Positions 1 through 64,000 of a DNA stretch of 64,000 nt are shown piece by piece. Positions within the stretch are counted from its first letter, which is position 1; each line of letters begins with the position of its first letter. The notes below the pieces were generated by a model. The model was not told where the DNA came from. It made no database searches and saw only the letters and a list, made by a program, of their open reading frames with translations. A program made the translations under genes and the position numbers. The stretch comes from Betaproteobacteria bacterium RIFCSPLOWO2_02_FULL_63_19 (lineage in GTDB: Bacteria > Pseudomonadota > Gammaproteobacteria > Burkholderiales > SG8-39), in the NCBI GenBank assembly GCA_001770415.1, contig MEQX01000050.1:15840-79839 (forward strand), in the 5' to 3' direction.

Positions 1-2
1 CG

Positions 3-872
3 GCGCCTGAACTGGACCAGATCGAACAGTATTCGGCCGAACTCGCTACCGAGCTGAAGGCGTGGCGAGCTGGAACCGGGCCTTCGGGTGCGGTCCTGAG
101 CCTTTCCGAAGGGGGACGCCTGGTTCGCGCGCGCTTCGTTGCGGCCGGCGTAGCAGGCGGAAGTTTCACGCTGGTGCTGCTGGAGGATTTGTCAAAATTC
201 CAGGAGCAGGCCCAACAGCTAAAACTGGCTGCACTGGGGCGGCTTACGGCCAGCATCGCGCACGAGATTCGCAATCCGCTTTCCGCCATCACGCACGCCA
301 GCGACCTGCTGCGCGACGAGACGCAGGGATCGGGGCGGGACCGGCTGCTCAACATCATCCGGGACAATGCGAGACGACTCGACCGGATGGTCCGCGAGGT
401 TCTCGAACTTTCACTCCGGGACCGCGTGCAATCAGAAAAGATCGGGCTCGCCAGTTTCGTATCGGACTTCCTGGACGAATTTGCGCAGAATGAGGGCATT
501 GCGCGTGACGTATTCGTGATCGATATACCCGAGGACGTCATCGTCGAATTTGACCGGGTACACCTTAACCAGGTGCTTTGGAATTTGCTGCATAACGCTT
601 GGCGGCACTGCCGGCACCAGACGGGTAGCGTGATGCTGCGCGTCTTGAGGCAACCTGGTCGGGTAGAATTGCATGTGACAGACGACGGCGAAGGCGTGGC
701 AAAGGATTTTCAGTCGCAACTGTTCGAGCCGTTCTTCACGACGTTCAGTCGTGGTACCGGGCTCGGTCTGTACATCGCACGTGAACTGTGCACGGCCAAT
801 GCCGCTAATCTGGGCTATATCGATCGCGGAACCGGAGCGGACTTCAGAATCCTATGGCAGGCAGCACGGTAA
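3..872 (+). CDS. pilS: Sensor histidine kinase, PilS type (5' end outside the window)
   Basis: Two-component sensor kinase that would autophosphorylate and pass phosphate to the regulator encoded next door; PilS proteins act at the inner membrane and control type IV pilin expression. The reading frame is already open at base 3, so the N-terminal membrane region and part of any PAS domain are missing. Visible are the H-box (LTASIAHEIRNPLSAI, phospho-acceptor His codon at 261-263), the N-box (LNQVLWNLLHNAWRH), the ATP-binding glycine boxes (DDGEGVAK and GTGLGLYIAR) and a short C-terminus. The stop overlaps the start of the response regulator by 19 bases, which implies translational coupling. 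The PilS name rests on the PilR-type partner and the ampD neighbour; a generic NtrB-like kinase cannot be excluded from this part alone. Confidence 0.85.
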   Translation, partial: APELDQIEQYSAELATELKAWRAGTGPSGAVLSLSEGGRLVRARFVAAGVAGGSFTLVLLEDLSKFQEQAQQLKLAALGRLTASIAHEIRNPLSAITHASDLLRDETQGSGRDRLLNIIRDNARRLDRMVREVLELSLRDRVQSEKIGLASFVSDFLDEFAQNEGIARDVFVIDIPEDVIVEFDRVHLNQVLWNLLHNAWRHCRHQTGSVMLRVLRQPGRVELHVTDDGEGVAKDFQSQLFEPFFTTFSRGTGLGLYIARELCTANAANLGYIDRGTGADFRILWQAAR

Positions 873-2275
873 CCAAGCGCTCTGCGCGACAATCGACCGG
901 TGGTGCGGACACCACGGTGTTGGTGGTGGACGACGAGGCCGACATCCGCGAACTCCTCGAGCTGTCGCTGGTGCGAATGGGACTCACAGTCGAGAGCGCC
1001 GGGTCGGTGACAGAAGCAAAGGAATGGCTCCAGAAACGCACATTTGACCTTTGTTTAACCGATATGCGGCTTCCGGATGGCGACGGGCTGGATCTGGTGC
1101 GCCACATCGGCGAGCGCTGCAGGGATCTTCCGGTGGCAGTAATCACGGCATACGGCAGTATGGACAATGCGGTTTCCGCGCTAAAGGCCGGGGCGTTCGA
1201 TTATCTGACCAAACCGCTTTCCCTCGATCAACTGCGCACGCTTGTAAACTCGGCACTGTCCCTGCCGCGGAGGGACGAACCCGGGGTAAAGCGCATGCTA
1301 CTCGGGGCCAGCCCGGCGATTGAGCAGGTGCGAAGTATCGTCGACCGGCTGGCTCGCAGCCAAGCGCCGGTATACATAACGGGGGAGTCCGGGAGCGGCA
1401 AGGAACTGGCTGCGCGCTTGATCCACGAGAAGGGTGCGAGGCGGGACAAGCCATTTGTGCCTGTAAATTGTGGCGCAATACCCGAAAATCTAATGGAAAG
1501 CGAATTTTTCGGGTACCGCAAAGGGGCATTCACCGGCGCCGAATCGGACCGGGAAGGATTCTTCCACGCGGCCAATGGCGGCACACTGTTCTTGGACGAG
1601 GTTGCCGACCTGCCGCTCGCGATGCAGGTTAAGCTGCTCCGGGCGATACAGGAGAAGCTAGTGCGAAAGGTCGGGGCCGCAACTGAAGACCCGGTCGACG
1701 TGCGCATCATCTGCGCTACGCACCAAACCCTGGCGTCTCTGGTTGAGGCGGAAAGATTCCGGCAGGACCTTTATTACAGGCTGGCCGTGATCGAACTAAG
1801 AATGCCACCGCTGCGCGAATGTCGCGAAGACATCCCGGTGCTCGCACGGGCGATCCTGGAGAGACTGGCGCGGAGCGGGGGATACGGGGCACCCTCTCTC
1901 TCGGAGTCCGCACTTGAAGCGTTGAAAAGGTACGACTTCCCCGGAAACGCCAGAGAACTCGAGAATATACTCGAGCGCGCCGTAGCGCTGGCTCCCTCGG
2001 AGGACATCCGTATAGACGACCTTCAGCTTGCTCCTCCCGCCTATGTGGTCGGAGAGGCGCGCGCGGTCGGATCGCAGAATGCACAGAATTCACGCGCCAC
2101 ACCGGAAACCTCAAATGCCAAGTGGCCCTTGGAGGAGTACCTGGCTCGAATCGAGCGCGAAGCCATCGTGGAAGCGCTCGACCGGACCCGTTTCAATCGA
2201 ACTGCGGCGGCAAAGCTTCTCGGTATAACCTTCCGAGCCCTGCGGTATCGAATGGAACGTCTGGGCATTCGTTAG
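854..2275 (+). CDS. pilR: Sigma-54-dependent response regulator PilR
   Basis: Transcription activator working with RNA polymerase carrying sigma-54; in the PilSR system it turns on pilin genes. Of 473 residues, 1-130 form the receiver domain, with an acidic pocket at D26-D27, phospho-acceptor D70, T98 and K120. The AAA+ domain follows, with Walker A GESGSGKE (about 177-184), the sigma-54 contact loop GAFTGA (224-229) and Walker B around GGTLFLDEV (242-250). The C-terminus is a Fis-type helix-turn-helix (FNRTAAAKLLGITFRALRYR). All loops needed for ATPase and sigma-54 contact are intact. It overlaps the kinase gene. No sigma-54 promoter was recognised in the window, so its target lies elsewhere. 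Confidence 0.9.
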   Translation: MAGSTVTKRSARQSTGGADTTVLVVDDEADIRELLELSLVRMGLTVESAGSVTEAKEWLQKRTFDLCLTDMRLPDGDGLDLVRHIGERCRDLPVAVITAYGSMDNAVSALKAGAFDYLTKPLSLDQLRTLVNSALSLPRRDEPGVKRMLLGASPAIEQVRSIVDRLARSQAPVYITGESGSGKELAARLIHEKGARRDKPFVPVNCGAIPENLMESEFFGYRKGAFTGAESDREGFFHAANGGTLFLDEVADLPLAMQVKLLRAIQEKLVRKVGAATEDPVDVRIICATHQTLASLVEAERFRQDLYYRLAVIELRMPPLRECREDIPVLARAILERLARSGGYGAPSLSESALEALKRYDFPGNARELENILERAVALAPSEDIRIDDLQLAPPAYVVGEARAVGSQNAQNSRATPETSNAKWPLEEYLARIEREAIVEALDRTRFNRTAAAKLLGITFRALRYRMERLGIR

Positions 2276-2378
2276 GCGAGGCCAAAGCAAATGGGCGATT
2301 TCGGGGACCCCTTGATCCATCGCCGTGGATTCGAAGGGGCCACGTTGCCTGTCTTGCGAATTCTACGTGCGGCTGCCG

Positions 2379-2921
2379 GTGCAGCTTGACGCCGAAGGAA
2401 TCCTGGAAGGGGCAATCCAGGTTGCGTCCGCCAATTTCGATGAGCGACCCGCGGGTGAGCGCATATCGCTGTTAGTCATCCATGCCATCAGTCTTCCACC
2501 TGGTGAATTTGGCGGGGATGCGATCCTCAGGCTGTTTACCGACACGCTGGATTGCGCGGCCCACCCGGATTTCGAGAGTCTGCGGGGGCTTCGAGTATCG
2601 ACGCATTTTCTTATCAGGCGGACCGGGGAAATTGTGCAATTTGTGCCCTGCGGCAAACGTGCCTGGCACGCCGGCGAATCGCAGTACGCCGGGCGAGGGC
2701 GCTGCAACGATTTCTCTATTGGAATAGAGCTGGAAGGAACCGAAACCGTTGCCTATACGAACCCGCAGTACGAAACGCTTGGAACGTTGGTCGGTACGCT
2801 CTGTGCTCACTATCCAATCACTGACGTCGTAGCGCATAGCGACATAGCGCCGGGGCGAAAGACGGACCCCGGACCCTCGTTCGACTGGGCGCGCCTGCGC
2901 GGTGCATTGCCCCGCCGTTAG
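2379..2921 (+). CDS. ampD: 1,6-anhydro-N-acetylmuramyl-L-alanine amidase AmpD
   Basis: Cytoplasmic zinc amidase of peptidoglycan recycling that removes the peptide from anhydro-muropeptides; its loss classically induces AmpC beta-lactamase. Family hallmarks are visible: VIHAISLPPGEFGG (first zinc His), HFLIRRTGEIVQF, IGIELEGTET (catalytic Glu region) and AHSDIAPGRKTDPGP (second His and the Asp ligand). The frame is open from a GTG at 2325 (198 residues), but alignment with known AmpD N-termini (QLDAEG directly before the conserved part) favours the GTG at 2379, giving 180 residues, close to the usual length. No start candidate has a good Shine-Dalgarno. It sits about 100 bases after pilR. Confidence 0.88.
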   Translation: MQLDAEGILEGAIQVASANFDERPAGERISLLVIHAISLPPGEFGGDAILRLFTDTLDCAAHPDFESLRGLRVSTHFLIRRTGEIVQFVPCGKRAWHAGESQYAGRGRCNDFSIGIELEGTETVAYTNPQYETLGTLVGTLCAHYPITDVVAHSDIAPGRKTDPGPSFDWARLRGALPRR

Positions 2922-3213
2922 GCAAAGGGCTTCCTTCAAGATCGGGCCTGCACGGAACTTGTAATCGACCCACCGATCTTCGAATCGGCTTTACGACCTG
3001 CATATGGGCGAGCCGGCGTCAGGTAGCCACCGTGTTCGCTCCGCAATAAACGAGGCGGCTTAGCGCGGTGCTTGCATATTGCGGACACGCGCACTAGAAT
3101 TAGTTGCATATCTTTGTCAAGATACTATATATTGTGGTCGACGGTGGTCTTTAATCGCAGGCAGCAGAGTGTTCGGTGGCAACAGCAGAACAGAGGAGCT
3201 TGGGAGACCGTAA
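2922..3213. other. Intergenic region after ampD
   Basis: No coding region is supported between ampD and the doubtful frame at 3214. The stretch changes from GC-rich to AT-rich around 3060-3140, where the only recognisable signal is the possible promoter at 3104-3133. Confidence 0.5.
3104..3133 (+). promoter_or_regulatory. Possible sigma-70 promoter in an AT-rich patch
   Basis: TTGCAT (3104-3109) and TATATT (3128-3133) are separated by 18 bases in a locally AT-rich stretch that contrasts with the GC-rich surroundings. It points toward the orphan reading frame at 3214. Pattern match only. Confidence 0.35.
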
Positions 3214-3603
3214 ATGCAGATAGCCGCAGAAGCCACGATACTTGAATCTCTGCTCGGCTCTGCGCGTTCTGTCGATTCTGGTCTCTTCAGACGATCCGTG
3301 GTTATCGGACCTAAGTCGGCTCACCTCAACAAGCTGGTTCTGCAAACGGCCTCGTCCGGGTTGCGCCCGGCGGCGATCAGTGCGCGGGTGGAAGTCCCGG
3401 GCGGAGCAAACGCTTCTGTAATGGGTCGGCTAGAGCGAGGCGCTGATCGCCGGATCCTCCGATCAGGCCGTTTGGAGTACTCGGCCGGTAGTGCGGGCGG
3501 GGCAGACGCGCGTGTTGGGCGGACCAAGGGGTGGACGACGTCACTCCTTGCGTTGTCGTGCGGCAACTGCAAATGCGGCCAAGCCTACAGTGATATGGGA
3601 TGA
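3214..3603 (+). CDS. Orphan hypothetical protein, doubtful
   Basis: A 129-residue reading frame that I do not recognise. It begins with ATG at 3214, preceded by a purine-rich GGGAGA about 6 bases upstream. The N-terminal 50 residues look protein-like (LESLLGSARSVDSG, VVIGPKSAHLNKLVL). The rest is Gly/Arg/Ser/Ala-rich, as expected of chance translation of GC-rich DNA, with a CGNCKCG motif near the end. A possible promoter (3104-3133) lies upstream and hairpins lie downstream (3666-3721), so it could be a real small gene or part of a noncoding transcript. No domain, signal peptide or membrane segment is evident. Confidence 0.2.
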   Translation: MQIAAEATILESLLGSARSVDSGLFRRSVVIGPKSAHLNKLVLQTASSGLRPAAISARVEVPGGANASVMGRLERGADRRILRSGRLEYSAGSAGGADARVGRTKGWTTSLLALSCGNCKCGQAYSDMG

Positions 3604-3665
3604 CGGAATTCAGCAAATTCCGGAATCCGCGCCAGGGGTTGTTCTTGGACATCCTTGGTAAAGGG

Positions 3666-3698
3666 TTCGGTTCATCGGGTCTTGCCCGGTGAGCCGAA
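3666..3698 (+). other. Long RNA hairpin upstream of the H1-like gene
   Basis: TTCGGTTCATCGGG (3666-3679) pairs with CCCGGTGAGCCGAA (3685-3698) over 14 positions around the 5-base loop TCTTG. The two non-Watson-Crick positions are both G-U in plus-strand RNA, so the plus-strand transcript folds fully while the minus-strand one would carry A-C mismatches. That asymmetry argues for selection on plus-strand RNA. It may be a structured leader or the 3' part of an upstream transcript. Confidence 0.55.
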
Positions 3699-3701
3699 TA
3701 G

Positions 3702-3730
3702 CCTGCCCTAATCCGGGCGGGTTTGGTTTG
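3702..3730 (+). terminator. Candidate intrinsic terminator or attenuator
   Basis: CCTGCCC (3702-3708) pairs with GGGCGGG (3715-3721, one G-U) around the loop TAATCC, and is followed by TTTGGTTTG. This looks like a rho-independent terminator placed 30 bases before the Shine-Dalgarno of the H1-like gene, just after the larger hairpin at 3666-3698. It either ends a transcript covering 3134-3700 or acts as an attenuator in the leader of the next gene. Confidence 0.45.
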
Positions 3731-3760
3731 TGGTTCCTTTAACTCTTGATGGAGGTAGTT

Positions 3761-4105
3761 ATGGCAACGAAGAAGAAAGCGAAGAAGGCAGCGAAGAAGC
3801 CGGCAAAGAAGAAGAAGGCTGCGAAGAAGAAGGCTGCGAAGAAGAAGGCTGCGAAGAAGAAAGCTGCGAAAAAGAAGGCGGTAAAGAAACCCGCCAAGAA
3901 GAAAGCGGCGAAGAAGAAGCCCGCAAAAAAGAAAGCGGCCAAGAAGAAGGCCGCCAAGAAGAAAAAGGCGAAGCCTGCTGCGAAATCGGCTGCGCCTGCG
4001 ATGGCTCCGGCGGCTCCGGCCTCGTCCATCGCGGCAACGCCTGGGGCAAGAACTGCCCTGAATCCCGCAGCAGCCTGGCCGTTTCCTACAGGCTCGAGGC
4101 CTTAG
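3761..4105 (+). CDS. Lysine/alanine-rich histone H1-like protein
   Basis: A 114-residue, very basic low-complexity protein. Residues 1-70 are almost entirely Lys, Ala and Pro arranged as KKAAKK and KKPAKK repeats. The last 40 residues are Ala/Pro-rich and end neutral. This composition matches bacterial proteins resembling the C-terminal tail of eukaryotic histone H1 (the AlgP/HctB type), which bind DNA without sequence specificity; binding here is inferred from charge. The ATG at 3761 is chosen because GGAGG at 3751-3755 lies 5 bases upstream; TTG and ATG codons at 3746 and 3749 overlap that site. Such repeats change length easily by slippage. Open frames on the other strand are by-products of the repeat. 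Confidence 0.8.
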   Translation: MATKKKAKKAAKKPAKKKKAAKKKAAKKKAAKKKAAKKKAVKKPAKKKAAKKKPAKKKAAKKKAAKKKKAKPAAKSAAPAMAPAAPASSIAATPGARTALNPAAAWPFPTGSRP

Positions 4106-4121
4106 CGGGTTTGCGATTGAA

Positions 4122-4160
4122 CTGCGGACGGCCGGGGGCTCATCCCCGGCTGATCCGCAG
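4122..4160 (+). terminator. Hairpin after the H1-like gene, probable terminator
   Basis: A two-tier inverted repeat lies 16 bases past the stop: outer arms CTGCGGA (4122-4128) and TCCGCAG (4154-4160), inner arms GCCGGGG (4131-4137) and CCCCGGC (4144-4150). There is no T-run directly after it, so it may protect the 3' end of the mRNA rather than terminate on its own. Confidence 0.5.
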
Positions 4161-4324
4161 ACATTCGGCTGACGAAAGCATCCCGGTGTCGCTACCGTCT
4201 ACCTTAATTTTATCAGGTGCACGGGCGGTGGTGCCGGGGTTTTTTTCTGTGACAGGTGAAAATTGAGAATTTTACGGTTATTTAGCGAACGCATAAGTAT
4301 ATGATATTATTTATGTTTCATCGC

Positions 4325-4353
4325 TTGACTTAAAGTAAGTTCTTAATTACAAT
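4325..4353 (+). promoter_or_regulatory. Near-consensus sigma-70 promoter
   Basis: TTGACT (4325-4330) and TACAAT (4348-4353) are separated by exactly 17 bases in AT-rich DNA. It is the best promoter match seen in the window and points toward the lytic transglycosylase gene. Confidence 0.7.
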
Positions 4354-4490
4354 TGGTTTTGTGCGTTGCGACAAAATCACATTCCATTGGTGATCACGCG
4401 CGACAATCCGAGAGAAACTGGCGCGCTCCCGTGCCATTGTTCCCGGTCGTCAGACCGACCGGTTTGGACGCGAGCCGTATTTATTTAAAA

Positions 4491-4502
4491 ATTATTAATA
4501 AT
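4491..4502. promoter_or_regulatory. Perfect AT-only palindrome, possible operator
   Basis: ATTATTAATAAT reads identically on both strands. It lies between the promoter at 4325-4353 and the start of the transglycosylase gene. It could bind a dimeric regulator or a nucleoid protein, but AT-only palindromes also arise by chance. Confidence 0.3.
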
Positions 4503-4587
4503 CAATGTGTTATGCTGTGTCTCTCAAGTTTGCCACGGCGCGTTGAACGTAATCGGAATTGGCCTGTCGGAAACACGGGGGTGTGTG

Positions 4588-5283
4588 ATGACTACGACCA
4601 CATTAAGACAGCATCTTGATCTGCGGATCGGAACAATGTTTCGACTATTGCACAACAGTTTTGCGCTCGTCGGCGTGGCGGCCTTATTGGCGCTTTTGGT
4701 TCTGGGCGTGCGTTCCCCGTTCCCAGATCCGGCTCCCGAAAAGGCGACCACCGCTGCAGTGATCATTCGCTACGAGGGCATTCCGTTGTTTGATCCCGCC
4801 GTGCCGAAGAATCCTAAGCATCGGGCGATCGCGAATTACCTGTCACGCAGGTACAACGTGGCGCTGAACGCCACCGAACGGCTGGTGAGAGGAGCCTACG
4901 ACGCTGGCCAACAGTTTGGAATTGACCCGTTACTAATTTTGGCTGTGATGGGTGTCGAGTCGGGATTCAACCCGATTGCTGAAAGCGGTATGGGCGCCAA
5001 AGGCCTTATGCAGGTCATTCCGAAGTATCACCGCGAGAAATTTCGCGAACACGGCGGTGCAGCTTCCGTACTCGACCCGATGACCAATATCCTCGTCGGG
5101 GCGAGGATCCTGAAGGAATACATGCGCCGCGCCGGAAGTGTCGAGGCCGGCCTTCAACTCTACAGCGGCGGTCTGCTGGACGGCACCGGCCAATATGCGC
5201 GGAAGGTCATGGCCGAATTCGGCAGGTTGCGCCGGACGGTCCAACTGCATGAGGCCACCGCGAGGAAGGACTCGACGGCTTGA
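4588..5283 (+). CDS. Membrane-anchored lytic transglycosylase (SLT domain)
   Basis: Predicted peptidoglycan lytic transglycosylase, cleaving the MurNAc-GlcNAc bond in the periplasm. With the ATG at 4588 the protein has 231 residues: a short cytoplasmic start, one membrane segment (FALVGVAALLALLVLGV) and an SLT domain in the second half. The catalytic Glu lies in GVESGFNP, followed by the family motifs GMGAKGLMQVIP and LVGARILKEY, and the YSGG signature (LQLYSGG). The frame is open upstream to a GTG at 4507, but those residues look random and the 4588 start puts the membrane segment near the N-terminus. Transcription probably begins about 4360. The gene stands alone and converges on the aminotransferase gene. 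Confidence 0.85.
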   Translation: MTTTTLRQHLDLRIGTMFRLLHNSFALVGVAALLALLVLGVRSPFPDPAPEKATTAAVIIRYEGIPLFDPAVPKNPKHRAIANYLSRRYNVALNATERLVRGAYDAGQQFGIDPLLILAVMGVESGFNPIAESGMGAKGLMQVIPKYHREKFREHGGAASVLDPMTNILVGARILKEYMRRAGSVEAGLQLYSGGLLDGTGQYARKVMAEFGRLRRTVQLHEATARKDSTA

Positions 5284-5589
5284 GTCATGGCTCCCGGTGG
5301 TGCACGCGCGCCGGTCGGCCGAGTCGGTGGACAACCCGGTAGCACGGCGCGGCTGCCCACGCACGCCTGAGGCGGCAAAGGATCGGGACGGGTCAGAAAG
5401 CAGCTGGTCAGGCGTAGCACTCATTGGGCCCTTCCTCAGCCCGGATAAGCCGGGAGAGGAAGGGTCGTCTTGCTTTGAGGCCCGAGTTCATCCCTGCCGA
5501 ATCGCCGTGCCCGCGATTGGATCCGGAGCGGCGAGAGGCGCGCAATATCAAGCTCTCTCTGGGTTAACCGGAAGCAACCTCGCGTGCGA
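5284..5589. other. Intergenic region between convergent genes
   Basis: No gene is supported. The only structure seen is the hairpin at 5429-5464. Reading frames crossing the region on both strands have no recognisable protein features. Confidence 0.5.
5429..5464. terminator. Strong hairpin between convergent genes
   Basis: CCCTTCCTC (5429-5437) pairs perfectly with GAGGAAGGG (5456-5464), and inside it CCCGG (5440-5444) pairs with CCGGG (5450-5454). It lies between the ends of the transglycosylase (+) and aminotransferase (-) genes, where a bidirectional terminator is expected. On the plus strand TCGTCTTGCTTT follows, a weak U-rich tail. Confidence 0.5.
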
Positions 5590-6765
5590 CTACCGGCCAA
5601 GGAGTTTGTCGATCCGTTTGACTCCTTCCTTAAGCGCGTCCAACGATTGCGTATAGGCGATGCGCACGTGTTTCTCGGGCTGGTTCGCGCCGAAGTCGAG
5701 CCCGGGTGTAATTGCCACGCCGGCTTCGTCGAGGAGGCGAAGAGCGAAAGCCGAACTGTCCGGGCTGAAGGACTCGCATCCTGCATAAATATAGAACGCA
5801 CCGGTCGGCACTATGGGGATCCTGAACCCGAGATCGCGCAAAGCAGGAACAAGAAAATCGCGCCGACGCTGGAACTCGGCGCGTCGTTCTTCCAGCACCG
5901 CGATGGTGTCGGGACGGAAGGCTGCCAATGCGGCGTACTGAGCCGGAGCGGAGGCGCAAATGTACGCATTCTGCGCAAGTTTTTCGATTGCTCGCAAGTA
6001 CGCGCGCGGTACTACCAGCCAGCCGAGACGCCAGCCGGTCATGCAGAAATACTTAGAGAAGCTGTTGACCACGAATACGTCTTCACTGAACTGGAGCGCC
6101 GTCGCGAGGCGATCGCCATAGCTAAGAGCATGGTAGATCTCGTCGACCAGCGCGAATCCACCCCGTGAAGCGGCGATCTCGAGGATGCCCCGCAGTTCCT
6201 CCGTCGGTATCGTGGTTCCAGTGGGGTTGGAGGGTGAAGCCAGCATGACACCGCGCACGCGACCATTCCACTCGCGGCGTACATCCGATGCGCTGAGCTG
6301 ATAGGCCCGGTACTCGTCCGAAGCGATCATGCGCGCGCGCCCTTCGAAAAGCCTCACGAAGTGGCGGTTGCACGGGTAGCAGGGGTCGGGCATGAGCACC
6401 TCGTCGGACGGATCGACCAGCGCGCCAAGCGCCAGCAGAAACGCTCCCGAAGCGCCCGCCGTAATGACAATACGCTCGGAAGGAACGTCAACGGCATAGC
6501 GCGTTTGATAATAATGCGATATTGCCTCCCGCAATTCGGGAAGCCCAAGCGACTGCGTGTAGCCGAGCGGTCGCTCGCGAATGGCCCGGGTAGCGGCCTC
6601 GATAACCTGGGGCGGGGCGGAGAAATCAGGCTGGCCGATTTCCATGTGAATTATCTCGCGCCCCTGCGATTCGAGTTCGTGAGCTCTGTTTTGCACGTCC
6701 ATAACGCGAAACGGCTCGATCCCGGCGAGTCTGGCTGCCCGGTGTATCTGTTGAGCGCTTTTCAT
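5590..6765 (-). CDS. PLP-dependent class I/II aminotransferase
   Basis: Cytoplasmic pyridoxal-phosphate aminotransferase of the aspartate aminotransferase superfamily; the amino donor and acceptor cannot be read from sequence. Fold-type I landmarks appear in order: GYTQSLGLPELREAI, the cofactor-binding loop TAGASGAFLLAL, SPSNPTGTTIP (Asn that contacts PLP), LVDEIYHAL (Asp and Tyr contacting the ring) and NSFSKYFCMTGWRLGW with the Schiff-base Lys. The Arg that binds the substrate carboxylate lies near HVRIAYTQS. The start at 6765 (MKSAQQIHRAARLAG) gives 391 residues; the frame extends 13 codons further to 6804, but those residues look unrelated. It is divergent from maeB. Confidence 0.85.
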   Translation of the reverse strand: MKSAQQIHRAARLAGIEPFRVMDVQNRAHELESQGREIIHMEIGQPDFSAPPQVIEAATRAIRERPLGYTQSLGLPELREAISHYYQTRYAVDVPSERIVITAGASGAFLLALGALVDPSDEVLMPDPCYPCNRHFVRLFEGRARMIASDEYRAYQLSASDVRREWNGRVRGVMLASPSNPTGTTIPTEELRGILEIAASRGGFALVDEIYHALSYGDRLATALQFSEDVFVVNSFSKYFCMTGWRLGWLVVPRAYLRAIEKLAQNAYICASAPAQYAALAAFRPDTIAVLEERRAEFQRRRDFLVPALRDLGFRIPIVPTGAFYIYAGCESFSPDSSAFALRLLDEAGVAITPGLDFGANQPEKHVRIAYTQSLDALKEGVKRIDKLLGR

Positions 6766-6900
6766 TGGATTTCGCGATTTCGTATGGTGGCTGGAAGACG
6801 TCATTCTACGTCCGGCGACCGACGCGCATGCCGTCGTTGTCGCCTGCGCCGAATTCCAGCGCGCTTTCGCCGACTTACGCGTTCACGGCGTCAATTCAAC

Positions 6901-6906
6901 TATACT
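6901..6906 (+). promoter_or_regulatory. Possible -10 element for maeB
   Basis: TATACT at 6901-6906 lies 43 bases before the maeB start, in the short divergent region. No good -35 hexamer was found at normal spacing. Confidence 0.3.
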
Positions 6907-6949
6907 CATCGCGATCTGTGAGCAGGTACTCGAATCGGAGTGGAATCAA

Positions 6950-9226
6950 ATGGATGAGATATTGCGCAATGCTGCGCTCGACTACCACCGCCTGCCGAAG
7001 CCGGGCAAGATTTCTGTCGCACCAACCAAGGGCCTGGTCAACCAGCGCGACCTCTCGCTCGCGTATTCGCCGGGGGTCGCGGCCGCCTGCGAAGAAATCG
7101 TGCGTGATCCGTCCGAGGCGCGCAATCTCACCTCGCGCGGCAACTTGATCGGCGTGGTGACCAATGGCACCGCCGTGCTCGGCCTGGGCGCGATTGGCGC
7201 GCTCGCGGCAAAGCCTGTAATGGAAGGCAAGGCGGTTCTGTTCAAGAAGTTTTCCGGCATTGACTGCTTCGACATAGAAATCGACGAGCGCGACCCCGAC
7301 AGGCTGGTGGAAATAATCGCGTCGCTCGAGCCGAGCTTCGGGGGCATAAACCTCGAGGACATCAAGGCACCGGAATGCTTCTACATCGAGAGAAAGCTGC
7401 GCGAGCGGTTGAAGATCCCAGTCTTCCACGACGACCAGCACGGTACCGCGATTATCGTTGGTGCGGCGATCCTTAACGGACTGCGCGTCGTGGGTAAACA
7501 AATAACGAACGTCAAGCTTGTCACCTCGGGGGCGGGGGCGGCGGCACTGTCCTGCCTGGACCTCCTGGTTGGACTCGGGTTGTCTACCAGAAACATCTGG
7601 GTCACGGATATACACGGCGTCGTCTACGAGGGACGAATCGAGGAGATGGACCAGAACAAGGCACGCTACGCCCAGAGGACCGATGCGCGGAAGCTGGCCG
7701 ACGTCATTTCCGGTGCCGATGTCTTTCTGGGGCTGTCGGCGGGCGGCGTCCTTAAGGCCGAGATGGTTCAGGCAATGGCGGCGAATCCACTTATCCTAGC
7801 GCTGGCGAATCCCGAACCTGAAATCCTACCGAGCGAGGTCAATGCCGTGAGGTCCGACGCGGTAATGGCTACCGGGCGCTCGGACTATCCCAACCAGGTA
7901 AACAACGTGCTGTGCTTCCCGTTCATTTTCAGGGGGGCGCTCGATGTGGGTGCTACCCAGATCAACGAGGCCATGAAGCTCGCCGCAGTGCGGGCGATCG
8001 CCGATTTGGCCATGGCCGAGCAATCCGAAATCGTTTCCGCCGCTTACGGCGAGCAGAATCTGCGCTTTGGTCCGGAATATCTCATCCCCAAGCCCTTTGA
8101 TCCGCGCTTGATCGCAACGGTGGCGCCGGCGGTAGCCCGTGCCGCGATGGAATCGGGTGTGGCCACACGCCCCATCACCGATTTGGCCGCCTATGCGGAT
8201 TCGTTGCAGCAGTTCGTCTACCACTCCGGCCTGATCATGAAGCCGGTCTTCGCGGCCGCGAAGGCCGGGCCGCGGCAACGTATCGTTTACGCCGAAGCGG
8301 AGGACGAGCGCGTGCTGCGGGCGGCGCAGGTAGTCGTTGACGAGGGTCTCGCCGCACCCATCCTGATCGGACGCCCGGCAGTCGTCGAAAAAAGGATCGA
8401 GCAGTTCGGTTTGCGCATTAAGCCGGGCATCGACTTCGAACTCGTCAATCCTGAGCACGATCCGCGTTACCGTGAGTACTGGCAGGAGTACCACCGCCTC
8501 ACCGAGCGGCGCGGCGTTTCACAACAGTATGCCAAGATCGAGATGCGCCGGCGACTAACGCTTATCGGCGCGATGATGCTGCACCGTGGGGAGGCGGACG
8601 GCATGCTCTGCGGCACATTCGGAACGCACGGAGTGCATCTGAAATACATCGATCAGGTGATTGGCCGACGGCCCGGGGTCGACAACTACTACGCCATGAA
8701 CCTGCTGTTGCTGCCCAAGCGCACGGTGTTTCTGTGCGACACCTATGTCAATATTGATCCGAACGCGGAGCAGGTGGCCGAAATGACGCTGCTCGCGGCC
8801 GAGGAGATCCGGCGCTTTGGGATCGTACCGAAGGTGGCTCTGTTGTCGCACTCATCGTTCGGCACCAGTGATGCGCTCTCTGCGCAGAAGATGCGCCGCG
8901 CGCTTGCACTGGTTCAGGAGCGTGCCCCTGAGCTTGAAATTGAGGGCGAGATGCACGGCGACGCCGCATTATCGCCGGACGTACGGCTTAGCGCCTTTCC
9001 GAATTCACGGCTAAAGGGCGAGGCCAATCTACTGATCATGCCCACGCTCGATGCGGCGAACATAGCATTCAACTTGCTCAAGACCGCGTCGGGTGACGGC
9101 GTAACGGTAGGACCGATCCTTCTGGGAGCGGCGCGACCCGCTCACATTCTGACACCTTCGGCGACCGTGCGACGACTTGTCAACATGACGGCATTGACCG
9201 CTGTGGATGCAAATGCCACACGCTAG
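6950..9226 (+). CDS. maeB: NADP-dependent malic enzyme with C-terminal phosphotransacetylase-like domain
   Basis: Converts malate to pyruvate and CO2, normally with NADP. The 758-residue length and two-part structure are those of MaeB. The malic enzyme half (1 to about 430) has the catalytic Tyr in SLAYSPGV (Y39), the Lys in MEGKAVLF (K94), the metal ligands in [10 protein letters not shown] and [10 protein letters not shown], and an NAD(P)-binding region at [13 protein letters not shown]. The C-terminal half (about 430-758) resembles phosphotransacetylase ([36 protein letters not shown]); in MaeB proteins this part is regulatory, often sensing acetyl-CoA, rather than catalytic. Together with ppdK at 56-58 kb it would route C4 acids to PEP. 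Confidence 0.93.
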
Positions 9227-9309
9227 CGGCGTGGCCATCAAAACGTCGGCGTGATTGGCTGGAACGTCGTGGGCACTTGGCTACTTTCCGATCGGCCCTT
9301 TCCGGAGTC

Positions 9310-9340
9310 GCCGCGCGGTCCAGCCGCTGGACAGCGCGGC
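9310..9340. terminator. Near-perfect 31-base palindromic hairpin after maeB
   Basis: GCCGCGC (9310-9316) pairs with GCGCGGC (9334-9340), and inside it GTCCAG (9318-9323) pairs with CTGGAC (9327-9332) around the loop CCG. It lies in the 185-base gap between maeB and the PhaM-like gene and would form a very stable stem on either strand. No T-run follows, so termination is possible but not certain. Confidence 0.4.
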
Positions 9341-9411
9341 GCACCGATGTGCTGGAATTCCTCGATGAAGGGCACTAAACTCATCAATTTGCTTCGCAAG
9401 GCCAACCCGTC

Positions 9412-9795
9412 ATGACAAAGTCCGTCGGCCCCGATCCATTCGAATTTCTCAAGATGATGTGGGGACCAATGGGACTGCCGTTACCCGGCATCGTGACTCC
9501 GACTCTCGATGTGTCCGAGATCGACAAGCGTATCGCCGAACTGAAGTCGGTCGAGTCCTGGCTGACCATGAATCTCAACCTGCTCAAATTGACCCTGCAG
9601 GGCATGGAAATGCAGCGTGCGACCCTGACCGCGATGAAGGGAATGCAGGGGCAGGCCGCCGCCGAAGCAGCTTCAAAACCGGGCGCGCCCGCGCCCGGTT
9701 CAACGGGAAACCCCTTTGCCGATGCCTGGTGGAATGTCCTGCATCAGGCGCAAAACTTCCAGCCACCTGACCCGAACGAACCCGCGAAGAAGTAA
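9412..9795 (+). CDS. PhaM-family polyhydroxyalkanoate granule regulatory protein
   Basis: A 127-residue protein of the type annotated in Betaproteobacteria as PhaM, a multifunctional granule protein that in Ralstonia eutropha activates the PHA synthase and links granules to DNA. The N-terminus DPFEFLKMMWGPMGLPLPG and the core LDVSEIDKRIAELKSVESWL followed by a methionine-rich helical stretch match my memory of this family. The C-terminus is Ala/Pro-rich and ends NEPAKK, only mildly basic, whereas longer homologues have a strongly basic DNA-binding tail. Granule association is inferred from the family; no PHA synthase or depolymerase lies in the window. Confidence 0.7.
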   Translation: MTKSVGPDPFEFLKMMWGPMGLPLPGIVTPTLDVSEIDKRIAELKSVESWLTMNLNLLKLTLQGMEMQRATLTAMKGMQGQAAAEAASKPGAPAPGSTGNPFADAWWNVLHQAQNFQPPDPNEPAKK

Positions 9796-9869
9796 TATTC
9801 GCGTCGCGGCCGCGGCGACCGCACCGTCTTCACGCTGTATTCTTGCAACGAGAATTCGAAGGAGTCTTG

Positions 9870-10838
9870 ATGCCTAAAGCCATACGAGTCCACAAGGCTG
9901 GCGGGCCGGAGGTGTTGCAATGGGAGGACGTCAGTGTCGGCGCGCCGGGTCCCGGGGAAGCAAGCGTACGCCACCACGCCATTGGCCTCAATTACATCGA
10001 CGTCTATCATCGCATCGCTCTGTATCCGATGACCTATCCCTCCGGAATCGGTATGGAGGCGGCCGGTGTGGTCGAGGCTGTCGGAAAAGGGGTCACGAAT
10101 GTCAAACCAGGCGACCGGGTCGCCTACGCGACGCCGCCCGTCGGCGCGTACTCCGAGGCACGCAACATGTCTGCGGATCGCCTTGTAAACCTGCCCGAAG
10201 GAATCTCCTTCGAGCAGGGGGCGGCGATTATGCTGAAGGGCATGACGGCGCAGTACCTTATCAAGCGAACATACAAGGTCAAGGCTGGCGACACTGTTCT
10301 ATGGCATGCGGCTGCTGGCGGCGTTGGACTGATCGCCTGCCAGTGGCTTGCCGCGCTCGGCGTCACGGTCATCGGAACCGTTGGATCGGATGACAAGATG
10401 GCGCTTGCCAAGGCGCACGGTTGTCACCACGCGGTGAATTACAACCGGGAGAACTTCCTGGATCGGGTCAGGGAGATTACCAACGGAACTGGTGTTCCCG
10501 TCGTGTACGATTCGGTCGGAAAGGTCACGTTCAAGGAATCACTGGACTGCCTGCGGCCGTTTGGCATGATGGTAAGTTTTGGCAATGCTTCGGGGCCGGT
10601 GCCACCTTTTGAGCTGACTGCGCTCAGGGGATCGCTTTTCATTACCCGTCCTTCTGTGATCCCGTACACGGCCAAGCGCGAGGACCTCGTTGCCTCGTCG
10701 CAGGATCTGTTCGATATCGTTCTCGCGGGTAAGGTCAAAGCCGAAGTCAACCAGCGCTACCCGCTTCACGAGGCAGCCGCGGCGCACCGTGACCTTGAAG
10801 CGCGCAGGACCACCGGCTCGACGATACTGCTGCCCTAG
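9870..10838 (+). CDS. qor: NADPH:quinone oxidoreductase (zeta-crystallin type)
   Basis: Zinc-free medium-chain dehydrogenase/reductase that reduces quinones with NADPH. The 322 residues start at the ATG at 9870, 5 bases after a perfect AAGGAG (9859-9864). The N-terminal catalytic domain shows LNYIDVYHR and YPSGIGMEAAGVVEAVG; the nucleotide-binding fold has AAAGGVGLIACQWL with the AxxGGVG loop of this family. The Cys and His zinc ligands of true alcohol dehydrogenases are absent. It is not obviously in an operon: 74 bases separate it from the PhaM-like gene and 38 from the Nudix gene, all on the same strand, so co-transcription is possible. Confidence 0.85.
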   Translation: MPKAIRVHKAGGPEVLQWEDVSVGAPGPGEASVRHHAIGLNYIDVYHRIALYPMTYPSGIGMEAAGVVEAVGKGVTNVKPGDRVAYATPPVGAYSEARNMSADRLVNLPEGISFEQGAAIMLKGMTAQYLIKRTYKVKAGDTVLWHAAAGGVGLIACQWLAALGVTVIGTVGSDDKMALAKAHGCHHAVNYNRENFLDRVREITNGTGVPVVYDSVGKVTFKESLDCLRPFGMMVSFGNASGPVPPFELTALRGSLFITRPSVIPYTAKREDLVASSQDLFDIVLAGKVKAEVNQRYPLHEAAAAHRDLEARRTTGSTILLP

Positions 10839-10876
10839 CGATCCGCGCGGCCGGCGGCGGAACGAAATGTCGTGAG

Positions 10877-11506
10877 ATGTGTCGGATCAATATGATCATG
10901 GAAGATACTCGGAACGAAATTGGAGAAGATTGGCTGCGTAACCGATTTGCGCAGCCGCGGACCGTCGCCCCCTTACTTACCGGGGATGGCAGTCTGCTTC
11001 GCGACGGACGGGCGCTCAGGCCGGCGGCCGTTCTCGTTCCGGTGATCAGTCGCGATGGCGACTTGTCGGTGCTTTTTACGCGCCGCACTGATCACCTTTA
11101 CGATCACGCGGGGCAAATCAGCTTTCCCGGAGGGCGCGCGGAGCCTCACGAAGAGAGCGCCGCGCAGACCGCATTGAGGGAAACGGAGGAAGAAATTGGA
11201 CTCGCGGCCGACCGCGTCGAGGTCTTGGGCAGTTTAAGCGAATATGTGACCGTTACCGGTTATCGCGTGACACCGGTGGTAGGCTTGGCACGAACGCCGC
11301 TTGAGTTGAAGCCCGATGATTTCGAGGTTGCAGAGATATTCGAGGTGCCCCTGGGGTTCGTCCTCGATCCTTCCAATCACCAGCGAAACAGTGTCGTTCA
11401 TCTTGGTCGACAGAGGCACTACTACGCATTGCCCTACGGCCAGTATTACATCTGGGGAGCGACCGCTGGCATGCTAATGAACTTCTATTCGTACCTAATG
11501 GCTTAG
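10877..11506 (+). CDS. Nudix hydrolase, CoA pyrophosphatase-like
   Basis: Hydrolyses a nucleoside diphosphate linked to another group. The complete Nudix box is present: GGRAEPHEESAAQTALRETEEEIGL fits Gx5Ex7REUxEExGU. The preceding FTRRTDHLYDHAGQISFPGG is the pattern of the NudL/CoA pyrophosphatase subgroup, which splits CoA to 3',5'-ADP and phosphopantetheine. The protein has about 209 residues if translation starts at the ATG at 10877; in-frame ATGs at 10892 and 10898 are alternatives and none has a strong Shine-Dalgarno. The last residues (YYIWGATAGMLMNFYSYL) also match that subgroup. Confidence 0.85.
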   Translation: MCRINMIMEDTRNEIGEDWLRNRFAQPRTVAPLLTGDGSLLRDGRALRPAAVLVPVISRDGDLSVLFTRRTDHLYDHAGQISFPGGRAEPHEESAAQTALRETEEEIGLAADRVEVLGSLSEYVTVTGYRVTPVVGLARTPLELKPDDFEVAEIFEVPLGFVLDPSNHQRNSVVHLGRQRHYYALPYGQYYIWGATAGMLMNFYSYLMA

Positions 11507-11508
11507 CT

Positions 11509-12255
11509 CTACGTCGTTTTATCCACGGCGCGCCGGTAGAGCTGGGCGAAATTGTCGAGGGAATGAATGTGGGCATATATATGACCCATGAATCCCTGTG
11601 TCACGAGAACTTTCATGCTTAGAGGTTTTAGGGCGAGCAGCTTTGCCTGATCGATACGATACATTCCATCCAGCTTTGGCTGGGGCGAGGCAGGCTCAAT
11701 GACCTGAAACTGGAACGGGGAAAACAGTCCGAGCCTAGCGAAGGTCGCGCACATTCGAGCCGTCAGGTCGAGGTCGGCCTCATACTCGTTGAGCAATTGT
11801 TCGATCGGCGCCCATTCCCGCGTGGGCGAGCCCGAAGCGTCGAACAGTGCCGCACCATCCTCGTTCACGTTCGCCTTCGCCACGCATACCATGCGCTCAC
11901 CTCGTGGCAGACCTTTCACGTATAGCTTAGAAATGCAAAATGGGTAACGCCGAACGTAAGCAGGCACATAGCAGGACGGATCCCACTCGCCCTGAAACGT
12001 GACGAACAGATTCTGCCGCGAAGCGAGCCCCAGCACGACGGCTGGAACAAATGTAGAGCCGCCGTCACCCGAAATAAACACAATCGGATAGTGGCGACTT
12101 GCGGCGGCGAACTCAGAGTAGCTTACTGCCAGCGCGTTGATTGTTCGACAAAAACCTGGCGTCTTGCCTGGCTGCAACAGCACTCTATGCGACTTTTGCA
12201 GTGGGGTGATCTCGTCGTAGCCGTAGGGCGGCGTAATGTTTAGTTCCTGCATCAT
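11509..12255 (-). CDS. SapC family protein
   Basis: A 248-residue protein of the SapC family (Pfam SapC type), named after a Campylobacter surface-layer protein; its molecular role is unknown in most bacteria. Family-like stretches include FCRTINALAVSYSEFAAASR, HYPIVFISG, VPAYVRRYPF and GLFSPFQFQV. It has no signal peptide or membrane helix by eye, so a cytoplasmic location is likely. It converges with the Nudix gene, with only two bases between the stops, and is divergent from the CobD/CbiB-like gene. Confidence 0.75.
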   Translation of the reverse strand: MMQELNITPPYGYDEITPLQKSHRVLLQPGKTPGFCRTINALAVSYSEFAAASRHYPIVFISGDGGSTFVPAVVLGLASRQNLFVTFQGEWDPSCYVPAYVRRYPFCISKLYVKGLPRGERMVCVAKANVNEDGAALFDASGSPTREWAPIEQLLNEYEADLDLTARMCATFARLGLFSPFQFQVIEPASPQPKLDGMYRIDQAKLLALKPLSMKVLVTQGFMGHIYAHIHSLDNFAQLYRRAVDKTT

Positions 12256-12339
12256 TGTTCCGCGTCGGTTGTGTCTCCGATATGTGCTATCTTCAGCTGC
12301 GGTCGTGCCGTTTGCGCACGCGCCTGAATCTCCGATCGA

Positions 12340-13263
12340 ATGGGTCTGATCTCTCTAATTGCAGCGTTGCTTCTTGAGCAGTGGCGTCCGCTGGCGAATC
12401 ATCGCTATTTGTACTCGCAGGTTGCGCAGTACGCCAATTTCCTCGAACGGCAGTTCAATGCCGGTGAAGTCCAGCAGGGCGTCGTGGCGTGGCTGGTTGC
12501 CGTACTCCTGCCGGTCATCATTGTCGGGCTGGTGCACGCACAGTTGTTCAGCTGGAGCCCACTGGTTGCGCTGGCATTTAACGTGGCCGCGCTTTATTGC
12601 ACGATGGGGTTTAGGCAATTCAGTCACTATTTTACCGATATCCATCTTGCCCTCAAGCGGGATGACCTGACGGGTGCACGCGAGTTGCTGGCAGTATGGC
12701 GCGGTCACGACTGCAGCGGTCTGTCCCGTGAGGAAGTGTCACGCCTGACCATCGAAGAGGCACTCACTGCCTCACATCGCCATGTGTTTGCGGTAGCGTT
12801 CTGGTTCGTGCTGCTTCCCGGTCCATCGGGCGCGATTCTCTATCGGCTCGCCTATTTTCTGTATCGGCGGTGGGGCGAATCCGATACGCCGGACCTGGTG
12901 CAGTTCGGTCGCTTTGCAAAGCAGGCATTCCGGGCGCTCGATTGGCTTCCGATGCGTTTCACCGCGGCAGCCTTCGCCGTCGTGGGGGACTTCGAGGACG
13001 CGATCTACTGCTGGCGCACTCAGGCAGCCCAATGGCCTGATCCCTTGCTGGGCATCTTATTGGCTGCCGGCGCCGGCGCGATCGGTGTTCGCTTAGGCGG
13101 TCCCTACGTCATACACGGCACGGCTGTTGAACGCCCGCAGTTGGGGACCGGAGACGAGGCCGACGCCGGATTCCTGGATAGCACCATCGGCCTAGTTTGG
13201 CGGGCGCTTGTACTGTGGTTGCTCATGCTCATGCTGCTTGGTATCGCTCGGGCCCTCAGTTAG
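12340..13263 (+). CDS. CobD/CbiB-like (AmpE-related) integral membrane protein
   Basis: A 307-residue membrane protein of the superfamily containing adenosylcobinamide-phosphate synthase (CobD/CbiB) and AmpE. The start MGLISLIAALLLEQWRPL is typical, followed by hydrophobic segments near VVAWLVAVLLPVIIVGLV, LVALAFNVAALYCTMGF, VFAVAFWFVLLPG, LGILLAAGAGAIGV and ALVLWLLMLMLLGIA. GPSGAILYRLAYFLYRRW matches the conserved central loop. In Betaproteobacteria this branch is usually annotated only as CobD/CbiB family and sits away from cobalamin genes, as here, so a role in B12 synthesis should not be assumed. Confidence 0.75.
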   Translation: MGLISLIAALLLEQWRPLANHRYLYSQVAQYANFLERQFNAGEVQQGVVAWLVAVLLPVIIVGLVHAQLFSWSPLVALAFNVAALYCTMGFRQFSHYFTDIHLALKRDDLTGARELLAVWRGHDCSGLSREEVSRLTIEEALTASHRHVFAVAFWFVLLPGPSGAILYRLAYFLYRRWGESDTPDLVQFGRFAKQAFRALDWLPMRFTAAAFAVVGDFEDAIYCWRTQAAQWPDPLLGILLAAGAGAIGVRLGGPYVIHGTAVERPQLGTGDEADAGFLDSTIGLVWRALVLWLLMLMLLGIARALS

Positions 13264-13490
13264 TTGTCGTTTGCGCTTGAGGATTCGAAACAAGGATTGC
13301 GTGACGCATCGGGACCCGGATATCGAGCTGTTCCGTTTTGCATCGTCGCCGAAATGATGAGGCAGGCGCATCCAGGCATTGGAGATCGCCTGTTCAAACT
13401 CTTGCGGCTTGGGAAGGGTTCGAAATGGAGGCGGATTCGCCTGCATCCTCCGTCGCACGCCGGGCTCGTTCTGTCGGCGGGCACCGCTCC

Positions 13491-13802
13491 TCATCTTTTT
13501 TCGACCCCGCAGTTCCAACATGCGGTGAACTGCACTTCGAGGCGTTCGCCACAGTTGGCGCAAATCCAGGTTCCCGAGGCAGCCGGGCGGTGTGCGGTCA
13601 TTTCGCGCAGAATCGAACTCGCGAGGCGACGGTCAGCGTCGTTCTCCAGAACCAGCTGTATCGAACACTCGGTAAACGGCACCTCACCCGCAAGCGTCGA
13701 GAGACGTTCGTTTCGGAGTCTGCAGCGGATTCCGGCCGATTCGAGTAGGTTCTTGAGATGGTGGATCTCGTGCGCGTTGAGCGACACATAGAATGCCTTC
13801 AT
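13491..13802 (-). CDS. Small DUF2007-type protein with C-terminal zinc ribbon
   Basis: A 103-residue protein. The N-terminal half (MKAFYVSLNAHEIHHLKNLL, then GIRCRLRNERLS and IQLVLENDADRRLASSIL) fits the DUF2007 putative signal-transducing fold. The C-terminus carries two CxxC knuckles (ICANCGE and CWNCGVE) that should bind one zinc. The ATG at 13802 starts exactly at the conserved N-terminus; the frame runs further upstream to 14051 but that part lies inside the rsgA gene and is not protein-like. It lies 14 bases downstream of rsgA on the same strand and is probably co-transcribed with it. Function unknown. Confidence 0.75.
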   Translation of the reverse strand: MKAFYVSLNAHEIHHLKNLLESAGIRCRLRNERLSTLAGEVPFTECSIQLVLENDADRRLASSILREMTAHRPAASGTWICANCGERLEVQFTACWNCGVEKR

Positions 13803-13816
13803 GGGTTGCCGTTCCC

Positions 13817-14710
13817 TTAGCTGAACACGGCTCGTCCGCTTTCTGCGGTGACGATCCTGTGGAACAGTTCCATGCGTCTCGGGTGAATCTGGCCAGCTGC
13901 GCAGGCCGAGTGAAGTGCGCATCCGGGCTCGCTGCGATGCGAGCAATCGTGAAAGCGACACCGACCGAGGAGAGGCCGAAACTCCGGAAAAGCGGCTTCG
14001 ATATCGTTCCGTGCAAGATGCGCCAGTCCAAATTCCTGCAGCCCGGGGCAATCGATAATTGTGGCCCCCGCCGTGCGGTACAGCCGCGCGTGGCTGGTGG
14101 TGTGGCGCCCTGAGGCGAGAAAGGTCGAAATTTCACGGGTGGCCCGGTTCGCTTCCGGAACGAGGGCGTTCAGTAGTGTCGACTTGCCCATGCCCGACTG
14201 GCCAATCAAGACCGTGATCTCGCCCGTCAATTCGTTTTCCAATGCCGTGGTATCGCCTTTCGCACTCATCACGATTACCCGATAGCCAGCCTGATCGAAG
14301 GGAACGAGGCGCTTGTGCGCGGCCTCCAGGCGGGCCTTCAGATCGGCCTTGTTCAGGACAATCAGGGCTTTCAGTCCCTGGTTTTCGCCAGCCACGAGCG
14401 CGCGTGCCACCAGTTCATCGCTGAAGCTTGGATCCGTAGCGCAGATCACTGCGAGTTGCGTGACATTGGCAGCGATGAGTTTGGTGCGGTGCGCGGTGGA
14501 CCGGAACAGTTCGGTGGCCCTCGCCGCCACAGCATCTATGACGCCGTGCCCACGCGAGGTCAATGTAACGCTCACGCGGTCGCCGCAGGCGAGAGTACTC
14601 TTCTTGCCGCGGGGCACACACAGCAACAGACCCCTGGACGCGCAGTCGACGAGATACTGTCTGCCGTAAGCGGCGACTAGTTCTCCGTAAACATAATCAG
14701 CGCTTTTCAA
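13817..14710 (-). CDS. rsgA: Ribosome small subunit-dependent GTPase A
   Basis: Circularly permuted GTPase that checks and releases factors from the maturing 30S subunit. In the 297 residues the motifs come in permuted order: NKAD (G4), MSAK (G5), GQSGMGKSTL (G1, P-loop) and DCPG (G3). An N-terminal OB fold precedes them, and the C-terminal zinc module follows with Cys and His in CRFHDCSHRSEPGC. All family hallmarks are intact. It is the middle gene of a same-strand block: the M48 protease lies 50 bases upstream and the zinc-ribbon protein 14 bases downstream. Confidence 0.93.
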   Translation of the reverse strand: MKSADYVYGELVAAYGRQYLVDCASRGLLLCVPRGKKSTLACGDRVSVTLTSRGHGVIDAVAARATELFRSTAHRTKLIAANVTQLAVICATDPSFSDELVARALVAGENQGLKALIVLNKADLKARLEAAHKRLVPFDQAGYRVIVMSAKGDTTALENELTGEITVLIGQSGMGKSTLLNALVPEANRATREISTFLASGRHTTSHARLYRTAGATIIDCPGLQEFGLAHLARNDIEAAFPEFRPLLGRCRFHDCSHRSEPGCALHSACAAGQIHPRRMELFHRIVTAESGRAVFS

Positions 14711-14760
14711 ACCGGTCTCGAAACAATACGGCCGACGACGTTGGCTGGAGCGTTACCCAG

Positions 14761-16008
14761 TTAGCCACTGGCAATCTGGAGCCGCGCGATTCGAAGAGAG
14801 GCCGGTGGGTGGGAATCGTAAACGGCAGAGTGCAGCGGGTCTGGAGTGAGCGTCGTCGCGTTGTCGCCATATAGCTTGACCAGTGCCCGCACCAGATCCG
14901 AGGCCCCGGCATGGCGCGCCGCGTATGCGTCGGCTTGAAATTCATGGTGTCGCGAGTAAAGACTCATGATCGGCTGCAGCAGAAAAGCGAATGTCGGAAC
15001 CACCAAGAAGAACAGCACAAGCGCCATGGCATTTGTCTGCGACTGGACATTCAGAGCATGGTAGAACCATCCTTCGTCGATCAGATATCCGAGCAGCCAC
15101 AATAATCCCAGACTCGCGCCGAATAGCACCGCCATGCGCTTCCAGACGTGGTGATAGCTATAATGCCCGAGCTCGTGTGCGAGCACCGCCTCGATTTCAG
15201 GCGGTGCAAGTCGGGTAATCAACGTGTCGAACAGGACGATACGCTTTGCCGCACCGAAGCCGGTGAAATAGGCGTTGCCATGGCTTGAACGACGTGAACT
15301 GTCCATCACGTACAGGCCTCGCGTACGGAATCCGCAGCGCGCTATCAGGTGCTCGATCCGACTCCTGAGGCTTTCGTCCTCCAGAGGGCTGAAGCGATTG
15401 AACAGCGGCGCGATCATTGTCGGATAGAGCATGACCACGATCAGGTTGAATCCGACCCAGGTAAGCCAGGCATACAGCCACCAAGCCGAACCCATTGCCG
15501 CCATCAACCACAGCACGCAGAATATCAGTGGCGTGCCGAGCAGCAGTCCTATGAGAGCCTGCTTTGCCAGGTCCACGAAATACAACCGCAGTGTCATGCG
15601 GTTGAATCCGTAGCGAGACTCAATGACGAACGTGCGATAGAGTCCGAATGGAAGATCGAAAATGCCACCTATCGCCACGACGGCGAAAATCAGCGCGATG
15701 CCGTGCGCGTAACCCCCGGTCTGGAGGAACCGATCGAAGACTGAAGAAATCGCCTGCAACCCGCCACCAAGCGTAAAGGCAAGGAGCACTAGTGCACCCA
15801 CTACCGTTTCCAACATCCCGATGCGGGTGCGCGCGCAGGTGTAATCGGCCGCCTTCTGGTGTGCCGCGAACGTTATCTGGCCGACGAACTCTGGTGGCAC
15901 CGCGTCTCGATGTGCGGCGACGTGGCGCAGGTGGCGCGCGGCGAGCCAAAGTTGCGCAAGCGTCGTACAGCTCAGGGCAATCAGAAAGGCCAGAGTGAAT
16001 GGATGCAT
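14761..16008 (-). CDS. M48 family (Ste24-like) membrane metalloprotease
   Basis: Integral membrane zinc endopeptidase of 415 residues, the usual size of bacterial Ste24/CaaX-protease-1 homologues. The zinc site HELGH (in AVLAHELGHYSYHH) and the third ligand region HEFQADAYAARH are intact. Hydrophobic segments are seen at the N-terminus (FTLAFLIALSCTTLAQLWL), then VVGALVLLAFTLGGGL, ALIFAVVAIGGIFDLPF, LIGLLLGTPLIFCVLWLMA, LFGASLGLLWLLGYLI and ALVLFFLVVPTFAFLL. In bacteria such proteases probably act in membrane or envelope quality control; the substrate here is unknown. It is divergent from orn. Confidence 0.88.
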   Translation of the reverse strand: MHPFTLAFLIALSCTTLAQLWLAARHLRHVAAHRDAVPPEFVGQITFAAHQKAADYTCARTRIGMLETVVGALVLLAFTLGGGLQAISSVFDRFLQTGGYAHGIALIFAVVAIGGIFDLPFGLYRTFVIESRYGFNRMTLRLYFVDLAKQALIGLLLGTPLIFCVLWLMAAMGSAWWLYAWLTWVGFNLIVVMLYPTMIAPLFNRFSPLEDESLRSRIEHLIARCGFRTRGLYVMDSSRRSSHGNAYFTGFGAAKRIVLFDTLITRLAPPEIEAVLAHELGHYSYHHVWKRMAVLFGASLGLLWLLGYLIDEGWFYHALNVQSQTNAMALVLFFLVVPTFAFLLQPIMSLYSRHHEFQADAYAARHAGASDLVRALVKLYGDNATTLTPDPLHSAVYDSHPPASLRIARLQIASG

Positions 16009-16216
16009 CGGTCTTCCTGGGGTCCCGGGCTGTGCTTATGAGACAATTGCATGCCTGTAAGTGGGCGGCAGGCGATTCCGGCTGCGAATTCGATTTGGCA
16101 TGCGGCCTGGATTGAGGGGTTGGCGATTAGAAAGGACGAGTACAGCCTCTTGCGGTTTATCCGCGTCGTCGTAGGCTGGCATTTTACACGCGCTTGGTAC
16201 GTTGGACTGTAGCGAA

Positions 16217-16762
16217 ATGGCCCAGGATCAGAACAATCTCATCTGGATCGACATGGAAATGACGGGCCTAAGTCCGGATGCGGACCGCATTATCGAGGTT
16301 GCGGTTGTAATCACCGATTCGCAGCTGGTCATCTTGGCCGAAGCGCCAGTTCTTGTGATTCATCAGGAGGACATGGTGCTCGATTCGATGGATGCCTGGA
16401 ACACGGGTACGCACGGCCGGTCAGGCCTGATCGAAAAAGTCAGAACTTCTGCGCTTGCGGAGGCCGATGCGGAGCGACTGATGCGGGATTTCATCGCGCA
16501 GTACGTGCCCGCCAGAACCTCGCCGATGTGCGGGAATTCGATTTGTCAGGATCGACGTTTCCTGGCGCGTTGGATGCCCGAGCTCGAGGCTTACTTCCAC
16601 TATCGCAACTTGGATGTCAGCACTTTAAAGGAATTGGTCCGTCGTTGGAAACCCACGCTTTCACGGGGGGTGGTCAAGAACGGCAAGCACGAAGCGTTGG
16701 CGGATATCTATGAATCGATCGAAGAAATGAAGTATTACCGGGAAAATTTCATCAAGCTCTGA
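16217..16762 (+). CDS. orn: Oligoribonuclease
   Basis: 3'-5' exoribonuclease of the DEDDh family that degrades 2-5-mer RNAs, including pGpG from c-di-GMP breakdown. The start at 16217 gives 181 residues. Catalytic motifs are present: IDMEMTGL (Asp and Glu of Exo I), the [13 protein letters not shown] region (Exo II Asp) and GKHEALADI (His and Asp of Exo III). The TTG at 16202 is in frame but adds residues before the conserved [12 protein letters not shown] start. It could finish the c-di-GMP degradation begun by the HD-GYP protein at 49-50 kb. Confidence 0.94.
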
Positions 16763-16911
16763 CAGGCGGCGGAAAATCCGCAAAGCGGTCCTTTCGCGAA
16801 ATGGCATGCCGGCCCGAGCTTCGCGCTACCTCCGATTACCGTGTCGGGCTCAGCGGAGTGGCGCCTTGCATCCGGATCTGAACGCGGCGTTTGGCGCAGG
16901 GCTGCAGCATC

Positions 16912-18297
16912 TTATGGCGCGACCATTTTTCCGGGATTCAGCAGACCCTCCGGGTCGAACGCGCGTTTGATCGCGGCCATCAGGCTTAGAGCTTCGCCGT
17001 GCTCCGCGGCCAACCATTTCATCTTGCCGAAGCCGACGCCATGCTCACCGGTGCAGGTGCCTTCCATGTCCAGGGCGCGATTCACGAGTCTCGCGTTCAG
17101 GGCTCTTGCTTCGGCGAGGTCCGCCTCGTTGTCCGGCCGAACCAGGATCACGCAATGAAAGTTGCCGTCGCCGACGTGCCCGAAAAGGGGTATGGGCATC
17201 GAGGCGCGGTCGATGTCCCTCGTGGTCTCGACGATGCACTCGGTGAGACGCGAGATGGGCACGCACACGTCGGTGGAGACACAGCGTGTTCCCGGGCGCA
17301 ACTGCAGACAGGCGAAATAGGCGTCGTGGCGCGCCTGCCAGAGCCTGCTTCTTTCCTCGGCCCTGGTCGCCCACTGGAATTCCATGCCGCCGTTTGCGCG
17401 CGCGAATTCCTGTACCAGCCGAGCCTGCTCTTCGACGCTGCCATGCGTGCCGTGGAATTCGAGGAACAGCATGGGCTGCTCAGGGTAATTTGTCTTGGAA
17501 TAGGCGTTGATCGCGCGCATGGTGGTGGCGCAGAGCGCCTCGCAGCGTGCAATCGGTATGCCTGACTGCAGCGTCTCGATTACGGTGTCGACTGCTCCTG
17601 CGATATTCCTGAACGAACACACGGCTGCTGACATCGCCTCCGGAATCGCATACAGGCGTACGGTGACCTCGGTGATGATTCCCAGCGTTCCCTCCGAGCC
17701 AACGAACAGACGCGTCAAGTCGTAGCCCGCGGACGACTTGCGCGAGCGGCGGGCGGTCTTGATGATGCGACCGTCGGCGAGCACGACCGTGAGGGCGATA
17801 ACGTTCTCGCGCATGGTCCCGTAACGCACAGCATTGGTACCCGAGGCGCGCGTTGCGACCATGCCGCCCAGAGTCGCGTCCGCCCCGGGGTCGATAGGGA
17901 ACATTAATCCGGAATGGCGGATGTGCTCGTTGAGTTGCTTGCGCGTGACGCCGGCCTGAACGGTACAGTCAAGGTCGGCCTCGTGAACGGCCAGGATTTC
18001 GTTCATCTGCGACAGGTCCATGCATACGCCGCCGTGGATGGCGAGCACGTGACCCTCAAGGGATGTGCCGACGCCGAACGGGATGATCGGGGTGCTGTGC
18101 ATGCGGCAAAGGTTGGTGATGTCGCGCACTTCCTCGGTGGAGCGCGGGAACGCGACGGCATCGGGGGGAGCATAGGGGTAGTACGATTCATCCTTGCCGT
18201 GGTGTTCACGTACGCCACGCGAGGTGGTAACTCGCTCTCCAAGCAGCGCACGCAGCGACCCAAAAAGCGTCGTATTCAGTTCGCGAGCTTGGTTCAT
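16912..18297 (-). CDS. FAD-linked oxidase, D-lactate/glycolate dehydrogenase type
   Basis: Flavoprotein of 461 residues with an N-terminal FAD-binding domain (VAFPRSTEEVRDI, PFGVGTSLEGH, PGADATLGGMVATRASG, VGSEGTLGIITE) and a C-terminal oxidase domain (GHVGDGNFH, CTGEHGVGFGKM). It is closest to cytochrome-linked D-lactate dehydrogenase or the GlcD subunit of glycolate oxidase. No partner subunits (GlcE, GlcF) lie nearby, which favours a single-subunit D-2-hydroxyacid dehydrogenase passing electrons to the respiratory chain. The ATG at 18297 is chosen because GGAG lies 6 bases upstream and the family usually starts here; the open frame runs to 18573. Confidence 0.85.
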   Translation of the reverse strand: MNQARELNTTLFGSLRALLGERVTTSRGVREHHGKDESYYPYAPPDAVAFPRSTEEVRDITNLCRMHSTPIIPFGVGTSLEGHVLAIHGGVCMDLSQMNEILAVHEADLDCTVQAGVTRKQLNEHIRHSGLMFPIDPGADATLGGMVATRASGTNAVRYGTMRENVIALTVVLADGRIIKTARRSRKSSAGYDLTRLFVGSEGTLGIITEVTVRLYAIPEAMSAAVCSFRNIAGAVDTVIETLQSGIPIARCEALCATTMRAINAYSKTNYPEQPMLFLEFHGTHGSVEEQARLVQEFARANGGMEFQWATRAEERSRLWQARHDAYFACLQLRPGTRCVSTDVCVPISRLTECIVETTRDIDRASMPIPLFGHVGDGNFHCVILVRPDNEADLAEARALNARLVNRALDMEGTCTGEHGVGFGKMKWLAAEHGEALSLMAAIKRAFDPEGLLNPGKMVAP

Positions 18298-18466
18298 CTG
18301 TTTCTCCGAAAACATCGGCGGGAAAGCTGAAATTATGCCCTGATACCGCATTGGCGGATCGTCGGTCCGCGTGCAATGTAACGGGGCGATCGAACGGTCC
18401 TTCGCTCGGACGTGCGGTCCGGGGAATACGATCACTGTCGCGCTGGCGCGCTTTGCGTGAGGGCTG

Positions 18467-20116
18467 TCATTGTCTGCGGGCGTAAAGCCGATAACGCTCT
18501 TTGTCCCGGGGACGGTTTCCTTCCCATATCCGCGTCCATCCGGCGTCGCGCAGGCGAGCCATGTCGTCTGCATGGGCCTGTACCAGAAGAACCGGACAGC
18601 GGGCTTGGTCGTTCAATCCGGCCGGACGTGCTTCGGCTCGGCGGGTCACAATTTCGGCATGGTAGTCGAATGCCGCCCGCTGAGCTTCGCCCAGGTTACG
18701 GGATTCGATGCATTGCGCACCCGGGGGTAATGCCGCTCTTGCAGCGAGTACGACCGGTCTGTACGTTCTGCCGTAATCGATCCAGTCTATCCACAGCGTC
18801 ATGATCAGGCCCCAGAGCAACGCCACACCGGATGCCCAGACGGTCACGCTGCGGAAGGGAGAACGCTCGCTGCGAAACGCGACGAATAGCCATGTAATAG
18901 TCAATGCGGCCGCGACAGCGAACTCGAACCACTGGAACTGCGGTACATGTCCGGGCTCCAGCTTGGCAAAGTTGCGCTGGATCTGTTCCGGGATCCCGGT
19001 CATCATCGCGATCCACCCGAGCCAGACCAGTCCGCCGAAAAAGCTGAAGGTCATGGCGCCGAACCACGTGAGCGCATTGGCAGCGCCGCGGCGCAGCGTG
19101 GGCACGCCAGCACCCGCCAGCAGCGCAAGCGGCAGAAGCAGCGGCAGCGAATTGATTTCGCGATTCCCCGGGATCATCGCCACGACTGCGGCGCCGACCA
19201 CCAGCGCCGCAAGAGGGCAGGTCGTGCCGGGACCCGCGAAACGCCTGCGCCGATCCCACAGGGCCCACATGGCGATCGGCCACGCGGGCCACCCTGCCCA
19301 GGAGAGCGTGACGCCATATTCGATGAGAACGGGCCCGGTAAGGGCGGTTAGCGCTTGCGATTGGTAGCCGACCCATTCGTTCAACGCGTCGGGGGCATAC
19401 AGGTGCGCCACAATCAGCCAAGCGCCGCATATTGCCGCACCTGCGCTGACGCCAATCGCGAGAGTCGCGCCATATCGTCGCACGCGCCAGTCACGGCAGG
19501 TGAGCGGCAGCAGAACCGCCGTCAGCCCGGGGATCAGCGCGGCGCTCAAGCCCTTGCACAGAAACGCAGTTCCCCAACCGATGGCCAGGAGCACGCCGGC
19601 CAGCACGTGCCTGCGCCGCGCCAAGCCCATCGCAAACAGTGCCAGCGCAAAAGACGCGAGCACGCCGATTTCGGCCAGATTTTCGTGCGCGTGCACGAGC
19701 AGTCCCAGCGAACCGAGTAGAACCAGCGCTGTCGCGTCGCCTTCGGGTCTTCCGTAGAACTCGCGCGCGGCGAGACGTATGAATGCCAGAGCTAGCAGCA
19801 TCATGGCGCCGCTCGCCAGGCGGGCGCTGCTGTGCGGTTCGAACAGCGGTGATCCTATCCATGCAAAACCGGCGGCGACCCAGTAATAGAGCGGACCGTC
19901 TTCCAGGAATGGCTCGCCGGCGAGGTGGGGCACCAGCCATTCGCCGTGGTTGAGCATCTGGTGAACGATGCCGGTCCCTACCGCATCCTCCGTCTTCCAG
20001 GGATCGTGGCCAAAGAGTCCCGGCAGGATAAACGCCAGTGATAATGCTAGTAGAAGGGCGGGCGTGGGATGCAACGCCAGGCGGAACGCCAGGAGGCGGT
20101 GTATGAAGCTGTTCAT
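18467..20116 (-). CDS. ArnT-like membrane glycosyltransferase
   Basis: Polytopic inner-membrane protein of 549 residues resembling the GT83 family, which moves a sugar from an undecaprenyl carrier to a periplasmic acceptor such as lipid A. The conserved first loop is present (FGHDPWKTEDAV, then GEPFLEDGPLYYWVAA, with acidic residues typical of GT-C enzymes). Many hydrophobic segments follow (for example LLALSLAFILPGLFG, VLASFALALFAMGLA, AAVVAMIPG, WLGWIAMMTG), and the soluble C-terminus has ESRNLGEAQRAAFDYH. The start at 20116 removes an unlikely upstream extension to 20206. The sugar and acceptor are unknown, and no aminoarabinose genes are nearby. Confidence 0.8.
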   Translation of the reverse strand: MNSFIHRLLAFRLALHPTPALLLALSLAFILPGLFGHDPWKTEDAVGTGIVHQMLNHGEWLVPHLAGEPFLEDGPLYYWVAAGFAWIGSPLFEPHSSARLASGAMMLLALAFIRLAAREFYGRPEGDATALVLLGSLGLLVHAHENLAEIGVLASFALALFAMGLARRRHVLAGVLLAIGWGTAFLCKGLSAALIPGLTAVLLPLTCRDWRVRRYGATLAIGVSAGAAICGAWLIVAHLYAPDALNEWVGYQSQALTALTGPVLIEYGVTLSWAGWPAWPIAMWALWDRRRRFAGPGTTCPLAALVVGAAVVAMIPGNREINSLPLLLPLALLAGAGVPTLRRGAANALTWFGAMTFSFFGGLVWLGWIAMMTGIPEQIQRNFAKLEPGHVPQFQWFEFAVAAALTITWLFVAFRSERSPFRSVTVWASGVALLWGLIMTLWIDWIDYGRTYRPVVLAARAALPPGAQCIESRNLGEAQRAAFDYHAEIVTRRAEARPAGLNDQARCPVLLVQAHADDMARLRDAGWTRIWEGNRPRDKERYRLYARRQ

Positions 20117-20257
20117 TCCAGGTCGATCACCGATCGTATCGAATCCGCAGGGTCCCACGGACATAGCGTATGTGCATTGACCCGATCTTGAGCGAGGGTT
20201 GGGCAAACAGTCGATCTGGCCATCGCGGTTCCCGCCAGCGGTTTTCGGTCACCGTGC

Positions 20258-20286
20258 AAAACAAAAGGGCAGCCGAAGCTGCCCTT
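20258..20286 (-). terminator. Intrinsic terminator of rpmE
   Basis: On the minus strand AAGGGCAGC pairs with GCTGCCCTT around a TTCG tetraloop (plus-strand arms 20265-20273 and 20278-20286) and is followed by TTGTTTTGC. It lies just after the rpmE stop and is the clearest rho-independent terminator in the window. Confidence 0.85.
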
Positions 20287-20305
20287 CTTGCGTTCGCCGC
20301 AAGAC

Positions 20306-20539
20306 TCACGCCACAGCCGACTTGGCGGCCTTGGCAGACTTGCCTGCGTATTTCTGGCGGAACTTCTCGACACGGCCAGCAGTGTCGACGATCTTCTGCT
20401 TGCCGGTGTAGAACGGGTGGCACGACGAGCAGACCTCAACCTTGAGCGGCTTCCCAAGCGTCGAACGCGTCGTGAACTTGGTGCCGCAGCTGCAGGTGAC
20501 TTCCACTTCGTTGTATTCGGGGTGAATATTGGTCTTCAT
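20306..20539 (-). CDS. rpmE: 50S ribosomal protein L31, zinc-binding form
   Basis: A 77-residue ribosomal protein. The start [19 protein letters not shown] is characteristic. Four cysteines (C16, C18, C37, C40) make this the zinc-binding C+ type rather than the YkgM-type paralogue. The C-terminus is Lys/Ala-rich. It follows rho on the same strand but has its own promoter candidate (20588-20616) and terminator (20258-20286). Confidence 0.95.
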
Positions 20540-20587
20540 GGCTCAGATCCTCTCGATGGACTGTCAATGCAGCCCGGGAAACGCATA

Positions 20588-20616
20588 ATTATGCCGATTT
20601 GAACCGCTGAGCGCAA
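20588..20616 (-). promoter_or_regulatory. Probable sigma-70 promoter of rpmE
   Basis: Read on the minus strand: TTGCGC (20611-20616), a 17-base spacer, then CATAAT (20588-20593), about 50 bases before the rpmE start. Confidence 0.5.
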
Positions 20617-20662
20617 TTCGAATGATATAAAACAACGGGTTATGACGGGGTTGCTGCGGGAC

Positions 20663-21922
20663 TTACTGCCTGCGCATCGAATCGAAGAAATCCCCGTTCG
20701 ACTTGGTGGCCCTGATCTTATCGACCAGAAATTCGGCGGCCTCCAAATCATCCATCGGGTAGAGGAGTTTTCTCAGTACCCAGACCTTTTGCAGAATTTC
20801 CGGTTTGATGAGAAGTTCCTCCCGGCGTGTACCGGACCGGTTGACGTTGATGGCTGGGAATATCCGCTTTTCGTACATGCGACGGTCGAGATGGATTTCC
20901 ATGTTGCCCGTTCCCTTGAACTCTTCGTAGATCACGTCGTCCATGCGCGAACCAGTGTCGATCAGCGCGGTGGCAAGAATTGTGAGCGAGCCGCCTTCCT
21001 CGATGTTCCTCGCCGCGCCGAAGAAGCGTTTCGGGCGTTGCAATGCATTGGCATCCACGCCTCCGGTGAGCACCTTGCCTGAGGCCGGGACCACCGTGTT
21101 GTAAGCGCGCGCCAACCGCGTAATCGAATCAAGCAGGATTACCACATCCATCTTGTGCTCGACCAGGCGTTTGGCCTTTTCGATCACCATTTCGGCCACC
21201 TGCACATGGCGTGACGCGGGCTCGTCGAATGTAGAGGCGACGACCTCGCCGCGCACGGTTCGGGTCATCTCGGTCACTTCCTCGGGCCGCTCGTCGATCA
21301 GCAGTACGATCAATACACATTCGGGGTAATTGGCGATAATGGCATGCGCCAACTGCTGCATCAGCACCGTCTTTCCGGCCTTCGGCGGCGACACGATCAG
21401 GCCGCGCTGACCCTTTCCTATCGGTGCAATAATATCGATGATGCGGCTGGTGATGTTCTCCTCGCCCTTCATGTCGCGTTCCAGCTTAAGGTGTTCATCC
21501 GGATGCAGGGGCGTCAGGTTTTCGAACAGGATCTTGTGCTTTGAGGCTTCCGGTGCCTCGCTATTGACCTTGTCCACCTTGACCAGCGCGAAATACCGCT
21601 CACCGTCCTTGGGCGTTCGGATTTCTCCCTCGATGGAATCTCCGGTGTGAAGGTTGAAGCGACGGATCTGGGAGGGGCTGACGTAGATGTCGTCGGTTGA
21701 GGCGAGGTAGGAGGTGTCGGGGGAACGAAGGAAGCCGAACCCGTCGGGAAGCACTTCCAGCGTTCCATCCCCGAATATCGATTCACCTTTCTTGGCACGG
21801 TTCTTGAGCAGGGCGAATATCAGTTCCTGCTTGCGCAGCCTGTTGGCGTTGTCGATTTCGTTGGCCACCGCCATTTCCAAAAGCTGGCTGACGTGGAGGG
21901 TTTTCAGCTCGGATAGTTGCAT
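20663..21922 (-). CDS. rho: Transcription termination factor Rho
   Basis: Hexameric RNA helicase that ends transcription. Its 419 residues match the standard length. The N-terminus ([18 protein letters not shown]) leads into the RNA-binding OB fold ([27 protein letters not shown]). The ATPase core has Walker [11 protein letters not shown], Walker B around [18 protein letters not shown], and the Q and R loops ([20 protein letters not shown]). The start at 21922 is the conserved one; the frame extends 17 codons upstream. It lies about 160 bases downstream of trxA on the same strand, a common betaproteobacterial arrangement. Confidence 0.96.
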
Positions 21923-22081
21923 ATGGGCTTTTGCAGGATGAACCCGGTCCTCAGACGACCAAGGAGGAAACAAAGCTGGAAGGAAAATGCGCTTCGAAGC
22001 GACTGCCCGGAAACGCTGGGCTATCGGCGGCCGCGGCAGAAAACCACTGCGCCGCCCATTTTGGATCGAAGGGTAAAGGGT

Positions 22082-22408
22082 TCAGATGTTGCTGTCAAGA
22101 AAGGCGGTGAGCTGCGGTTTGGACATCATGCCAAGCTTGCTTGCCTGGACGTTGCCGTCCTTGAATATCATCAGGGTCGGAATCGCTTTGATGTTGTATT
22201 TTCTGGCGAGTTGCTGGTTTTCGTCCACATTGACCTTGGCAACCTTCAGCTTACCGCCGTAATCCTTGGCCAGGTCTTCGAGCAGGGGCGCGATCGCCTT
22301 GCATGGGCCGCACCATTCAGCCCAGTAGTCGACCAGCACCGGAACGTCCGATTTAAGGACGCTGGGTTCGAAAGTGTCGTCGGTCACGTGTTGGATAAAA
22401 TCACTCAT
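22082..22408 (-). CDS. trxA: Thioredoxin 1
   Basis: Cytoplasmic disulfide reductase of 108 residues with the active site WCGPC at about 32-36 in DYWAEWCGPCKAIAPLL, the conserved cis-Pro in IKAIPTLMIF, and the usual C-terminal helix. The ATG at 22408 matches the standard N-terminus (MSDFIQHVTDDTF); the frame runs upstream to 22465 without family similarity. It is divergent from fdxA. Confidence 0.95.
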   Translation of the reverse strand: MSDFIQHVTDDTFEPSVLKSDVPVLVDYWAEWCGPCKAIAPLLEDLAKDYGGKLKVAKVNVDENQQLARKYNIKAIPTLMIFKDGNVQASKLGMMSKPQLTAFLDSNI

Positions 22409-22578
22409 GAATTCCTCGATATCAGGCGGCTGGGAATGCGCGGCGGGCGTCGCAGGTTTCGACAACCAGGGCGGTCATTGCAGTTACCCTCTAATACTAG
22501 CAAAAAAACCGCTCTATCGCCCGCCAGGCCCCGGGACATAGGCGGCGGCTCGCTGCTGCCGATGTTAGCTGTCGCGCG

Positions 22579-22587
22579 TGCTAGAAT
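22579..22587 (+). promoter_or_regulatory. Possible extended -10 promoter for fdxA
   Basis: TGCTAGAAT (22579-22587) fits the TGnTATAAT extended -10 form and lies 67 bases before the fdxA start; no clear -35 was seen. Confidence 0.3.
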
Positions 22588-22654
22588 TTCTCCGCACTAA
22601 CGCGCGGTTCTACGGAATTTGTTTGTCGACCACCACGTTCGAGGCCGCACTGTC

Positions 22655-22978
22655 ATGGCTTATGTTGTCACCGAAACCTGCATCAAGTGCAAGTACACTG
22701 ATTGCGTCGATGTTTGCCCGGTCGATTGTTTTCACGAAGGACCGAACATGCTCGTCATCGACCCGGACGAGTGCATCGACTGCACGCTTTGCGTCGCCGA
22801 GTGCCCGGTCGAGGCGATTTTCGCCGAGGACGACGTACCGATCGAACAGCGTGAATTCATCGCTATCAACGCGGAACTTTCCGGGAAATGGCCGCAGATC
22901 ACCGAGCGCAAGGAAGGGCCGGCAGATGCGGACGAATGGGCGAAGCAGAAGGACAAGAAAAATCTGCTTGAGCGGTGA
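22655..22978 (+). CDS. fdxA: 7Fe ferredoxin (3Fe-4S/4Fe-4S)
   Basis: A 107-residue electron carrier of the Azotobacter FdI type. Cysteines 9, 17, 21 and 25 ([20 protein letters not shown]) and 40, 43, 46 and 50 ([12 protein letters not shown]) form the two-cluster pattern; the extra Cys 12 is also typical. The C-terminal extension ([18 protein letters not shown]) matches FdxA length. The ATG at 22655 follows a divergent region shared with trxA. The next gene starts only 45 bases downstream on the same strand, so the two may be co-transcribed. Confidence 0.94.
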
Positions 22979-23023
22979 GCTTTTGGCGTCGTCCATCGGA
23001 TCAGGCGCGACATTCGGGCGGCC

Positions 23024-24808
23024 ATGAACGACGATCGGGAAGCGCATAACGATATGCCCGGCCGAGATCGCCCTTTGCGCTGCGGGGCCGCGGCCATGCA
23101 ATGGGGTAGCGATGCGATCGCGCAACTGCTGCGCGAAATCGGTTGCGAGTACATTGCGGTCAACCCCGGCGCGAGCTATCGGGGACTGCACGACAGTATC
23201 GTAAATTATCTGGGCAACGAGCGGCCGCAGATGCTGACCTGCTTGCACGAAGAGCACGCGGTGGCGCTCGCGCACGGGTATGCAAAAGTGACCGGGCGGC
23301 CGATGGCTGCCGCTGTGCACAGCAATGTAGGCCTGATGCATGCGAGCATGGCGATCTACAACGCCTGGTGCGACCGTGTGCCGGTGATCGTGATCGGTGC
23401 GACCGGCCCGGTGGACGCCACGCGGCGCCGGCCGTGGATCGAGTGGATTCACACCGCGCGCGATCAGGGTGCGCTAATCCGTAACTACGTGAAATGGGAC
23501 GACCAGCCGGCGTCGGTTGCGGCCGGGCTGGAATCACTGGTGCGCGCGAACAACCTTGCCCGCGCAGCGCCCAGCGGACCCGTCTATCTGTGTCTTGACG
23601 TTTCGCTTCAGGAGGACAGGCTGTCGCAACCGCCGGTAATGCCTGAGCTGGCGCGTTATGCGCTAGCATCGGAGCCCGCGCCGGATGCTCTCGAGATCGA
23701 TAAGGTGGCGAAACTGCTCGACTCGGCGCGCAGCCCGGTGGTGCTGTCGGGCCGGGTGTCGCGCGATTCGAAGGCGTGGGAAGAGCGCATCCGTCTCGCC
23801 GAGCGACTCAATGCGCGCGTGATTACTGACTTAAAGACGGCGGCATCGTTTCCGACCCTGCATGCACTGCACGGCGGCGGTCCGGGATTCAGGCTGGCCG
23901 CCGAAGACAAGGCGCTCCTGAGCGAAGCGGACGTGATCCTGAGTCTGGACTGGATAGATTTGGCGGGAGCGTTGCGTCAGGGTTTCCGCGGCCAGAAGAT
24001 GCGCGCGCGCATCGTGAACGTCACGCTCGATGGCTACCGCACCAACGGCTGGAGCATGGACCACCAGCAACTGCCCATTGCGGATCACGCCATCAGCTCG
24101 ACGCCAGAACAGGCGGTCAGGCAACTGCTCGAAGTCCTCGGGGAAAGGAATGGTGGGCCGCGCTTCGCGATGAAACCGAGGGCCTTACCTGAGATCCCGA
24201 CTCGCGGAGCCGTGGATCTTACCGCCCTTGCAGCATGCCTAAACCTGAGCATGCGCGGGCGCAAAGTGTCGCTGCTGCGGTTGCCTTTGGGCTGGCCCGG
24301 CGCGTTGTGCGAGTTCTCCGATCCGCTGGATTACCTGGGCTACGATGGCGGCGCTGGAATCGGGTCCGGGCCCGGCATGGTGGTCGGCGCGGCGCTCGCG
24401 TTGCGGAGGACTGATCGCGTACCGGTGGCTGTGCTTGGCGACGGTGATCTGCTCATGGGTGGGATGGCGCTTTGGACTGCGGCGCGGCACCGGATTCCAC
24501 TGCTTGTAATCGTCGCCAACAACCGGACGTTTCATAATGACGAGGCGCACCAGGAGGCGGTAGCGCGAACGCGACGGCGGCCGCCGGAGAACAAGTGGAT
24601 CGGGCAGCGCCTGGATGACCCTGCCGTCGATCTGGCGGGCCTGGCGCGGTCGCAGGGTTGGGATGCAGGCGAACCGGTCGGCGACGTCGCGGATCTTCGA
24701 GCGGCGCTGAGCGAGGGAATGCGCGCCGTCGAAGCGGGACGCTGCTTCCTTGTCGATGTGCATACCCAGCCCGGTTACGTCAGCAAAATGGGGTCCGACG
24801 AATATTGA
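23024..24808 (+). CDS. Thiamine-diphosphate-dependent enzyme, acetolactate synthase-like
   Basis: A 594-residue enzyme of the pyruvate oxidase/acetohydroxyacid synthase/benzoylformate decarboxylase fold. The N-terminal PYR domain contains NPGASYRGLHDSI and the proton-relay Glu in CLHEEHAVALAHGYAK. The central domain is reduced in similarity. The C-terminal PP domain has the ThDP motif GDGDLLMGGMALWTAA ending at VANNRTFHN. It is not the biosynthetic AHAS: no small subunit is adjacent. Substrate unknown; decarboxylation or carboligation of a 2-oxo acid is the family expectation. It follows fdxA by 45 bases. The ATG at 23024 is used; ATGs at 23054 and 23096 are alternatives. Confidence 0.8.
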   Translation: MNDDREAHNDMPGRDRPLRCGAAAMQWGSDAIAQLLREIGCEYIAVNPGASYRGLHDSIVNYLGNERPQMLTCLHEEHAVALAHGYAKVTGRPMAAAVHSNVGLMHASMAIYNAWCDRVPVIVIGATGPVDATRRRPWIEWIHTARDQGALIRNYVKWDDQPASVAAGLESLVRANNLARAAPSGPVYLCLDVSLQEDRLSQPPVMPELARYALASEPAPDALEIDKVAKLLDSARSPVVLSGRVSRDSKAWEERIRLAERLNARVITDLKTAASFPTLHALHGGGPGFRLAAEDKALLSEADVILSLDWIDLAGALRQGFRGQKMRARIVNVTLDGYRTNGWSMDHQQLPIADHAISSTPEQAVRQLLEVLGERNGGPRFAMKPRALPEIPTRGAVDLTALAACLNLSMRGRKVSLLRLPLGWPGALCEFSDPLDYLGYDGGAGIGSGPGMVVGAALALRRTDRVPVAVLGDGDLLMGGMALWTAARHRIPLLVIVANNRTFHNDEAHQEAVARTRRRPPENKWIGQRLDDPAVDLAGLARSQGWDAGEPVGDVADLRAALSEGMRAVEAGRCFLVDVHTQPGYVSKMGSDEY

Positions 24809-24932
24809 ACCGTGAGCGCGTCGCCGCGCGGGTTGTGCTGCCGTTGCTTGCGTCGGGCGATGCTTCGCGTGGGGGCGAACCGATCTGCCTCCGCACGGCC
24901 CCAGCGGCCGATCCGCGCTAAAGTAGCCGCTC

Positions 24933-27698
24933 ATGACCCAGAGCGCCGATTTTCCACAAATTGAGAAACGCGCACTGTTGGAGCGTCTGGCAGAGCGCGA
25001 CTGCGCGCGCACGACCGTGGTCACCCCCAACCAGCGTCTGGCCGCAGCGGTGAGGCGCGATTTCAATGAGCGCCAAGTGGCCGCCGGTTTCACAGTCTGG
25101 GAGACTGCCGACATTCTGCCGCTCGCGGCATTCACCGAACGGCTCTACGAACACACGCGGTACTGCGACCTGGCGATCAGGCCGCCGATCCTGCTCGCAC
25201 CGGCGCAGGAGCACGCGCTCTGGGAAGACATCGTGCGTTCTTCGCAGGCGGGAGGTGCTTTGCTGTGGGCGCAAGACGCCGCGGCGCTGGCGCGCGAGGC
25301 ATGGCAGCTGGCGCATGCCTGGCGCCTGATGCCGCGGCTCAAGGACTATCCGGCCAATGACGACGCGAGGGCGTTCTTGGATTGGGCATGGCGTTACGAA
25401 GGGGTTACGCAGCGCAACCGGTATTGCGACCGCGCGCGACTGGCCGATGTCGTTGTGGCAAATCTGGCACATCCGGCGCTGAGGAAGCCCGCCACGTTGG
25501 TTGTCTATGGCTTCGACATGCTCAACCTGCAGCAGCACGAATTTCTCGGCTCGCTCGCGAAGGCGGGCGTGGAGATTCTCGCGGCCGGTCCGGAAACGCG
25601 CAATTCCGACGTGCGCCGCGTTGTCTTTGCTTCCGCGAAGGAAGAAATACGCGCGGTGGCGAAATGGGCGCGCGCTCGACTCGAAGCCGAACCTCGGGCG
25701 CGAATCGGTGTCGTCGTACCGGAGCTGGAGCTGTCTCGCGCTTTGGTGATGCGCATATTTGCGCGGGTGATGGAGCCCGCTCAAGGGTTGGCGGGCACCT
25801 TGCCGTTCAACCTGTCGCTCGGTCAACCGCTCACGTCGTACGCGCCGGTCGCCGCGGCGATGGGGCTGCTGAAGTTTGTCCAAGGGGAGATCGCGTTTGA
25901 GCAGGCCAGCCGGCTGCTGCTCTCGCCTTTCATCGCCGGGGCTGAATCTGAACTGGCGCAGCGCGCCAGGCTGGACGTCGCGCTGCGCAAGGTCTCCGCC
26001 GCGCGAACGAGTCTGGAGCGGTTGCGGCGCGTGGTCTCCAGGCTCACGGCCGATGCCGGTGGGCACGAGGTGGTCTGCCCGATACTCTCGCAACGCCTTG
26101 CCGATCTGTCGAGGTTCGCCAGGGAAAACCTGCATGGGGCGAAGCGACCCGACGAGTGGGCGAAGTTGATTTCGGCGCTGCTCGCTGCGGTTGGCTTTCC
26201 GGGTGAACGAACGCTCGATTCGATCGAGTACCAGGCGTTGAAGAAATTTCACGCCGCGGTCGCCGGCTTCGCTGCCCTGGAGCGTGTGACCGGGCGCATG
26301 CGCTTTCGCGAGGCGTGCTCGCGCCTTGCACGGCTCGTCAGCGACATGCCGTTCCAGCCCCAGGCGCCGGAGGTTCCGATCCAGGTGCTCGGCGTGCTCG
26401 AATCGGCCGGGCTCGAATTCGATCATTTATGGGTGACCGGGCTCACCGACGAGGTCTGGCCGATGCCGGCGCGGCCCAACCCCTTCATTCCGGTTGCGCT
26501 GCAGCGGGCTGCCGCAGTACCCGAGGCCTCGTCAGCAGCGTCGTTCGAAGTCGACGCGCGTATCACCCGAGGCTGGCGGGCCGCCGCGTTCGAAGTGGTG
26601 TTTTCGCATCCGCTGCGGGAACAGGACCGTGAACTGGTGCCCAGCTCGTTCATCGGCGGTTTGCCCGAATGCAGCGTGGAGGACCTCGTGCTGCCCGAGT
26701 ATGCAACGCTGCACGAAATGATGCGGCGCGGGCGCGGCGAAGAGCGCGTGCCGGATGCCCGGGCGCCGGCCCTCGTGGTGCCTGCGAGCACCTCTGGTGG
26801 CACCGGCGTGTTCCGGGATCAGGCCGCATGTCCCTTTCGGGCCTTTGCAGTACACCGCCTGCGGGCTGAAGGGCTTGCAGCGCCGGCCTCGGGGCTCGAT
26901 GCCGCCGACCGCGGAACGTTGCTGCACGCGATGCTGGCCAAACTCTGGCAGGAGTTGAAATCCAAGGCGCGGCTCGAAGCCGCGTCGGATGCCGACCTGG
27001 ACAGCTTGCTTGCAGCGGCTGCCGGGCACGCGCTTGCGCGCTTGCGGGCTCGCCGCCCCGACGCGATGGAAAACCGTTTTGCGGAACTGGAGCGCTCGCG
27101 GCTGGTGAAACTCGGTCGGGCGTGGCTCGACGTCGAACGCGCACGCACGTCCTTCGAGGTTGCCGCGATCGAACACGTGCGCGTGCTCAGCTTCGGCGGT
27201 ATCAGCGTGAACGCCAGGCTCGATCGCCTCGACCGCATTGCGGAGGCTGGTGGGTCAGGGCAGGCCTGTAACGCAGTCATCGACTACAAGACGGGCAGCG
27301 CGAACGTCGGCGATTGGCTTGGCCCGCGACCGGACGATCCGCAGTTGCCGCTGTATGCAGTGAGCATGGGTGAGCGTGAACCGGTGTGCGCCGTGGCGTT
27401 CGCGCGCCTGAAGGCCGGCGACATGGCGTTCAAGGGGATCGCTCGGGAAGAGGGCCTGATCCCGGGCGCGATGCCCCTGGCCGGACAGCGCCTGCAGGCG
27501 GCGAAGGGCTACGAATCTTGGGAGGATCTGATCGAGGGTTGGCGAATCGAGCTCGATACGCTGGGGAAGGAGTTCGCATCGGGCGAGGCGCACGTCGCGC
27601 CCAAACGCGGCGACGATACCTGCCGCTACTGCGAACTCAAGCCGCTGTGCCGCATCAGCGAGCGGGCGCCCGCCGGCGGTGACGAGGCGACCCTATGA
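24933..27698 (+). CDS. AddB-like DNA repair nuclease with PD-(D/E)XK domain and Fe-S cysteines
   Basis: A 921-residue protein like the proteobacterial AddB-type partner of RecB-like helicases, expected to process DNA double-strand ends. The N-terminal helicase-like part starts VVTPNQRLAAAVRRDF, without a clear Walker A, so ATPase activity is doubtful. The C-terminal nuclease has NARLDRLDRI and the catalytic AVIDYKTGS. Four cysteines fit the AddB/Cas4-type 4Fe-4S staple: C633 (RDQAACPFRAF) before the nuclease and C897, C900 and C906 (CRYCELKPLC) after it. Its TGA overlaps the next start in ATGA (27695-27698), implying coupled translation and complex formation. Confidence 0.85.
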   Translation: MTQSADFPQIEKRALLERLAERDCARTTVVTPNQRLAAAVRRDFNERQVAAGFTVWETADILPLAAFTERLYEHTRYCDLAIRPPILLAPAQEHALWEDIVRSSQAGGALLWAQDAAALAREAWQLAHAWRLMPRLKDYPANDDARAFLDWAWRYEGVTQRNRYCDRARLADVVVANLAHPALRKPATLVVYGFDMLNLQQHEFLGSLAKAGVEILAAGPETRNSDVRRVVFASAKEEIRAVAKWARARLEAEPRARIGVVVPELELSRALVMRIFARVMEPAQGLAGTLPFNLSLGQPLTSYAPVAAAMGLLKFVQGEIAFEQASRLLLSPFIAGAESELAQRARLDVALRKVSAARTSLERLRRVVSRLTADAGGHEVVCPILSQRLADLSRFARENLHGAKRPDEWAKLISALLAAVGFPGERTLDSIEYQALKKFHAAVAGFAALERVTGRMRFREACSRLARLVSDMPFQPQAPEVPIQVLGVLESAGLEFDHLWVTGLTDEVWPMPARPNPFIPVALQRAAAVPEASSAASFEVDARITRGWRAAAFEVVFSHPLREQDRELVPSSFIGGLPECSVEDLVLPEYATLHEMMRRGRGEERVPDARAPALVVPASTSGGTGVFRDQAACPFRAFAVHRLRAEGLAAPASGLDAADRGTLLHAMLAKLWQELKSKARLEAASDADLDSLLAAAAGHALARLRARRPDAMENRFAELERSRLVKLGRAWLDVERARTSFEVAAIEHVRVLSFGGISVNARLDRLDRIAEAGGSGQACNAVIDYKTGSANVGDWLGPRPDDPQLPLYAVSMGEREPVCAVAFARLKAGDMAFKGIAREEGLIPGAMPLAGQRLQAAKGYESWEDLIEGWRIELDTLGKEFASGEAHVAPKRGDDTCRYCELKPLCRISERAPAGGDEATL

Positions 27699-30600
27699 AC
27701 GAATTTTCCGGCGTCGCAGACCTCGAGCAACGCCGCCGGGCTCTGGATCCGCAGCGCTCGTTCATCGTCCAGGCGCCGGCAGGTTCGGGAAAGACCGAAC
27801 TACTTATCCAGCGCTATCTCGTGCTGCTTTCGAGGGTAGACAGCCCCGAGGAAATCGCCGCGATCACGTTTACCCGTCGTGCGGCCGCGGAGATGCGCAA
27901 ACGCGTGCTCGACGCGCTCGCCTGGGCACGCAGTCACGATGCGCCGCGCGAGCCGCATCGGGCATTGACCTGGGAACACGCGCGCGCGGCGATCGAGCGC
28001 GACCGCGCGCTCGGCTGGAAACTGCAGGACAATGCGGCGCGGCTGCGTATCCAGACCATCGACGCTCTCTGCGCCTCACTGACCCGCCAGATGCCGGTGC
28101 TCGCTACATTCGGCGCGCAGCCGCAAAGTATCGAGGACGCGCACGCTCATTACCTTGAGGCCGCGAGTGCCACGCTTGCGCTGCTGGAGGACAAGGCAGA
28201 GAGACAAGGTCATGCAGCCGATGTGGAACGGTTGCTCGCACACCTGGACAACGATGCCGACACCGCCCGCAGGCTCATCGCGGGCATGCTGGAGAAGCGG
28301 GATCACTGGCTGAGAAATCTGCGCAGCGCGGACGATCGCGCAACGCTGGAGCGTGCGCTCGCGGGCGTGCGCCGCGAGTCGATGGCGCGCGCACGCCTGC
28401 TCGTGCCCGCGCAGGAGGCGGTCGAGTTACTGGCGCTGGCCGGTTACGCTGCCGAAAACCTGGCTGTCGACGGCGTGGAATCTCCGATCCGGGAATGCGC
28501 CGACCTCGCGGCGTTGCCAGGCACGGGCGATGCGGACCTATACGCGTGGCTGGGCGTCGCCGACGTGCTGCTCAACTCGGCCGGCGAATGGCGCAAGACG
28601 GTGAACGTAAAACAGGGATTTCCCGCTGCCACCGACGGGGCGGGCAAGGCAAGGACGGCGGCCAGGGAGTGGAAGCGGCGCCATGCGGCGATGGTCGGTC
28701 GTTTGGCCGGCGCCGAAGGACTGCGCGCGGCGTTGGACGCGCTGCGCTGCCTGCCGCCTGCGCGCTACATGGACGCCCAGTGGGAGGCGCTCGGGGCCAT
28801 CACGCGGCTGCTGCCGCGTGCGGTGGCCGAACTGAAGCTCGTGTTCGCAGCGCGCGGCGAGGCGGATTTCGTGGAGATTGCACAGGGCGCGCTGGCGGCG
28901 CTCGGTCAGGCCGACGGGCCGACCGATCTGATGCTGGCGCTGGACTGCCGCATCCGCCACATACTCGTGGACGAATTCCAGGACACGTCGTTTACGCAGT
29001 TCGAATTGCTGGAGAAGCTCACAGCGGGCTGGGGAACGCCGGGGCGGCACGATGATGACCGTACACTGTTTCTGGTCGGCGACCCGATGCAGTCGATCTA
29101 TCGCTTCCGTGAGGCGCAAGTCGGGCTGTTCCTCAAGGCGCAGACCCAAGGCATCGGCCAGGTGGCACTGGAACCGCTCCGGCTTTCGGCGAATTTCCGT
29201 TCGCAAGCGGATATTGTCGACTGGTTGAACCATGCGTTCGTCGAGGTCATGCCGCACGCCGAGGACGCCGGCACGGGCGCGGTGCCGTACTCGCCTTCGG
29301 AGCCCGTGCACGATGCCGAAGGCGACGCCGTTCACGTGCATGTCTTTTTCAACGGTGATGCGCAAGGCGAAGCCGCACGGGTAGCGGCGCTGGTCGAGGC
29401 GGCCCGTACCACCGATCCTGCGGGCACCGTCGCCGTATTGGTGCGCAGCCGGGGACACCTGGAGACGATCGTGCCGTCGCTCAAAGCGCGGGGCTTGCGC
29501 TTTCGCGCCATAGAGATCGAGCGACTCGGCCATCGCCAGGTGGTGCAGGACCTGCTCGCCCTGACGCGGGCGCTCTTGCATCCGGGTGACCGCGTCGCGT
29601 GGCTGGCCGTCCTGCGCGCTCCGTGGTGCGGCCTCACGCTCGCTGATCTGCACGCGCTGGTTGGCGCGCCCCGATTTGCCAGCGAGGTCAACGCGGGGGG
29701 GGGACGCGCCAGTGTCCAGCACGACTTGTTTTCCGCGCTCGAGGCACCGACAGCTCGGACGCCGGATCCGGTTGTCGAACCCGATGGCCGGACGGTCTGG
29801 GAATTGCTGCGCGACAACGCGCGGGTCGAGCGTCTCAGCGCTGACGCGCGCGCGCGCACGGGCCGCGTGCGTGACATCCTCGGCTACGTCATGTTGAATC
29901 GGCAGCGCGGGTCGCTGCGCGAAGGCGTCGAGTCGACGTGGCTCGCGTTGGGCGGTCCCGCATGCGTCGAGAATGACAACGATCTCGAAGACGCTGAAAC
30001 ATACCTTGACTTTCTGGAGAAGTCCGAGGCGGCTGGCGAGATCACCGATCTCGCAGCCTTCGAGGAAGGCCTCGCCAAGCTCTACGCGCTACCCGATCTG
30101 CAAGCCGATCCGCAAACCGCCGTGCAGATCATGACCATACACAAAGCCAAGGGACTGGAGTTCGACACCGTTATCATTCCCGGCCTGGGCCGCGTCCCGC
30201 GCAGGCGCGATCCGAGCCTTTTCCTGTGGACCGAGCGCCCCGTGAGCAGCCATGTCGCAGCACCGGCGGATCCGGCAGACGGGGCTATTGCGCAGCTGCT
30301 GCTTGCGCCGATCAAAGAAGCAGGCACCGATGCGGACAGGATCTACGACTACCTGGTCCGTCTGGAGGCTGAAAAGGAAAGCCACGAAGACGGGCGTCTG
30401 CTCTATGTTGCTGCCACTCGCGCGCGCAAACACTTGCATTTGCTTGGCGATACACGCCTCGTCTCAACGGACGATGGCAACTTTGGCGTGAGATTACCGA
30501 GCGCCGCTTCCCTGCTCGCGAAACTCTGGCCCGCTGTCGAACCGGAATTCACCGCGTCTGCGCGCGCTGCTGCTCGCCGTACCGGCGAGCACGCACCCGT

Positions 30601-31276
30601 CCACGAGGCAAGTGAAATCAACCAGGACCTGCGGCGCCTCCCGTCAGGGTGGCCCCTGCCCGAGGCCCCGCCCGCTGTGCGATGGCACGCTCCCCATCAT
30701 GCGGCGCCTTCGCAGGACGCCATCGAATTTTCCTGGGCCGGCGAAACCGCGCGCCACGTGGGCAGCGTGGTCCACCGCTGGCTGCAGCACATCGCCGACG
30801 ACGAAATGAAAGGGTGGAACTCGGCGCGTATCGAGAAAATGAACAATACGTTTCGTGATGAACTGGCGGCGCGCGGCGTGCAGGAGCAGGATTTGGCCGC
30901 GGCGACCGAGCGCGTCGCCAGGGCGCTCTCCAATTCGCTCGACGATCCGCGCGGCAAGTGGCTGCTCGGGCCGCAAAGGCAGGCGCGCAACGAATATCGG
31001 CTCACCGCCATCGTCGAAGGCGAGCCGCAGGAATTCGTCGTCGACCGGACGTTCGCGGATTCCGAAGGCAGCCGTTGGATCGTCGATTACAAGACCAGCG
31101 CTCACGAGGGCACGGATATCGACGCGTTTCTCGACCGAGAGCGTGCGCGTTATGCGCACCAACTGGAGCGCTATGCGCGCGCGCTAGGCGGCGAAGGTCA
31201 CGTCGCGCTTGGCCTTTATTTTCCGCTTCTCTGCGGCTGGCGCGACTGGAAGAATTTCATCGAGGGTCGCCGCTAG
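27695..31276 (+). CDS. AddA/RecB-like UvrD-family helicase-nuclease
   Basis: A 1193-residue superfamily 1A helicase with a C-terminal nuclease, the catalytic partner of the preceding protein in double-strand break repair. Helicase motifs run in order: Walker A APAGSGKTELL (about 29-39), AITFTRRAAAEMRKR (Ia), HILVDEFQDTSF (II), LVGDPMQSIYRFREA (III), IMTIHKAKGLEFDTV (V) and LLYVAATRARKHLHLLG (VI). The C-terminal PD-(D/E)XK motif is WIVDYKTSAHEG. Both nuclease domains of the pair look intact. The RecBCD alternative is unlikely because no recC or recD is nearby and the partner is AddB-like. Confidence 0.9.
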   Translation: MNEFSGVADLEQRRRALDPQRSFIVQAPAGSGKTELLIQRYLVLLSRVDSPEEIAAITFTRRAAAEMRKRVLDALAWARSHDAPREPHRALTWEHARAAIERDRALGWKLQDNAARLRIQTIDALCASLTRQMPVLATFGAQPQSIEDAHAHYLEAASATLALLEDKAERQGHAADVERLLAHLDNDADTARRLIAGMLEKRDHWLRNLRSADDRATLERALAGVRRESMARARLLVPAQEAVELLALAGYAAENLAVDGVESPIRECADLAALPGTGDADLYAWLGVADVLLNSAGEWRKTVNVKQGFPAATDGAGKARTAAREWKRRHAAMVGRLAGAEGLRAALDALRCLPPARYMDAQWEALGAITRLLPRAVAELKLVFAARGEADFVEIAQGALAALGQADGPTDLMLALDCRIRHILVDEFQDTSFTQFELLEKLTAGWGTPGRHDDDRTLFLVGDPMQSIYRFREAQVGLFLKAQTQGIGQVALEPLRLSANFRSQADIVDWLNHAFVEVMPHAEDAGTGAVPYSPSEPVHDAEGDAVHVHVFFNGDAQGEAARVAALVEAARTTDPAGTVAVLVRSRGHLETIVPSLKARGLRFRAIEIERLGHRQVVQDLLALTRALLHPGDRVAWLAVLRAPWCGLTLADLHALVGAPRFASEVNAGGGRASVQHDLFSALEAPTARTPDPVVEPDGRTVWELLRDNARVERLSADARARTGRVRDILGYVMLNRQRGSLREGVESTWLALGGPACVENDNDLEDAETYLDFLEKSEAAGEITDLAAFEEGLAKLYALPDLQADPQTAVQIMTIHKAKGLEFDTVIIPGLGRVPRRRDPSLFLWTERPVSSHVAAPADPADGAIAQLLLAPIKEAGTDADRIYDYLVRLEAEKESHEDGRLLYVAATRARKHLHLLGDTRLVSTDDGNFGVRLPSAASLLAKLWPAVEPEFTASARAAARRTGEHAPVHEASEINQDLRRLPSGWPLPEAPPAVRWHAPHHAAPSQDAIEFSWAGETARHVGSVVHRWLQHIADDEMKGWNSARIEKMNNTFRDELAARGVQEQDLAAATERVARALSNSLDDPRGKWLLGPQRQARNEYRLTAIVEGEPQEFVVDRTFADSEGSRWIVDYKTSAHEGTDIDAFLDRERARYAHQLERYARALGGEGHVALGLYFPLLCGWRDWKNFIEGRR

Positions 31277-31407
31277 ACCTGGCCGCCCCGTCATCCGCAC
31301 GGCCACGGAGTTCGACCACTGCGCCGACCGGCACCGCGACCACCGCCTGCGGAAGGTGCACCAGCCGCAGGCGGAGTTCGAAAAAACGATCGTCGGGTCG
31401 ACCCGGG

Positions 31408-32403
31408 TCACGTACCCGAGATCATTTCCGAGCCCACCGTGAAACCGAGTTCCTTGTAGGCCTTCAGAGCGCCCGGATGGTAGGGCATCCCGCCCTGCAC
31501 CCCCATATCCTCGACCTTGAGGCCGCGAAACGCGGCGAAACTCTTTACGAGCTCAGGCTTGTTCGCCGCGATGGTCTTGACGATCTTGTAGACGACATCG
31601 GCATCGGCCTTTGCGCTTGTCACCAGCATGTAGCGCAGTTGCATGATGTAGGTCGGTTCCACGATGCCCGGCATCTTGGTGTTTTTTTCTAGGACGATCT
31701 CACCGGCAGGGACCATCTTCCTGAACTTTGCCTTCGCCTCGGGCGAGGTATCGAAGTTGATATAGCGCCAGCCGCCCCGGCTCTTGAGTTGGGCCATCGC
31801 CTTGCGTCCCGCCCCGGACCCCATGCTGATCCATGTAATGTCGGTCTTGCCCTCGCCGATGGCCAGCATTCCCTTGACGAACCCGGATACCGGAACGTGC
31901 TTGAAGTCCTCGAAGGAAAGGCCTGCCGCGCTGAGACCCGATTTGAGGTAGGTTTCGATGATGGTGAGGTCGGTGTACCCGGACGTGACGCGCAGCCCTT
32001 TATGCTGGCGAAGTTCAGGCACCGACTTTATTCCAAGGTCGCTGACGACAGCGATACCGGCCCGCAGCGGAAATACCATCCCCACGTAGCGGAGATCCTT
32101 GTTGGGCTTGCCCTCGAATGTCCCGGTCCCGTCGTAGGCATAAAGCAGTTCCTGGGCATTGGTGAAGCCGAAGTTCGCTTCGCCCCGGGCAATCATCGGA
32201 ATATAGGTTGTGGATCCCCCCATGGGCTGCGCCCGGGCCTTCAGATCCGTTTTGCTCTCCAGGAGCTTGCTTATCGCAACGCCAGCGAGGTAGGCGAGGC
32301 TACCCTGAGCATTGGTGGCGAAAGTCAGGACCTGCGCGTTGGTTGGGCCGGCCGCAATGATAGCGAACGCAGCCCCGACGGCCATGATGTGTCGTTTCAT
32401 CAT
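31408..32403 (-). CDS. TAXI-family TRAP transporter solute-binding protein
   Basis: Periplasmic binding protein of 331 residues for the adjacent TRAP permease. It has a signal peptide (MMKRHIMAVGAAFAIIAAGPTNAQ, cleavage likely after the Ala before Q) and the TAXI pattern FATNAQGSLAYLAGVAISKLL, QPMGGSTTYIPMIARGEANF and YVGMVFPLRAGIAVVSD. The ligand is unknown; TAXI proteins are mostly linked to dicarboxylates, glutamate and other organic acids. The start is the ATG pair at 32403/32400 after a GGGGGA stretch. The frame is open far upstream (to 33975), but that part overlaps the permease gene in another frame and is not protein-like. Confidence 0.88.
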   Translation of the reverse strand: MMKRHIMAVGAAFAIIAAGPTNAQVLTFATNAQGSLAYLAGVAISKLLESKTDLKARAQPMGGSTTYIPMIARGEANFGFTNAQELLYAYDGTGTFEGKPNKDLRYVGMVFPLRAGIAVVSDLGIKSVPELRQHKGLRVTSGYTDLTIIETYLKSGLSAAGLSFEDFKHVPVSGFVKGMLAIGEGKTDITWISMGSGAGRKAMAQLKSRGGWRYINFDTSPEAKAKFRKMVPAGEIVLEKNTKMPGIVEPTYIMQLRYMLVTSAKADADVVYKIVKTIAANKPELVKSFAAFRGLKVEDMGVQGGMPYHPGALKAYKELGFTVGSEMISGT

Positions 32404-32525
32404 AATTGGTTCCCCCACGGTGTTTAAAACGGACCGGGCGCGTTTCGAACAGTGCCACAACGTCCTCCTCGCGCCCGGCGTCACCACTCTAGCACAGACA
32501 GCTCCGCCTGAATATCGCGCCCCCG

Positions 32526-34475
32526 TCAGGTCGCGGTGCGTGCGCGCAGCCACTCGTGCCCGAGGATGATCAGCCCGAGCACGACGCCTGCTGCGTCCAC
32601 GATGCCTCGGAAACCGAGGGCGGGATCGGGCAGCAGCGCGGCAACGCCAGCAATCATCAGCAGCACTCGTATCATCCAGCCCAGCCGGCGGGTGAGGTAG
32701 CCCACCATCGCGACCGAAACAAGGTAGACGCCGATAGTGGCGGTCGCGAAATTCACCGCGACCGCCAGCGGCGCACCGAACATCATCAGGGTCGGGGACA
32801 GCACGAACAGGAACGGGATCACAAAGGCCACCCATCCCAGGCGCATGGAAACGAAGCCGGTCGTCATCGGATCGGCCTTGGTCAGAGTCGCCGCCGCGAA
32901 CGCAGAAAGTGCGATGGGTGGTGTGATCATCGACATCATGCCGAAATAGAGGACGAACATGTGGGCGCAGATTCCGGCGATGACCGGGTCGTCGATCCGG
33001 CTGCCGATGTGATCCATGATGACCGGCGCGATGAGCGCGGCGAGCAAGATGTAGGCGGCCGCGGTGGGCATGCCCATGCCGAGAATAATGCAGGTTGCCG
33101 CTCCGATCAAAAGGACAATCCAGACGTTGCCGGAGGCGAGTTCTCCCAGCCAATTGGTGAGTGCGAAAGCAAACCCGGTCAAGTTGAGAATGCCTATGAC
33201 GATTCCGGCCGAGGCCACGACCATCAGCAGCGATACCACGATCATTCCGCTCTCGGCGAGAATCGGGAAAAGATCGCCAATCCGGATGCGTTGGCCGTTG
33301 TAGGGAATGAACATGGCCAGAACGAGCATGGCGCCCGATGCATAGATCGCTGCTTTCTCGGCCGGCATGTTGAGTTCGAACAGACCGTAGACCAGCACCA
33401 CGAACGGAACCACAAAGTGAGCACCCTGCCGAAGCACGTTCCAGAAACGGGGCAGGATTTCGGTCACGTTTGCGATGCCGTCGCGGCCCGCAATGAGGTC
33501 CACCTGGACAAACACCGCAAAATAATAGAGCAGCGATGGCAGGATGGCCGCGACGACGATTTGCGCATAAGGAATTTCCAGGAACTCGGCCATCAGGAAT
33601 GCGGCGGCGCCCATGACTGGTGGCATAAGCTGCCCCCCGGTGGAGGCGACGGCCTCGATGGCGCCTGCGTGGAGCGCCGAGTAGCCGGCCTTTCTCATCA
33701 GCGGAATGGTGATGATGCCGGTTGTGACGACGTTGGATACCGCCGAGCCGGAAATCGTGCCCATGAGGGCGGACCCCACAACGGCGATTTTCGCCGCTCC
33801 GCCGCGCCGCCGACCCATCCCCGCCATTGCGAGGTCGGTGAAAAAATGGCCGCCGCCAGCCCGCATCAGGACTTGGCCAAACAGGATGAACATGATCACG
33901 ATGCTGGTTCCCACCTGAAGCGGAATACCGAATATCGCGTTGGGATTGAATCCGAGGTTGCTGAACAGTTTCCAAACCTCAACCTTGGGGGATTGGAACT
34001 GGCCGGGCACCAGATATCCGATCGGAGCGTACAGAAGGAACAGGCCCACGACCGCCAACATGACGTACCCCGATGAACGCCGGAGGCCTTCGACGATCAG
34101 TACGGTGATGACGAAGCCGAGCGCGATGACCTCGTCGGTGCTGTTGGAAAAACCGTTTTCCTGAAGATCATGGAAATTCAAGCCCACGTAGAGCAGCACG
34201 ACGAGCGAGATGCCCGCGATCGGCGCGTCGAACCATGGGACGCGCCCGCCCTCCAGTCGGTCATGTCGGTAGTGGAGAAACAAGACAGCAAGCCCCAGGC
34301 CCAGCACCACCGCGTAGAACTGCTCGGGCAGCCATGCATAGCCGAGCCACTCGGGGACATCGACGTTCCAGAGCACAGAGAGTATGGTCATGAGGCCGGC
34401 AAGGGCCTGGATGACGCCGTGCGCGAAGGGCTGCACGGGCCCGCTCGGCTTTGGGGAAACGTCTTGCTCGTTCAT
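32526..34475 (-). CDS. TRAP transporter permease, fused 4TM/12TM type
   Basis: Inner-membrane sodium- or proton-coupled symporter of 649 residues in which the small (DctQ-like) and large (DctM-like) subunits are fused, the form that normally pairs with TAXI binding proteins. The N-terminal third gives four hydrophobic segments; the large part has the family signatures GTISGSAVSNVVTTG and ASTGGQLMPPVMGAAAF plus LGMGMPTAAAYILLA. It lies 122 bases upstream of its binding-protein gene on the same strand. The ATG at 34475 is the first in frame. Confidence 0.93.
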   Translation of the reverse strand: MNEQDVSPKPSGPVQPFAHGVIQALAGLMTILSVLWNVDVPEWLGYAWLPEQFYAVVLGLGLAVLFLHYRHDRLEGGRVPWFDAPIAGISLVVLLYVGLNFHDLQENGFSNSTDEVIALGFVITVLIVEGLRRSSGYVMLAVVGLFLLYAPIGYLVPGQFQSPKVEVWKLFSNLGFNPNAIFGIPLQVGTSIVIMFILFGQVLMRAGGGHFFTDLAMAGMGRRRGGAAKIAVVGSALMGTISGSAVSNVVTTGIITIPLMRKAGYSALHAGAIEAVASTGGQLMPPVMGAAAFLMAEFLEIPYAQIVVAAILPSLLYYFAVFVQVDLIAGRDGIANVTEILPRFWNVLRQGAHFVVPFVVLVYGLFELNMPAEKAAIYASGAMLVLAMFIPYNGQRIRIGDLFPILAESGMIVVSLLMVVASAGIVIGILNLTGFAFALTNWLGELASGNVWIVLLIGAATCIILGMGMPTAAAYILLAALIAPVIMDHIGSRIDDPVIAGICAHMFVLYFGMMSMITPPIALSAFAAATLTKADPMTTGFVSMRLGWVAFVIPFLFVLSPTLMMFGAPLAVAVNFATATIGVYLVSVAMVGYLTRRLGWMIRVLLMIAGVAALLPDPALGFRGIVDAAGVVLGLIILGHEWLRARTAT

Positions 34476-35000
34476 GTATTGCGATATCCGCGTGACCAGG
34501 CCGCTGTTCGCCGCAAACGCCCGCTACTTTCCCTATCCCGAAGAATTGGGAGCGCCGTCGCGACCACGACCGGGAGTTGCCTGGGCGACTCGCTCGCGCA
34601 CCTCACCGGCGCTCCAGGCAACGATACGGCCGACAGGTATGATCCCGGCGCTGCCCGTTGGTTCTCCGCCAACATCCGAATGTCCAGACGACGCAGTTCG
34701 CCGTCGTGTCCGCGGCTGCTTGCATCGCGGTGCCACAGGTCGAGGACGAAGGATGAGAAATTTCAAGCCCTCTCTCAGGCGGTCCGGAACTATATCGCCG
34801 GTTCAGGTATATGGTCAATATTGCGGCTGCACACGCGCGTGAATACAACCACATGCCCGCGAAAGGTGGATCGTTCGATTCCTAGCCGTTCTCGGACGAA
34901 CGAATGCCAGTGCCGATACGTCGCCGCGTTGAGTTGCCGGCCGCCTTTTTCGGAGCAGACGTGGTGACGACCGAACACCGGCAAGTCTGCCGAGACTTCG
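34476..35000. other. Gene-free gap upstream of the TRAP operon
   Basis: No gene is supported on either strand. Short open frames occur in all directions but none has a good ribosome site, signal peptide or recognisable motif. It directly joins the amidohydrolase relic, so it may be decayed former coding sequence. A promoter for the TRAP genes should lie near 34480-34600 but no convincing -35/-10 pair was seen. Confidence 0.5.
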
Positions 35001-35189
35001 CTACCTCTTGAGTAGGCGCCGCGCATTGCCGTTATAGATCTTTTCCTTGTCTTCGCCTGACAACGGCAACCCCTTCATCCACTTCGTGCCGGGCGGGTTC
35101 TCCACGAACGGGTAATCGACCGAAAACAGCACCCGATCGATGCCCATTCCCATCAGCGTGCAGGTCAGGGCCGGCGTGGAAAGTAGGCC
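35001..35189 (-). pseudogene. Relic of an amidohydrolase (amidohydrolase 2 family), C-terminus only
   Basis: About 62 codons on the minus strand end at a TAG (35001-35003) and encode a recognisable C-terminus of the amidohydrolase 2/ACMSD-like family: MGIDRVLFSVDYPFVENP (the metal-site Asp of SVDYPF), then LPLSGEDKEKIYNGNARRLL. Such proteins normally have about 300 residues with metal-binding His residues further upstream; here the frame is closed by a TGA at 35190-35192, there is no start codon in context, and the rest of the gene is absent. The family includes decarboxylases and hydrolases of aromatic or cyclic acids. The fragment lies between the TRAP operon and the rhodanese gene and marks a deletion or rearrangement. 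Confidence 0.75.
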
Positions 35190-35303
35190 TCAGCCATCGC
35201 TTCGTGAGGCGGACTTCGAAGGCTCAACGTGAACGCGGATTCGAGGGGGCCGGTCCCGACGATCGCGGTCCGGAAGATGTGCCCTGCACGCCCTTCGGGC
35301 GGT

Positions 35304-35747
35304 TCAGCAGGTTCTTGCTCTGCGGCAAGCGGCCAGCACCGGCGCTGCCGAAGCGATCGGCCGGCCTTCCTTGGACCAGCCGAGGATTCCGTTCTTTACG
35401 TTGTAGACCTTCGTATAACCAGCATTTTCAGAAAGGAACTTGCTCACGGCCCTGCTGCGATTGCCGCTTCGACATATAACGATCAGCGGATCGCCTGGCT
35501 TCGCGACGGCTTTTGCCTTTTGCAGCCATGCGGCCGGATCGGCGTTGCCGCGCGTGTCGAAGAAGGTCAGCAGGTGGCTGCCCGGCACAATACCGGTTTG
35601 CTCCCATTCCGGGGCAGTGCGTACGTCGATCAGCGGCACGCCCGACGCGGCCAATTTCGCCAGCTCCGCGTTGTCGACATCGGTCACCTCGGCGCGGGCG
35701 GCGAAGGCCAGGATCAGGCAGCAGCAGGTCGCCACAAATCGGATCAT
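35304..35747 (-). CDS. Exported single-domain rhodanese-like protein
   Basis: A 147-residue periplasmic protein: signal peptide MIRFVATCCCLILAFAARA, then one rhodanese domain with IDVRTAPEWEQTGIVPGSH and the active-site loop CRSGNRSRAV, whose Cys could carry a persulfide. The tail NVKNGILGWSKEGRP is standard, followed by a short Ala/Cys/Arg end (LAACRRARTC) with two further cysteines. The role is unknown: sulfur transfer or redox sensing in the periplasm is plausible. It is divergent from the MFS gene, and the amidohydrolase relic lies downstream. Confidence 0.88.
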   Translation of the reverse strand: MIRFVATCCCLILAFAARAEVTDVDNAELAKLAASGVPLIDVRTAPEWEQTGIVPGSHLLTFFDTRGNADPAAWLQKAKAVAKPGDPLIVICRSGNRSRAVSKFLSENAGYTKVYNVKNGILGWSKEGRPIASAAPVLAACRRARTC

Positions 35748-35942
35748 CAGTTTCGTTCCTTGATTCGGATTTCACGAGCGGCTTGATTGTATCCAATCAG
35801 GTGCTCGCCAGGCGCAAGATGTAGCGTTCAACCGGTACCGTTTGCCGCCTCGTCCACCCCGATCGCAAATATCCCGGATAATCACGCTACGGCAGTTCGG
35901 AAGCGCCGCTGCGGTGCTTCATTCCAAGACGAGCGGGGCTCG

Positions 35943-37079
35943 GTGCCTCTATATCTCCTGATCTTTTTTTCTACCCTTAGCCATTCGGCATTCATTGGCT
36001 GCCGGGTAATCGTATCGCTGTACGCGATCCATCTTCAGGGCACGCCGTTTACCGTCGGAACGCTGATTGCGTTGTTCGGGTTGTTGCCCATGCTCCTGTC
36101 CCTGGCCGTCGGGCGGCTCATCGATCGTTTGGGGGGGCGCATTCCCATGCTCGTTGGTTCCGTGTTCGTCGCCGCGGGGATGCTCCTCCCGCCACTGGTT
36201 CCGGGCATCGCAACGCTCTATCTGGTCTGCCCGCTGATCGGTCTGGCGTATGTGACTTGCCATCTTTCAGTGCAAAGCATGGTCGGATTGATGGGAAAGG
36301 CGGAGGACCGCCCGGCAAATTTCAGCCATCTGTCAATGGCCTTCTCGGTATCGGCATTCCTAGGACCGATGTTTGCCGGGTTGTCGATCGACTGGCTTGG
36401 TTACAGTTCTGCTTTCACGATACTTTCCCTGTTGCCGCTGGTGAGCGCGGCCGCGTTAGTGACCAATCGGCTGAAGCTACCGGCGCCCCGCGCGCGTGGC
36501 GATCAACCGGGTAAGCCGCGTGTCGCGGACCTGTTGAGGCACCGCGAGTTGCGCAGCGTTTTTGTCGTGACCGGGCTGCATGCCATCGCCTGGGAACTGT
36601 TCAGTTTCATGACCCCGGTCTACGGGTCGCAGGTCGGGCTCTCGGCATCGGCCATTGGCGTCGTGATGGCATCGTTTGCGATAGCTTCATTCACGATACG
36701 GCTCGCGCTGCCCTACATCAGCCGGCGAATCACGCCATGGCGCCTGCTCAGGGACACGATGTTGCTGGCGGCTTTGGCATACGCGCTGTTCCCGGTCATG
36801 ACGCAGCTTGCTCTGTTGATGACGCTCGCCTTCGTGCTGGGCATGTCCCTGGGCTGCTCGCAACCGATGGTGATGACGCTTTTGCACGATACGGCGCCGG
36901 AGGGCCGTACGGGCGAGGCGGTGGGCATGCGCGCCACGATCGTCACCACCGGGCAGACATTGATGCCGCTGCTGTTCGGTGCGGTCGGCTCCGTGCTCAG
37001 TGTGGCCGCCGCCTTCTGGGCTACGGCACTGGCATTGGGGCTGGGCAGCCGCGTCGCCTTGAGACGCCGCGTACCCTGA
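35943..37079 (+). CDS. Major facilitator superfamily transporter
   Basis: Twelve-helix type inner-membrane carrier of about 378 residues. Hydrophobic segments begin right at the chosen start (PLYLLIFFSTLSHSAFIG) and continue with TLIALFGLLPMLLSLAV followed by the MFS loop GRLIDRLGGR, MLVGSVFVAAGMLLPPL, and in the second half FVVTGLHAIAWELFSF, LALLMTLAFVLGMSLGC and MPLLFGAVGSVLSVAAAFW. The GTG at 35943 is used since upstream codons to 35787 look unlike protein. Substrate unknown; general resemblance is to sugar or drug efflux MFS proteins. Confidence 0.8.
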   Translation: MPLYLLIFFSTLSHSAFIGCRVIVSLYAIHLQGTPFTVGTLIALFGLLPMLLSLAVGRLIDRLGGRIPMLVGSVFVAAGMLLPPLVPGIATLYLVCPLIGLAYVTCHLSVQSMVGLMGKAEDRPANFSHLSMAFSVSAFLGPMFAGLSIDWLGYSSAFTILSLLPLVSAAALVTNRLKLPAPRARGDQPGKPRVADLLRHRELRSVFVVTGLHAIAWELFSFMTPVYGSQVGLSASAIGVVMASFAIASFTIRLALPYISRRITPWRLLRDTMLLAALAYALFPVMTQLALLMTLAFVLGMSLGCSQPMVMTLLHDTAPEGRTGEAVGMRATIVTTGQTLMPLLFGAVGSVLSVAAAFWATALALGLGSRVALRRRVP

Positions 37080-37246
37080 GCGTAGCCGGCGTTCGAAGAG
37101 TGGCTTGGGGTTCCTGCTCGCTGGGAACGCGATCGGCTGCCGATAACGCACCTTGCCGGTGAAATGTGCGAAGGTATAGCATACAGTCGGTTAACAGCCG
37201 CAGGCGGCGTCGCTTACGGCAACGGAACAGGAACTGGAGGAAAGCC

Positions 37247-38296
37247 ATGACTCGCATCTCTTCTTCTGCGGCGCATCCAAGACGATTGGCATTGGCCGCG
37301 GGACTGCTGGCCGGTTTGACCGCGTTGGTGCCGGCGGCAACGGCAAACGCGGCGGAGGGCGATTTTCTCAAGGGCGCGACGGTCCACTTTTTCGTTGGCT
37401 ATGGACCCGGCGGCGGCTACGATTTTTATGCGCGGATGCTGGCGCCCCATTTCGCGAAACGAACAGGTGCTACCGTGGTCGTCGAAAACAAGCCCGGCGG
37501 CGGTGGCACGACTTCGCTGAACCATTTGTTCCGTTCGAAGCCTGACGGTTTGACCATGCAGATGCTCAACGGCGAATCGGCGATTATTGCCCAACTCACC
37601 AAGCAGCCCGGCGTCGCCTACGACATGGCGAAGGTCAGCGTCTACGGACGGGTGCTCGAGGAACCGTCGTTCGTGATCGTCAACCCGAAATGGCCGGACA
37701 CCATGAAGGAAATTGTCGCCACCGGCAAGAAGATAAAGTTTTCGGCCGGCAGCCGCACCGATAACCTCGGCGACTGGGCAGCCGTGACCTGCGAGGCGCT
37801 GAAGATGAACTGCCAGATCATCACCGGCTACAAGGGCAGCAAGGGGGCCAGTCTCGCGGTGATGAACGGAGAAGCCGACGCGCTCACCATTTCGGAATCC
37901 TCGGCGATCAACTACTCCAAAGGCGGCCGGACCAAGATGGTGGTCACCGTCGGGCATACGCGTTCGCCGAAGCGGCCGAACATTCCCACCGTGTACGAGA
38001 TGTTCCAGCTTTCGCCCGAGGGCAAATGGTGGTTCGATTTCCGGCTCGGGATCAAGGCCATCGGACGAGTCGTGGTCGGGACGCCTGGAATTCCGCGTGA
38101 CCGCCTTCAATATCTGCAGAAGGTATGGAGAGAGATCCTGACCGATCCGGCGGTGATCGCCGAAGGTGCCAAAACCAGCCATGACGTCGAATATGAAGCG
38201 CCGGACAAACTCGACGTGAAGGCACTGCTCGATCGGCTGCCGCCGCAGAAGCTCAAGGAAGTGCAGGAAGTCATTCTGAAGAAGTATTCCTCCTAG
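37247..38296 (+). CDS. tctC: Tripartite tricarboxylate transporter binding protein (Bug/TctC family)
   Basis: Periplasmic substrate-binding protein of 349 residues for the TctAB permease encoded directly downstream. Signal peptide MTRISSSAAHPRRLALAAGLLAG, ending near ATANAAEG. The Bug fold is recognised by VHFFVGYGPGGGYDFYARML, VVENKPGGGGTTSLNHLF and the ligand-site region SAGSRTDNLGDWAAVTCEA; the last two differ from average Bug proteins, so the ligand may not be a simple tricarboxylate. The ATG at 37247 follows GGAGG at 37236-37240. Bug proteins are greatly expanded in Burkholderiales. Confidence 0.88.
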   Translation: MTRISSSAAHPRRLALAAGLLAGLTALVPAATANAAEGDFLKGATVHFFVGYGPGGGYDFYARMLAPHFAKRTGATVVVENKPGGGGTTSLNHLFRSKPDGLTMQMLNGESAIIAQLTKQPGVAYDMAKVSVYGRVLEEPSFVIVNPKWPDTMKEIVATGKKIKFSAGSRTDNLGDWAAVTCEALKMNCQIITGYKGSKGASLAVMNGEADALTISESSAINYSKGGRTKMVVTVGHTRSPKRPNIPTVYEMFQLSPEGKWWFDFRLGIKAIGRVVVGTPGIPRDRLQYLQKVWREILTDPAVIAEGAKTSHDVEYEAPDKLDVKALLDRLPPQKLKEVQEVILKKYSS

Positions 38297-38423
38297 GAGT
38301 ATGCACCGCGCAATACGCGCCTGGCGGGTCGCTGCCACCGCCGGGCGCGGCGCAGGTTGCGCCCAACGCGTCGTCGCACCGGGACAGCCGAACAGTAGGT
38401 AATCGACCCCGCGGAACAATAGG

Positions 38424-39911
38424 ATGTTCGACGCATTTCTTTCGGCGGCGGGGCAGTTGCTCACGCCAGTCGTTCTGTCTGCGATGTTGCTGGGGCTGCC
38501 GCTCGGTCTGGTCATCGGATTATTGCCCGGTCTGAGCGGCATTACCGCCTTTGCCTTCCTGATTCCGTTTACGTTCGGCATGTCGCCGCTGGTGGGCCTT
38601 GCGTTTCTGCTCTCCGCATATGCCGCAGTGTCGCAGGGGGGGTCGATGACAGCGATCCTGCTGGGGATCCCCGGGGAGGTGCCGAACGCGGCGACCGTCA
38701 TCGACGGGTACCCGATGACCAAAGCCGGCCGCGCTGGGGAGGCTATCGGCGCCGCGCTGATGGCCTCGGCCCTCGGCGGGCTGTTCGGCTGCGTGTTGCT
38801 CGCGGTGCTGCTGCCGGTCATCCAACCGATCGTACTGTCCTTCGCGTCGCCGGAAAACTTCTTCCTTGCGCTGGCCGGTATTGCGTTCATCGCCGTGCTC
38901 AGTTCGGAGGCGCCGAACAAGGGCTTGATCGCCGGCACGTTCGGCATCTTCCTGTCGATGTTCGGCTACTCGCCGACCGACGGCGTTCCGCGATTCTGGA
39001 TGGGCTTTGAGTACATGCTCGACGGATTCCGCCTGGTGCCGCTGGCGATGGGCCTGTTCGCCATGCCCGAGATCCTCGATCTGATGACGAGCGGCAAGTC
39101 GATTGCGCAACCGCAGGCGCTGGAACCGATTTCGCTGCGGCAGGTGGTGAAAGGCGCTGCTGCCGTGTTCAAGCACCCTGGGATCTTCTTCCGTTCGAGC
39201 GCGATCGGTTCGGTAATCGGCATGATGCCCGGTGTCGGAGGATCAACAGCCCCGTTCGTCGCGTATGCCGCGGCCAAGCAGACGGCGCGTGATCCGGACA
39301 GCTTCGGCAGCGGCCGGATCGAAGGCGTCATCGCACCGGAGGCGAGCAGCAACGCCAAGGAAGGCGGGGCGTTGGTGCCGACGCTGGCACTGGGTATTCC
39401 CGGAAGTGCATCGATGGCGCTGCTGCTCGGCGCCTTTATCATCCTCGGGCTGCAGCCGGGACCCGAATTCCTGGTCAAGCACATGGACCTGGCTTTCGGC
39501 GCGGCGATGATTCTGGCGTTCGGCAACGTTGCGTCGAGTTTCCTGATGTTCCTGCTGTCCAAGCTGCTCATTTTCATTACCCGCGTGCCCGGGCATGCGC
39601 TGGCGCCCATCCTTCTTGTGCTGGTGATGATCGGCAGCTACTCGGCCGAGAACAGTGCGATCGACGTGCTGTTCGTTTTTGTCTTCGGCGGGCTCGGCGT
39701 GGTCATGGAACGTTTCGGCTATAACCGGCCGGCGCTGCTGCTCGGTTTCGTGTTGGGTGAAACCATCGAGCGCTATTACCAGGTTTCGATGAATGCCTAC
39801 GGCAGCTATTTCTTCATGCGCCCGATATCGATCGGAATCATCGTGGCGGCGCTGTTGTGCATACTCTGGCCGAACCGCAAGCGCATTCTGGGGTATTGGG
39901 GATACCGGTGA
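38424..39911 (+). CDS. tctA: Tripartite tricarboxylate transporter large permease TctA
   Basis: Inner-membrane permease of 495 residues, the 12-helix subunit of the TTT system that imports organic acids with an ion gradient. Conserved stretches: VIGLLPGLSGITAFAFLIPF, SQGGSMTAILLGIPGEVPNAAT, DGYPMTKAGRAGEAIGAAL, and in the second half MMPGVGGSTAPFVAYAAAKQ with PEASSNAKEGGALVPTLALG, which repeat the same pattern. It lies 127 bases after tctC, and its stop overlaps the tctB start. Confidence 0.94.
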   Translation: MFDAFLSAAGQLLTPVVLSAMLLGLPLGLVIGLLPGLSGITAFAFLIPFTFGMSPLVGLAFLLSAYAAVSQGGSMTAILLGIPGEVPNAATVIDGYPMTKAGRAGEAIGAALMASALGGLFGCVLLAVLLPVIQPIVLSFASPENFFLALAGIAFIAVLSSEAPNKGLIAGTFGIFLSMFGYSPTDGVPRFWMGFEYMLDGFRLVPLAMGLFAMPEILDLMTSGKSIAQPQALEPISLRQVVKGAAAVFKHPGIFFRSSAIGSVIGMMPGVGGSTAPFVAYAAAKQTARDPDSFGSGRIEGVIAPEASSNAKEGGALVPTLALGIPGSASMALLLGAFIILGLQPGPEFLVKHMDLAFGAAMILAFGNVASSFLMFLLSKLLIFITRVPGHALAPILLVLVMIGSYSAENSAIDVLFVFVFGGLGVVMERFGYNRPALLLGFVLGETIERYYQVSMNAYGSYFFMRPISIGIIVAALLCILWPNRKRILGYWGYR

Positions 39912-40345
39912 AACGCGGCCAGATCGTCTTTCCGTCACTGATCCTCGCGTTTACCGCGGTAATGCTGTCGCTTGGCTATTTCCATTACCAGTATTCGTGG
40001 ACCGCGTTCGCTTTTCCCTTCGGCGCCGGCCTCGCGGTCTGTATTCTGTGCGCCGTTGAAATCGCCAATTCGGTCCGCGGGCGGGGCAATCGGGCGCCGC
40101 GCGCGTCCGAACTGCCGCCTGTTTCGCTTACCGGAGTGGCCTGGCTTTTCGCGCTTGCCGTCTTCCTGTATGCATTCGGGTTCGTATTCGGCGCAGCGCT
40201 GTACCTGCTCGTTGCCCTGAGAGGAAATGGTTTCTCGTGGCGACTTTCGGTGGGCACGGCGGTCGTCGCGCTGCTCGTGACCTGGGGCATATTCATCAAG
40301 GTACTGGGCGTACAGCTGCCGATCGTACCCTTGTGGATCGATTGA
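39908..40345 (+). CDS. tctB: Tripartite tricarboxylate transporter small permease TctB
   Basis: Small membrane subunit of 145 residues with four hydrophobic stretches (PSLILAFTAVMLSLGYF, FPFGAGLAVCILCAVEI, LTGVAWLFALAVFLYAFGFVF, VGTAVVALLVTWGIFIKVLGV). The start is GTG at 39908, overlapping the tctA stop in GTGA, which indicates translational coupling; an upstream ATG-like extension to 39857 lies inside tctA. The C-terminus VQLPIVPLWID matches TctB. With tctC and tctA it forms a complete transporter, in the order C-A-B. Confidence 0.88.
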   Translation: MKRGQIVFPSLILAFTAVMLSLGYFHYQYSWTAFAFPFGAGLAVCILCAVEIANSVRGRGNRAPRASELPPVSLTGVAWLFALAVFLYAFGFVFGAALYLLVALRGNGFSWRLSVGTAVVALLVTWGIFIKVLGVQLPIVPLWID

Positions 40346-40421
40346 CGCGGCGCACGGCAGCACCATCCGTCGGTGCCGCGGCACAGGACATATCTTCGGC
40401 TCCTGCGGCGTTTCGAAACAA

Positions 40422-41414
40422 TTACTGATCCAGCGTGCTGGCGGCAAACAACTGCTCCAGCTTCACCTGCCGCGGCGTCAGACCCTGTTCGTGCGAATAC
40501 TGCGCGGCGGTCTCCAGGACCAGCCGGTTCGCCTTGACACCGTGCTGTGCCAGCGGCGAGCGCAGCGACTGCCTGGCCTCGGTGGGCAGCAAGCCCGTGT
40601 CTAGATAGTACTGGGCGTGTTCCACCCGTTCGCGGTCGGCGATTTCATTCGCGCGCACGAATGCCTTGAGCAGGTTCAGGATCACCCACGGGTGGCGGCG
40701 CGCGATTTCCGCGCGGATCACCATGCCGTGATTGATCGGAAACAGACCGGTCTTGCGGTAGTAGCGGACGGTTTCCGCGGCTGGATCCGGAAATATCGGT
40801 TTGATCAGCGGATGCTGCCACAGATTCTCGGTGCTTCGATCGATGAGGTTGGCATTGACGATGTAATGGATGACGGCTTCGAGTTCGCCGGAGACCATCA
40901 TGCTGCCAATGCTCTTGTCCGCAGGAATCTGGTGGATCGTTACGCCCGGCGGCGTTTCGAATCCGACGGCACCCCGATGGCTGTGCGAGGGGACGCGTTC
41001 CATCCAGAACTCCATGTCGCGGGGCTCGACGCCGAATTCGTGCTGCAGCGCGCCCCGGGTCCAAAGCGCCGCGGTTTGCTGGTACTCCGGTACCCCGACG
41101 CGGCGACCTTTCAGATCAGAGGGCTTCTCAATTCCCGAATCGCGCCGCACCAGGATCTCCGCGTGAAAGAACCGGCGTGTCGTGAAGACGGGCAGCCCGA
41201 TCCATCGATCATCGCCTTGTGACACCGCCATCATCAGCGAGGACATCGACATTTCGGAGACGTCAAAGTCGGCGAACTTGAGTTGGCGCCAGAACAGTTC
41301 GGAGGCGAACACCGGACTTGGTATGAGATCGATGCCGTCGGGATTCACCCTGCCGTCGAAGATTGGCCAGGTGCGCGGATTCGATGCCATGCCGATGCTG
41401 AGTTGCAGATTCAT
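40422..41414 (-). CDS. Periplasmic-binding-fold protein, 4,5-dihydroxyphthalate decarboxylase-like
   Basis: A 330-residue protein of the PBP2-fold group often annotated as 4,5-dihydroxyphthalate decarboxylase or ABC substrate-binding protein. Typical stretches are LSIGMASNPRTWPIFDGRV, FADFDVSEMSMSSLMMA, GLPVFTTRRFFHAEI, GRRVGVPEYQQTAALWTRG and HGMVIRAEIARRHPWV. It has no signal peptide, unlike true binding proteins, which favours a cytoplasmic enzyme or sensor; the family link to phthalate breakdown is by name and may not apply. The ATG at 41414 begins the conserved N-terminus; the frame opens at 41531. The next gene upstream on this strand is the MBL-fold hydrolase, 144 bases away. Confidence 0.75.
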   Translation of the reverse strand: MNLQLSIGMASNPRTWPIFDGRVNPDGIDLIPSPVFASELFWRQLKFADFDVSEMSMSSLMMAVSQGDDRWIGLPVFTTRRFFHAEILVRRDSGIEKPSDLKGRRVGVPEYQQTAALWTRGALQHEFGVEPRDMEFWMERVPSHSHRGAVGFETPPGVTIHQIPADKSIGSMMVSGELEAVIHYIVNANLIDRSTENLWQHPLIKPIFPDPAAETVRYYRKTGLFPINHGMVIRAEIARRHPWVILNLLKAFVRANEIADRERVEHAQYYLDTGLLPTEARQSLRSPLAQHGVKANRLVLETAAQYSHEQGLTPRQVKLEQLFAASTLDQ

Positions 41415-41558
41415 GTCGTTCCTATCCTGAGAGAAGATGCGAAGTGTGATCCCTTGTGGCGTCCGGCGGGCAGTTCTTGGCCGCGAAACGGCGTCGGCGC
41501 GCGGGGCTCGGGCGCAAAGGTTCGACGGCACGCGGTCCGGGGTGTCGCGGGAGGAGCA

Positions 41559-42557
41559 TCAGACGCCGAACGTGAAGCGGGTAGCGACATTGGAATAGAC
41601 GACCTTTTCCGGCATGCGCTCGCGCAGCATCTGGATGAACGGCACGCCGGTGCAGTGCATCGGGATGATCACGTCGGGACTCAGCGCCTCGAGTTCGCGC
41701 AGAGAGTGCTGCAGGTATTCCGGCTTCGCCATTCCGAGGTGGAAGCCGCCGACCACGGCGTGGACGCGGTCGACGTTGGCCGCGGCCATCGCGGTCTTGA
41801 CGGTATTGACGATGCCGGTGTGGCCGCAGGACGAGATGACCACCAGGCCGCGGCTCTTGACGATGTAGCAGGTGGCGTGCTCGTCCGGATGCATGTCGCG
41901 CACCAGTTCGCCCCTGCGCTCGGCCTCGCTGTAGTGACCGCCGTCGTCCTGCACCAGCGTACCGCCGGTGACTTGCTCGAAGGACTGGCGCTCGATGTAG
42001 CCTGAGCTGAAGGCACCCTCAAGCACACGCGGCGTCGGGCAGCAGACCATGGCGACTTTATGCGCCCGCAGCGCGCTGCTGTTGACCGCACCCCAGGGCT
42101 CGGGTTCGCCATCCGGATCCTTGACCCACTTTTCCCGCAACGCGGTCTCGCCGCCGATGTACAGTGCCAGGTCGCTGCGCATGCGGCTGCGATGCTGCAG
42201 GATGAAACCCTCCATGCCACCGAAATGATCGCGGTGGCCGTGGCTCAGGATCAGTCCGTTGATCGCGGCCGGATCGATGTTGAGCAGATCGATGTTGCGG
42301 TTGAGCACCTCCGGTGTGTAGCCGAAATCGAGCAGGTATTGCGCCCTGGCACCGGCCCGCACCGAGGACAAGTGCAGTGACAACCCCCACTCGGCTGCAA
42401 GTGTCGTCATCTGTCGCCCGGGGATTCGTCCGACATGCTCGATGCGAACATGCGGATGCGAGGCTTTGGGCAGGAAACGCTCGTAGTGCGAATCGACCAC
42501 GACGCGCACCGACAATTCGTCGACAACGGGGGCCTCGAACGGGGTCGTGGCTTGCAT
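41559..42557 (-). CDS. Metallo-beta-lactamase-fold hydrolase
   Basis: A 332-residue MBL-fold protein of the group related to the archaeal dihydropterin ribofuranosylaminobenzene phosphate synthase, used in bacteria for unidentified hydrolases. Metal ligands: SHGHRDHFGG (HxHxDH), SSCGHTGIVN (third His), GGFHLG and IIPMHCTG near the end. The N-terminus (VVVDSHYERFLPKA) and RAGARAQYLLDFGYTPEVL are characteristic of the group. Substrate unknown. It is probably co-transcribed with the PBP2-fold gene downstream. Confidence 0.82.
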   Translation of the reverse strand: MQATTPFEAPVVDELSVRVVVDSHYERFLPKASHPHVRIEHVGRIPGRQMTTLAAEWGLSLHLSSVRAGARAQYLLDFGYTPEVLNRNIDLLNIDPAAINGLILSHGHRDHFGGMEGFILQHRSRMRSDLALYIGGETALREKWVKDPDGEPEPWGAVNSSALRAHKVAMVCCPTPRVLEGAFSSGYIERQSFEQVTGGTLVQDDGGHYSEAERRGELVRDMHPDEHATCYIVKSRGLVVISSCGHTGIVNTVKTAMAAANVDRVHAVVGGFHLGMAKPEYLQHSLRELEALSPDVIIPMHCTGVPFIQMLRERMPEKVVYSNVATRFTFGV

Positions 42558-42923
42558 GGCGGATCTCCGGGAATGAAGGTGCGCGCTGGCGCCGTGACTG
42601 AGGAGGACAAATGGTACAACCTAACGCGGAGCGTCGAAAGACGGCAGACTGGCGTGAGAGCACAGCTTTTCCCGTTGCTCATCGGCTGGAGATGCCGGTC
42701 GTAGCGCTCGACGCATCCTGATCGCTTGCCCGGGTTCATGCGGCCTGGACTTTCCTGATCGGTCCGCTGCAGCTTGTCCAACGCGCATATTGACGGTTAC
42801 CGCCGATGACTGGCACATTCGCGGGACAGGGAGTCAGGCACGCGCGGTCGCCAGCGCGAATTGGTGAGCGACACGGCGGCGCGACGTGCTCGACCCTGAC
42901 TCACCGAACCCGGAATCCCGCTC
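42558..42923. other. Divergent intergenic region
   Basis: No gene is supported between the MBL hydrolase (-) and the GH15 gene (+). Promoters for both should lie here, but I found no convincing hexamer pairs or inverted repeats. Confidence 0.45.
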
Positions 42924-44723
42924 ATGCCACTGCCCATCGAAGCCTACGCACTGATCGGAAATACCCGCACCGCGGCGCTGGTGGGAAACGATGGTTCAAT
43001 TGACTGGCTTTGCCTGCCGCGCTTCGATTCGCAGGCATGTTTCGCCGCGCTGTTGGGCGAATCAGGCAACGGGCGCTGGCTGATCGCGCCCCGGGGTGCG
43101 GTGCAGCGGACCCGGCGCCGATACCGCGAAGCGACCCTGATTCTCGAAACAGACTTTGAGACCGATACCGGCTCGGTGCGTGTCATCGACTGCATGCCGA
43201 TCGGCAGGGATCACTGCGGCAGCGTGTTGCGCATCGTACAGGGCCTCTCGGGAGAAGTGGCGATGCGCATGGAGCTGGTCATCCGGTTTGAATACGGATC
43301 GGTGATTCCCTGGGTGCAGCGATCCGGAAAGAAGCTCAGTGCGACCGCGGGTCCGGACGCGCTGGAACTGCGCACGCCCGTGCATACCCGCGGCGAAGAC
43401 ATGACAACGCGCGCCAACTTCGACGTGCGGCAGGGCGAGTCCCTGCCTTTCGTGCTCACCTATTATCCCTCGCACCAGAGTGCCCCGAGGGGATTCGCCG
43501 CCCAGGCGATGCTCGAAGCGACGCAGAAATGGTGGACCCGCTGGTCGGCGCAATGCACACACGTTGGCTCATGGCGCGAGCCGGTGCTGCGTTCTTTGAT
43601 CACGCTGAAAGCGCTCACCTATGAGCCGACGGGCGGCATTGTCGCCGCGCCCACTACATCGCTGCCCGAGCAGCTCGGGGGCGTGCGCAACTGGGACTAT
43701 CGCTACTGCTGGCTGCGGGACGTTGCCTTCACTTTGTATGCGCTCTTGTACGCCGGCTATCGCGACGAAGCGAAAGCCTGGCGCGAGTGGCTTCTGCGCG
43801 CGGTGGCGGGACGGCCGCAGGATCTGCAGATCCTCTACGGCATATCCGGCGAGCGGCGGCTGCCGGAATCCGAGATTCCCTGGCTCACCGGCTATGAAGG
43901 CGCGGCGCCGGTGCGCATCGGCAACGCGGCCAGCAGCCAGTACCAGCTAGACGTTTACGGCGAGGTGCTGGACACGTTTCACCTGACGCGCGCAGCCGGC
44001 GTTGCCACGCAGTCGCGCGCATGGGAAGTCCACAAAGTGCTGCTGGACTTCCTGGAATCCAATTGGGAGCGCCCGGATGAAGGTATCTGGGAAGTGCGCG
44101 GACCGCGGCGCCACTTCACCCATTCGAAGGTGATGGTTTGGGTGGCGTTCGATCGGGCGGTGAAAGCGGTAGAGCGCTTCAGTCTGAGCGGTGAACTCGA
44201 GCGCTGGCGGGCCTTGCGTGCAGAAGTGCACGCGCAAGTGTGTCGCGACGGGTTCGACGCTGATCGCAATACCTTCGTACAGCACTACGGCTCGAAGAAT
44301 CTGGACGCGAGCCTGCTGATGATCCCCATGGTCGGATTTCTGTCTGCCGAAGACCCGCGCATGCGCGGAACCGTGGAGGCCATACGCTCCGAACTTGCAG
44401 TTGACGGGCTGATCCGGCGGTACTCCACCACCGAAGGCATCGATGGGCTGCCGCCCGGCGAAGGCGCGTTTCTGCCCTGTTCGTTCTGGCTCGCCGACAA
44501 TCTCGCGCTCGCCGGCCGCCACGGCGAAGCCACCGCGCTGTTCGAACGGCTGCTTTCGTTGTGCAACGACGTTGGCCTGATCTCGGAAGGATATGACACC
44601 GAGAGGCGGCGCCTGGTCGGCAACTTCCCCCAGGCAATGACGCATGTCGCGCTGATCAACACGGCGCGCAATCTCTCGCTGCCAAGAGCGCCGCAGGACC
44701 GCAGGGCGCAGCGGCGACCGTAG
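42924..44723 (+). CDS. Glycoside hydrolase family 15 protein (glucoamylase/trehalase-like)
   Basis: A 599-residue inverting alpha-glucosidase of GH15. The N-terminal domain (PIEAYALIGNTRTAALVGND, DGSIDWLCLPRFDS) and the (alpha/alpha)6 barrel (GGVRNWDYRYCWLRDVAFT) match the bacterial branch that includes trehalases and dextran glucosidases. The general acid Glu is expected in RPDEGIWEVRG and the base Glu in PGEGAFLPCSFWLAD; HFTHSKVMVWVAFDRAV is also conserved. No signal peptide, so it is cytoplasmic and trehalose or storage glucan is a likely substrate. No treY/treZ or glg gene is adjacent; an esterase gene follows on the same strand. Confidence 0.88.
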   Translation: MPLPIEAYALIGNTRTAALVGNDGSIDWLCLPRFDSQACFAALLGESGNGRWLIAPRGAVQRTRRRYREATLILETDFETDTGSVRVIDCMPIGRDHCGSVLRIVQGLSGEVAMRMELVIRFEYGSVIPWVQRSGKKLSATAGPDALELRTPVHTRGEDMTTRANFDVRQGESLPFVLTYYPSHQSAPRGFAAQAMLEATQKWWTRWSAQCTHVGSWREPVLRSLITLKALTYEPTGGIVAAPTTSLPEQLGGVRNWDYRYCWLRDVAFTLYALLYAGYRDEAKAWREWLLRAVAGRPQDLQILYGISGERRLPESEIPWLTGYEGAAPVRIGNAASSQYQLDVYGEVLDTFHLTRAAGVATQSRAWEVHKVLLDFLESNWERPDEGIWEVRGPRRHFTHSKVMVWVAFDRAVKAVERFSLSGELERWRALRAEVHAQVCRDGFDADRNTFVQHYGSKNLDASLLMIPMVGFLSAEDPRMRGTVEAIRSELAVDGLIRRYSTTEGIDGLPPGEGAFLPCSFWLADNLALAGRHGEATALFERLLSLCNDVGLISEGYDTERRRLVGNFPQAMTHVALINTARNLSLPRAPQDRRAQRRP

Positions 44724-44861
44724 AAACGGGTCGAGGCCGTTCCCAGGGCGCCGATGGAAGGCCAAGGCGGCCCGCTGAGTCGCGTGCAAGTGGTCGCCGA
44801 CCTGCTCGCGCATCCCGCGCGTGTCACAATTGCGTCAGGTCGGAACCAAGCGAGAAAACCC

Positions 44862-45968
44862 ATGGCACTCAAACGCCCCAAGGGCTCGAGCGGCACCCTC
44901 GTCGTACTCGAGCATACGTCGAAGATACTCAGGCACAATCCACTCGGTGATCCTCACGTGCGCAAGCTCGTGGTCTGGCTGCCGCCACAGTACGACGACG
45001 GCGCGCGCAGGCGCCGCTTCCCCGTGCTCTACGACCTGGTCGGGTTCACCGGCTCTGGGCCTGCGCATGCCAACTGGAAGCCGTTCGGCGACAACGTCCC
45101 GGAGCGTGCGGCGCGGCTCATCAACGAGAAGAAAATGGGCCCGGCGATCTTCGTGTTCCCGGACTGTTTCACCGCACTCGGCGGGAACCAGTACGTGAAC
45201 TCGCCGGCGATCGGCGATTATGCAGACTATCTGACGCGAGAGATTATTCCGTTCATCGACTGCGAATTCCGCACGTTGGACGGACGCGAGCATCGCGGCT
45301 GTTTCGGAAAATCATCCGGCGGTTACGGCGCGATCGTGCACGGCATGAAATACGCGAAGTATTGGGGCGCGATCGCGAATCATTCCGGTGACGCGTATTT
45401 CGATTTTGTCTATTGGCACGACTGGCCGAACACGCTCAACGAGCTCGCCCGGTATCGTTCGCCGAAGCGCAAGCCGGGAACCTATGACGCGCTGCGTGAA
45501 TCGAACCGCAAGGGCCTCGCCGAGGGGCTCGACGACGGGCGCATACGGCGTTTCCTGGCGCAGGTTTGGAAGAAGGAAAAGCTCTCGGGCGCCGAGGGCT
45601 ATTGCATCATGAATCTCTGCATGGCGGCGACCTACGACCCGGATTCGAAGGCGCCGCTGGGATTCCGCGTTCCATTCAACCTCGAAACGGGCGAAGTCAT
45701 CGAGCGGCGCTGGAGCCGGTGGCGCGCGCACGACCCGATCAACCTGGTCGCGAAATACCGGAGCGCTCTGAAGTCGCTGCGCGGCATCTACATCGATTGC
45801 GGCTGGCGCGACCAGTACCACATCCATTACGGTGCGCGCATTCTTTCCAGACGTCTCGCCGCAGCCGGCATCAGACACCGCTACGAGGAATTCGACGACA
45901 ACCACTCGGACATCGATTATCGGATGGATACGAGCCTGCCGTTTCTGTACCGGGCGTTGCGGTCCTAG
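44862..45968 (+). CDS. Alpha/beta-hydrolase, esterase D (PF00756) type
   Basis: A 368-residue hydrolase of the putative esterase family that also contains enterochelin esterases and mycolyltransferases. The nucleophile elbow is GKSSGGYGA (GxSxG). Likely remaining triad members are the Asp in IYIDCGWRDQY and the His in DDNHSDIDY. The start of the core is KLVVWLPPQYDDGARRRRFPVLYDL. No signal peptide is seen, so it is probably cytoplasmic. The ATG at 44862 is used; the frame opens at 44754 right after the GH15 gene, where residues are not family-like. Substrate unknown. Confidence 0.8.
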   Translation: MALKRPKGSSGTLVVLEHTSKILRHNPLGDPHVRKLVVWLPPQYDDGARRRRFPVLYDLVGFTGSGPAHANWKPFGDNVPERAARLINEKKMGPAIFVFPDCFTALGGNQYVNSPAIGDYADYLTREIIPFIDCEFRTLDGREHRGCFGKSSGGYGAIVHGMKYAKYWGAIANHSGDAYFDFVYWHDWPNTLNELARYRSPKRKPGTYDALRESNRKGLAEGLDDGRIRRFLAQVWKKEKLSGAEGYCIMNLCMAATYDPDSKAPLGFRVPFNLETGEVIERRWSRWRAHDPINLVAKYRSALKSLRGIYIDCGWRDQYHIHYGARILSRRLAAAGIRHRYEEFDDNHSDIDYRMDTSLPFLYRALRS

Positions 45969-46069
45969 GGGCGTCCGGGCACAACGGTCCGATGGCAAGC
46001 CGGGTTGGCCAAGCGCCCAAAAACGGTCAAACTAGCAGCAGGACAAACATCTGATCGACCGGAGGCACG

Positions 46070-46210
46070 ATGAGTCACTCAAAGATGTTGCATACCAGGC
46101 GCAAGAAGCTGCGGGTAAGGAGGGAACTCGCCGTGGCGGCCAAGCGGGAAAAGAAGCTGAGAAAACAGCAAGCAAAGGCATCCGGTGCCGGGACCACGAA
46201 GTCCGGCTAG
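46070..46210 (+). CDS. 46-residue strongly basic small protein
   Basis: A short frame starting MSHSKMLHTRRKKLRVRREL and ending TTKSG before a TAG. GGAGG at 46061-46065 lies 4 bases before the ATG, one of the better ribosome sites in this part of the window. About a third of residues are Lys or Arg, mostly in the first 36, with helix-favouring composition (AVAAKREKKLRKQQAKA). I do not recognise a family; nucleic acid or ribosome binding is a guess from charge. It follows the esterase gene by 101 bases and precedes gspA by about 250. Confidence 0.55.
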   Translation: MSHSKMLHTRRKKLRVRRELAVAAKREKKLRKQQAKASGAGTTKSG

Positions 46211-46459
46211 GCCTCGTTCGATGCGGGCCGGTAAGATCCTCCGACCGCGACGCACAGCAGGCGCTCGCGATCGGTCCTGAGTTCACGCGCCGCGCAATGT
46301 GGGTATCCGGCCTGCGGCTTGCGAGGCGGGTGCAACGCTTCGGCGTTCGCTTGCCGAACCGCGTGGGCACCTTGACTGTGCCGCGGCTTGCCTTGCTAGA
46401 GTGAGCACGTCGGACCGGACTTGCGCATAATTGCGCGTGCACGCTAAACCGTGATTCGC

Positions 46460-48073
46460 ATGTACCAGAGCTATTTCGGCCTTTCTGAAGCGCCGTTCTC
46501 CATTGCGCCGGACCCGCGCTACCTCTATATGAGCCGGCGCCACCAGGAGGCGTTCGCGCACTTGCTCTACGGGGTGAATGCCGGTGGCGGATTCGTGCTG
46601 CTTACCGGCGAGGTGGGGGCGGGCAAAACGACGGTCTGCCGCTGCCTGCTCGAGCAGATTCCCGAGTCATGCGACGTAGCCTACATCTTCAATCCCAAGC
46701 TGACGGTGGCCGAGCTGCTCTCGACTATATGTGTGGAATTCGGCATCGCGTATCCGAGCGGCACCACGAGCATCAAGGTGTACGTCGACTGCATCAACAA
46801 CTACCTGCTGGAGGCCAATGCCAGGGGCCGGCACACGGTGCTTATCATCGACGAGGCGCAGAATCTTTCGGCCGATGTGCTCGAGGAAATGCGGCTGCTC
46901 ACCAATCTGGAAACCAACCAACGCAAACTGCTGCAGATCATCCTGCTCGGCCAACCGGAGCTGGCGACCATGCTGGAGCGGCCGGAACTGCGCCAACTCG
47001 CGCAGCGGGTCGTCGCGCGCTACCACCTGGGAGCATTGACGAAGGCGGAAGTTTCCGCTTACGTGCGCCATCGCCTGGAGACGGCGGGCACGCAACGACA
47101 GCTGTTTCCTTTCGCGCTGATGGGCCGCGTGTACGCATTGAGCGGCGGTATTCCCCGGGTGATCAATGTGCTTTGCGACCGGGCGTTGCTCGGGGCTTAC
47201 GTGCAGGGCAAGGAACGGGTCGATCGTGCGACTCTTGTGCAGGCGGCGAGGGAGGTGTTTGACCAGCCGCGAGCACGCCGCGACCTGACGCGTCCGCTTC
47301 TGGCGGCGCTGGTTCTCGCAATCGGCGGTGCAGCGGCGGTGACGGTCTACCAAAGCGAGCGGCGCTCCGCAGAAACAGCACCGGTGGCTACCACCGCCAC
47401 CGCTGTTCGACCGAAAACGCCTGTTGCCGGCACTAACGCGATGGCCGCCGCGGCGTTCACCGACGCGCCGCAGTGGCCCTCGGACGTGCCGCAATCGCAA
47501 AGCAAGGAATTCGCGTACGCGGCTCTGTTCAAAGCCTGGGGCGCGGATTATCAGGGAGGTGACGCCTGCAGGCAGGCCGAATCTCTTGGCTTGCGGTGTC
47601 GGACGGCGCGCGGGGGGCTGGACGAACTGCGCCAGTTCGACCGTCCCGCGGTACTGCAGATGCGCGATGCCCAGGGGCGGGGCTATTACGGCACCTTGAT
47701 CGGCCTCGACGACAAACGCGCCACATTCGCCGTGGGTGCGAAGACCATACCAATGCCGCTCAGCGTCTTGGCGGGGCAATGGTCCGGGCATTACACGCTG
47801 CTCTGGCGGATGCTGCCGGATGCACCCAGGACGGTTCGTCCCGGCGAACGAGGACCGGCTGTTAAGTGGTTGAGCACCCATCTGGCGCAGTTGCAGGGCG
47901 GGGCGCCCGACGCCGATCCGACATTCGACGAGTCGATGGCACGCCAATTGAAACAGTTTCAGCTCGACCACGGATTGGTGCCCGACGGCACGCTCGGGCC
48001 GCAGACACTGACGCGGCTGAGCATCGTGGCGGACAAGTCGGCACCGAAGCTGGTGCGCGCGCAGGGTGGGTAA
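46460..48073 (+). CDS. gspA: GspA/ExeA-type AAA ATPase with peptidoglycan-binding domain
   Basis: Inner-membrane ATPase that, with GspB, helps place the type II secretion secretin in the cell wall. Of about 537 residues, the N-terminal AAA domain (YFGLSEAPFSIAPDPRYLYM, Walker A GEVGAGKTT, Walker B VLIIDEAQN, sensor LLGQPEL) is cytoplasmic. A membrane segment follows (LLAALVLAIGGAAAVTVY). The periplasmic part has a C39-peptidase-like fold (FAYAALFKAWGADYQGGDAC...) probably without activity, and a C-terminal PG_binding_1 domain (GERGPAVKWLSTHLAQL, GLVPDGTLGPQTLTRL). The ATG at 46460 fits the family start; a GTG at 46451 is also in frame. GspB follows 5 bases after the stop. Confidence 0.88.
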   Translation: MYQSYFGLSEAPFSIAPDPRYLYMSRRHQEAFAHLLYGVNAGGGFVLLTGEVGAGKTTVCRCLLEQIPESCDVAYIFNPKLTVAELLSTICVEFGIAYPSGTTSIKVYVDCINNYLLEANARGRHTVLIIDEAQNLSADVLEEMRLLTNLETNQRKLLQIILLGQPELATMLERPELRQLAQRVVARYHLGALTKAEVSAYVRHRLETAGTQRQLFPFALMGRVYALSGGIPRVINVLCDRALLGAYVQGKERVDRATLVQAAREVFDQPRARRDLTRPLLAALVLAIGGAAAVTVYQSERRSAETAPVATTATAVRPKTPVAGTNAMAAAAFTDAPQWPSDVPQSQSKEFAYAALFKAWGADYQGGDACRQAESLGLRCRTARGGLDELRQFDRPAVLQMRDAQGRGYYGTLIGLDDKRATFAVGAKTIPMPLSVLAGQWSGHYTLLWRMLPDAPRTVRPGERGPAVKWLSTHLAQLQGGAPDADPTFDESMARQLKQFQLDHGLVPDGTLGPQTLTRLSIVADKSAPKLVRAQGG

Positions 48074-48078
48074 CAGGC

Positions 48079-48846
48079 GTGTCATACATCCTGGATGCCC
48101 TCAGGAAATCGGACCAGCAGCGCCGGCGCGGCGCTGCTCCGACGCTGCAGACCGCACAATTTTCGGCGGCCGAGCCTCGATCATATGCAAACTGGATTTA
48201 TGCTTTGATCGCTGTACTCCTGGTCGCTGCCGGTATCGCAATTGGCTGGCTGCACGGAGGGCAGCCGGAGCCCGGGCCCGGCGCAGCGAACCCGGTGTCG
48301 GGAGCCACCGTCAACGCGCGGATCAGCGTTGCCGAGCCGAACATAGCGGGTAGGCCTCGGCACACCGCGACCGTTGCTGCGCCGGCGGTGCCCCCCGTAC
48401 GTATGGCCGATTCAGCGCAGTCGAATGAGGCGCCGCAGGAACAGATCCGAACGGTGCAAAGTGCTTCAGCGCCCGCATCAGCGGGGTCCGTCAGGCCGGA
48501 AGAAAGCCGCGGACGGGCGGCCGTGCGCGACATGCCCAAGGGAACGCCTGCCGCGCCTTATGGACAGCCGCTCAAAGCCACCGACGCGGAAGCGACCTCT
48601 CCCGCGCAGGAGCCGAGGGTCATGCGGATGGGAGAGCTCCCGGAATCGATTCGGCACGAGCTTCCGGACATGCATGTCTCGCTGCACCTGTATTCGACTC
48701 GCCCCGGGAACAGGTTTGTCAGCATCGACAACCGGATGCTGCAGGAAGGAGCGGACGTGGCGCCAGGACTCAAGCTGGAGAGAATCACGCCTGAGGGCAT
48801 GGTGTTCAGCTACAAGGGATATCGCTTTCGGCGCGGCGTGCAGTAG
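48079..48846 (+). CDS. gspB: GspB-type secretion assembly protein
   Basis: A 255-residue bitopic membrane protein, partner of GspA. The N-terminus SYILDALRKSDQQRRRG is the classic GspB/ExeB start, followed by one membrane helix (WIYALIAVLLVAAGIAIGWL), a Pro/Ala-rich periplasmic linker and the conserved C-terminal domain (MGELPESIRHELPDMHVS, LHLYSTRPGNRFVSID, MVFSYKGYRFRRGV). The GTG at 48079 is chosen because it gives the conserved N-terminus; the frame is open upstream inside gspA. No other gsp genes are in the window. Confidence 0.88.
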   Translation: MSYILDALRKSDQQRRRGAAPTLQTAQFSAAEPRSYANWIYALIAVLLVAAGIAIGWLHGGQPEPGPGAANPVSGATVNARISVAEPNIAGRPRHTATVAAPAVPPVRMADSAQSNEAPQEQIRTVQSASAPASAGSVRPEESRGRAAVRDMPKGTPAAPYGQPLKATDAEATSPAQEPRVMRMGELPESIRHELPDMHVSLHLYSTRPGNRFVSIDNRMLQEGADVAPGLKLERITPEGMVFSYKGYRFRRGVQ

Positions 48847-48885
48847 CGCACGGTTGCGGACGCTGCAGGCCGGACGGGGATGCCG

Positions 48886-50073
48886 TCAGCGGGCTCCATT
48901 AGCCGCAGCGGATGGGTCCGGCTCGCGGAACTGCGCCTGGATCTCCTTCACCCTGTCGGTGTTCAACAGTAGCGCATCGACGCAATCCTCGTCGAACTTG
49001 GACCGCGCGAGCCGGCGCAGCCATGCGTAGGCCTCGTCGTTGCTCCATGAAGGCTTGTAGGGCCGCGGGCTGGTGAGCGCATCGAAGACGTCCGCGACGG
49101 CGACGATACGCGCCTCCAGCGGAATGTCACGTTCGCGCAGTCCGTGCGGATATCCGCCCCCGTCCATTGTTTCGTGATGCGATTCGGCGATGTGGCGCAG
49201 CAGGTCCAGGCCGTCGAGCTGTCCTAGGCCAAAGTTGTGGGCGATCGCGTCGATCATCTCGGGGCCCCGTACGGTGTGCAGTTTCATTTCTTCGCGCTCC
49301 GCGTCCGAGAGCCGGCCTGGCTTGAGCAGGATGCGGTCGGGCAATGCGAGCTTGCCGATGTCGTGCAGAGGAGCGAACTCGAATATGCGTTCGATGGTGG
49401 CATCTTCCAGCGAAGCTGTGCCGGTCGCGGCGAGGTGTTGGGCGATCAGGCGCGCGTAGCGGGCCATTCGATCGATGTGCCCGCCCGTTTCCGGATCGCG
49501 GAAGTGCACCATGTCGTGGGCGGTCTTCACGGCGGCTGCGAGGATGCGCACCGCCAGCATTTCCGCGGTGACGATCGCCGAGATCAGGTGGCCGTATACG
49601 TCCAGCGTTCGCAGCGCGTCCTCGGTAATGGAGCACGCCGTGCGCGAATTGAAGAATATGAACCCCCAGAACGCACCATCGAGAAACATTGGAACGGTGT
49701 AGCTCGACCGGAAGCCGTCCTCGGTGATGATCTTCGTGTGCAGGTGGCGTCCCTGCCGGAACAGTTCGAGGTCGTCCACCACGCGCGGGCGGCCCGTGCG
49801 CAGGATATCCGCGAGCGAGGGCGATTCGGAAAGGCGCGCCTCGTAGCGCACCAGATGGTTGTGGCCGGGCGAACTGGCGAGGAACGTCTTGAGCAGGTCG
49901 GTAGCCTGGTCGTACGCGGCCACGGCGATCCGGTCAACGAATTCGAGCTGCGCGTAGAGGGACTCGTGGATCGAGGCGAGCTTCGCGTCCAGCGAAGCGC
50001 TCCGGTTCAGGGCGTCGAGCGGGTCCTCGTGCCCATAGAGTCTGCTATCGTGTCCGGACACCGTGGATGTCAC
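48886..50073 (-). CDS. HD-GYP domain c-di-GMP phosphodiesterase with N-terminal GAF-like sensor
   Basis: A 395-residue signalling protein. The N-terminal 170 residues look like a GAF domain (FVDRIAVAAYDQATDLLKTF, SYTVPMFLDGAFWGFIFFNS). The HD-GYP domain follows: HFRDPETGGHIDRMARYA (first His), PLHDIGKLALPDRIL (HD), HTVRGPEMI, HHETMDGGGYPHGL (HHE and the GYP motif) and VAVADVFDALTSPRPYK. All metal-binding and GYP residues are present, so hydrolysis of c-di-GMP to pGpG or GMP is likely. Soluble and cytoplasmic. It converges on gspB, with 39 bases between the stops. Confidence 0.88.
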   Translation of the reverse strand: MTSTVSGHDSRLYGHEDPLDALNRSASLDAKLASIHESLYAQLEFVDRIAVAAYDQATDLLKTFLASSPGHNHLVRYEARLSESPSLADILRTGRPRVVDDLELFRQGRHLHTKIITEDGFRSSYTVPMFLDGAFWGFIFFNSRTACSITEDALRTLDVYGHLISAIVTAEMLAVRILAAAVKTAHDMVHFRDPETGGHIDRMARYARLIAQHLAATGTASLEDATIERIFEFAPLHDIGKLALPDRILLKPGRLSDAEREEMKLHTVRGPEMIDAIAHNFGLGQLDGLDLLRHIAESHHETMDGGGYPHGLRERDIPLEARIVAVADVFDALTSPRPYKPSWSNDEAYAWLRRLARSKFDEDCVDALLLNTDRVKEIQAQFREPDPSAAANGAR

Positions 50074-50160
50074 CGTAGCGGGTTGGATGGAATTACTGCG
50101 CTATCGTTGCGCGAGAGTGCGGGTTCAATGCTACTGCGTGCCGGACGCGGCCGGGTCTCG

Positions 50161-51066
50161 TCACCGCGCAGGCGCCGCCGGCGCGCGCGTGAGTTCGCCG
50201 GACTGATAGTCTCTGATCGCCTGTTCGATCTCCTCGCGCGTGTTCATCACGAACGGGCCATACTGCACGACGGGTTCACCCAGTGGCCGGCCCGCCAGCA
50301 GCAGAAAGCGGGCGCCGCCGGTTCCGGCTCTGACTTCGACCTGGTCCCCATCCGCGAGCACGGCTGCCGCGTGAGTGTCCAGATTCTTCGTTGCTTCCGC
50401 GGGGCCGACATCGGCGCTGCCTTCGAAGATGTAGATGAACGCGTTATAGTCCACCGCTATGGGTTGCGAGAATGCAACGCCTGCAGGCAATTCGACATCG
50501 ATATAAAGCGGATCGGTAGTCAGTCCCTGTATCGGCCCGGGCACCGGCCGTCCGTCCATGTATGTTGTGCCGGCGATGATCTTCACGCGGCCGCCTCCGG
50601 GGAGATCGACGACGGGGATTTCAGAAGGATCGATGTCGCGGTAGCCGGCGGGTTTCATCTTCTCGCGCGCGGGCAGGTTGATCCAGAGCTGGAAACCGCG
50701 CATGCGGCCGTCCTCCTGCTGCGGCATCTCCGAGTGGATGATGCCGCGGCCCGCGGTCATCCACTGCACCGCGCCCGTCTTCAGATCTCCCCTGTTGCCA
50801 AGATGGTCCTCGTGCAGCATATGGCCGTCGAGGAGGTAGGTGACGGTCTCGAAGCCGCGGTGCGGATGCGACGGGAAGCCGGCGATATAGTCGTTCGGGT
50901 CGAACGAGGAAAATTCGTCCAGCATCAGGAACGGATCCAGTCGCGCGAATTGCGAGCTGCCGAGACTGCGCCGCAGCTTGACGCCGGCGCCGTCCGAGGT
51001 GGGCAGCGCTTGGATGATCCGCTGCACTGTGCGGGTGCCGGTGCCCGTGCTACCGGTGTTGCTCAT
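50161..51066 (-). CDS. Pirin family protein
   Basis: Bicupin protein of 301 residues. The N-terminal cupin carries the metal ligands in FPSHPHRGFETVTYLLDG and MLHEDHLGN, ending with RGIIHSEMPQQEDG. Bacterial pirins such as YhhW have quercetinase activity in vitro; others regulate metabolism, so the role is open. The ATG at 51066 has GGAGAAC just upstream; the frame runs to 51207 without pirin features. Confidence 0.9.
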   Translation of the reverse strand: MSNTGSTGTGTRTVQRIIQALPTSDGAGVKLRRSLGSSQFARLDPFLMLDEFSSFDPNDYIAGFPSHPHRGFETVTYLLDGHMLHEDHLGNRGDLKTGAVQWMTAGRGIIHSEMPQQEDGRMRGFQLWINLPAREKMKPAGYRDIDPSEIPVVDLPGGGRVKIIAGTTYMDGRPVPGPIQGLTTDPLYIDVELPAGVAFSQPIAVDYNAFIYIFEGSADVGPAEATKNLDTHAAAVLADGDQVEVRAGTGGARFLLLAGRPLGEPVVQYGPFVMNTREEIEQAIRDYQSGELTRAPAAPAR

Positions 51067-51411
51067 GATGTTCTCCTGTGGACGTGGGTGCTGCGCCTTG
51101 GCTTCACGATGTTTCGTCCGCGAATTTTGGCTGCTGTTATTGTGCGCAGTCGCGGGGCGGATTGTCAGCAAATTGTAAGCCACTCTTCCACGCGCCTGCC
51201 AGCTCAAGGTCTATCACATTTCGGATCCTGAGAAACAAATAAATGCTTGATTCAAGTCATACCGACCGGATCGGCCGTCCAACAACATCGCCGCAAGTGG
51301 AATATTTTCCAACATCAACGGACAGCGGTACAGCAAAGATCCGTTCGCAGTCATGCGCAGTGGCCAGGCCAGGACGCCGCCTCGATTAGGTTACGTCAAG
51401 GGAGAACTTTA
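51067..51411. other. Divergent intergenic region between pirin and the DUF1566 gene
   Basis: No gene is supported. The middle (about 51170-51260) is AT-richer, as expected for promoters, but no hexamer pair stands out. GGGAG at 51400-51404 is the ribosome site of the DUF1566 gene. Confidence 0.45.
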
Positions 51412-53820
51412 ATGCGGCTTCTCTGGTTGCGACAGATCCGGGTGTCCCGTCTTGCGCGTGTGGTTTGCAGTCTGCTGTTCCTCTATCTTGCGTCGCCCGC
51501 GTGGCCGTTCGATTTCGTCGATAACGGAAATGGAACGATCACGGACACTGCAACGGGATTGCAGTGGATGCGCTGCACGATGGGTGAGCAATGGACCGGA
51601 TCGGGCTGCTCTGGGAGCGCGACTTACTACACTTGGGCGGCCGCGAATGCCCTGAGTTCCACCGTCACTTTCGCCGGCGCGAGCGACTGGCGCCTGCCAA
51701 CCATCGACGAGCTCAAGACCCTCATTGACAGTTCCCACCGGCCGGCGATCGACCCGACGGCGTTTCCAGGAGGGTTGTATTCGGCCCGATACTGGAGTTC
51801 AACCGTCCACTCCGCTTACCAGGACTATGCATGGTACGTCATGTTCGATGTGGGCAATGACACCGCGAACGCGCAGACGGTCAGCATCAATGTTCGCATG
51901 GTTCGCGATCCGGGCACCGGCGGATCGCAAACGGGCAGCACGTTCGATGTCACCGCTGCCGCCAGCGGCGATGCGTCCGCGCTTACCTTGAGCTTGACCT
52001 TGCAAGTCAACGCCGCCGATGTCGGCAGCCAGGGAAGCATCTTTCTCGGAGCATTGGTGCCTGGCGCGGCGCCCGGGGGGGCATGGTTTCTGCACGATGG
52101 CAGCGGCTGGGGGCCATGGAATGACGGGCCACTTACCGCACACTCTTCCGGATCGCTACCGGCGAGCAAGACGATCCAGTTGTTGAGCAACACCGACGTT
52201 TCCGGGCTGGCCGGCACACAAGTCTTTGCGGGCTACGGTCGCAGCGGCGACGAGATGCTCGCGCGTGGGCAAGTCAAACTCGGCTATGTCATCCCCAGTT
52301 CGACGCTTAGCGATGTGGCCTACGCCCAGGGCGCACTGTTCGGCCAGGATGCGTTCTTCAGTTCCGTGAGCGATGCTACGGCGAAGACAACGGGCGCGCT
52401 GTTGCAGGCGATCCTCGCGGTAAATAGCGTGCTTTACACCGACCCGACCGTCTCGCATATCGATACCTTCACCGCGCGCAAGGAGGCGGCCGACAACGCG
52501 CTCAGCATTCTGGAAAAGTACGTGCAGGAAGCCGAGGCCGTTCTCGCCGCGGACACACGTTCCGCACGACGTACCGCCGCACGGGCGCTCAATCCCGAGG
52601 ATGTACTGGCTACGGTTGCGGCCGGCCCGGTGACAGGGCAGCTCAAGACGCTGATGAGCAAATATGGCGTCGGTGCGCGCGAGGCCAAGACGATCCTTGA
52701 CAACGCCATGGCCGGCCTGAGCAGCGAGTACAACAACAGCGCAAATTTCTACGACAAAGCCGCACGTACCGCCCAGTTGGTGAAGGAAGGCTCGGGCCTG
52801 GCTCTGACTCTGGTCGGCACGGCAGCGACCGCCGGTGCGGCGGGGGGAGCGCTGACGCTTGGGGAAGCGACAATAACGCTAATCACCGGCACCGACGGCG
52901 TCGTCAAGGTGACCAAGGCAGGCATGGAATTGATCAAGGGGGCAGACATTCAACTTCCCGACGGTAGCACTGCCAGCGCGGTACTTACGACGTTGTCGGA
53001 CACCTCGGAATTGATTTCCTTCGCCGATTTGAGAAAGTGGGGCGATCTGTCGCAAGCGATCCCGAATGTGGTCAACATCACGCTGAAAACCAACGATGCT
53101 CTGCAGGATGGCGAGCTGAATCTCGGCGCCCATACGTTCAGGCTCAAACCGCTGGCCAAGCCGGTGTCGTCCGCTGTTACCGACAAGTTGGCGCCCCCGC
53201 AAGGCACCATTCCCTCGACGATGACCGGTAAATACCGAATTGAGGGCAAAGCGGTGGAAGTCACCGCACAGCCCCAGCCCGTCAAGGACGTCATCGCGAT
53301 GCTGCCGCCGGAAGACCGGCTGGCGGAGATCGCCAATATCCCGCCCGGCGATGGCGCAAGTGGCAATGGGCAGTTGCAATCGATGACGTTGGTCTACAAC
53401 TACACGCGGCAGGACAAGCCGTTGGTACCCTCCGGCTACTGTTACGGCAGCAGTTCGGCCACCAAGGGTAGCTATTACTTTACAAGCAATACCAGCCAAG
53501 GCGGCTCGAACTGGGGCTACATCACCAGCAGCGGCAGCAGTTTTACCGCCAGTTGCACAAATGCGAACTGTACGACCCAGATTTCGTGCCAGGGGACGAT
53601 CAGCGGCACGACGGGTTCGGCGGGTCTGAGCATGACGTGCACGCAGGGAAGCACCACGCTGAATATCACCGGTACCACGAGTTCCGGCCTGAGTCTGGTG
53701 TCGGGTACCGGCTCCGGGCAAACCTACGATCAGACGCAGGGAAAATATGTGACATGCGACGGATTGAATGTCAGCGGTACCGTGTCCGGCAGCTTCGGGG
53801 TCGGTAGCGCAGCACCGTAG
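51412..53820 (+). CDS. Large exported protein with N-terminal DUF1566 domain
   Basis: An 802-residue secreted or surface protein. A signal peptide (LARVVCSLLFLYLASPAWP) is followed by a DUF1566/Lcl-type domain: FVDNGNGTITDTATGLQW, ASDWRLPTIDELKTLID, YWSSTVHSAYQDYAWYVMF. Next is a beta-rich module (GAWFLHDGSGWGPWNDGPL, IQLLSNTDVSGLAGTQVF, ARGQVKLGYVI) that I recall from other betaproteobacterial exported proteins, then a helical Ala-rich region (about 370-560) and a Gly/Ser/Thr/Cys-rich end with paired cysteines (SCTNANCTTQISC). No anchor or autotransporter domain was seen. The ATG at 51412 sits 7 bases after GGGAG. DUF1566 proteins include adhesins and the lipoprotein Lcl; the function here is unknown. 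Confidence 0.75.
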   Translation: MRLLWLRQIRVSRLARVVCSLLFLYLASPAWPFDFVDNGNGTITDTATGLQWMRCTMGEQWTGSGCSGSATYYTWAAANALSSTVTFAGASDWRLPTIDELKTLIDSSHRPAIDPTAFPGGLYSARYWSSTVHSAYQDYAWYVMFDVGNDTANAQTVSINVRMVRDPGTGGSQTGSTFDVTAAASGDASALTLSLTLQVNAADVGSQGSIFLGALVPGAAPGGAWFLHDGSGWGPWNDGPLTAHSSGSLPASKTIQLLSNTDVSGLAGTQVFAGYGRSGDEMLARGQVKLGYVIPSSTLSDVAYAQGALFGQDAFFSSVSDATAKTTGALLQAILAVNSVLYTDPTVSHIDTFTARKEAADNALSILEKYVQEAEAVLAADTRSARRTAARALNPEDVLATVAAGPVTGQLKTLMSKYGVGAREAKTILDNAMAGLSSEYNNSANFYDKAARTAQLVKEGSGLALTLVGTAATAGAAGGALTLGEATITLITGTDGVVKVTKAGMELIKGADIQLPDGSTASAVLTTLSDTSELISFADLRKWGDLSQAIPNVVNITLKTNDALQDGELNLGAHTFRLKPLAKPVSSAVTDKLAPPQGTIPSTMTGKYRIEGKAVEVTAQPQPVKDVIAMLPPEDRLAEIANIPPGDGASGNGQLQSMTLVYNYTRQDKPLVPSGYCYGSSSATKGSYYFTSNTSQGGSNWGYITSSGSSFTASCTNANCTTQISCQGTISGTTGSAGLSMTCTQGSTTLNITGTTSSGLSLVSGTGSGQTYDQTQGKYVTCDGLNVSGTVSGSFGVGSAAP

Positions 53821-54120
53821 GAGGGCGGGCAGCGCGGCTGCAGATCGATGCGGTCTTTGACAGGTCGGATTGTTTTGGCTCGCGCAACCGGCACGGGTGT
53901 TCTCGTCGGCGCCCGGAGCGCGGCGATCGCTGCCGCCTGCGCGGCGCCGGCGGACCGTGCTGTAAGGTTCCAGTCAGCTTCACCCCGACGATTTGGCCAA
54001 ACAGCCATCTAATTTATACTCGCACCGAAGTTCCAAGCAAGGGTCCGGAAACTGCTGCTGAGAGATACGGTGTTACGCGACCCACTTAAGTTGCCAACTT
54101 GTAGTGCGGGAGAAAATGAG
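53821..54120. other. Intergenic region before the methyltransferase gene
   Basis: No gene is supported. It contains a promoter candidate (53993-54020) and, within the leader, a small stem with arms CACTTAAGTT and AACTTGTAGTG (about 54081-54104) just before the ribosome site of the methyltransferase gene. Confidence 0.45.
53993..54020 (+). promoter_or_regulatory. Probable sigma-70 promoter of the methyltransferase gene
   Basis: TTGGCC (53993-53998) and TATACT (54015-54020) are 16 bases apart, about 100 bases before the ATG at 54121. Confidence 0.4.
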
Positions 54121-54939
54121 ATGACGACGATTCATTGCGTGCGCAGATGGCTTATGGCGATCGCCATTGGCGTGATGGCTGTCTGCGCTCAAGCGCAGGC
54201 GGCGGAGGAATGGAAGCCCACCCTCGGCCAACCCGGCAAGGATGTGATCTGGCTGCCCTCGCCACAACTGCTCGTGGACAAGATGCTCGATATGGCGAGG
54301 GTCACGCCTGCAGATTTCGTCATGGATCTGGGTTCAGGTGATGGCCGCACCGTCATCACCGCGGCAAAGCGTGGCGCGCGTGCGCTCGGCATCGAGTTCG
54401 ACCCGAACATGGTCGGACTGTCCCGACGCAACGCCGCCGCCGCAGGAGTGGGAGACAAGGCGAAATTCGTCGAGGCGGACATTTTCGAGACTGACCTTTC
54501 GCAGGCAACTGTCATCACGCTGTTCCTGCTGCCCGAACTGAACATGAAGCTGCGCCCGAAGTTGCTGGACATGAGGCCCGGCACGCGCATCGTGTCGAAT
54601 TCTTTCGACATGGAAGATTGGGAAGCTGATCAGGTAGCGGACCTCGGATGCGAAACGTACTGCACCGGCTTTCTGTGGATCGTACCCGCCAAAGTGCAGG
54701 GCATATGGCGGCTCGATGACGGCAATCTCGTTCTGCAGCAGAAATTCCAGAAGCTCACAGGCGCTCTCGCGACTGAATCCACCGCTGCCAAGATTACGGC
54801 CGGACGGATGCGCGGAAACGAGATAAGTTTCCTCGTCGGGCGCTCGCAGTACCGGGGACGCGTCGAGGGCGCGGTGATAAAGGGCACCGTTGCGACGGGT
54901 GGCAGCATTACGCGATGGACTGCGCGCCGCCAGACGTGA
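54121..54939 (+). CDS. Class I SAM-dependent methyltransferase with a signal peptide
   Basis: A 272-residue protein with a convincing Sec signal (RRWLMAIAIGVMAVCAQAQAAEE) ahead of a Rossmann methyltransferase domain: motif I VMDLGSGDGRTVITAA, the acidic residue of motif II in ALGIEFDPN, motif III region KFVEADIFETDL, and LFLLPELNMKLRPKLLDM. The C-terminal 90 residues form a separate beta-rich segment (ISFLVGRSQYRGRVEG). If exported, its cofactor SAM would have to be available outside the cytoplasm, which is not expected. The ATG at 54121 is preceded by GGGAGAAAATGAG. Substrate unknown. Confidence 0.8.
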   Translation: MTTIHCVRRWLMAIAIGVMAVCAQAQAAEEWKPTLGQPGKDVIWLPSPQLLVDKMLDMARVTPADFVMDLGSGDGRTVITAAKRGARALGIEFDPNMVGLSRRNAAAAGVGDKAKFVEADIFETDLSQATVITLFLLPELNMKLRPKLLDMRPGTRIVSNSFDMEDWEADQVADLGCETYCTGFLWIVPAKVQGIWRLDDGNLVLQQKFQKLTGALATESTAAKITAGRMRGNEISFLVGRSQYRGRVEGAVIKGTVATGGSITRWTARRQT

Positions 54940-55228
54940 ACAGCAGCCGCTCGGCACTGGCTGTCAGCGATTTCGCAGCCACCGAAAGGAGATAGTGGCA
55001 AGTCCGTCAGCGCCGTTCCGGCGCTGCCTTCCTGCTCGGAAGCGCGCAGTATCGCTTCGTCTTTGCGTCCGATCCATGTCTTGAAGTTCGCCTAGAGGAT
55101 CGAACGCCGCCTCTGTAATTGCCGTTGATGGAGCGAGACCGTGTAATGGGTCCGCCAGCGCCACGTGGTGACGGAATCTCCTATAATCCCCGTGCAGCTA
55201 TAGTCGACAGTATGAGGGAAGGAACGAC

Positions 55229-55729
55229 ATGAGCTACACACTGCCGGAGTTTCTCGCGCACGCCGTGGCCCTGGAGCACGAGGCCGCCGAACGCTATCTC
55301 GAACTGGCCGACATGATGGAGTCCTACCGCAACGACGAGGTCTCGTCGGTGTTTCGGGACATGGTCCGTTTTTCGCAGATGCACCGCGACGAGATCAAGG
55401 CGCGGGTCGGATCGATCGAACTGCCCAAGCTCAGGTCCTGGCAGTATCGGTGGCGCACGCCGCCGGAGATGGGCGGCGAAGAGGGTTTCGACTACATGAT
55501 CGAGCCCTACCACGCCCTGAAATATGCGCGCGGAAACGAGGCGCGCGCGATGGAGTATTACCGCTCGGTCGCGACCGAGTCGAAGGATCCCGAGGTACGG
55601 CGGCTGGCCACGGACTTTGCCAACGAGGAAACGGAGCACGTTGCCGCGCTCGACGCGTGGCTGGCGCGCACGGCTAGGCCCTCGTCAACCTGGGAATCGG
55701 ATCCGGATCCGAATGAAGCGTCGGCCTGA
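55229..55729 (+). CDS. Ferritin-like / rubrerythrin-related protein
   Basis: A 166-residue four-helix protein. Helix 1 has ALEHEAAERYLELADMM; helix 2 FRDMVRFSQMHRDEIKARV; helix 3 ALKYARGNEARAMEYYRSVA; helix 4 DFANEETEHVAALDAWL. The second half carries a normal carboxylate-plus-ExxH pattern (ETEH), but in the first half the Glu expected three residues before His is Ser (SQMH), so the di-iron site may be incomplete or altered. No rubredoxin-like Cys domain is present. Probably cytoplasmic, possibly in iron or peroxide handling. Confidence 0.75.
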   Translation: MSYTLPEFLAHAVALEHEAAERYLELADMMESYRNDEVSSVFRDMVRFSQMHRDEIKARVGSIELPKLRSWQYRWRTPPEMGGEEGFDYMIEPYHALKYARGNEARAMEYYRSVATESKDPEVRRLATDFANEETEHVAALDAWLARTARPSSTWESDPDPNEASA

Positions 55730-55826
55730 GCGCGAACGGGACACTCGGCGCGCCGAATACAATATCTCCGGAGGGCCGTTTCGCATCGCGCGGATCATTT
55801 TGAAATAGATTCTTTGGGGCCGGCGG

Positions 55827-58619
55827 TCACAACGAAATACTGTAGTCCTTCTCCCGCAGCTTCGCCTGCGCGGCCGCCAGTCGCGCCACCGGGACGCGCG
55901 GTCCTGAGCACGAAACGTAGTCGATGCCGATGTGGTGGCAGAAGTGGATCGAGACCGGGTCGCCGCCGTGCTCGCCGCAAATCCCGATCTTCAGGTCCGG
56001 TCGCGTCCGCCGACCGTCCTCGACCGCCATCTGCATCAGCTGACCGACGCCCTTGATGTCGAGCACCTCGAACGGATTGTCCTGCAGGATGCCGGTCTCG
56101 TTATAGGCCGGCAGGAACTTGTTTTCAGCATCTTCGCGGCTGAACGAGAACGTTGCCTGCGTGAGGTCGTTGGTGCCGAAGGAGAAGAACTCCGCATCCT
56201 CGGCCATGCGGGCCGCGCGCACGCAGGCGCGCACCACTTCCAGCATCGTGCCGAACTTGTGTTGCACATTGATTCCGTGCGTCAGTTCGACGATCTTGTG
56301 GCTGCGCTGGACAAGACCGTGGATGCGCTTGAGTTCTTCCACCGTCGCGACCTGCGGCACCATGATTTCCGGGTAGATCTGCGTGCCTTCCTTGGCGCAC
56401 AGGGCGGCCGCCTCGAGAATCGCCTGTATCTGCATCGAGTAGATCTCCGGGTAGCTGATGCCCAGCCGCACGCCGCGGTGCCCCAGCATCGGATTGACCT
56501 CTTCCAGCGCGCGCACCTTCTTCAGGATAGCTTCCTTGCGGTGGATCACGTCGTCTTCCAGGTGCGACTCCTCGAACGCGTGCAGGCCGCCGACCAGTTT
56601 GGTCAATCCGTCAGCGTACTGCTGGTAGAGCTTCGGGCTGAGCAGTTTCAGCGTTTCCGGAAGGTCCTTGAGGGCCTTGATAGAGTCGTGCAGCTGGTGC
56701 AGGTGCGCAATTTCCACCTCGAGCTGCGCCGCGCTGGGCAGAAACTCGTGCATCGGCGGATCGAGCAGGCGCACGGTCACCGGCAGGCCCTTCATCGCCT
56801 TGAAGATGGCCTTGAAGTCGGCGCGCTGGATGGGCAGCAGGCGGTCAAGCGCCGCCTGGCGCTGCTCCAGCGTTTCGGCGAGGATCATTTCCTGCACGAT
56901 GGGCAGACGATCGGTGCTGTTGAACATGCGCTCGGTGCGAACCAGTCCGATCCCGACAGCGCCGAACTGCCTGGCGCGGGTCGCATCCTCCGGCGTGTCG
57001 GCGTTGGCCATCACCTGCAGTCTCGCCACGTCGTCCGCCCACTTGAGCAACGTCACCATTTCGCCGGAAAACGTCGCTTCCACGGTCGGCACTTCGCCCG
57101 CGTAGACGTGCCCGGTACCGCCGTCGATCGTGATGATGTCACCCTCGTGCAGCGTGGTTTCGCCGATGATCGCGTTGCGCGCCTTGTCGTCGATGACGAT
57201 CTGCTCGCATCCGGAAACGCAGGGTTTGCCCATGCCGCGGGCCACCACCGCGGCGTGCGAGGTCTTGCCGCCGCGGCTGGTGAGGATGCCCTGGGCATGG
57301 AAGAAGCCGTGGATGTCATCGGGCTTCGTTTCCTCACGCACGAGAATGATCTTCTCGCCGGCCAGGCCGCGCGCTTCGGCGGCGTTGGCGTCGAACACGA
57401 TCTTGCCCGAGGCCGCGCCGGGCGAGGCGGGCAGACCCTGCGCCAGGGACTTGCCGTGGAAATTCGGAGAGAGCTGGGGCACGAGCAACTGCTCCAGCAT
57501 GGCGGGCTCGACCCGCAGCAACGCTTGTTCTTTGGCGATCAGTCCTTCGCCGAACATTTCGACCGATGTGCGAACCATCGCGCGGGCATTCATCTTCCCG
57601 TTGCGCGTCTGCAGGCAGTAAAGCGTGCCCCGCTCAATGGTGAACTCGAAATCCTGCACCTCGTGGTAATGCGACTCCAGGCGGTTGTGCAGCTCCATCA
57701 ACTGGCGGTAGATCGCCGGCATTTCCTGTTCCATCTCGGCGATCGGTCTCGGGGTGCGGATGCCGGCCACCACGTCTTCGCCCTGGGCGTTGACCAGGTA
57801 TTCGCCGTAGATGACGTTTTCGCCGGTGCCGGGGTTGCGCGTGAATCCCACGCCGGTGCCCGAATCGTCGCCCATGTTGCCGAACACCATGGTGCAGACA
57901 TTGACCGCGGTTCCGTTGGCCATGTCCTTCGTGATCTTGAACTGCTTGCGGTAATCGACCGCGCGCTTGCCCATCCAGGAACGGAATACGGCGCCGACGG
58001 AGATTTCCAACTGTTCGTAGGGGTCGGTCGGGAAAAGCTTGCCGGTCTGCCGCTGGACGATCGCAAGAAACTCGGCCGACAGTTCCTTCAGGTGTGCCGC
58101 CTCGAGATCGACGTCCTGCTGCGCGCCGTACTTGCGCTTGATCGCGGCCATGCGTTCGTCGAAATGCTTGTCGGCGACATCCAGCGCGATTTTGCCGAAA
58201 AGCTGGATGAACCGGCGGTACGCATCGTACGCAAAACGCTCGTTTTTCGTCTGCTTGATCAGGCCCTTCAACGACGTCTCGTTGAGTCCCAGGTTGAGTA
58301 TGGTGTCCATCATCCCCGGCATGGACATTGCCGACCCGGAACGCACCGAAACGAGCAGCGGATTCTCCGCATTGCCGAAACCCTTGCCGGTCTTCTTCTC
58401 CAGCGCCTTCATGTGGCTCTTGATGCCGTCCATCAGGCCTGCGGGCAACTGGTTCTTTTCCAGGTAGGCGAGGCACGCCTCGGTGGTGATCGTGAAGCCC
58501 GGCGGTACGTTCAGACCGATCTGCGTCATCTCGCACAGGTTGGCGCCCTTGCCGCCCAGGAGCAACTTGTCCTTGCCGTCGCCTTCTTCGAAGGTGTAGA
58601 TGTATTGCTTGCTGGTCAT
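55827..58619 (-). CDS. ppdK: Pyruvate, phosphate dikinase
   Basis: Interconverts pyruvate, ATP and phosphate with PEP, AMP and pyrophosphate. Full length at 930 residues. The N-terminal nucleotide-binding domain starts YIYTFEEGDGKDKLLLGGKGANL and has VPPGFTITTEAC. The central swivel domain carries the phospho-His in LTSRGGKTSHAAVVARG. The C-terminal barrel has ILAETLEQRQAAL, SFGTNDLTQATFSFSREDA and the catalytic Cys in GICGEHGGDP. With MaeB it would allow PEP formation from malate via pyruvate; it can also work in the glycolytic direction. No PPDK regulatory protein gene is adjacent. Confidence 0.95.
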   Translation of the reverse strand: MTSKQYIYTFEEGDGKDKLLLGGKGANLCEMTQIGLNVPPGFTITTEACLAYLEKNQLPAGLMDGIKSHMKALEKKTGKGFGNAENPLLVSVRSGSAMSMPGMMDTILNLGLNETSLKGLIKQTKNERFAYDAYRRFIQLFGKIALDVADKHFDERMAAIKRKYGAQQDVDLEAAHLKELSAEFLAIVQRQTGKLFPTDPYEQLEISVGAVFRSWMGKRAVDYRKQFKITKDMANGTAVNVCTMVFGNMGDDSGTGVGFTRNPGTGENVIYGEYLVNAQGEDVVAGIRTPRPIAEMEQEMPAIYRQLMELHNRLESHYHEVQDFEFTIERGTLYCLQTRNGKMNARAMVRTSVEMFGEGLIAKEQALLRVEPAMLEQLLVPQLSPNFHGKSLAQGLPASPGAASGKIVFDANAAEARGLAGEKIILVREETKPDDIHGFFHAQGILTSRGGKTSHAAVVARGMGKPCVSGCEQIVIDDKARNAIIGETTLHEGDIITIDGGTGHVYAGEVPTVEATFSGEMVTLLKWADDVARLQVMANADTPEDATRARQFGAVGIGLVRTERMFNSTDRLPIVQEMILAETLEQRQAALDRLLPIQRADFKAIFKAMKGLPVTVRLLDPPMHEFLPSAAQLEVEIAHLHQLHDSIKALKDLPETLKLLSPKLYQQYADGLTKLVGGLHAFEESHLEDDVIHRKEAILKKVRALEEVNPMLGHRGVRLGISYPEIYSMQIQAILEAAALCAKEGTQIYPEIMVPQVATVEELKRIHGLVQRSHKIVELTHGINVQHKFGTMLEVVRACVRAARMAEDAEFFSFGTNDLTQATFSFSREDAENKFLPAYNETGILQDNPFEVLDIKGVGQLMQMAVEDGRRTRPDLKIGICGEHGGDPVSIHFCHHIGIDYVSCSGPRVPVARLAAAQAKLREKDYSISL

Positions 58620-58658
58620 GGTCGCGTTCCTGTGCGTTTTTGGCTGCGGAAATACGCA

Positions 58659-58664
58659 ATTATA
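58659..58664 (-). promoter_or_regulatory. -10 element of ppdK
   Basis: TATAAT on the minus strand, followed by TGCG, 40 bases before the ppdK start. No clear -35. Confidence 0.35.
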
Positions 58665-58789
58665 ACGGCGAGGCGCGGCAAGCTCGACCGCCGAGGCACC
58701 CAGCGGGGCGTGAACGGGTTATTTTCCGGAGCGAAACGGGCGGGCCGACGTGATCATCGACCAATCGTGGGCGGCAAGCCCAACCTACG

Positions 58790-58795
58790 TATAAT
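58790..58795 (+). promoter_or_regulatory. -10 element of the small exported protein gene
   Basis: Perfect TATAAT, again followed by TGCG, 37 bases before the ATG at 58833. No clear -35. Confidence 0.4.
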
Positions 58796-58832
58796 TGCGC
58801 AATACAAATCTTATCCAGCGAGAAATCCTCAC

Positions 58833-59192
58833 ATGAGTCTCCGTATTCTTCTCGTGATCTCTTGCGTGTTTTCCGCCGCGGCGATTGCTGCCGATGGCAT
58901 GCCGGCGGGGCATCCCCCGATCGGGGCGAAAGCCCAGGCGCCAAGAGGGCAGCTGCCACAGAAGGGCAAGGTGGTCAGCGTTATAGACGTGCCTCAATAT
59001 ACGTATCTTGAGGTCGCGCAGGGCAAGAAGATCTCCTGGATCGCCGCGCCCCGCGTAACCGCGAAAAAGGGCGACATCATTCGATTTGACAACGGCATGC
59101 CGATGGGCGAATTTCACAGCAAGACGCTGAATCGCGATTTTGCGAATATTTCCTTCGTCAGCCGGGTGGTCGTCACGAAGGAAAAGGAATAG
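58833..59192 (+). CDS. Small exported protein, NrfJ-like
   Basis: A 119-residue periplasmic protein. Signal peptide SLRILLVISCVFSAAAIAAD, a Pro/Gly linker, then a compact beta-rich domain (GKVVSVIDVPQYTYLEVAQG, KISWIAAPRVTAKKGDIIRF, NISFVSRVVV) that resembles the OB-fold-like domain of NrfJ-related proteins as I remember them; this assignment is tentative. The Met/His/Pro stretch GMPAGHPPIG could bind metal. The frame is open far upstream on this strand, but only as an antisense shadow of ppdK; the ATG at 58833 is followed at once by the signal peptide and preceded by a TATAAT. Confidence 0.7.
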   Translation: MSLRILLVISCVFSAAAIAADGMPAGHPPIGAKAQAPRGQLPQKGKVVSVIDVPQYTYLEVAQGKKISWIAAPRVTAKKGDIIRFDNGMPMGEFHSKTLNRDFANISFVSRVVVTKEKE

Positions 59193-59269
59193 CACGCCGC
59201 CTGGCATTCGGGCATCCCGCAGAGGCGGCAAGCGGCCGACGGGTGACGGGTATATAGGGAGCTAAACAT

Positions 59270-59509
59270 ATGGCGACAGATGAAACCAGAACCAAGGTAA
59301 CCATCCTCACCGGAACCTACCGCATCAAGGGGTACATCGATCTTCTTCCGGGTGCGCGTCTGACAGACTACATCATCGAGGCCAAGGATTTCGTCGCGGT
59401 GACGAGCGCGGAAGTCTACGAGTCGACTCTGGGAGGCCGTCAGGTTTTCGCCGCGCCGTTCATCAACGTGAACCGCGACCATATCCAGATTGTCACGCCG
59501 GGGCATTGA
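59270..59509 (+). CDS. Small conserved-looking hypothetical protein
   Basis: A 79-residue protein with all-beta character: TKVTILTGTYRIKGYIDLLPG, RLTDYIIEAKDFVAVTSAEV, FAAPFINVNRDHIQIVTP. The pattern suggests a small beta-barrel, somewhat like a PilZ- or Sm-type fold; I do not recognise the family with certainty. The start is ATG at 59270 after GGGAGCTAAACAT. It lies 77 bases after the small exported protein gene on the same strand. No signal peptide. Confidence 0.65.
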   Translation: MATDETRTKVTILTGTYRIKGYIDLLPGARLTDYIIEAKDFVAVTSAEVYESTLGGRQVFAAPFINVNRDHIQIVTPGH

Positions 59510-59619
59510 ACGGTTGGACGTAATTGCGTCACCGTCGTCCCGGAGTTGGGATTTTGCACGGACGAACGGCCGTACGCGCGGTTTCCCGATCGAGTACTGG
59601 ATGAAGTACCGATGAGCGT

Positions 59620-61359
59620 CTACGCGTCGCGCAGCGGCCAGCCCTCCGTGTCGGCCATCCAGAATCCCGGTACCGGCGGCCAGTTGATGTCCGCCACCGG
59701 CGGTGCCACCGGCGCGATCTCTGCGGCATCGGGTACGACGGGCAGCAGCAAGTGCGACGGGTGGTCCCGGTCGTGGAACAGCGTGTTTTCCACCGGCCAG
59801 GGGAGAAGCTGAACGTCGATCTGGCGCATGTGGTTGTTGTACTGAATGTCCTCGCTCGCGATCTGCACTTGCAACCGATGGCCCGCGCGAAAGGTGTGGA
59901 ACATCGGCACGAGCTCGATCTGGAATTCGTAAATCGTCTTTGGTTCGAGCAAATCCTGCCGTTCGAATGGATGGAAAGGCTGGCCCGGCGCTGACAGCGA
60001 ATCGTCCAGCGCGCGGTACGACGCCCGCAAGTTTCCCTTGCTTACCATCGCGGCGGTGCCGTCCGGCCTCAAGTCCATGACTTTCACGAACCACGTGGTA
60101 TCAATCTGCGAGGACGCCGCGTAGAGCGTCAGGCTCAACGGTCCCCAGACGCGCAGATCGGTTTCCAGCGCGGGCGTCGCATAGGCCGCCACCGGTTTGC
60201 CGGCGCTGAGTTGGGCGATGGAGGCGGGCAGCGCGTATGAGTCGGGAGCCTCGCGAGCCGGTGCGGCGCGGCTGAGCATTCCGTAGGGTGCCTGTGTGGC
60301 CGGTCCGCTCGTCCCGGCGCGAAGGTAAAGCCGCGTCCATTGCGCGCGTTTGATCGGGTAGGCGTCCTCGTGGCGCCATTGTCTGGTGCCGGAATCGAAA
60401 ATCGCGACCTCCGGTTCATCCATGATGCCGGTGTCAATGCCCTTCAGCCAGTGGTCGAACCAGCGCAGCATCTGCCGGTTGAGTGCGCGGTCCGTAAGGT
60501 AGCGCACGTGCGACCAGAACCCGGTCGGTGGAACGACGATGAGCTTCTTGGGCGCGCCGATGCGCGGGTAGCCCCAGAGCTGGCCCCGGAAGTGCATCTG
60601 CCCGCCCTGCGGCGCGATGCTCAGCACCGGCACCTTGATCCGGTCCAGCCGTGTCCATGCCGAACGTTCGCGGTAGAACGGCCCGTCGTACGGATGCAGG
60701 TGCGCCTCGTAGCTGAGGTTCATCGGCGGGAGTTTCCCGTTGACCGGCCCCGGCCAGGCCATCATGGCCGTGTGGTAGGCGATCCATCCGGTCAGGAACT
60801 GGTGGTGGTAGATCCCGCCCTGGAAACAGACGTCGCGATAGAAATCCGTGGTCGCGTCCTGCTGGCAGATGCACCGCAGGTGCGGCGGTTGTGCAATGGC
60901 CGCAGCATACTGACTCCAGCTCCAGTAGGAATCGCCGATCATGCCCACGTTGCCCGTACAGCACGGCTGCGCTGCGATCCACTCGATGAGATCGTAGCCG
61001 TCGGTGCGTTCGCGCTCGTCGAACCAGCGCCACTGCCCCTGCGACCGCCCCGCGCCGCGTCCCTGTGCGATCACGTGCACGTAACCTTTGGGCACGTAGA
61101 ACGACGTCGCGCCGGATTCGATCGCATGGCTCCAATGCGGCGGTTTGCGCTGGATCTCCTTCAGATAGGGTGATAGCGACAGCAGCGCCGGATATCGGCC
61201 TTCCTGCTCGGGCAGATAAATATCCACCGCCAGACGGACCCCGTCGCGCATGGCCACATAGACGTTTTCAAGCACCCGAATACCGGCAAAAGGCGGTGGA
61301 GCCTGGACGAGCGCCTCCGGGTAAAGGGGCGCTACGGCTGGATTGTTTTCGTTGGTCAT
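59620..61359 (-). CDS. CocE/NonD family hydrolase (X-Pro dipeptidyl-peptidase type)
   Basis: A 579-residue alpha/beta hydrolase with a C-terminal jelly-roll domain, as in cocaine esterase and glutaryl-7-ACA acylase. N-terminal: NVYVAMRDGVRLAVDIYLPE, IAQGRGAGRSQGQW and the nucleophile region VGMIGDSYWSWSQYAAA. The usual elbow is GxSYxG; here the last Gly is Ser (DSYWS), a variation worth noting. The C-terminal domain includes VWGPLSLTLYAASSQIDTTW and FRAGHRLQVQIASED. No signal peptide is seen. The ATG at 61359 has GAGG in front; the frame opens at 61473. It is divergent from the kinase gene. Confidence 0.85.
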   Translation of the reverse strand: MTNENNPAVAPLYPEALVQAPPPFAGIRVLENVYVAMRDGVRLAVDIYLPEQEGRYPALLSLSPYLKEIQRKPPHWSHAIESGATSFYVPKGYVHVIAQGRGAGRSQGQWRWFDERERTDGYDLIEWIAAQPCCTGNVGMIGDSYWSWSQYAAAIAQPPHLRCICQQDATTDFYRDVCFQGGIYHHQFLTGWIAYHTAMMAWPGPVNGKLPPMNLSYEAHLHPYDGPFYRERSAWTRLDRIKVPVLSIAPQGGQMHFRGQLWGYPRIGAPKKLIVVPPTGFWSHVRYLTDRALNRQMLRWFDHWLKGIDTGIMDEPEVAIFDSGTRQWRHEDAYPIKRAQWTRLYLRAGTSGPATQAPYGMLSRAAPAREAPDSYALPASIAQLSAGKPVAAYATPALETDLRVWGPLSLTLYAASSQIDTTWFVKVMDLRPDGTAAMVSKGNLRASYRALDDSLSAPGQPFHPFERQDLLEPKTIYEFQIELVPMFHTFRAGHRLQVQIASEDIQYNNHMRQIDVQLLPWPVENTLFHDRDHPSHLLLPVVPDAAEIAPVAPPVADINWPPVPGFWMADTEGWPLRDA

Positions 61360-61559
61360 GAGAGGTCCTCGGATTGGCCTGCGCTGCAGTGGCGTCGCCG
61401 ATCTGCGATCCGACCATTTTAAGCCGGTCGAACTTGCACTGACGCGGCCCCGGCCGGAAACAATGGTCCACAACGCCTGACGGTACGGGAATGCGGAGGC
61501 GCACGACCGCTGATTATGACGTGAGCATTGCTGTCGGCGCCGCGTAGTAGAATGCGCTC

Positions 61560-62852
61560 ATGGTAGACGCATCCTTTGAACTGGACCTGAGCCTGCAGGT
61601 CGGCAAGTACGACATCCGGAAGCAGCTGGGGCGGGGTGCGACCGGAACGGTCTATCTGGCCGTCGATACCTTCACCGGCGAGGAAGTCGCGCTGAAGGTC
61701 ATCGAGCCGGAGGTGTTCCGTGATCCCCAGTTCGGCACCGTTTACCGCACCCAGTTTCTCAACGAGGCCTCACTTGCCGGCAAACTGCGTCACCCGCACA
61801 TCGTGGCCATTCTAAACGCGGTGGTGCAGGAGGACTCCGGGCACATCGCGATGGAGTGCGTGATGGGGGGGGACCTGTCGCAGCACGCGACACCCGATAC
61901 GCTGCTGCCGATCGCCGATGTCCTGCAAATGATCTTCAAGTGCTGCGGCGCGCTCGAATATGCGTTCAAGGAAGGCATCGTGCACCGGGATATCAAGCCG
62001 GCCAACATCATGATCGCGCAGGGAACGAACGTCAAAATCGCCGATTTCGGCGCCGCCCTGCTGCGCAAGGCGCAGGCCGTGCAGACCGCATCGATCGGGT
62101 CGCCGTATTACATGTCCCCGGAGCAAATGGAGGACAGACCTCTCACGCACCACAGCGACATGTATTGCCTGGGCGTAGCGCTGTACGAGTTGCTGACCGG
62201 CCAAAAGCCGTTCGAGGCCGATACGCTGCAAGGCCTGGTCCACAGGGTCATGAACGAGGCTCCACCGTTGCCGAGCATCGTGCGGCCTGAACTGCCGAAG
62301 GAGGTCGACGGCGTCGTGCTGCGGGCGATGGCCAAGAAACCCGAACAGCGCTATGAGACCTGGGCGGATTTCGCGAGCGAACTTTCGAAACTCGTCAAGC
62401 TCGTGCTGCCGCCCGACGCGATTTCCGACAGCGAGAAATTTGTCGCGCTCAAGCGCGTGGAAATGCTTTCGGTGCTGTCGGACGCCGAGATCTGGGAGTT
62501 GGCCAATGCGGGAACCTGGTCGCGCGTCGCGCCCAGACAAACAATAATCAAGGAGAGCGATCCCGGGAAGAGCTTTTTCTTCCTGGCGCACGGGCAGGTC
62601 AGGGTGACGCGCCACGGGCGCCTGCTGAACACCATCGACGAACGGGAATGTTTCGGCGAGATGGCCTATATCCGCGGCGGCGAACTGCCGCGCCACGCGA
62701 CGGTGGAGTCCGTGAACGACATACTGATCGCGGAATTCGAGCCCGACGCGCTGGCAACCATGACCCTCGGCGCTCAGTATTACCTCATGCGCGCGCTGGT
62801 GAGAAACCTGGTCGACCGCCTGGAACTGGCCAATACGAGGCTGGTGCGGTGA
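61560..62852 (+). CDS. Ser/Thr protein kinase fused to a cyclic nucleotide-binding domain
   Basis: A 430-residue soluble protein. Residues 16-280 form a Hanks-type kinase: glycine loop GRGATG (24-29), Lys 46 (ALKV), catalytic HRDIKPAN (142-149), DFG (162-164) and SPEQ (186-189), so it should be active. Residues about 300-425 form a cNMP-binding fold: TIIKESDPGKSFFFLAHGQV, then the phosphate-binding cassette FGEMAYIRGGELPRHATV with its Glu and Arg. This suggests a kinase controlled by cAMP or cGMP, although bacterial domains of this fold do not always bind a nucleotide. No membrane segment or PASTA repeats. Targets unknown. Confidence 0.88.
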   Translation: MVDASFELDLSLQVGKYDIRKQLGRGATGTVYLAVDTFTGEEVALKVIEPEVFRDPQFGTVYRTQFLNEASLAGKLRHPHIVAILNAVVQEDSGHIAMECVMGGDLSQHATPDTLLPIADVLQMIFKCCGALEYAFKEGIVHRDIKPANIMIAQGTNVKIADFGAALLRKAQAVQTASIGSPYYMSPEQMEDRPLTHHSDMYCLGVALYELLTGQKPFEADTLQGLVHRVMNEAPPLPSIVRPELPKEVDGVVLRAMAKKPEQRYETWADFASELSKLVKLVLPPDAISDSEKFVALKRVEMLSVLSDAEIWELANAGTWSRVAPRQTIIKESDPGKSFFFLAHGQVRVTRHGRLLNTIDERECFGEMAYIRGGELPRHATVESVNDILIAEFEPDALATMTLGAQYYLMRALVRNLVDRLELANTRLVR

Positions 62853-62948
62853 ACGCCGGAGGCCGCTGACCGGGCCGACGGGATGCACAGACGGTGCCTG
62901 CCCCGGAGGATTTCAACCATTCAGATCATCACACGGGGAGAACGCATC

Positions 62949-63659
62949 GTGGGTACCGAACAGTCATTGCGAAACGACGTCGCCGCTGCCAATCGCATCA
63001 TCGAGCGATTCGGGTTGTCCAACGCGTTCGGCCACGTGAGCGCGAGGATTCCAGGCACCAACACTTTCATCATCCCGACGCGACGCTCCCCGGGCCTGGC
63101 CGACGCGGACAACCTGCTGGTGCTCGATACCGACGGGAAGATTCTGTCCGGCGAAGGCACGCCGAACAGCGAATTCTGGATTCACGCGCGAACCTACGCG
63201 GCGCGGCCCGACGTCGGCGGGGTCGTGCACGCGCACCCGCCGGCCAGCATCTGCCTGACCCAGATCGGAGAACCGCACCGCGTCGTCCACAACAGTGGCG
63301 GCCCGTTCATCGACGGCGTTCCGGAATATGATCGCATCGGCCTCATACGCTCTCGCGAACTGGGCGATTTGCTGGCCGGGCGCCTCGGAGCCGGAATCGC
63401 GGTCATGATGCGCGGACATGGATTTACAACGGCGCATGCCGACGTCAGGAGCGCCACCGTGGCGGCCTGTTACCTGGAAGAGAGTGCGGCGCTGCAGATT
63501 CGCATGCTCGCAGCGGCCGGAGGCGACGCCGGGCGCATTCGGACCTATACCCGTGCGGAAGCCGAAGTGGTTCACGGGCAGATCAACGAAAACGTCGTAT
63601 CCCGGGCCTGGGAGTACTACTCGACCGCTGCCGCCGAACTGCCGCTCGGGTGCAAGTAG
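62949..63659 (+). CDS. Class II aldolase/adducin family protein
   Basis: A 236-residue zinc enzyme of the fuculose-phosphate aldolase/ribulose-phosphate epimerase fold. Metal ligands are the two His of VVHAHPPAS and the later His of MMRGHGFTT; the substrate loop SNAFGHVSARIP and the Glu of TPNSEFWIH are typical. Many homologues in Betaproteobacteria act on unidentified substrates. The GTG at 62949 is used, with GGGGAG 8 bases upstream; the frame opens at 62883. It follows the kinase gene by about 100 bases on the same strand. Confidence 0.83.
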   Translation: MGTEQSLRNDVAAANRIIERFGLSNAFGHVSARIPGTNTFIIPTRRSPGLADADNLLVLDTDGKILSGEGTPNSEFWIHARTYAARPDVGGVVHAHPPASICLTQIGEPHRVVHNSGGPFIDGVPEYDRIGLIRSRELGDLLAGRLGAGIAVMMRGHGFTTAHADVRSATVAACYLEESAALQIRMLAAAGGDAGRIRTYTRAEAEVVHGQINENVVSRAWEYYSTAAAELPLGCK

Positions 63660-63696
63660 CGGCGGGCCCGCGCGGACGCGCCTGCGCACCGGTGGA

Positions 63697-63987
63697 TCAG
63701 CGTTGGCTCAGGAGCAGCGCGGCAAGATTGACGAACACGAAGACCGAAAGAACAAGCATCGTCCAGCCGATGGCGCGTGGGTGGGCAATTGCCCAGTTTT
63801 CGAACCCCATGTGCATCGTGTCCGCACTCTTGTCGAATTTCCGCGTTGAATACCATTGATTGGCGCGGGCTTCGAGCCCGGCCAGAGTCTGCGGAGCCGC
63901 GATCATCGCGATTCCGACCACGATCGCGAACGCGTCGCCGATCAGCAACGTCCATTTCGCGGTTCGTGCTGCCATTTCGATCACCAC
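63697..63987 (-). CDS. Small two-helix membrane protein (possibly cut by the window edge)
   Basis: Up to 96 residues with two hydrophobic segments, WTLLIGDAFAIVVGIAMIAA and GWTMLVLSVFVFVNLAALLL, joined by a hydrophilic loop (ANQWYSTRKFDKSADTMH). Internal ATG at 63975 or GTG codons at 63984-63987 could start it. The frame stays open to the end of the window, so a longer N-terminus cannot be ruled out. Family not identified; it converges on the aldolase gene. Confidence 0.65.
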   Translation of the reverse strand: MVIEMAARTAKWTLLIGDAFAIVVGIAMIAAPQTLAGLEARANQWYSTRKFDKSADTMHMGFENWAIAHPRAIGWTMLVLSVFVFVNLAALLLSQR

Positions 63988-64000
63988 GGCCCCGGAATCC

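Follow-up and report, generated by a model that had tools for sequence, protein, structure and literature searches.

A Family of Predicted Exported Methyltransferases, Encoded in Some Lineages beside an APC Permease: Possible SAM-Dependent Methylation in the Periplasm

Introduction

SAM chemistry is taken as confined to compartments that contain SAM. Among the closest described systems is the Sulfolobus islandicus protein-lysine methyltransferase aKMT (5fa8, 5fad, and 5jwj; NF041081), a single domain of ~160 residues without an export signal, a cysteine pair, or a barrel. The closest solved structure to the protein described here, 5bxy, is an SAH complex of a Salinibacter ruber "RNA methyltransferase", a function assigned by annotation only; it is also a single domain, with a chain that begins at the catalytic domain, and has no barrel. 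FAM173A/B (ANTKMT and ATPSCKMT) are mitochondrial lysine methyltransferases related to aKMT, and possess an N-terminal hydrophobic segment (PMC9006661). Such a segment is shared with our protein, as judged from the published description, but in FAM173 it is an uncleaved mitochondrial anchor, in a compartment for which a SAM carrier is known, and FAM173 has neither a barrel nor a permease partner. With respect to transport, two amino-acid permeases of fungi, Sam3 and Gap4, carry SAM (PMC5177730); they import it, whereas the bacterial permease considered below is a SAM carrier only by proposal, and its closest solved relatives, BasC and the SLC7 light chains, carry amino acids. We found no relevant paper on periplasmic or secreted methyltransferases, or on SAM in the periplasm, in the open-access literature, although this is weak evidence of absence, nor did we find a description of a methyltransferase/permease pair.

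Here, we analyzed a gene within a 64,000-nucleotide stretch of contig MEQX01000050.1 of Betaproteobacteria bacterium RIFCSPLOWO2_02_FULL_63_19 (hereafter, the window). Its product combines a predicted signal peptide with a SAM-binding motif, and we report that in other lineages, and also on two plasmids, the methyltransferase gene lies directly beside a gene for an APC (LAT-type) permease.

Results and Discussion

Export as a Family Trait

The gene, located at 54121-54939 (+ strand), encodes a predicted exported methyltransferase-like protein of 272 amino acids, as indicated by its sequence and by Pfam and PDB matches. It starts with an ATG at 54121, preceded at a distance of 8 bases by a GGGAG ribosome-binding-type site (54108-54112, +), and ends with a stop codon at 54937-54939. 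The predicted signal peptide comprises residues 1-25 (54121-54195, +), with an alternative cleavage after residue 27 (54201); its features are conserved across the family while its sequence drifts. The N-terminus, MTTIHCVRRWLMAIAIGVMAVCAQAQA/AEEW, consists of two arginines, a hydrophobic stretch, and an AQA cleavage-type motif (the signal ends in AQAQA), followed by acidic residues. The protein passed a crude signal-peptide rule of our own scoring (not SignalP), showing the n-region charge, hydrophobic core, and AxA motif of Sec export, which confirms the Sec signal peptide proposed in the first-pass annotation. The sequence VRRWLM at its N-terminus has no flanking Tat consensus (S/T-R-R-x-F/L-L), and the protein was therefore not classed as a Tat substrate. 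Since the next in-frame Met codons lie within the hydrophobic core of the signal (M12 and M19) or within the methyltransferase domain (M55), initiation at any of them would disrupt conserved regions.

Homologues were sampled as 79 loci from genome contigs, and then as more than 60 additional loci from whole genomes. Among 106 homologues, 96 have a net-positive n-region; on average, the segment preceding the hydrophobic stretch carries a net charge of +1.9 and the segment following it -0.4. An AxA-type motif is present in 98 of the 106, which would favor cleavage rather than an uncleaved anchor as in FAM173. The crude rule was passed by 89/106 relatives, as compared with 52/540 other ORFs at the same loci, and the signal-peptide match of the family is not due to chance. 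We extended the scoring to a wider collection of 209 non-redundant members; 8 were too short at the N-terminus to be scored, and the hydrophobicity threshold was passed by 187 of the other 201; among the 14 below it, 13 appeared by eye to be borderline or Tat-like (e.g., SRRTFIV and SRRRLL), leaving a single member, L090, without a signal.

Tat-type signals (SRRTFIV, SRRRLL, and RRRDFL) occur in some distant paralogs whose relatives have Sec signals (L148:14017-15072, L150:13274-14197, L155:10017-10940, and L160:7229-8161). As a general answer, export by Tat of an enzyme already folded and loaded with SAM was considered and rejected, as the strict Tat motif fits only 1/101 close relatives. The retention of export with either Sec or Tat points to a function outside.

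A second and independent sign of export comes from the mature cysteines. The pair C177...C181 (54649-54663, +), a predicted disulfide, is complete in 88/101 sequences of the alignment of close relatives and absent from 13/101, never being represented by one residue, and these relatives have no other mature cysteine; such a two-or-none rule is as expected in an oxidizing compartment. Outside the close family the rule loosens: 15/201 ORFs of the wider set have an odd cysteine count. At four loci (L016, L020, L024, and L058) that carry three consecutive family copies, copies without the pair adjoin copies with it, which means that the pair arose or disappeared within such tandem groups. Taken together, the sequences support the view that the family is sent out of the cytoplasm, mostly by Sec and in some members by Tat.

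The SAM Site and the Catalytic Domain

The aKMT/FAM173-type seven-beta-strand methyltransferase domain extends over about residues 41-191 (54241-54693, +), according to Pfam, PDB matches, and the structural model. The Pfam match is to Methyltransf_25 (PF13649; E 5e-9, 37.1 bits against a cut-off of 27), and together with motif I, the post-I acidic residue, and the fit of the Rossmann-like model to SAH complexes, it assigns the protein to the class I (seven-beta-strand) SAM methyltransferases. The first-pass annotation described motif I, DLGSGDGR (residues 69-76; 54325-54348, +), as intact, and the alignment bears this out: D69, L70, G71, G73, D74, and G75, as well as the post-I acidic residue E92 (54394-54396, +), are invariant in 101/101 sequences. 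The motif reads DLGSGDGR in 182 of the 209-member set, and the remainder are minor variants. In human FAM173B, a conserved motif-I Asp is needed for activity (PMC5828452). In close pairs, dN/dS in the methyltransferase domain was 0.04-0.09, indicating that the SAM site is under purifying selection.

Conservation is not confined to the SAM loop; it also covers the LLPxxN..LRP and PGTR regions, which are common to aKMT. The predicted structure (pLDDT 94) matches 5bxy (Z 26.3; 1e-40 and 48% identity by sequence) and aKMT 5fad (Z 25.4 over 154 residues), both solved with SAH, whereas methyltransferases outside the aKMT-type group match at Z 17.8 and below. The catalytic domain shared with aKMT is also detected by sequence (1e-28), with motif I and the LLxxxN and PGTR regions in common; the score against the aKMT equivalog NF041081 is 106.9 bits, below its cut-off of 200. 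The sequence data thus point to an intact SAM site, and the exported protein may bind SAM and catalyze methyl transfer. The paradox of an exported protein with a SAM site, raised in the first-pass annotation, is real and is seen across the whole family.

The C-Terminal Barrel

Structure prediction gave a C-terminal eight-stranded beta barrel of avidin-like fold at residues 194-272 (54700-54936, +). The barrel predicted alone (pLDDT 93.5) superimposes on streptavidin 3wzo over 84 residues, with an rmsd of 1.6 A and Z 13.5. A Foldseek search with the barrel by itself gave no match below E 0.001, and a profile search of PDB chains gave no avidin up to E 10, so that the avidin likeness is a fold resemblance only; for want of homology by sequence, we do not count the barrel as a member of the avidin family. 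Pfam searches with 62 barrels gave weak, scattered matches. The fold hints at a ligand-binding role without establishing it.

Coupling to an APC Permease

An adjacent permease is absent from the window gene and from most of the first 79 loci, in which the shared neighbors were just tandem copies, TctC-type binding proteins, and scattered genes; the link to the permease emerged only with wider sampling. In other lineages, representing many families, an APC permease gene lies directly beside the methyltransferase gene, on the same strand and in either order. This permease belongs to AA_permease_2 (Pfam), and is LAT/BasC-like, its matches to BasC (6f2g) and the SLC7 exchangers scoring about 1e-50. 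In a quickly built tree of 204 members, the window protein falls within a clade of 141 that has full support and also contains 11 permease-adjacent members in several places.

Of 150 genomes sampled from the order, 28 contain the permease (E <= 1e-60), and all 28 also carry the methyltransferase; 4 genomes carry the methyltransferase alone and 118 carry neither. The Fisher P for this co-occurrence, 2e-26, is overstated, since the genomes are related. The families f68, f73, and f79 each hold both double-positive and double-negative members, a pattern that favors the two genes having been acquired or lost together. At least 22 of the 28 double-positive genomes have them side by side. Exactly one permease (E <= 1e-40) per genome, adjoining the methyltransferase, was found in 13/13 genomes tested; as these had been picked for adjacency, the single copy is the informative part. 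In a sample of the phylum, 4 strong permease matches (E < 1e-100) all fell in methyltransferase genomes, and 4 weaker ones (38-41% identity) all fell elsewhere. Among 72,556 plasmids, a near-full-length methyltransferase is present on two, with an adjoining permease on both: on pCO-6 of Chelatococcus it lies downstream of the methyltransferase gene, and on pDG3-1g of Agrobacterium it lies upstream, overlapping that gene by 17 bases. These plasmid genes are annotated merely as "methyltransferase domain-containing protein" and "amino acid permease". These results support, at the level of sequence, a coupling of the methyltransferase and the permease.

The window genome carries three exported family members, on contigs C50 (which includes the window), C38, and C16, and one permease copy on contig C27, unlinked to any of the three. 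Copy numbers reach 16 per genome in the window's family and 17 in the order, often as tandem arrays with diverged paralogs side by side.

Proposed Function and Alternatives

Our best explanation, which we hold tentatively and at somewhat less than even chance, is that the protein is a periplasmic SAM-dependent methyltransferase to which the permease supplies SAM; export, the SAM site, the cysteine pair, and the coupling are drawn from the sequences, and the rest we infer. The enzyme would be exported via Sec and cut after the AQA motif, and the C177-C181 disulfide would stabilize it in the periplasm. The aKMT/FAM173-type domain would serve for catalysis, and the small barrel may act in binding the substrate or some ligand. 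As its partner, the enzyme would have a single APC (LAT-type) permease, whose gene adjoins that of the enzyme in many lineages and lies on a separate contig in the window genome; this permease would supply periplasmic SAM, most simply by SAM/SAH exchange. Such an antiport would both feed the enzyme and clear its inhibitor, SAH. The mitochondrial carrier does likewise for matrix methyltransferases. SAM is an amino-acid analogue and is carried by Sam3 and Gap4, which makes an amino-acid permease plausible as a SAM carrier. The methyl acceptor is most likely an amine, e.g., a protein lysine on envelope proteins, because of the homology to aKMT and FAM173.

A working methyltransferase outside the cytoplasm, with its donor delivered by a transporter, was absent from the options in the first-pass annotation. 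We favor it on account of the intact SAM site under purifying selection together with the coupled permease; the role outside the cytoplasm that the annotation did list is retained. Several points stand against our explanation: the solved relatives of the permease carry amino acids, the window gene and most of the first 79 loci lack a permease next to them, and 4 genomes of the order sample have the methyltransferase without the permease. The near-universal export, the strictly selected SAM site, and a permease that occurs only with the enzyme in the sampled order make periplasmic SAM testable. The broader proposition, that bacteria possess extracytoplasmic SAM-dependent methylation by a secreted family (16-17 paralogs in some genomes) with a dedicated SAM/SAH-exchanging permease, is possible, although we consider it rather more likely to be wrong than right; if true, it would represent a new layer of envelope modification and provide a candidate bacterial SAM exporter.

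The kinship of the permease to the amino-acid exchangers BasC and the SLC7 light chains would also fit an exported methyltransferase whose permease transports the compound to be methylated, or the methylated product (an amino acid or amine), with SAM coming from leakage or lysed neighbors, and the selected SAM site is in keeping with this as well. We regard it as unlikely. SAM, a highly polar and chemically labile molecule, passes poorly through membranes (PMC8728568), so that an unaided supply looks weak. Furthermore, up to 17 diverse copies per genome face at most one or two permeases, which a shared donor fits better than one shared acceptor.

Slightly less probable still is a non-methylating protein whose ligand is SAM, SAH, or some other adenosyl or amino-acid compound, which it senses or captures for the permease. 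Export, the tie to a permease, and a barrel of ligand-binding-type fold would suit such a role; against it, the LLPxxN..LRP and PGTR regions are conserved as in the lysine methyltransferase aKMT, and APC permeases are not known to depend on binding proteins. Action in the cytoplasm, where SAM is abundant, through an inward-facing anchor such as the uncleaved N-terminal membrane segment of mitochondrial FAM173 (PMC9006661), through a downstream start, or through activity before export, is very improbable, as the positive charges precede rather than follow the hydrophobic stretch, the next Met codons are placed as described above, and the family has Sec or Tat signals almost without exception and an all-or-none cysteine pair. 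The inward anchor and the pre-export activity offered in the first-pass annotation are thus both disfavored, the latter also by the fact that Sec substrates cross the membrane unfolded.

Arrays and Neighboring Genes

A "fused MFS/spermidine synthase" membrane protein (NF037959) is encoded within arrays of the families f70, f75, and f105, at L151:9215-10933, L152:6409-8019, L153:8394-10160, and L154:5158-6753. The array loci include G355:C11:416448-436143 (L148 and L149), G397:C2:288281-308044 (L150 and L151), G385:C4 (L153), and G426:C16 (L154). This protein (E <= 1e-60) was found in 11/150 genomes of the order, all of them array-bearing, and is a possible third component there; this SpeE-like protein was rejected as a general third part, being restricted to these three families with arrays.

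At the end of contig C27 of the window genome (G000), a truncated methyltransferase beside the permease was considered and rejected, since the ORF directly after the permease (L170:1-507, -) is instead SET-domain-like; judged by eye only, it would be another type of lysine methyltransferase.

In the window, the methyltransferase gene is a single copy locally, between genes for an Lcl-domain protein and a rubrerythrin-like protein. The former, just upstream (51247-53820), is a large and probably exported protein whose C-terminal domain matches Pfam Lcl_C; it also has an extended tail rich in Gly, Ser, and Thr. Mutually related protein kinases with a cyclic-nucleotide-binding-like tail are encoded near the methyltransferase gene both in the window (61560-62852) and in L007 (5932-7221), directly after it in the latter, which probably reflects local synteny.
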